Part shown: positions 1 through 20,085 of the stretch, piece after piece
How the letters are laid out: the number at the start of each line of letters is the position of its first letter
Position numbering within the stretch: position 1 is the first letter of the stretch
From: a virus
IMG/VR virus record: IMGVR_UViG_3300027816_000507
Location: 1-20,085 of that record
DNA length: 20,085 bases
Direction: 5' to 3' (one strand)
Position numbers and translations under genes: made by a program
Notes under the pieces: model-generated
Seen by the model: only the letters and a program-made list of their open reading frames with translations
What the model was told of the DNA's origin: nothing
The model's database searches: none

Positions 1-252
1 GATTTCCCTTGCCCGCTGACCCTCACGGAAGCGACGCAACTCCGCATCGCGTCCAAGGTCGCTGACGATGCCAGCCGCACCCGAGATGATCTGTGCGAGG
101 CTCTGCGTCACGGGTGACACCGAATCGACTGCACCAACCGTGGGCGTGGTCGAAATGGCGATGGCGTTTTGGAAGTCGCCCGGCGTGGGTGACGCGGCGC
201 GGTTTTGCCGCACCGCTGTCATCGCACGCGGGTCTGAGGGAAGTTGGCTCAT
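1..252 (-). CDS. Possible internal virion protein, cut off by the window edge
   Basis: The reading frame opens at 252 and runs off the left edge of the window, so only the first 84 residues are visible. They begin MSQLPSDPRAMTAVRQNRAA and end in a charged helical stretch (DLGRDAELRRFREGQRARE). The ATG overlaps the stop of the upstream gp14-like gene by four bases (ATGA), so translation is probably coupled. In T7-like phages the genes after gp14 encode the internal virion (ejectosome) proteins gp15 and gp16, so position suggests one of these. The visible residues carry no motif I recognise, and the assignment rests on gene order alone. Confidence 0.55.
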   Translation of the reverse strand, partial: MSQLPSDPRAMTAVRQNRAASPTPGDFQNAIAISTTPTVGAVDSVSPVTQSLAQIISGAAGIVSDLGRDAELRRFREGQRAREI

Positions 253-815
253 TGTGAGAGTTGGTCAATGCCGGTGCCAAGGGCACTACCGGCTTGGAAG
301 CCTTGCAGCCCGCCCATGATGGCATCGAGCGGTCCGAACCGCTGCTGGCTGCGGAGTTGTGCAATCTGCTGGTCGAACTGCGCGCGACGGGTACGCAGGC
401 GCGTGCGTTCGTTGATGTTGATGATTTGCTGGTCCGTCGATGCGTTGACGGCGTTGGTGATAAGCAGGTCGTCAATACTGCCACTGGACGGCAAGCCGCG
501 TTCAGCTGCGGATGCCAGCGTGCCGCCAGCAATCGCACGGAAGCGTTTGGTGGCTTGCAGACGTTCCACGGTGGAAGCGTCCACGATACTTTGGTAGTCG
601 ATGCCTGCGGCGTTGGCGGCGTTGTTGGCGGTCGTGCGTAGGGCACGGTTGGTGCCGATTGCACCAAGCAGGGCAAGCCCCGCGCCAACACCTGCACCCA
701 CAGGACCAAGCGTGCTGGCAAGGCTACCAGATGCGGCAGCCGATGCCCCAAAGCCCATACTGGCCGATGCCGCCGACTGCCCGGCCATGATGCTCAGTGT
801 CGAGAACTGGCTCAT
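249..815 (-). CDS. Internal virion protein, T7 gp14-like
   Basis: A 188-residue protein. The first third is extremely Ala/Gly/Ser-rich and hydrophobic (roughly residues 10 to 55, including GPVGAGVGAGLALLGAIG), and the rest is helical and Arg/Gln-rich (around INERTRLRTRRAQFDQQIAQ). This composition, the length and the position right after tail tubular B fit the gp14-type internal virion proteins, which leave the capsid during DNA ejection and help form a conduit through the cell envelope. The start overlaps the tail tubular B stop by four bases. The N-terminus MSQF is identical to the first four residues of the tail tubular B product. The family call is from composition and synteny, since gp14 proteins diverge strongly in sequence. 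Confidence 0.6.
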   Translation of the reverse strand: MSQFSTLSIMAGQSAASASMGFGASAAASGSLASTLGPVGAGVGAGLALLGAIGTNRALRTTANNAANAAGIDYQSIVDASTVERLQATKRFRAIAGGTLASAAERGLPSSGSIDDLLITNAVNASTDQQIININERTRLRTRRAQFDQQIAQLRSQQRFGPLDAIMGGLQGFQAGSALGTGIDQLSQ

Positions 816-3718
816 TGCGTGGCACTCCCGCGAATACTGCTCGGCATGGTCGTGAACTCAACAGCCTGGATGCTGACGGGGTACGCACTGCCGCTGCTCA
901 GGAACACCTTGCAGTCGCCAGCGGGACCGATCTGGTAGACTCGCCACGTCCGCTCCGTTGCGAGATACCCGCTCGGGTCAACGAACGATTGCGTCAACTC
1001 TCGGTTCACGTACTTGCGACGCACAGTGAAGTCGCCGTTACGACGGGTGCGGATGCCCATGCTGGCGATGACAGGCCGCGAAGTCAATGACGCAAGCCCG
1101 CCCGTGTAGCGCACGAACGGCTCACTCAGCGTGATGTCAAGGTTGTACGAACGGCCAAGCATCAAAGCACTTGCCGAGTAGTTGCCAGCCGCACTGACAG
1201 TCGCACCACCACCACCGCTGGTCACGGCCAAAGCTGCGCCCGTTGACAGGATGACGGAATTGATGGTCGCGTCCGTGAAGGTTGTTCCATACTGATCTCC
1301 GAGCGTCCACGTCGTCGTGCCTGCCGAGAACGATCCAAGCAGGGACACACGGCGGTCAAGTCGCACGGGCAACGCGGCGGCGGCAGACCCAAACTCTTGG
1401 GCAACCGCGTCGGGTTCGATGCGAAGCACTTCAAGGAAATACTGGCCGCTGGTGGCGGTGATAGCGAACGTCGTGGGGTTGCGAGTGACGCGCTCCACCA
1501 GCATCCAAACTTCGTTGCGAAGTGAGACTGCATCGCAGATGCGGTAGTTGAGGTTAAAGATGTACTTCGTCCACGCACTCTGAATGCGCTCGGTGCCTTG
1601 ATAGCCAGAGCGATAGGCGTAGCACAGGTAAGCATCACGCACAAACACGCCAAGCCAGCCTTCGCTGGGGATGGCGATGAGGCGGATGATGTCAGATTCG
1701 ACAAGACTGGGGACATGGGCGGTGATGTCTTCGGCGTAGGACTGTGCGAATGTGTCGTCGTACACGTACTCGCGAACCTGTGCGGTCTGCCGCACGTTGG
1801 CAGCAGCACCGGCAAGGCGGTTGTTGGCGTAGTACACACGCTCGTCCATTGCCACGGGGTCACACTTGACGGCAGAACCACGGGGGCCACGGGTGACGGT
1901 GGCTGCACTGGGCGTGAAAGCCTCGCCGCCAACCTCGTACACCTGCTCTGGGCTAGTAAGCACTAACAACTTCTCACGGTACGCAAAGAGCGAATAGACC
2001 GTGGGCAGTTGGTCGCCTGAAAGTTCGATGCTGATGCGGTCGCTGTCAACAGTCTGGTCTTCTGCCACGCGGTAGAAGTTGAACAGGTTGCTGGTTTCGC
2101 TCGCCACCACCCATCGGCCCATGCCAAACACGAGGCGGTTCTTGTAGAGGGCAGCGTCACCAATGAACTCCCCATCCTTGAAGGGCTGGGGCACGTCGTT
2201 GGTTTCTTCGTCACCAGCTAGACGGTCATCCCAGTCGATCTGGTCGATGGTGAACGTCAGCGGGCTGGTGTTGGTCCGCACCATCGCCACGGGCATCTTG
2301 GCAGGATCGAGCGTGTAGCGAGGCTCTGCGGGGCCAGGGACGCGACGCCAGCGGTCAACCACGTCCACACGAACCGCACCACTACCACCGCCGCCAGCCG
2401 TGATGGTGTAATCACTGCTGCTGGCAGAGAACGGACGGGTGTTCACTGTCAAGTCGCCAGAACTGCCAGCCACGCCCGCCGCTGTCGGGGGCAAGGGCGG
2501 GTAGATGATGGCATCGTTGCCCTTCCACGGGCCTGTAATCTGGAACGCACCGTTGGTGTAGAGACTGGGCACCCATGCGACAAGGACAGCGTTCTCGCCC
2601 AGCGAACGGAACTCCTGCTGGATGCGAGCGGCAATGTCGCTCATGCTGTCGTAGCCGCCGATCAACGCGGCAAAGCTCACGCTGATTTCGTATTCCTTGC
2701 CAGCACCGTTGATAACCACATCGCCCGTGGCCGCAAGCGCGCAAGAAGTGCCGGGGCGATAGGTGGGGCCAGTGGTTGCATCGACCACGGTGATTTGGTC
2801 GTTGCTGTCACGGCTCACGAGCGTCACAAAGCCTGTAGACGCGCCGCCGCCAAAGGTGACACCCGTTCCGCCCGTGATGCGGATGTGTTCGCCAGCCTCA
2901 AACGTGATACCTGTGAATCCACCCACCTTCGTCAGCGTCCACGTATCGCCGCTCACGTTGGCAGCGGTCACACCCGTGAGGCTCAGGGGCAAGCGACGGA
3001 ACGCGATACGGAAGCTCTTGGGGTCACTGCCGCTGCTGTCCCAGTCGCCGTTGAGCTTCCACCAATCGGTGTAGGCGTACAACTGGGCCGAGTACGTCGG
3101 GTACGTGCGACCATCATCGCTGACGTACTGGTAGTAGCCCTTCACGAAGTCCACGCCGTCAGCCTTCGCGCGGTGGTACGTGTTCACCACAGGGGTCTGG
3201 GCGGTCATCGCGTCAGCGTCATCCCACGTCGCCGTCAGTGTGTAGTTGGTGAAGTTGAGCGTGCCGGTCGCCACCTTGGTGTTGATAACGAGCGTGGTGT
3301 CGTTGATAGTGACGAGCTTGATGTCCTCTGCGCCAGCACCGCCAGCGTTGAGGTAGGTCTGCACACCCGTGCCAAGCGTCACCGTGCCAGCCGTGCCGCT
3401 GCCACGCTTGAAGACGCGGATAGCGTTGTTCGCACCGTTCTTGCCAATGAGGGCGATGTACCGCTCGTTGTCGTCGCGGTCGATGGCGTGCAGGCGGTAA
3501 GGGTCGCCAGCCGTCAGGGACAACACGCGGTCAAGCTCGCTTCCCACCCGCTTGGTCGCGCCGTCGAACGTAGAGAAGTCCACGTTGGCAGCGTCAGACA
3601 CTTGGTTGGGGAAGCGAGCCATGCCAGGCTGCTGCGTGATGCCAGCATACAGGATGCTGCTGGGAATCGGTACAGCCTTGTTGTCGTCAGACAGGCCCGT
3701 GCGTTGGAATTGGCTCAT
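812..3718 (-). CDS. Tail tubular protein B (T7 gp12-like nozzle)
   Basis: A 968-residue protein, longer than T7 gp12 (about 794). The N-terminus has the family layout: an opening segment with GITQQPGMARFPNQVSDAAN, then a clause resembling the family's G-x-x-K-R-P-G-T motif (FDGATKRVGSEL). The central part has the typical gp12 region FIGDAALYKNRLVFGMGRWV, then SETSNLFNFYR and a beta-propeller-like stretch around YREKLLVLTSPEQVYEVGG. In T7 six copies form the tail nozzle below the gp11 adaptor ring. The ATG overlaps the stop of the upstream tail tubular A gene by four bases, and the stop overlaps the next gene by four bases. A Gly/Thr-rich insertion around residues 230 to 430 probably accounts for the extra length. 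Confidence 0.9.
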   Translation of the reverse strand: MSQFQRTGLSDDNKAVPIPSSILYAGITQQPGMARFPNQVSDAANVDFSTFDGATKRVGSELDRVLSLTAGDPYRLHAIDRDDNERYIALIGKNGANNAIRVFKRGSGTAGTVTLGTGVQTYLNAGGAGAEDIKLVTINDTTLVINTKVATGTLNFTNYTLTATWDDADAMTAQTPVVNTYHRAKADGVDFVKGYYQYVSDDGRTYPTYSAQLYAYTDWWKLNGDWDSSGSDPKSFRIAFRRLPLSLTGVTAANVSGDTWTLTKVGGFTGITFEAGEHIRITGGTGVTFGGGASTGFVTLVSRDSNDQITVVDATTGPTYRPGTSCALAATGDVVINGAGKEYEISVSFAALIGGYDSMSDIAARIQQEFRSLGENAVLVAWVPSLYTNGAFQITGPWKGNDAIIYPPLPPTAAGVAGSSGDLTVNTRPFSASSSDYTITAGGGGSGAVRVDVVDRWRRVPGPAEPRYTLDPAKMPVAMVRTNTSPLTFTIDQIDWDDRLAGDEETNDVPQPFKDGEFIGDAALYKNRLVFGMGRWVVASETSNLFNFYRVAEDQTVDSDRISIELSGDQLPTVYSLFAYREKLLVLTSPEQVYEVGGEAFTPSAATVTRGPRGSAVKCDPVAMDERVYYANNRLAGAAANVRQTAQVREYVYDDTFAQSYAEDITAHVPSLVESDIIRLIAIPSEGWLGVFVRDAYLCYAYRSGYQGTERIQSAWTKYIFNLNYRICDAVSLRNEVWMLVERVTRNPTTFAITATSGQYFLEVLRIEPDAVAQEFGSAAAALPVRLDRRVSLLGSFSAGTTTWTLGDQYGTTFTDATINSVILSTGAALAVTSGGGGATVSAAGNYSASALMLGRSYNLDITLSEPFVRYTGGLASLTSRPVIASMGIRTRRNGDFTVRRKYVNRELTQSFVDPSGYLATERTWRVYQIGPAGDCKVFLSSGSAYPVSIQAVEFTTMPSSIRGSATQ

Positions 3719-4314
3719 TGCTGGGGTTGCTGCGGGATCATGGGTTCACGACGCGCGCGGGCTGCCGTGCGAGGCGTGACAGGCATGTTCATCATCTCTG
3801 CGCGGATGCGGTCGTTGTCACGCTGGCGGGCAATGTCAGGGGCCATGATGCGGACGAAGCGGTCAACCGCAAACGCCAACACAAGGGCTTGCTCACTGCC
3901 GCTCAGTTCTTCAAACGGAGCCTCACGCCACACGTCCACGACATACGTGCCAGCGGCGAAGGTATCGCTGCCAGCCTCGTTGTCGTACAGGTGCATGTTG
4001 CCGCCAATGGGACGCACGCTGAGTTGACGGTTCTCGATGCCAGCCTTGCCAGCCACCTTGACCACACGTCCGCCAAGGTGAATCGTGCCGCCGCCAGTGT
4101 TGAACGACTGGTTGCGGTCGCAGCGCGTATCAAGTCCCTCATTACACACCTGACGGGTGAACAGGTCTAGGTAATACTCAGCCTGCCCTTCCGGTGACGA
4201 GCCATACGTCTTGCTGGGCCATGAGCCGCTGCTGTCGAGTGCCGACACACGCGGAATCAGAATTTCCGCGAGCAGCAAGTTCACGCCGTCAATGCGGGAG
4301 TGGTTTGATGACAT
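3715..4314 (-). CDS. Tail tubular protein A (T7 gp11-like adaptor), copy next to tail tubular B
   Basis: A 199-residue protein, close to T7 gp11 (196). It shows the family pattern: an N-terminal helix with LLLAEILIPRVSALD, then AEYYLDLFTRQVCNEGLDTR where the family has a Trp-containing gW-x-FN-like segment, a strand set ending VRPIGGNMHLYD, and a final helix after FEELSGSEQALVLAFAVDRF. In T7 this protein forms the dodecameric adaptor between portal and nozzle. It sits directly upstream of tail tubular B with a four-base overlap, the canonical arrangement. The RBS is AAGGA about nine bases before the ATG. A second, divergent protein with the same core pattern lies at 5208..5831. The C-terminus is a basic, Pro/Gln-rich tail (ARARREPMIPQQPQQ). 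Confidence 0.75.
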   Translation of the reverse strand: MSSNHSRIDGVNLLLAEILIPRVSALDSSGSWPSKTYGSSPEGQAEYYLDLFTRQVCNEGLDTRCDRNQSFNTGGGTIHLGGRVVKVAGKAGIENRQLSVRPIGGNMHLYDNEAGSDTFAAGTYVVDVWREAPFEELSGSEQALVLAFAVDRFVRIMAPDIARQRDNDRIRAEMMNMPVTPRTAARARREPMIPQQPQQ

Positions 4315-4323
4315 GGGGTGTCC

Positions 4324-4815
4324 TTACTGCGCGATCTGGAACGTGATGGACGGCGTGACAGCCACGGTCGAGGCACTGACAGCCTCAAGCACAACCGACG
4401 CGCCGGGCGCGATGATGATGCCGGGTTCATTCAGGCCAGCCGACAGGTTCAGCTGACCCTCGGGGTAGTTGGTGGGGTACTGCTTCTCAATCAGCACGTC
4501 AGCCGCGACGGGGTTCGTGCCCCACGCGCCCGTGACGGCGGTGATAGTGAAGTCGGCAGTCTCGGGTGCGTTGGGGTTGATCTTGCGGGGTGTGACCGTG
4601 ATGGACGTACCACCGCTGCCAGCAGTGCCGGTCAGACGTGCGATGCGCCACTTGATCTCAGCGGTTGACGCTGCCGAGTGCGTGATGTCCACGTTGCGCA
4701 GGCAGAGTTCACGGTTGCTACCAGCCGTGATGACCGCCATTGCCTTGACACCGCTGTTGACTGCGGACGTGTTGACAGCAGCGGTCGTTATAACCGCTGA
4801 CCAATCGCTTGCCAT
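4324..4815 (-). CDS. Beta-rich virion structural protein (hypothetical)
   Basis: A 163-residue protein dominated by Thr, Ser, Ala, Val and Gly in short alternating strands, with no charged helices: it opens MASDWSAVITTAAVNTSAVN and closes VTPSITFQIAQ. This is typical of Ig-like or jelly-roll phage decoration, fibre or baseplate-type proteins, but no specific family is recognisable. A good ribosome-binding site (CAGGAG) lies about eight bases before the ATG, and the next gene starts nine bases after its stop. It sits between the two tail-tubular-A-like genes, which suggests a virion component near the neck. The function is inferred from composition and location only. Confidence 0.7.
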   Translation of the reverse strand: MASDWSAVITTAAVNTSAVNSGVKAMAVITAGSNRELCLRNVDITHSAASTAEIKWRIARLTGTAGSGGTSITVTPRKINPNAPETADFTITAVTGAWGTNPVAADVLIEKQYPTNYPEGQLNLSAGLNEPGIIIAPGASVVLEAVSASTVAVTPSITFQIAQ

Positions 4816-4827
4816 GTGATGCTCCTG

Positions 4828-5211
4828 TTATCGTTCTTCGATGGTGATGGGAGGACCAGGATCGAACGTGCCGCCCGCTGCAATGGGGCCGGACGAAGTG
4901 GGCGGTGTGCCGTCGATGCTGGACGACACCCAACGCCACCGATTGCTTGGCGTGGGGAAACGTTGTGCGAGATTTCGACGTGCGACAGCGCGCTTGCGGT
5001 AAATACGCGCAGGCGGGTCGGGTTGCGGGTCAGGCTGAGGAATGGGTGGGTCTTCGTCACCGGGCAAGTCGCCACCCGGATTGATCTCCTCGCCCGGATT
5101 GACAATCTCCTCGTCAGGCGGAGTGGTGTCTTCAGGCGGGCAACACCCTTGTGCAGACACGCTCCGCGCGCCTTCGAGCAATTGCGCGGGGATGTTGTGC
5201 TTGCAGGTCAC
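4828..5211 (-). CDS. Proline- and acid-rich hypothetical protein between two tail tubular A genes
   Basis: A 127-residue protein starting at a GTG that overlaps the upstream stop (GTGA). Three parts are visible. An N-terminal 20 residues with Cys at positions 3, 23 and 24. A Pro/Asp/Glu-rich low-complexity segment at about residues 24 to 67, strongly acidic and probably extended (for example PDEEIVNPGEEINPGGD and DPPIPQPDPQPDPP). A basic segment at about 70 to 95 (IYRKRAVARRNLAQR). A Gly/Pro-rich tail ends ITIEER. The charge blocks suggest a flexible linker or tether within the virion neck or tail. I do not recognise a family. Unbroken coding over 127 codons, the coupled start and the strong RBS of the gene after it argue that it is real. 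Confidence 0.65.
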   Translation of the reverse strand: MTCKHNIPAQLLEGARSVSAQGCCPPEDTTPPDEEIVNPGEEINPGGDLPGDEDPPIPQPDPQPDPPARIYRKRAVARRNLAQRFPTPSNRWRWVSSSIDGTPPTSSGPIAAGGTFDPGPPITIEER

Positions 5212-5831
5212 TCGCCAAGCTCCCGAATGGTGTAGTTGTAATTGCGACGCTCACCCAGCACTTGCAGGGCCGTGCTGCTGCCAAGCATGTTGGACTTCTT
5301 GATGTCAGACTCAACCTGTTGGGCGCGTGCCCGCCACTGCCGATGCTTCTGCACGACACGCGGCCAACGCTGTGCGTCACGCCGCTGGTCAAGCATCATC
5401 ATGGCAGCCTCGCCAATGCACCACCACTTGAGATGGATGGGCAGGCATTCGACTGTGAACCGCGTGGTGTAGATGACTTCCACCTCGCCGTCAAACTCGT
5501 AGGTGTTCTTGTCCTTGTCGTACAGACGGTTGCCAAGTTGCACAAGGTTGCGATGGGCGTCTTTGCCGTAGGGGAGAATCTGCGTGACGAGCGGTTCATT
5601 GGACGCGCTTAGTGGCACGAACACGAAGTTGCTGGCGTTAGGTGTGAGCTTCACCTTCCAGTACGTGTTCATCCCGATGTACGTGCTGAATAGGTCGAAT
5701 GCGTGCGTCTCGATGTTGCGATGGGCGATTGCCTGACGCGACACACCGTTGGCACCTGCCGGGTCGAGTGCTGACACCGTGGAGTTGTCCACGAGATTCA
5801 TCACTCGCTGCACCATTTCCAGCATTTCCAT
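5208..5831 (-). CDS. Second tail tubular A-like (gp11-like adaptor) protein
   Basis: A 207-residue protein with the same architecture as the protein at 3715..4314. It has an N-terminal helical region with a conserved-looking AIAHRNIETHAFDLFSTYIG, then NTYWKVKLTPNASNFVFVPL (strand, Asn, hydrophobic-Val-Pro as in gp11 proteins), a turn VQLGNRLYDKDKNTYEF, and a closing helix after FTVECLPIHLKWWCIGEAAM where the family has its LP motif. The rest is a basic helical C-terminus. The LYD and LP landmarks are, if anything, closer to the gp11 consensus than in the other copy. An RBS-like GAGGTG lies about nine bases before the ATG, and the ATG overlaps the previous stop (TAATG). It could be the true adaptor, with the other copy playing a related role. 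Confidence 0.7.
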   Translation of the reverse strand: MEMLEMVQRVMNLVDNSTVSALDPAGANGVSRQAIAHRNIETHAFDLFSTYIGMNTYWKVKLTPNASNFVFVPLSASNEPLVTQILPYGKDAHRNLVQLGNRLYDKDKNTYEFDGEVEVIYTTRFTVECLPIHLKWWCIGEAAMMMLDQRRDAQRWPRVVQKHRQWRARAQQVESDIKKSNMLGSSTALQVLGERRNYNYTIRELGE

Positions 5832-6388
5832 TAGGTGTTCACCTCAACGTAGGTTTCCACGTCGGTAGCCGGTGATGCGCCAGCCCGCCACACGTCCACG
5901 TACAGGTCGTAGTTGCCAATGTCTTCGATGCGAAGCACGGCGGGCGTGTTGTCAGCGGGCGAGTGGACCAGCGGCGAAGCTGCACCCAGCGTCGTCAGCA
6001 GGTTCGTCAGAAAAGCACTTGCCGTGAACGTGATGGTGTCGGCAAAGAAGTCAGTTGAGTTCGCGGGCGACACGATGTTGCCAGCCGTGAACGTGCCAGT
6101 GCCCAGACTGATGACGGGGCCGTTGGCAATCTCATTCGAGGCGGGCGACATAATGGCTTGGCGTGCCCACAAGCCGAAGTTGCCAGTCGCATTGTCGGCA
6201 TTGGCGGCGAACATGATCTGCACGCCACGGCAGCGGAACATCTTGGGCTTCACGCCGCCAATCTGGATGAGCGTTGCGTTTGCAGGTGTCGAGGTCACGA
6301 CGGGGCCGGTGATGCTTGCGGCAGAACCAGTGAACGTGCCCGTCTGCGGGTAGCGGACGAGGCCCGATGAGTACAGGTCAGATGACAT
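5831..6388 (-). CDS. Beta-rich virion structural protein (hypothetical)
   Basis: A 185-residue protein, Thr/Ala/Ser/Asn-rich with alternating strands throughout. The C-terminal part (VLRIEDIGNYDLYVDVWRAG) looks like the closing strands of a jelly-roll or Ig-like domain. The RBS AAGGAGC lies immediately after the upstream SGNH hydrolase stop and nine bases before the ATG. The stop shares one base with the next start. Nothing indicates an enzyme. It is probably a fibre, decoration or tail accessory protein working with the hydrolase encoded just upstream, which is an inference from adjacency. Confidence 0.7.
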   Translation of the reverse strand: MSSDLYSSGLVRYPQTGTFTGSAASITGPVVTSTPANATLIQIGGVKPKMFRCRGVQIMFAANADNATGNFGLWARQAIMSPASNEIANGPVISLGTGTFTAGNIVSPANSTDFFADTITFTASAFLTNLLTTLGAASPLVHSPADNTPAVLRIEDIGNYDLYVDVWRAGASPATDVETYVEVNT

Positions 6389-6397
6389 GGAAGCTCC

Positions 6398-7738
6398 TTA
6401 GCGGAATCGACCGCGAACGCGGAAGGTCTGGTTGGGGTTCATGATTTCGTTCCACATGGTCGCGGCCATGTAGTCCGCGCCACTGCCGACCGTGAACGAG
6501 TAGTTGGTCGTTGTCGGGCCGGTCAGGTGGATGTTGTCGGGTGTCCAGATGGCGGGCGAGTTCAGTGCGAGTTGATACAAGTCAATGAAGATGCTGCCAA
6601 TCTCCTGCGCGATGCGATACAAGGCACGGCCACGAGTCTCGTGGTGAGTCGCGGTGTAGCCCGTGCGGAAGTCGTTGACGAGGATGTACGTCGGGCGGGG
6701 AAGTGCAGCAGCGTCATACGCAGCGTTCATTGCGTCGATGATCGCGCGGATGTTGTTGTAGTAGTTGGTCTGGTCGCCAGCGTTGAGTTGCGTCTGTTCG
6801 GCAGGGTCCGTACCAATCAGCGGGTTCGTTGAGTTTTGGCCTGCACCGCACAGCATCTGGTAATTGGGCGCAAACATCGCGTTTGCCAAGAACCACGCTG
6901 CATTGGCCGTCGTGCTGTAGGCATTAGCTCCATCGCCACCCCACTGGCGAACAGTATCGAGTGTGCAATAGCCGCCCACGCCCCACGGCGCGAGACAGAA
7001 GCCTGTCGTGCGATTACCAGCCGTGCCTCGGTAGTACGACACGGGACCAACCAGCATCCGCGTGCCAGTCTCAACAACTGCCGTGCCGCCTTCAATAAGG
7101 CCGCAACCGGGGTCGTCGGTTCCCGCACCACAGTCCATGTCAGTGAACTGCCAGCCGTCCGCGCCCGCCATAGACACGGATGACGGCGTAGCGACGTTGT
7201 TGTACGTCGGGCTTGCGTCAGTTCCAGTCTTGCGATACGACCGGAATCGAACCGTGGTCACACCTCCAGCGTGGCGATACCACGGGATGCGGGCGATGGT
7301 CTGCTGTGATGCCCACGGGTTGCCACGCACCGCGCTGCCCCAGCCCGTCAGGAACTGCTGCATGTACGGAGACGCGCTCAATGTCGGAGCATCGCCGCTG
7401 AACGGATAGTCCAGAATCTGCGTCGGTGCAATGTCAGCAATCGCCGCACTGTTGGCTTGGTCAGGCCGGAGAATCGCGCGGGCGGCAGCGAAGTTGGTGT
7501 TGGAGAAACCACCCGATGCCCAGAACGCAGAGCCGAGGCTTGCCGCGCGGCACAGGATGCCCGACCACGGCACATCCCATGTGCGGATGATGCCATGCCA
7601 CACGGGGCAGTTGGACGCATCCAGTGCTGTGCGTGAGTCGATGCCAATGCCCAACCGCACGTCGCACGCGGTCGATGCCAGCGCAGCACGAAGCCCCGCC
7701 GTGTTGTACGACGTTGGCACTTGAAGTCGGTATGACAT
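6398..7738 (-). CDS. SGNH/GDSL-type hydrolase, probably virion-associated
   Basis: A 446-residue protein in which the spaced SGNH blocks can be placed. Block I is GIGIDSRTAL, with the nucleophile Ser at residue 35 and Asp replacing the usual order G-D-S by I-D-S. Block III is GAGQNST, with Gly300-Gln301-Asn302 matching G-x-N. Block V is DNIHLTG, with Asp401 and His404 as the D-x-x-H pair. Such enzymes hydrolyse esters, often removing acetyl groups from glycans, and phages carry them on tails or spikes to modify host surface polysaccharide. No signal peptide is seen, consistent with a virion protein. The insert between blocks I and III (about 260 residues, Trp/Gly-rich) is large and may be a carbohydrate-binding or lid domain. 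The substrate is unknown. The start follows the previous stop directly (TAAATG). Confidence 0.6.
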   Translation of the reverse strand: MSYRLQVPTSYNTAGLRAALASTACDVRLGIGIDSRTALDASNCPVWHGIIRTWDVPWSGILCRAASLGSAFWASGGFSNTNFAAARAILRPDQANSAAIADIAPTQILDYPFSGDAPTLSASPYMQQFLTGWGSAVRGNPWASQQTIARIPWYRHAGGVTTVRFRSYRKTGTDASPTYNNVATPSSVSMAGADGWQFTDMDCGAGTDDPGCGLIEGGTAVVETGTRMLVGPVSYYRGTAGNRTTGFCLAPWGVGGYCTLDTVRQWGGDGANAYSTTANAAWFLANAMFAPNYQMLCGAGQNSTNPLIGTDPAEQTQLNAGDQTNYYNNIRAIIDAMNAAYDAAALPRPTYILVNDFRTGYTATHHETRGRALYRIAQEIGSIFIDLYQLALNSPAIWTPDNIHLTGPTTTNYSFTVGSGADYMAATMWNEIMNPNQTFRVRGRFR

Positions 7739-7948
7739 TTATTGCTTGTCCTCTACGCGCTCAACGCGCCGATCTACAGCCTTGATCTGTTCTTTGATGG
7801 CGGCAATGTCGGCGGTCATGCGGAACTGCATTCCCATAAGTGCCAAGATGCCTGCCGTGAGTAGTGACGTGATGACACCGAACGCCGCTTTTTCAGCGAG
7901 GCCAAACGTCACGACCTGTTCACCGTTGTCACCACGCTTCAACGTCAT
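7739..7948 (-). CDS. Small membrane protein with C-terminal coiled coil, lysis cassette
   Basis: A 69-residue protein. I start it at 7948, where the ATG shares a base with the lipoprotein stop (TGATG), rather than at an in-frame upstream codon inside that gene. Residues 1 to 20 are polar. A single transmembrane segment spans about 21 to 41 (AAFGVITSLLTAGILALMGM). Residues 45 to 69 form a heptad-like helix (IAAIKEQIKAVDRRVERVED). Proteins of this shape occur in phage lysis regions as holin partners or short inner-membrane spanin-like subunits. Its position in a holin/lipoprotein chain supports a lysis role. It is shorter than typical inner-membrane spanins, so this is only a plausible reading. 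Confidence 0.7.
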   Translation of the reverse strand: MTLKRGDNGEQVVTFGLAEKAAFGVITSLLTAGILALMGMQFRMTADIAAIKEQIKAVDRRVERVEDKQ

Positions 7949-8184
7949 CACTGCACCCCCACGGGCGTAGCCGCTTCGTCCACCGCCTGCTTGAGCCACT
8001 GGCCCGTGCGGGTCTTGATGGTCTTTTCTTCCGCCGACAGTTTGATGTCAGCCGCCACGTACTCAGCGTGTTCGGCCACAACCTTGTCCACGGCGGGCTT
8101 GATGTTGCTTGCACTGACAGTGCCGCTGACACACCCGCCCAGAGGCAGGCACATGAGCAGACAGATGATGGCTGGTTTGTTCAC
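7948..8184 (-). CDS. Small lipoprotein, possible outer-membrane spanin
   Basis: A 78-residue protein starting at a GTG that overlaps the holin stop by four bases (GTGA). The N-terminus is a lipoprotein signal: Lys at 3, a hydrophobic core IICLLMCLPLGG, then the lipobox L-G-G-C with the lipidated Cys at residue 18. Residue +2 after the Cys is Val, which would normally send it to the outer membrane. The mature 61 residues are mostly helical (IKPAVDKVVAEHAEYVAADI). A lipoprotein directly after a holin is the usual context of Rz1-type outer-membrane spanins, which join with an inner-membrane partner for the last step of lysis. The next gene, encoding a membrane/coiled-coil protein, may be that partner. 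No family match is claimed. Confidence 0.7.
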   Translation of the reverse strand: MNKPAIICLLMCLPLGGCVSGTVSASNIKPAVDKVVAEHAEYVAADIKLSAEEKTIKTRTGQWLKQAVDEAATPVGVQ

Positions 8185-8384
8185 TTGGTCACCGCCTGTT
8201 CCACAACCTTCTTGTCGCTGTACTTGCTCCACAGCACGGAGCCAACGCCGACGACAACAGCCGCCGCGACACCGACAAACGTGTTCGCTTCTTCCTGCGC
8301 GATGGTGATGCCGAAGTAGCCGACGCACACGGCAAGGGCGTAGCGGACGGCGGATTCAACCAGAGGTTTCAGAGTTGCGTTCAT
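8181..8384 (-). CDS. Putative holin, Pam3-gp28-like
   Basis: A 67-residue protein with two predicted transmembrane segments at about residues 14 to 29 (RYALAVCVGYFGITIA) and 36 to 52 (FVGVAAAVVVGVGSVLW), a short acidic turn between them (QEEAN) and a basic tail (SKYSDKK). The pattern V-R-Y-A-L near the start, G-Y in the first segment, and a Gly/Val second segment ending L-W-S then Lys residues matches the family of small phage holins typified by Pam3 gp28. Such holins form lesions in the inner membrane that trigger lysis. A good RBS (AAGGAAC) precedes the ATG. It heads a chain of three coupled genes. Confidence 0.7.
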   Translation of the reverse strand: MNATLKPLVESAVRYALAVCVGYFGITIAQEEANTFVGVAAAVVVGVGSVLWSKYSDKKVVEQAVTK

Positions 8385-8393
8385 GTGTTCCTT

Positions 8394-9035
8394 TCAGGCA
8401 AGGGCCACAGCCTCATGCCAATCGACGTTGACGACGAGTTGCCACGTACCAGCCGCGTCCATTGCTGCGGGGTTGCGGATGGCGAGAAGTTGACCGGGCT
8501 GGAGAACGACAGGGGCACACTCAGAGGCGTGGAACTCCCACAGTGACTCCGCGTAGTTGCCCGCATTGCCCACATGCACGAGGCTCATGGTGCGGATGGG
8601 GTCAGCCTCAAACGTGATGCCGGTGACAGTCAACGCGCCCGTGGTGGCAACACGCATGTCGCCGCCCTGTGCGGTGTTGAACTCGGACAGTGGAGACGTG
8701 GTTGACTTGCTGACAGCGGCAGTAATGGCCGTACCACCACCAGCAGCCGCACCGGAGCCACGGAACAGTGCCAGACGACGGCCAGCCGTGATCGGCGTGG
8801 TGTACGCCACAATGGTCGTGTATTGCAGGCGGATGCGTTCAATGAAAGCGAGGCGAGCCGATGACGGATCGAGTCGCATGGCGAACACCGATGAGTTAGC
8901 GACAAGTGCTGCACCCACCGTGCCCGTGACCGCGCTGACGGCGTAGGTATCGCCGCGAGGAACAAGCGTGGTGCGGAACGAACCAACCTCCACCTTGGCC
9001 TGCGTGGAAGTCGCGCCGTTTTCGATGATTGCCAT
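8394..9035 (-). CDS. Virion structural protein with C-terminal beta domain
   Basis: A 213-residue protein. The features are a run of strands around VFAMRLDPSSARLAFIERIRL, a Gly/Ala/Ser-rich loop (GSGAAAGGGTAITAA), and an ending with APVVLQPGQLLAIRNPAAMD then GTWQLVVNVDW. The last part, an L-x-P-G-x-L-x-I-R-N-P segment followed by G-T-W-x-L-x-V-x-V-x-W, resembles virion proteins often seen in environmental phage genomes and looks like the closing strands of a jelly roll. It is likely a minor structural, fibre or decoration protein. The stop lies nine bases before the holin start. The role is inferred. Confidence 0.7.
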   Translation of the reverse strand: MAIIENGATSTQAKVEVGSFRTTLVPRGDTYAVSAVTGTVGAALVANSSVFAMRLDPSSARLAFIERIRLQYTTIVAYTTPITAGRRLALFRGSGAAAGGGTAITAAVSKSTTSPLSEFNTAQGGDMRVATTGALTVTGITFEADPIRTMSLVHVGNAGNYAESLWEFHASECAPVVLQPGQLLAIRNPAAMDAAGTWQLVVNVDWHEAVALA

Positions 9036-9038
9036 GTG

Positions 9039-9311
9039 TTATACCACCATCCAGTTGAATCGGAAGAAGCCGACAACAGCACCACTCGAACGCCAGAAGC
9101 ACCGCACAGTGCGTGAGTTGTCCAAGCCCGTACTCACGATGACAGAATCCATCTCGGCCTCATCTGCAAGCGTGCCCTTGCCCCGATACGGACCAGCGGC
9201 TTGCTGCACGATGATGCGACCCGGCGCAGGCGCACCAAAGGTGAACGTGCCGGACGTTCGCGGTGTCGCCCCAAGGTCAATGTCGATGAAGCCGGATGCT
9301 GCTCTGCTCAT
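9039..9311 (-). CDS. Hypothetical small beta-rich phage protein
   Basis: A 90-residue protein beginning MSRAASGFIDIDLGATPRTS and ending SSGAVVGFFRFNWMVV. It alternates strands and Gly/Ala turns and has no transmembrane helix or catalytic motif I can identify. The start overlaps the previous stop by four bases (ATGA), so it is translated as part of the operon. Its position between coiled-coil and structural genes suggests a small virion or assembly component. Confidence 0.65.
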   Translation of the reverse strand: MSRAASGFIDIDLGATPRTSGTFTFGAPAPGRIIVQQAAGPYRGKGTLADEAEMDSVIVSTGLDNSRTVRCFWRSSGAVVGFFRFNWMVV

Positions 9312-9598
9312 ACCAATGCCGCCACAAGCATGTTCACGCCAGCCTTGACGGCAGCGTTGACGGCGCGTTCCTTGCTCTTGGCGAGCCGGATGCGGTTGAG
9401 TTCGAGCAGCAACAGCGATTGTGCGTGCAGGTGTTCACGAGCAGCCTTGCGTTTTTCAGCGTCAACAATGGCAGCCACCTTCGCGGCATCAGCCACAACC
9501 GTGGATGCCCACTGCTGAATGTCCACTCGCACATGGCCGACGTTCTCGTTGATGATGCCAACGAGTTCGGCCTTGAACGCTTCGATGTTCTTGTTCAT
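9308..9598 (-). CDS. Hypothetical helical protein
   Basis: A 96-residue, almost entirely helical protein. A polar N-terminal helix (NIEAFKAELVGIINENVGHV) is followed by a long Ala/Lys/Arg/Leu helix (AEKRKAAREHLHAQSLLLLE) and a hydrophobic C-terminus (NAAVKAGVNMLVAALV). Both ends overlap neighbouring genes by four bases. The final 16 residues could peripherally contact a membrane but are too short for a confident membrane span. I do not recognise the family. Confidence 0.65.
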   Translation of the reverse strand: MNKNIEAFKAELVGIINENVGHVRVDIQQWASTVVADAAKVAAIVDAEKRKAAREHLHAQSLLLLELNRIRLAKSKERAVNAAVKAGVNMLVAALV

Positions 9599-9792
9599 GT
9601 GTTTTGCGATGCTTTCTTCAAACGAGAGTCGAGCAGCTCATCAATACCGCGACGGTTTGCATCATCTGGCACAACCATGACCGTGAAACCTTCGCCGCGA
9701 TACTCAACGACCATGCTGTTTTTCACGCCACTAATGGAGCGGCCAAACTCAGACAAGCGGCGAGCCACATTGGAAGACGAAAGTTTGTCCAT
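9595..9792 (-). CDS. Hypothetical small protein downstream of a hairpin
   Basis: A 65-residue protein from the ATG at 9792 (MDKLSSSNVARRLSEFG). An in-frame ATG at 9816 lies inside a probable terminator hairpin, so I prefer 9792, though neither start has a clear Shine-Dalgarno sequence. It combines an N-terminal helix, a strand-rich middle (MVVEYRGEGFTVMVVPDD) and a basic C-terminal helix (IDELLDSRLKKASQNT). Its stop overlaps the next start by four bases. Expression would depend on readthrough of the upstream hairpin or on a promoter I cannot see. No family is recognised. Confidence 0.55.
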   Translation of the reverse strand: MDKLSSSNVARRLSEFGRSISGVKNSMVVEYRGEGFTVMVVPDDANRRGIDELLDSRLKKASQNT

Positions 9793-9823
9793 AAAACCAC
9801 AACACCGCACTTTCATGCGGCGT
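9793..9823 (-). terminator. Probable weak intrinsic terminator after the capsid/decoration pair
   Basis: On the minus strand the arm ACGCCGCA pairs with TGCGGTGT around a TGAAAG loop (positions 9802 to 9823, eight pairs including one G-T wobble). It is followed by TTGTGGTTTT, an imperfect T-rich tract. It lies between the stop of the 193-residue gene (9849) and the next start (9792), where a partial terminator would lower downstream expression relative to the capsid gene. Confidence 0.5.
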
Positions 9824-9848
9824 GTGGGAGAAAGGGGGGGAAGGCTGA

Positions 9849-10430
9849 TTAGCGGCCCAGCAAGTCCCACGTCAGGTAGAGCTTGCCGTTCAGCGTCACC
9901 GTGTCGTTGGCAGTGCTGCCAGCGTCGGCGATACCAAAGTTGAGGAACAGGTTGACCGCGCTGGTGCGTGCATCAAGCACAGCGGCAGTCGTGGTAACGC
10001 CAGTCAACGCCCCACCGCCAGCACCACCACCACCAACACCGCCGACGAAAGCCGTGGCGTTAGTGCTGCCAAGCACGCTGGCTTGGGTGCTGTCAAGGGT
10101 GTCGTTGGTCGCTTCGGCTGCCGTACCGATGCTGTATTTGAGCGTGGCAGTATCACCGATACCACCAGCACCGGGCACAGCGGTCATGTTGACGACGACG
10201 GCGCGAGCAACCGCATAGGCCGTGGGCAGACTGTAAATCTGCAAAGAGCCATACGAACCGCTCGTGGTCGCGTCAGTCATGCTGACGACGTGGTTGGTGA
10301 ACGTGATGACGGTCTGGCGGTTGTGGTCCGAACCGGCTTCTTCGACGAGAATCGAAGCGGCGTTGGTGCCGGGCGTGCCGACAAACTGCAAGTCGGGGTG
10401 ACGTTCCAGTGTGAAAATCGGGGTACTCAT
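9849..10430 (-). CDS. Probable capsid decoration or minor head protein
   Basis: A 193-residue, Ala/Thr/Gly/Val-rich protein encoded immediately after the major capsid gene, with a strong RBS (AAGGAGA) before the ATG. It contains an early charged segment (VEEAGSDHNRQTVITFTNHV), a flexible glycine tract (GGVGGGGAGGGALTG) at about residues 130 to 145, and a C-terminal strand set ending DTVTLNGKLYLTWDLLGR. The N-T-x-T-L-x-G-x-x-x-L-x-W ending is common among small beta-sandwich virion proteins. It shares the capsid gene's transcription segment between two hairpin terminators, which suggests high-copy expression and a head surface role. The role is an inference from position and composition. Confidence 0.7.
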   Translation of the reverse strand: MSTPIFTLERHPDLQFVGTPGTNAASILVEEAGSDHNRQTVITFTNHVVSMTDATTSGSYGSLQIYSLPTAYAVARAVVVNMTAVPGAGGIGDTATLKYSIGTAAEATNDTLDSTQASVLGSTNATAFVGGVGGGGAGGGALTGVTTTAAVLDARTSAVNLFLNFGIADAGSTANDTVTLNGKLYLTWDLLGR

Positions 10431-10447
10431 GTGGTTGTCTCCTTGTA

Positions 10448-11488
10448 TTACGGGGTGATGTCAACCACACCAGCGACTTCGGGGTGCATCACGTCGATGC
10501 CGTAGTGCATTTCTGCCTTGAGCATCATGGTGTTGGTCTTCTCGTCCATTGGGGTCGTGATGCCGCTGATACCAGCAGCCACCGCAACGCCGATGGGGTT
10601 CTTGTCACTGACAGCCGCGCCACGGACGGCGATGAATGCAGGCTGGCCGGTCGAAGCCGACGCAGAGCAGTCGAGGCTGTAACGGCTCACCGGGTCCACG
10701 TAGTTGGAACGCGGCATGTCGTTGACCTGGATGATCTTGAAGCCAGCGATCTGGCCGACAATGCGTTCGTTGATGCTGTTCTGCGGGTTCCGCTGAACGT
10801 CACCATCGAAAATCTTGTCGTCCTGCAAGGCCACGCGGAGTTCGCGCGGACCCATCAGGACGTACGCGCCTTCGCGGGGAATGTCGTCCTCATCGAACAA
10901 CTGCGCCAGATTCTCAAGGTCAGCGCGGATGTTCTGGGCACCAGTCGCGTTGATGGGGTAGCGAGCGGTGAGGCCACCGCTGACGCTGACACGCTGACCG
11001 CCGTTGTGGAAGGTCACGCTGCGACCGTCAACCGTGCGGGTGGATGCAGACGAGCGAGCGGCGGCAACCCAGCGGTGCAAAGCGCGCAGGTGGTACTGAC
11101 GCTGAATCTTGAACGCAAGCTGCTCAGCCTTGCCGCTGATGTAGTCGAAATCGGCAAGGCGCATGTGTTCCTTGCCCATCTCATACGCGACAGCATCGGG
11201 ACGGTCGTTGACCGTGATGGTGCCGTCAGCGAAGCCGAACGGAATGCCATTGATGGTGCTGCCAGCGCGGAATGCCTGGACCAGCGATTCATCTTCAAGG
11301 TTCTGCCGCATGAAGCGGAAGTCCTTGCCGCCGTTCGTGCTCTTGATCTTCGCGATGCCCATCACATCGCTGAACAGGTAGTTGTTCTTCTGGAAGCCCA
11401 GAACAACAGACGAGTCGAACTGCTGACGAAGCAGCAGATCGAACTCCCCAGTTACGCCGGTAAAGGCTTGTGGGTTTGTGGTGGTCAT
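10448..11488 (-). CDS. Major capsid protein (T7 gp10-like)
   Basis: A 346-residue protein, almost the same length as T7 gp10A (345). The N-terminal part has the gp10-like run ALFLKVF/GEVL-equivalent region GEFDLLLRQQFDSSVVLGF, then a segment with GKDFRFMRQNLEDESL. The middle has the helical spine segment RLADFDYISGKAEQLAFKIQ, and a later part has REGAYVLMGPRELRVALQDD, which corresponds to the family's Y-x-V-M-x-P-x-x-Y region. It adopts the HK97 fold in relatives and forms the icosahedral shell. It follows the scaffold and a strong terminator, so it probably has its own promoter in the 180-bp leader. An RBS-like TTGGAG lies upstream of the ATG. Confidence 0.85.
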   Translation of the reverse strand: MTTTNPQAFTGVTGEFDLLLRQQFDSSVVLGFQKNNYLFSDVMGIAKIKSTNGGKDFRFMRQNLEDESLVQAFRAGSTINGIPFGFADGTITVNDRPDAVAYEMGKEHMRLADFDYISGKAEQLAFKIQRQYHLRALHRWVAAARSSASTRTVDGRSVTFHNGGQRVSVSGGLTARYPINATGAQNIRADLENLAQLFDEDDIPREGAYVLMGPRELRVALQDDKIFDGDVQRNPQNSINERIVGQIAGFKIIQVNDMPRSNYVDPVSRYSLDCSASASTGQPAFIAVRGAAVSDKNPIGVAVAAGISGITTPMDEKTNTMMLKAEMHYGIDVMHPEVAGVVDITP

Positions 11489-11504
11489 GTTGACTCCAAT
11501 CCGT

Positions 11505-11519
11505 GATGTGCTTCACATC
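11505..11519 (-). promoter_or_regulatory. Perfect 6-bp dyad upstream of the capsid RBS
   Basis: On the minus strand GATGTG-AAG-CACATC forms a perfect six-pair hairpin with a three-base loop, ending about 16 bases before the capsid ATG and just upstream of the TTGGAG ribosome-binding site. It could be a 5' stabilising or processing hairpin, or a protein-binding site. No T-tract follows, so it is not a terminator. Confidence 0.4.
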
Positions 11520-11635
11520 GCGCACTGGGTGTCCACTGCGAACGGGCTGCGAGTGCAGGTATCCGTCCAGCGTCGTGGGCCAATCTGAATGTGGTTATGC
11601 GGGACAAGCAACACGCCTGTCTACCGCCAGCACTG

Positions 11636-11661
11636 AAAAAACAAACAGCCCCTTTCGGGGC
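11636..11661 (-). terminator. Strong intrinsic (rho-independent) terminator
   Basis: On the minus strand GCCCC-GAAA-GGGGC forms a five-pair GC stem with a GAAA tetraloop (11648..11661), followed by TGTTTGTTTTTT (11647..11636). It begins seven bases after the stop of the 118-residue gene. It ends the portal/scaffold transcript before the capsid gene, whereas the T7 terminator T-phi lies after the capsid gene. Confidence 0.85.
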
Positions 11662-11667
11662 CGGTTG

Positions 11668-12024
11668 TCACTTGTTCTTCTTGCTCTTGTCGTCAGGCTC
11701 AGCCGTAGCGAGCTTGGCTTTCAGAGCGTCAATCTCGGCACGCAGGGCCGCGTTCTCGTCGCTCGTCTTGTTGACGGCTTCGAGAATTGCCTGGCCTTGC
11801 GTCTTGGGCCGACCGACCTGCTGGAACTTGGCAAACGCCTTGTTCATCGCGGTCTTCTCGGCTTCAACGCCAACGTCATCTGCTTCTTCGCGGATAATCA
11901 CGGCATCGCCCGCGAGCCTGTCAACAATCTCGCAGAACGACTTGTTGAGGCCCATGCCGACGCGAAACGCGAGGTTGTTCTTGTCCAGTTCGATTGCGAT
12001 GTTTTCGGGAATCTTGAAAGCCAT
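11668..12024 (-). CDS. Hypothetical coiled-coil protein between scaffold and capsid
   Basis: A 118-residue protein. An N-terminal domain (MAFKIPENIAIELDKNNLAF) is mixed helix/strand. A middle acidic stretch (IIREEADDVGVEAEKTAMNK) is followed by a C-terminal coiled coil (ENAALRAEIDALKAKLATAE) and a Lys-rich tail (KSKKNK). It starts three bases after the scaffold stop with RBS AGGATG and is the last gene before the strong terminator. Location and coiled coil suggest a head-assembly accessory or a minor capsid protein. No family is recognised. Confidence 0.7.
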   Translation of the reverse strand: MAFKIPENIAIELDKNNLAFRVGMGLNKSFCEIVDRLAGDAVIIREEADDVGVEAEKTAMNKAFAKFQQVGRPKTQGQAILEAVNKTSDENAALRAEIDALKAKLATAEPDDKSKKNK

Positions 12025-12027
12025 AGG

Positions 12028-12849
12028 TCATCCTGTGAGCCGCGAGAGGCTGGCGATAGCGTCGCGGTATTCCTTGCTGCCAACCATGCGAAGTGCCTCT
12101 GCATCGCCGTTCTTCGCTCGCTGCTTGATTGCCTCAGCATCCTTGATGCTGGTGATGTTTACAGCCGTCACGCTCGTGGTAGGCTGCCCAGCAGTCTTGA
12201 GCGTCTTGCCCGTGTCCGCGCCAGACCGCATCGACAGTGTGGCCTTCAACGCCTGCAATCCCACCTTCGCCGTCGCGGGGTTGGTGATGAGGTTGTTGAG
12301 TGCCTTGCGTTCGTCGTCATTCAGCAGCGTCGATGCGTCGTTAGCGGCCTTCACGTAGGCATCGCGGCTGCCAAAGACTTCGCCAGCGGCTTCGTTGACC
12401 ACACTGGCAATCTGCCGCTGTTGGCCTTCGATGGCGGTGGACAAGCCAATCGCCAACGCGCTGGCGGCAATCTTGGGGATGCCCGCCTTCTCCAATGCCT
12501 CGATGCTGGCAGGCGACAACTTCTTGTCACGCTGCCACTCACCAATCACGCTGTCAGGCGACAGGCCCGCCTTCTTCAACACGTCCTGATAGTTGTCGAG
12601 CGTGATTTCTTCAGGCAACTCCACCTTGGGAGCAGCGGGAATCACGGGCACAGGCTCGGCGGTGGTCTTCGCGCCCAGCTTCTTCTGGAGTTCGACGTAG
12701 CCCTTCTCAAGCTCAGCCGCCGACTTGAACTTACCAGCGAGCAGAGTCTCAGCCTTGGGTTCTGCGGCAGGCTGATTGGCTGGCTGTCCGGTCTGTTGTG
12801 GTTGTACGTTCGTTGACTGCTGATCGACTTGTGTGTTCGGTTCTGCCAT
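12028..12849 (-). CDS. Capsid assembly scaffolding protein (T7 gp9-like)
   Basis: A 273-residue protein between portal and capsid, the expected scaffold position (T7 gp9 has 307 residues). It has a Gln/Asn/Pro-rich disordered N-terminus (to about residue 35), then LLAGKFKSAAELEKGYVELQ, a motif typical of podoviral scaffolds, where a K-F-x-S-x-x-E-L-x-x-A/G-Y-x-x-L-Q/E segment recurs. The remainder is helical (GEWQRDKKLSPASIEALEKA; AIEGQQRQIASVVNEAAGEV), ending in a charged helix and SRLTG. The scaffold directs procapsid assembly and leaves before maturation. No good Shine-Dalgarno precedes its ATG, which follows the portal stop by three bases, so coupling is likely. Confidence 0.8.
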   Translation of the reverse strand: MAEPNTQVDQQSTNVQPQQTGQPANQPAAEPKAETLLAGKFKSAAELEKGYVELQKKLGAKTTAEPVPVIPAAPKVELPEEITLDNYQDVLKKAGLSPDSVIGEWQRDKKLSPASIEALEKAGIPKIAASALAIGLSTAIEGQQRQIASVVNEAAGEVFGSRDAYVKAANDASTLLNDDERKALNNLITNPATAKVGLQALKATLSMRSGADTGKTLKTAGQPTTSVTAVNITSIKDAEAIKQRAKNGDAEALRMVGSKEYRDAIASLSRLTG

Positions 12850-12852
12850 ATG

Positions 12853-14451
12853 TCACTGCGGGGTGTTCGTCACAGCGGAGTTGGTCAACAACTCACCAGC
12901 ACCAGCCGCGAGTTGCTTAGCCATTTCCGCTTGTGCTTCTTGCTGCGCGCGGGCTTGCTGCACCTGTGCAACTTGCTCAGGGGTCCGCACGATGGGATCG
13001 GTGATGTTGAGGTGGCGAGAGATGACTTGCAGCAGGACAGGGAGGTTGATCTCGTCAGGCAGTGGGTTCGCCGCGAGGTCGCGCGCGATGGTCGCGTACT
13101 GCACAAGCTGCTGCACCTTCTGCTGGCGAGCGACGGCAGCCGCGCCCGTAAGCAGGTTGATGCGAATCTTCTGCTTGCTCTCTGACGGCATGACCTTGTT
13201 GACGTAGTTCTTCTTCTCGGCAATCACCATCAGGCGTTGCATGATGGGGATTTGCAGCATGTCAGCCACGGGCGTGTAGACAAGGCCACGCGCACCTTCG
13301 TTTTGGGCGAGCGTGACGTTCTGCACTTCGGCGGCGGTTGTGCGTTCGCTATCACGCACCTGGCCGGGCAGGTAGAGGAAGCGACGTGCAAGCGATTCGC
13401 CAAGCTGCTGCCAGACGCGGTTCATCACCTCGGCAGACGCGAGGCTCACAGGCCCCCACGCCGCTGCATCTTGCAGCACGCCTTGACTCACACGCGCGCC
13501 ACGCACGATGCTGCCAGCGGGCTTCATCAGGTCGTCGTCACGGATGAGACTGTCATCGGCAACGAACACTTTGACGTTTACCGCCAAGCCAGCATGTTCG
13601 AGTTGGCACTTGCTCAGGCCGTTGTAGGAATTGAGGTCAGCAATGGTTTCTTCAACCGGGCCGCGACCGTAACTCTCGCCGGGAATTAGGGCGTAGGGCA
13701 CAAAGAAGTACGAACAAACGTCTTCTTCCTTTTCGGCAACCTCAACGCCAAGCACTTCCTGCCTGATTGACCACTTCTTCGTTGACTGCACCCACTCCAC
13801 CTTGGTGTAGATGTCCACCATGCGGCGGTCGTAGTCAACGTCCTGTGGGTTCTTGCCGTCGTTGGCCTTCTTCCACTCGTCGATAGCAGCCTGCGGTGCC
13901 TCGGCAATGTCGATGTTCTCACGCACGATGCCGCACAGCAAGTCGCCATACGAATCACGCATCGCCACGTAGTTGTCGCGGCGGAACACAGTGACACGCA
14001 CATCGTCGTCAAGACGGAAAGCGGTATCACCCGTGATACCGAGTTGCCGGATAGCCGCCTGCATCTGCGAGCGGAAGCCTTGCGGACGGCGGTTGTCGCT
14101 CGGGCGCAAGGCCGCTTCATCCAGCATTGCGTGCAGAATGGATTGCAGGACGAACAGACCACGCTCGGTCACGTCGCGTTCTTCCTGCGTCATCTTCGCC
14201 ATTTCGGCGCGTGATGCTTCCAAGGCGGCGAAGGGGATAACAGACGGGAACACGGACGACACCACAGTGCCAGTCCAGTTGTTCACGAGGTCACCACCAA
14301 GCGACTGCCATGTATCAGGCAGCGGCGTATCAGCGGTGTGGCCGTCAGGCGGGAGGACGTGCGGTAGCGTCAGGGCTGCGCAGCGGCGTGCCGTCGTGAG
14401 GGATTCCTGCCGCTTGCCGTCAAGCCGCATGAACATCTGCTTGATTGTCAT
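12853..14451 (-). CDS. Portal / head-tail connector protein (T7 gp8-like)
   Basis: A 532-residue protein, matching T7 gp8 (536) in length. The N-terminal part has the connector pattern: a helical opening (MRLDGKRQESLTTARRCAAL), then LPDTWQSLGGDLVNNWTGTV, which corresponds to the family's G-x-x-x-V-N-N-L-A region. The central part contains FFVPYALIPGESYGRGPVEE followed by LNSYNGLSKCQLEHA, the canonical G-x-x-Y-G-R-x-x-V/x-E segment. The C-terminus is Gln/Ala-rich. It forms the dodecameric ring at one vertex through which DNA enters and leaves. The ATG overlaps the previous stop by four bases. Confidence 0.9.
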   Translation of the reverse strand: MTIKQMFMRLDGKRQESLTTARRCAALTLPHVLPPDGHTADTPLPDTWQSLGGDLVNNWTGTVVSSVFPSVIPFAALEASRAEMAKMTQEERDVTERGLFVLQSILHAMLDEAALRPSDNRRPQGFRSQMQAAIRQLGITGDTAFRLDDDVRVTVFRRDNYVAMRDSYGDLLCGIVRENIDIAEAPQAAIDEWKKANDGKNPQDVDYDRRMVDIYTKVEWVQSTKKWSIRQEVLGVEVAEKEEDVCSYFFVPYALIPGESYGRGPVEETIADLNSYNGLSKCQLEHAGLAVNVKVFVADDSLIRDDDLMKPAGSIVRGARVSQGVLQDAAAWGPVSLASAEVMNRVWQQLGESLARRFLYLPGQVRDSERTTAAEVQNVTLAQNEGARGLVYTPVADMLQIPIMQRLMVIAEKKNYVNKVMPSESKQKIRINLLTGAAAVARQQKVQQLVQYATIARDLAANPLPDEINLPVLLQVISRHLNITDPIVRTPEQVAQVQQARAQQEAQAEMAKQLAAGAGELLTNSAVTNTPQ

Positions 14452-14726
14452 TGGATTGGGGGAGGCACGTACAGACCGCTTCCGGTGGTCCTGGGGCCAC
14501 CAGATTGGTTGGGCACGATCAGCGAAGATTGGTCGCGAAGTGTTGCAATGCGGCGAAGTTCTCGCTCACGTCGCGCGCTTTCCACGGGGTCAAGTTTGGT
14601 CGGATCGGTAGATTTGGGGGGCGTGGGAGTTGCGTCTGCGCCGTTGTTTTGAGCCTGTATAACGACACCAGCCGTTGTGCCTGCCGCTGCGATTGCAAGC
14701 GGAATCCACTCAAGTCCGGTTCCCAT
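14448..14726 (-). CDS. Small membrane-anchored hypothetical protein upstream of portal
   Basis: A 92-residue protein with one hydrophobic segment at about residues 6 to 24 (EWIPLAIAAAGTTAGVVI), a polar/Pro linker (ADATPTPPKSTDPTKLDP), an Arg/Glu-rich helix (ESARRERELRRIATLRDQSS) and a Gly/Pro-rich end (GPRTTGSGLYVPPPIQ). Small proteins of this outline, with a hydrophobic N-terminus and an Arg-rich segment before a Ser/Thr-Leu-Ile-x-Pro/Gly tail, often precede portal genes in podoviruses, but their function is not settled. The start lies three bases after the upstream stop, and the stop overlaps the portal ATG by four bases. Confidence 0.65.
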   Translation of the reverse strand: MGTGLEWIPLAIAAAGTTAGVVIQAQNNGADATPTPPKSTDPTKLDPVESARRERELRRIATLRDQSSLIVPNQSGGPRTTGSGLYVPPPIQ

Positions 14727-14728
14727 TT

Positions 14729-14938
14729 TTACTCACCAATTTTTTTCTTGAGATGCGTGACAAGTTCACACTTCGCGTGCATCTCCGCGTAGGCGATACG
14801 GCCAGCCTCGGACAGCAACTCAGACGGTTCGTGCTTGCGTTCCTTCGCAAGCGTCTTCAACTCCGCCAGCAGCTTGTCACGGGTTTCCTTCGCCGTGTTC
14901 TTCCATGTGTCGAACTTCGACGGGTCGAACTCTTGCAT
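14729..14938 (-). CDS. Hypothetical helical protein overlapping the upstream gene
   Basis: A 69-residue, highly charged helical protein (MQEFDPSKFDTWKNTAKETR; LLAELKTLAKERKHEPSELL), ending HLKKKIGE. Its start lies 62 bases inside the preceding reading frame, in a different frame. The Shine-Dalgarno sequence is weak. Few downstream in-frame starts are available, so if the gene is real the overlap is real. The Lys/Glu composition would suit nucleic-acid or protein binding, but no family is recognised. Confidence 0.6.
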   Translation of the reverse strand: MQEFDPSKFDTWKNTAKETRDKLLAELKTLAKERKHEPSELLSEAGRIAYAEMHAKCELVTHLKKKIGE

Positions 14939-15299
14939 GTGTCAGACACCATTTCATCAGCGACCACGGCGTAATGCACGTTGGCACTTCCACGCCGCCC
15001 GAACGGATGACTCGCACGGTTGCATCCACGCACATCCAGCCTGCACGCCCCGCACCAAGGTCCACCTCACTGGGCGTTTCAATCTCGGCGACGTATCGAA
15101 GTCCATGCCTGATTGCTAAGTACCCATCCTGCGGAATCAGCACGCTGTCGTAAAGCGGCACAACCTCAAGGACGCGCCGCCCGTCGCCAACGGCGACATG
15201 ATTCATCGAACCCGTGAAATGCCAACCCGCCCAGAGAACCAGTTGGTTCACGGGCGGGGGCTTGGGCCGAAAACTGAAAAATGCGAATACGCTGGGCAA
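14877..15299 (-). CDS. Possible permuted papain/NlpC-P60-like protein
   Basis: A 140-residue frame opening at a TTG (15299) or possibly at a GTG (15251). Neither has a clear Shine-Dalgarno sequence, so the start is uncertain. The central layout resembles permuted papain-like proteins found in phages: HFTGSMNHVAVGDGRRVLEV with candidate His34, then a V-x-P-L-Y turn, then GWMCVDATVRVIRSGG with candidate Cys90, then ITPWSLMKWCL, a T-P-x-x-L-x-x-x-L ending that commonly follows the Cys helix. If correct, it would be a cysteine peptidase or amidase-like enzyme, conceivably acting on peptidoglycan. It directly follows the RNA polymerase gene. The match is by motif memory only and may be wrong. The gene is real at higher confidence than its function. 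Confidence 0.5.
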   Translation of the reverse strand: MPSVFAFFSFRPKPPPVNQLVLWAGWHFTGSMNHVAVGDGRRVLEVVPLYDSVLIPQDGYLAIRHGLRYVAEIETPSEVDLGAGRAGWMCVDATVRVIRSGGVEVPTCITPWSLMKWCLTHARVRPVEVRHMEEHGEGNP

Positions 15300-15330
15300 G
15301 TTGTTTCAATGCTAGTCTTTACTAACTTAC
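15297..15330 (-). promoter_or_regulatory. AT-rich gap after the polymerase gene, candidate phage promoter
   Basis: This 34-base stretch between the polymerase stop and the next frame is strikingly AT-rich in an otherwise GC-rich window. On the minus strand it includes GTTAGTAAAGACTAGC, which can form a six-pair hairpin with an AAAG loop (one G-T pair), then ATTGAAACAAC. There is no T-tract, so it is not an obvious terminator. In T7-like phages such AT-rich gaps ahead of the structural block often hold promoters for the phage polymerase. No consensus can be derived here. Confidence 0.3.
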
Positions 15331-17825
15331 GAGAATGCGAACTGTGAGCTGCGAACTTCGTTCAAGTCCCAGTCGCCATGATCGGGCGCGAGCGGAATTG
15401 CGTCGCCGAATCTCGCCACCCACTGTTCACGAACTTGCAGCAGCGGGTGTTCCTCGTGAAACTTGACAAACGTGTCAAGAACCACGTCGCCAACTTCCGC
15501 CGCGTCCGCTGGCTGCGACCAGAAGGAATCGAACACGCCAGCGAATGAGAGGCCCTGTGACGCGGCTTGCGTTGCAGCCATCAGGAAGTGGCACGCATCG
15601 AACGAGTGAATCAGGTTGGGCGCACACGCCGACACCTGCTTCGGCTTAGGCGTTATCTTCGTGCGGTCATCAACGCGGAACTCGCCAATCACCGTGGCAC
15701 AAAGGCTCGTGCTTTTGTTGTACGGCTGCAAGACCGGGAACCCGATGGGTGTGGTCCACGTCATCGGCTGGCCCGTCTTCGTGATGATGTCGGCACACGA
15801 TGCAATCCACGCCATGATCTGACGGGCGGGTTGAAGGTACGGAATGTCCGCCTTGGCAACGATGGACGCGACCAGCCCACGCACCTTCTTTGCAAGGTCT
15901 TTCGGGCACCCTTGTTTCTGCAAGTTGTCGTAGACCTGCTTGCGTGCCCCGTACTGCGTGACCCCGTACATCTCGGTCATCACAGGCTGCTTCACCACAT
16001 CCTTGACGATCCACGGCATGACAGCCTGCACGTCGGGGTTGTCGGCGTACTGCGTCGTGAGCGTGCGGATGGTGTAGTCCAACACATCTTTGTAGACCTT
16101 GTGCTTACGGTCGCTCGGACGCAGATTCGCCGCGCCAGCCGCGTCCGCATCACGCGCCATTGCCGCGTAATGCTGCAAGCCGTTCATCGTGCCGTCGCGC
16201 TGGCAGGGGATGTAACGCCCCACCTCGTCGTCCATAAGCCCGTAGCAGGCAGCCAGGAACTGAAACGGCTCTGCCGCCCGCTTCCAGAACTCATCGCTGT
16301 GCGGGTCGCTACAGGCTCGTGTGATGTTGCTGGCGTTGTCCTCCGTCCACTTCGCACGCTCGGCAATCGGCACGTCATCCACGCCGTACATATTGGCCGC
16401 GTGGACCATGAGCCAATACCGCCCGTCGTTGGTCATCGGCTTGTCGCTCGCCATGAGCATCAGCGAACGTCGTGCGTCGTCCCCGTGGTGGTTGAGCATG
16501 GGCGGCACAGGGAAACACCGACCACGGAAGTCCAGCATGTGAGGCAGGTAGAACCGCCGCCCCAGCATCTTCTCACACATGGCGTGCGTGCTTGCCACCT
16601 GCTGAATAACGCCAAGGTGACCGATGCGGTGAACTTCCCACTCGATGCACGAACGCTTCCACGCGCGGTGAATCTTCTTGTTCGTCTCGGCAGCGTCGGG
16701 ACGCATGGGCCGCGTCTTGGGGTACAGGCTGGGCAGCGACCCGATTTCTTCGCCCGTCCGCAAGAGTTCCTGCTGAATGCGGAGGATGCGTTCGTTGACC
16801 ATCCACGGCTGTGACGCACAAGCGTCGATGCCGCGAAACACCTTCGTCATGTCCGCTTCACGGATCATCCGCTTCTGGATGGGGTGAGGCTTGGCAACCA
16901 GCGGTGTGCGAATCTTGATGTATCCACCCTGCACAATCGACGACCCTTCCTCCATCGCATCCACCCACGCAAACGGTGTCATCACCATCGGCTCGTAGAT
17001 TGGGCGAAGGACGGCGCGGGCGGCATGAGCTTCGTCGATAATACGGCTTGCTTCCGGCGTAAGTTCCATCACGCGGCGTGCGCGACCTGTGAAGCTGCTG
17101 ATGCGGGTGCGACTTTCGACGAACGCCTGATAGGGCGTGTCCTCGTCCATCACCACGAGCATCGGCATCGCCACGTTGATAGCTGCCGCCCCGACATTCA
17201 TAAACGCGCGCGGGACCAGGTTCATGTCGGGCGAGAGTTCGAGCTTGCGGACGCATTGCAGCACGCGCTTGGGGTACGCGAGCTTGCGGTTTGTCATCAA
17301 GATGCGAAGGTGCTGGAAGTCCTCGTCGGCTGTCCAGTCCCATTCCTCGCCCATCTGCTCCTTCTTGCGGCGAAGGGCAAGTTCGTCGTCACGCCACGAT
17401 TCGCCAAACTGCGACTGCAAGACTTGCGCCGTGATGTTCTTGCCCAGCGTGTCGGCCAGACGATCCATACGAATCGCGGGCCGTCCAGACTTGGCAACCA
17501 CCTCACCGCGCAGCAGCAGCGAGAACACCGTGCGGAGGAAGATGGTCGCACACTCGTTTGCGTCGGCGTTGTAGTACACGGGCACGCAGTACGTCGCGCC
17601 CTTGAACATCTCGCCGGAGCGACACTGTGCGATGAAGGCTGCGAAGGCTTGCGTGACCGTGGGCATCCAGGCATCCGTGAAGATGCGTGCCACAGGCAGG
17701 TCGCACCCGTCACCACGCTTGGTTGCGTCACTGACGTTCTTCCAGTAGCGGTCTTTCCCGGCTTGAATAGCGTCCTGCTCCAGCCGGATTTGTTCGTCGT
17801 ATTGCGTCCCTGCAAGGATGCTCAT
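15327..17825 (-). CDS. Single-subunit DNA-directed RNA polymerase (T7-like)
   Basis: An 832-residue polymerase (T7 RNAP has 883) that would transcribe phage genes from its own promoters. Motif A is QRDGTMNGLQHYAAMARD, with the catalytic Asp at residue 544 (T7 D537) and the family's G-x-Q-H-x-x-A-M-x-R-D. Motif B has VKDVVKQPVMTEMYGVTQYG, with Lys612 and Tyr620 spaced as T7 K631 and Y639. Motif C is GVFDSFW, with catalytic Asp766 (T7 D812). The residue before it is Phe765, where T7 has His811. The extreme C-terminus QFAFS resembles T7's DFAFA. The start overlaps a 55-residue gene by four bases and has RBS AAAGGGA. Its location directly upstream of the structural genes is the phiKMV-type arrangement. 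Confidence 0.93.
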   Translation of the reverse strand: MSILAGTQYDEQIRLEQDAIQAGKDRYWKNVSDATKRGDGCDLPVARIFTDAWMPTVTQAFAAFIAQCRSGEMFKGATYCVPVYYNADANECATIFLRTVFSLLLRGEVVAKSGRPAIRMDRLADTLGKNITAQVLQSQFGESWRDDELALRRKKEQMGEEWDWTADEDFQHLRILMTNRKLAYPKRVLQCVRKLELSPDMNLVPRAFMNVGAAAINVAMPMLVVMDEDTPYQAFVESRTRISSFTGRARRVMELTPEASRIIDEAHAARAVLRPIYEPMVMTPFAWVDAMEEGSSIVQGGYIKIRTPLVAKPHPIQKRMIREADMTKVFRGIDACASQPWMVNERILRIQQELLRTGEEIGSLPSLYPKTRPMRPDAAETNKKIHRAWKRSCIEWEVHRIGHLGVIQQVASTHAMCEKMLGRRFYLPHMLDFRGRCFPVPPMLNHHGDDARRSLMLMASDKPMTNDGRYWLMVHAANMYGVDDVPIAERAKWTEDNASNITRACSDPHSDEFWKRAAEPFQFLAACYGLMDDEVGRYIPCQRDGTMNGLQHYAAMARDADAAGAANLRPSDRKHKVYKDVLDYTIRTLTTQYADNPDVQAVMPWIVKDVVKQPVMTEMYGVTQYGARKQVYDNLQKQGCPKDLAKKVRGLVASIVAKADIPYLQPARQIMAWIASCADIITKTGQPMTWTTPIGFPVLQPYNKSTSLCATVIGEFRVDDRTKITPKPKQVSACAPNLIHSFDACHFLMAATQAASQGLSFAGVFDSFWSQPADAAEVGDVVLDTFVKFHEEHPLLQVREQWVARFGDAIPLAPDHGDWDLNEVRSSQFAFS

Positions 17826-17989
17826 GTGGTCCCTTTCAGTTGGTCCACCAACTTCATCATCTCGCGTTCAACCTCGATGACTTCGTGCATCATCGCCTGG
17901 CCTGCGTTGAACCGACGCTTGATGTCGGTCCACTTGTTGACCGCCTGCACGATGGCGGTGAGTTGTTCCGGTGTTGCGTAGATGGTCAC
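17822..17989 (-). CDS. Hypothetical 55-residue helical protein
   Basis: A small gene filling the space between the secreted protein and the polymerase. It starts at a GTG overlapping the upstream stop (GTGA) and ends in an ATGA overlap with the polymerase start. The product begins VTIYATPEQLTAIVQAVNKW and continues as an amphipathic helix (HEVIEVEREMMKLVDQLKGT). The exact four-base overlaps at both ends are the main evidence that it is real. No family is recognised. Confidence 0.65.
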   Translation of the reverse strand: MTIYATPEQLTAIVQAVNKWTDIKRRFNAGQAMMHEVIEVEREMMKLVDQLKGTT

Positions 17990-19428
17990 TTGCTGCGTGC
18001 CCTTTCAATGATGCCGCTCGTCTCAAACTGCGGCCCCCACTCGCCGGACTTGCGGGAGAGGAGCGTGCGGATGATGCTGTCCCAATCTTCGTTCGTCTTC
18101 GTGGGCTTCACGTCGTTGTCGCCGATCCGCACGTCGCCCAGCGGCACACGCTCGACACCGCCGCCTTGCGCCGTGGGCGGCATCCACGGGCGGGGTACGC
18201 CGCGCTGGATGTTGTTCTCGATGATGGTGGGGCTGCCCAGCATGTACGAGATGCCCCACTGTGCAGGCTCGCCTGCGCGGGGTGCGTCTAGCAGGTTGTT
18301 GCTCACGATGGCGGAAGTCCAGACTGTTCGCGTCGGGTCGGTCGCGTTGAACGCCATCGGGTGACCTGTGCCAATGCCGGTGTTGAAGTCGTAGCAGACG
18401 TTTGACATGACGGTGAAATCGCCGCCGCGTGCTTGGACGGACGCGCTGCCGGGGCTGACAATCCAGTTGTGCGTGACGATGCGCGTCGCGCCCGCCGTGT
18501 GCACGAGGTACATGCCGTGCGAGAACTGGTCGCGGTTGCCCGTGTTGAACAGGACGTTCTGCTCAACGAGCGTCATCGTGTCGGCGGATGCGTAGATGCC
18601 TTGGCTGTGGCTGGCGGGGTGGCGTTGGTCGCGGATGATGTTGCGGCGGATGCGGACAGGGCCGGTTCGCTTGTCCATGCCCTGAATCGAAACTCCGATG
18701 GCTCCGCCGACGAGTTCGCAGTCTTCGATGAGGATGTTTCCGGCGTCGCCTTGGATTGCAACCATTGCCCCGTGGTTCTCGCCGACAAGTCGTAAACCGC
18801 GAATCTCGATGTACCGCAACCCGCCGACAATTCGCACGCCCGCGCCGAGTCCGTTGGGAATACGAAGTGTTGGCCGCTCCCCGTTTGGTCCGGGCAGTCC
18901 ACGGATGACGAGAGGTCGGCCAGCGATGCCGCCGTAAGCCAAGCCGTCCATGCCGGGCCAGTTGATTGCGAAGTCATAAGGCTCACTCTGCCAAGGAACC
19001 TCGATGATGGCGGGGGTGCCACGAACAGCAGGTCGCTCGTCCTGATGAGCCACTCCCACCCCAACTGCTTCAGCAGAAACGATGGCAAGGGATTGGAGAA
19101 CAGCACCCACAGTCCGCATCCGTCCATCACTATCACCGATTCTAACGACTGGGCATCCCATGCAGATGACAGGGGTAAAGCCTCCGTTGGAACATGGCCC
19201 ACCAGCAAGAACAGCCAGCCAGTCCGTGTAATCTCGGTCATCGGGGAACACTCCATCGCCGTTGAAGTCGATGCTGTCGCACGTCGGGCAATCGGCACCC
19301 GCGAGGACGTTGGCAAAGTCGGTTGTGTCTTGATCTGACGGGAACACCCCGTCGTTGTTGAAGTCGAGGTCGGCACACTGCGCGAGGGCGGGTGTGGCGA
19401 GAAGTAACGCTGTCCATGCGAGTTTCAT
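17986..19428 (-). CDS. Secreted protein with planctomycete-type dockerin repeats and a beta-helix domain
   Basis: A 480-residue protein starting at 19428, chosen for the RBS AAGGACT and the signal peptide (MKLAWTALLLATPALA, predicted cleavage after Ala16). Two tandem repeats follow: DFNNDGVFPSDQD (residues 22 to 34) and DFNGDGVFPDDRD (54 to 66), each ending F/W-x-x-V-L-A-G then Cys. These are EF-hand-like calcium loops of the dockerin type abundant in exported planctomycete proteins. From about residue 180 a series of short strands with Asn turns (YIEIRGLRLVGENHG; ILIEDCELVGGAIGV; RIRRNIIRDQ; TIIENNIQRG) indicates a right-handed parallel beta-helix of the pectate-lyase/NosD type. It should be exported by the infected cell, unlike a normal tail spike. 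It lies in the operon upstream of the RNA polymerase, so it is likely expressed early. Substrate and role are unknown. Confidence 0.85.
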   Translation of the reverse strand: MKLAWTALLLATPALAQCADLDFNNDGVFPSDQDTTDFANVLAGADCPTCDSIDFNGDGVFPDDRDYTDWLAVLAGGPCSNGGFTPVICMGCPVVRIGDSDGRMRTVGAVLQSLAIVSAEAVGVGVAHQDERPAVRGTPAIIEVPWQSEPYDFAINWPGMDGLAYGGIAGRPLVIRGLPGPNGERPTLRIPNGLGAGVRIVGGLRYIEIRGLRLVGENHGAMVAIQGDAGNILIEDCELVGGAIGVSIQGMDKRTGPVRIRRNIIRDQRHPASHSQGIYASADTMTLVEQNVLFNTGNRDQFSHGMYLVHTAGATRIVTHNWIVSPGSASVQARGGDFTVMSNVCYDFNTGIGTGHPMAFNATDPTRTVWTSAIVSNNLLDAPRAGEPAQWGISYMLGSPTIIENNIQRGVPRPWMPPTAQGGGVERVPLGDVRIGDNDVKPTKTNEDWDSIIRTLLSRKSGEWGPQFETSGIIERARSK

Positions 19429-19448
19429 GCGAGTCCTTTCGTTAGAGT

Positions 19449-19643
19449 TCACTGTCCCCCTCCATTCGCGGCGGCGATCACATCGCGAAGCCCAGCGTGC
19501 AGCCGCGCCCATGATTCGTCCTTGTCCATCGCCCTGTCCGCGTTGTCGATTGCGTCCTCTGCGGCCTGCCTGCACTTCTCCACCGTCGCGAGGGCTTCCG
19601 CCAGCCGTGTTTCCAAGTCGTTGATGTATGCGCTGTCGCTCAC
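19449..19643 (-). CDS. Hypothetical 64-residue acidic helical protein
   Basis: It starts at a GTG overlapping the upstream stop by four bases (GTGA), with AAGGAG eight bases ahead. An in-frame upstream ATG lies inside the preceding gene and lacks such support. The product (VSDSAYINDLETRLAEALAT, then EKCRQAAEDAIDNADRAMDK) is nearly all helix with heptad spacing, so a coiled coil is likely, and ends in AANGGGQ. Short helical proteins like this are common in early phage regions. No family is recognised. Confidence 0.65.
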   Translation of the reverse strand: MSDSAYINDLETRLAEALATVEKCRQAAEDAIDNADRAMDKDESWARLHAGLRDVIAAANGGGQ

Positions 19644-19849
19644 TTCTTGCTCCTTTTCTTCGCCTTCTTCGCGGGGGACCACGGGAACGTCACGTCGGGT
19701 TTCAGGTACTTCGATGGCACCTTTACATTGCACTCACCTTGGTCGCGAATCGCGTAGTGACACTTGATCCGAACCCAGTGAGATCCGTTGTCGTCGATGT
19801 GATACTCGCCCTTGACCCACACCGTCTGACCCTTCTCGTACTTGCTCAT
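19640..19849 (-). CDS. Hypothetical 69-residue protein with a basic tail
   Basis: It starts at 19849 with a textbook RBS (AAGGAG) five bases before the ATG, which overlaps the previous stop (ATGA). The first 50 residues are strand-rich (QTVWVKGEYHIDDNGSHWVR; ECNVKVPSKYLKPDV) and may form a small barrel of SH3 type. The C-terminus is a run of basic residues (PAKKAKKRSKK), suggesting nucleic-acid binding or electrostatic contacts. No specific family is recognised. Confidence 0.7.
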   Translation of the reverse strand: MSKYEKGQTVWVKGEYHIDDNGSHWVRIKCHYAIRDQGECNVKVPSKYLKPDVTFPWSPAKKAKKRSKK

Positions 19850-19923
19850 GCGTTCTCCTTGCGTGCATGCTCGATCCGATCCTCGCTCACGCCGCACGCC
19901 ACCAGCTCACTGAGCGTCACCAT
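19846..19923 (-). CDS. 25-residue microprotein
   Basis: A very short gene (MVTLSELVACGVSEDRIEHA plus RKENA) whose ATG shares one base with the previous stop (TGATG) and is preceded by a perfect GGAGGT Shine-Dalgarno sequence inside the end of the upstream gene. Its stop overlaps the next ATG (ATGA). It could be a genuine regulatory microprotein or a leader that keeps ribosomes coupled into the following gene. The strong RBS and double overlap are the only evidence. Confidence 0.5.
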   Translation of the reverse strand: MVTLSELVACGVSEDRIEHARKENA

Positions 19924-20081
19924 CACGCACCTCCAAACACACGCGCCCACGCCAGATACCCAATCGTCACAATCGCCACGCCCGCGATCAGGCCCACCAC
20001 GCTCCACACGATGCGGTCGAACAAGGGCATCCGGTCGTAGTCGGGCGGGTCGTACTTCCGCCAATCGCGTTTCAGCGACAT
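19923..20081 (-). CDS. Small single-pass membrane protein
   Basis: A 52-residue protein from the ATG at 20081. Its ribosome-binding site lies outside the window, so a start further upstream cannot be excluded. The N-terminus is charged (MSLKRDWRKYDPPDYDRMPL) and is followed by one transmembrane segment at about residues 25 to 45 (VWSVVGLIAGVAIVTIGYLA), with a short tail (WARVFGGA). The many basic residues before the segment suggest the N-terminus stays in the cytoplasm. The function is unknown. Confidence 0.6.
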   Translation of the reverse strand: MSLKRDWRKYDPPDYDRMPLFDRIVWSVVGLIAGVAIVTIGYLAWARVFGGA

Positions 20082-20085
20082 CCGC

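Follow-up and report, generated by a model that had tools for sequence, protein, structure and literature searches.

Phages are known to place proteins on the surface of their host cells, and surface-exclusion lipoproteins of the T5 Llp type are phage-encoded, exported and located on the infected cell. In freshwater planctomycetes of the Nemodlikiaceae, a hypothetical surface complex of cohesins and dockerins involving peptidases has been proposed and named the 'Planctosome' (Andrei et al. 2019, PMC6461901), and a cultured planctomycete phage has been described that is chronic and carries nitrogen genes (PMC10945688). The literature that we searched yielded nothing relevant on planctomycete phages with dockerins and no paper on a phage-encoded tag of the dockerin type described below, and none of 50,697 named phage records contained such a tag.

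The DNA analysed here (the window) is a 20,085-base IMG/VR virus record that is linear, probably a fragment, and has all of its major genes running from right to left. Pfam and PHROGs searches recognised portal, scaffold, capsid, tail tube and nozzle proteins together with a T7-like RNA polymerase (RNAP), which shares only about 27% identity with its best named-phage relative among the matches listed, so the window represents a distant T7-like lineage. The features around the gene of interest, which encodes a 480-residue protein, are as follows.

15327-17825, minus strand: T7-like single-subunit RNA polymerase (PF00940, 7e-89)
17822-17989, minus strand: p55, a 55-residue open reading frame with a 4-base overlap with both the 480-residue gene and the RNAP gene
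17986-19428, minus strand: coding sequence of the 480-residue protein (signal peptide, dockerin-like pair and beta-helix)
18094-19011, minus strand: right-handed beta-helix, residues about 140-445
18979-19188, minus strand: variable linker and beta-helix N-cap, residues 81-150
19189-19380, minus strand: dockerin-like pair, residues 17-80
19231-19269, minus strand: calcium-type loop 2, D54-F-N-G-D-G-V-F-P-D-D-R-D66
19327-19365, minus strand: calcium-type loop 1, D22-F-N-N-D-G-V-F-P-S-D-Q-D34
19381-19428, minus strand: Sec signal peptide, residues 1-16, ending ALA/QC
19434-19439, minus strand: Shine-Dalgarno sequence AAAGGA, 5 nt upstream of the ATG of the 480-residue gene
19449-19733, minus strand: p94, a small gene upstream of the 480-residue gene, with 50-55% relatives in the related viral contigs L004 and L005

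A sequence-only reading of the window had described the gene as locked into the RNA polymerase operon by a four-base overlap. The coupling stands, with p55 as the direct partner: the end of the 480-residue gene overlaps p55 in GTGA, and the p55 stop overlaps the RNAP start in ATGA. Elsewhere in the window, positions 6398-7738 (minus strand) encode a 446-residue tail-region protein with GDSL/SGNH-like signatures recognised by eye (GIGIDSR, DNIHLT); in another contig (L075), the similarly placed protein matches PF13472 at 19.8 bits, below the cut-off, and the window protein is a candidate tail-borne esterase. Positions 7739-8384 (minus strand) hold a lysis-like cassette of a two-transmembrane holin-like protein, a small lipoprotein (lipobox LGGC) and a one-transmembrane coiled-coil protein in overlapping order, and positions 4828-5211 (minus strand), amid the tail genes, encode a Pro/Asp-rich protein of 127 residues with an approximately 42% relative in the L004 contig.

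The two tandem D-x-N-x-D-G-V-F-P loops that had first drawn attention to the protein are present at D22-D34 and D54-D66, within two copies of a unit of the form C..[IL]DFN-x-DGVFP-x-D-x-D...LAG..C that are bounded by Cys18, 47, 50 and 79. Across 23 aligned phage and host tags, C2, C31, C34 and the loop Asp/Asn residues are invariant and C63 is nearly so. An AlphaFold2 (AF2) model of the pair built from these 23 sequences (pLDDT 91.7) shows two loop-helix units. When this model was searched against the PDB with Foldseek, all six matches were dockerin entries (TM up to 0.65/0.69, E 0.18), the VIA Z score was 6.7, and the four sequences picked by a profile of the pair were all dockerin-bearing; the PDB matches are weak singly (E 0.08-5) but unanimous. 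Compared with type I dockerins (PF00404; CaDoc0917 in 6kge), the phage pair has the same predicted fold of two loop-helix repeats but carries four cysteines, has a sub-threshold Pfam score and has loops longer by one residue, with alignment to 6kge placing a one-residue insertion in each loop and Asp at position 13 in both rather than at position 12 of the 12-residue canonical type I loop. Pfam Dockerin_1 (PF00404) gave no match at E<=10 to the phage pair or to typical host tags, and the NCBIfam library recognised neither the phage repeats nor the matching host tags. As modelled, the repeats are a divergent dockerin fold and not type I dockerins.

The repeats had also been called planctomycete-type, and this holds: they match planctomycete proteins at E-values down to approximately 1e-27, beyond what chance would give, and when GTDB genomes were scanned with the pair, only planctomycete MAGs came back. 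At the top of the scan, with up to 71% identity, was Phycisphaerae bacterium LBMAG_Planctomycetes_epi.bin3 (G001), which we take from the LBMAG in the record name to come from Lake Biwa. Each of four planctomycete MAGs (G001, G002, G003 and G004) contains 114-193 matches to the pair. In all 37 fetched host loci the pair forms the extreme C-terminus, and nearly all of these proteins have a signal-like start, which gives the pair the look of a tag for sorting or anchoring; judged against the Pfam and NCBIfam libraries, the Cys-bounded pair looks like a putative tag family that has not been described. What needs correcting in the earlier description is the position, normally C-terminal in the host and N-terminal in the phage, along with the loops, which diverge from type I. 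A further suggestion, that the protein attaches to a host scaffold, gained no support, as no PF00963 cohesin was found in the four host MAGs, which are possibly incomplete and in which cohesins may have diverged.

Two chromosomal genes of G001 (L052 and L056) encode the full architecture of the phage protein, with aligned identities of 39% and 34%. Both share with it a signal-type start, an N-terminal pair and a beta-helix with SHSQG, QARGG and GHPM motifs, and they are the only host paralogues seen in which the tag is N-terminal as it is in the window phage; nevertheless, the phage tag is nearer to the C-terminal tags of the host than to those of L052 and L056. One of the two sits among housekeeping genes, beside argCBFG and topoisomerase VI genes. 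Of the 298 class-level and 150 family-level genomes covered, G001 alone had relatives this close. By these sequence relationships, the phage carries a member of a family of predicted exported planctomycete beta-helix proteins. The window tag has a mean identity of 61% to G001 tags versus 42-54% to those of other MAGs, and tetranucleotide similarity is 0.86 to G001 versus 0.65-0.83 to other MAGs. In a tag tree of 70 columns, in which many forks are open, the window tag nests among G001 tags (95/87) whereas the tag of a phage-like contig in G003 groups with G003/G004 host tags (95/84) and not with those of G001; the tetranucleotide similarity of that contig to its own MAG is 0.91. Together, the beta-helix, the tag and the tetranucleotides point to a G001-like planctomycete as the probable host of the window phage. 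Acquisition of the gene from a planctomycete host, as first proposed, is likely, with the tree giving no root for this direction.

The 480-residue protein begins with MKLAWTALLLATPALA/QC, a Sec-type start, and the call is supported by a crude scan of the 29 window open reading frames for a hydrophobic stretch plus an AxA site. The homologue in L005 has a short Sec signal as in the window, while those in L003 and L004 have a stretch of approximately 45 residues and a transmembrane segment ending ARA/QC, the ribosome-binding site ahead of the start codon being the same; L003, L004 and L005 all have AGGAAGGAAAG at the position matching the window Shine-Dalgarno sequence. Since these differing N-termini share the same cleavage-type ending, what seems to be conserved is the membrane crossing of the remainder, and we infer that the infected cell probably exports the protein. 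The previously claimed export is backed by the replacement of the signal sequence with retention of a cleavage-like site, but no result supports the accompanying claim that it happens early; among the repeat families shown, there was no clear promoter-like family that would give the transcription class. The predicted exported part is under purifying selection, with dN/dS of 0.18-0.36 over residues 17-478, 0.08-0.12 for the dockerin part in five of six comparisons (the sixth, 0.45, is noisy at very low divergence) and 0.10-0.37 for the beta-helix in the full-length gene. The most variable part is residues 81-150, where amino acid identity between the window and its kin is 34-46% compared with 77-92% in the flanks, and this variability of the N-cap and first coils suggests changing glycan targets.

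The beta-helix domain read from the sequence was confirmed by structure prediction. Pfam PF13229 scores 21.5 bits on the 480-residue protein, below the cut-off of 25.9, and searches of the whole protein with NCBIfam, PHROGs and phmmer against the PDB gave nothing useful; the AF2 model of the whole protein (mean pLDDT 72.6, and 80-93 across most of the helix) contains a right-handed helix at residues about 140-445. In VIA-align comparisons, enzymes and spikes with beta-helices both scored Z 24-28 against this helix, including rhamnogalacturonan lyase (28.3), Vibrio cholerae RbmB (28.1) and Pel9A (27.5) among enzymes and phi29 gp12 (26.2), the Dettilon spike (24.9) and the Sf6 spike (24.8) among phage proteins. 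A fold common to lyases and spikes does not give the function. RbmB and the PL9-type lyases (9ozl, 5olr, 1ru4; Z 27-28) are secreted glycan enzymes and, like the phage helix, right-handed beta-helices, but the phage helix is at most 14% identical to them and their active site is not matched. Residues H274, Q332 and R334 are conserved in the beta-helix and are only candidates for a catalytic role.

The same comparison bears on two other readings of the protein. One is that it is a secreted auxiliary enzyme, similar to RbmB, which breaks down polysaccharide of the environment or the matrix and so either feeds the infected cell or frees progeny from matrix, with the tag serving only to retain it at the cell. 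Planctomycetes are polysaccharide degraders and the best structural neighbours are polysaccharide lyases including RbmB, but Foldseek of the beta-helix gave no significant E-value (best 3e-3), identity to structural neighbours is 10-17%, no known catalytic set was mapped and metabolic partners were not seen nearby; we consider this reading rather doubtful. The other, allowed for in the sequence-only reading, is a virion spike that would use its beta-helix at the tail to bind or degrade host glycan, the signal-like start serving as a hydrophobic segment for attachment. Podophages often carry beta-helix spikes and the fold is that of the phi29 gp12, Dettilon and Sf6 spikes. However, the start is of the signal type, and the two unrelated-looking N-termini both end in AxA/QC; the four conserved cysteines are as in host exported proteins; the gene lies before the RNAP gene and outside the tail module; its close relatives are host chromosomal proteins; and the tail-region protein at 6398-7738, with its GDSL-like relative, is a better spike candidate. 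Homologues were also absent from the 50,697 named phage records, as they were from named plasmids, and on this ground an ordinary tail spike common to phages of other phyla was rejected. A spike is accordingly unlikely, and we infer instead that the protein is probably surface-tethered.

The earlier impression that no T7-like phage carries such repeats agrees with the named records, but the gene is not confined to a single T7-like phage. Eight viral records other than the window contain homologues, two of these records being strains identical to the window, and a ninth (L103) contains the C-terminal end of the gene. In L003 the RNA polymerase is 75% and the gene 72% identical to the window versions, whereas L004, a 47-kb T7-like contig with replication-type genes on one side of the gene and the RNAP and structural genes on the other, has an RNA polymerase only 33% identical. 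Over 1,118 bp that span the beta-helix part and p55, L003 and L004 are 93% identical, and the similarity ends at the RNAP gene, the RNA polymerases being about a third identical; a related p55 follows the gene in both. A siphovirus-like contig with tape measure and neck proteins (G008, L077) encodes the last 196 residues, 91% identical, in a copy cut by the contig end, and its DNA match (603 bp, 89%) stops at the gene end. More distant homologues are found at 36% in L094, a 58-kb viral contig, and at 25% in the 39-kb phage-like contig of G003, in which terminase, primase and DNA methyltransferase are present. By these alignments, the gene is a cassette that has moved between quite different viruses.

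A second DNA block, comprising the end of p90 and the p213 gene, is 86% identical between L003 (10009-10987) and L004 (20369-21347), so mosaicism is not limited to the 480-residue gene. The L004 contig (G006, L076) also encodes a tyrosine integrase at 40227-41339 (PF00589, 2e-14), suggesting that this T7-like planctomycete phage may be temperate. Chimeric assembly was rejected, as the family occurs in viral records of several separate IMG metagenomes and in a GTDB MAG. In the tail gene region of G008 (L077), positions 13839-14105 (plus strand) encode a small lipoprotein (lipobox LAGC) that is almost only a dockerin-like pair, with 19.5 bits to Pfam Dockerin_1 (cut-off 22.9) and 21.3 bits to an EF-hand pair.

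The other fetched viral relatives of the RNAP, beyond the close kin and L004, have no homologue in the available sequence, and carriage of the gene is therefore not a general feature of T7-like phages. Wherever a fetched contig has an RNAP at least 75% identical to that of the window, the gene lies directly upstream of the RNAP gene. This retention weighs against the view that a host gene was picked up by chance and rides as a passenger with no benefit to the phage. The homologues are indeed ordinary host genes, but the gene has reached several phage lineages, is translationally coupled and is under purifying selection; a neutral passenger was rejected on the selection and on the retention among close RNAP kin, and we consider it extremely unlikely. 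It is very unlikely, too, that the tag acts as a competitor that fills host docking sites and displaces host surface proteins. Such a role would suit the little G008 lipoprotein and the resemblance of phage tags to the tags of their own hosts, but the full-length gene keeps a large beta-helix under the purifying selection given above.

A gene that is mobile between viruses and joins a host tag to a beta-helix suggests that these viruses remodel or guard the surface of the infected cell. We see about an even chance that the infected or lysogenic cell makes a surface-tethered protein that cuts or covers glycan, with the benefit being exclusion or easier release. On such a model the infected cell, which in at least one relative is possibly lysogenic, would export the protein through its Sec signal, and calcium and disulphides would fold the tag outside the cytoplasm. 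A putative surface receptor of the host itself would then recognise the phage tag, and the tethered beta-helix would cut or cover a surface glycan, such that further phages may be excluded or progeny and debris may be kept from sticking. More tentatively, it is possible that unrelated planctomycete phages share a mobile cassette in which a host-matched tag plugs a phage glycan enzyme into the surface machinery, rewiring the surface of the infected or lysogenic cell.

With well over 100 tagged proteins in planctomycetes, the phage copy of the tag offers a small natural probe of the sorting system, and the tag signature could be used to assign planctomycete hosts to viral contigs. The putative docking tag resembles the hypothetical planctosome in being dockerin-like and proposed to act at the surface of freshwater planctomycetes, whereas the planctosome concerns peptidases and no phage. 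The receptor blocked by T5 Llp is a protein, and Llp lacks a glycan-enzyme domain; the phage protein has no sequence relation to Llp, but the proposed exported placement on the infected cell is alike. Taken together, these comparisons describe a mobile, selected and predicted exported planctomycete-phage gene built from host parts, which would belong in kind with the phage surface-modifying proteins and would be new among them in using a host docking tag.
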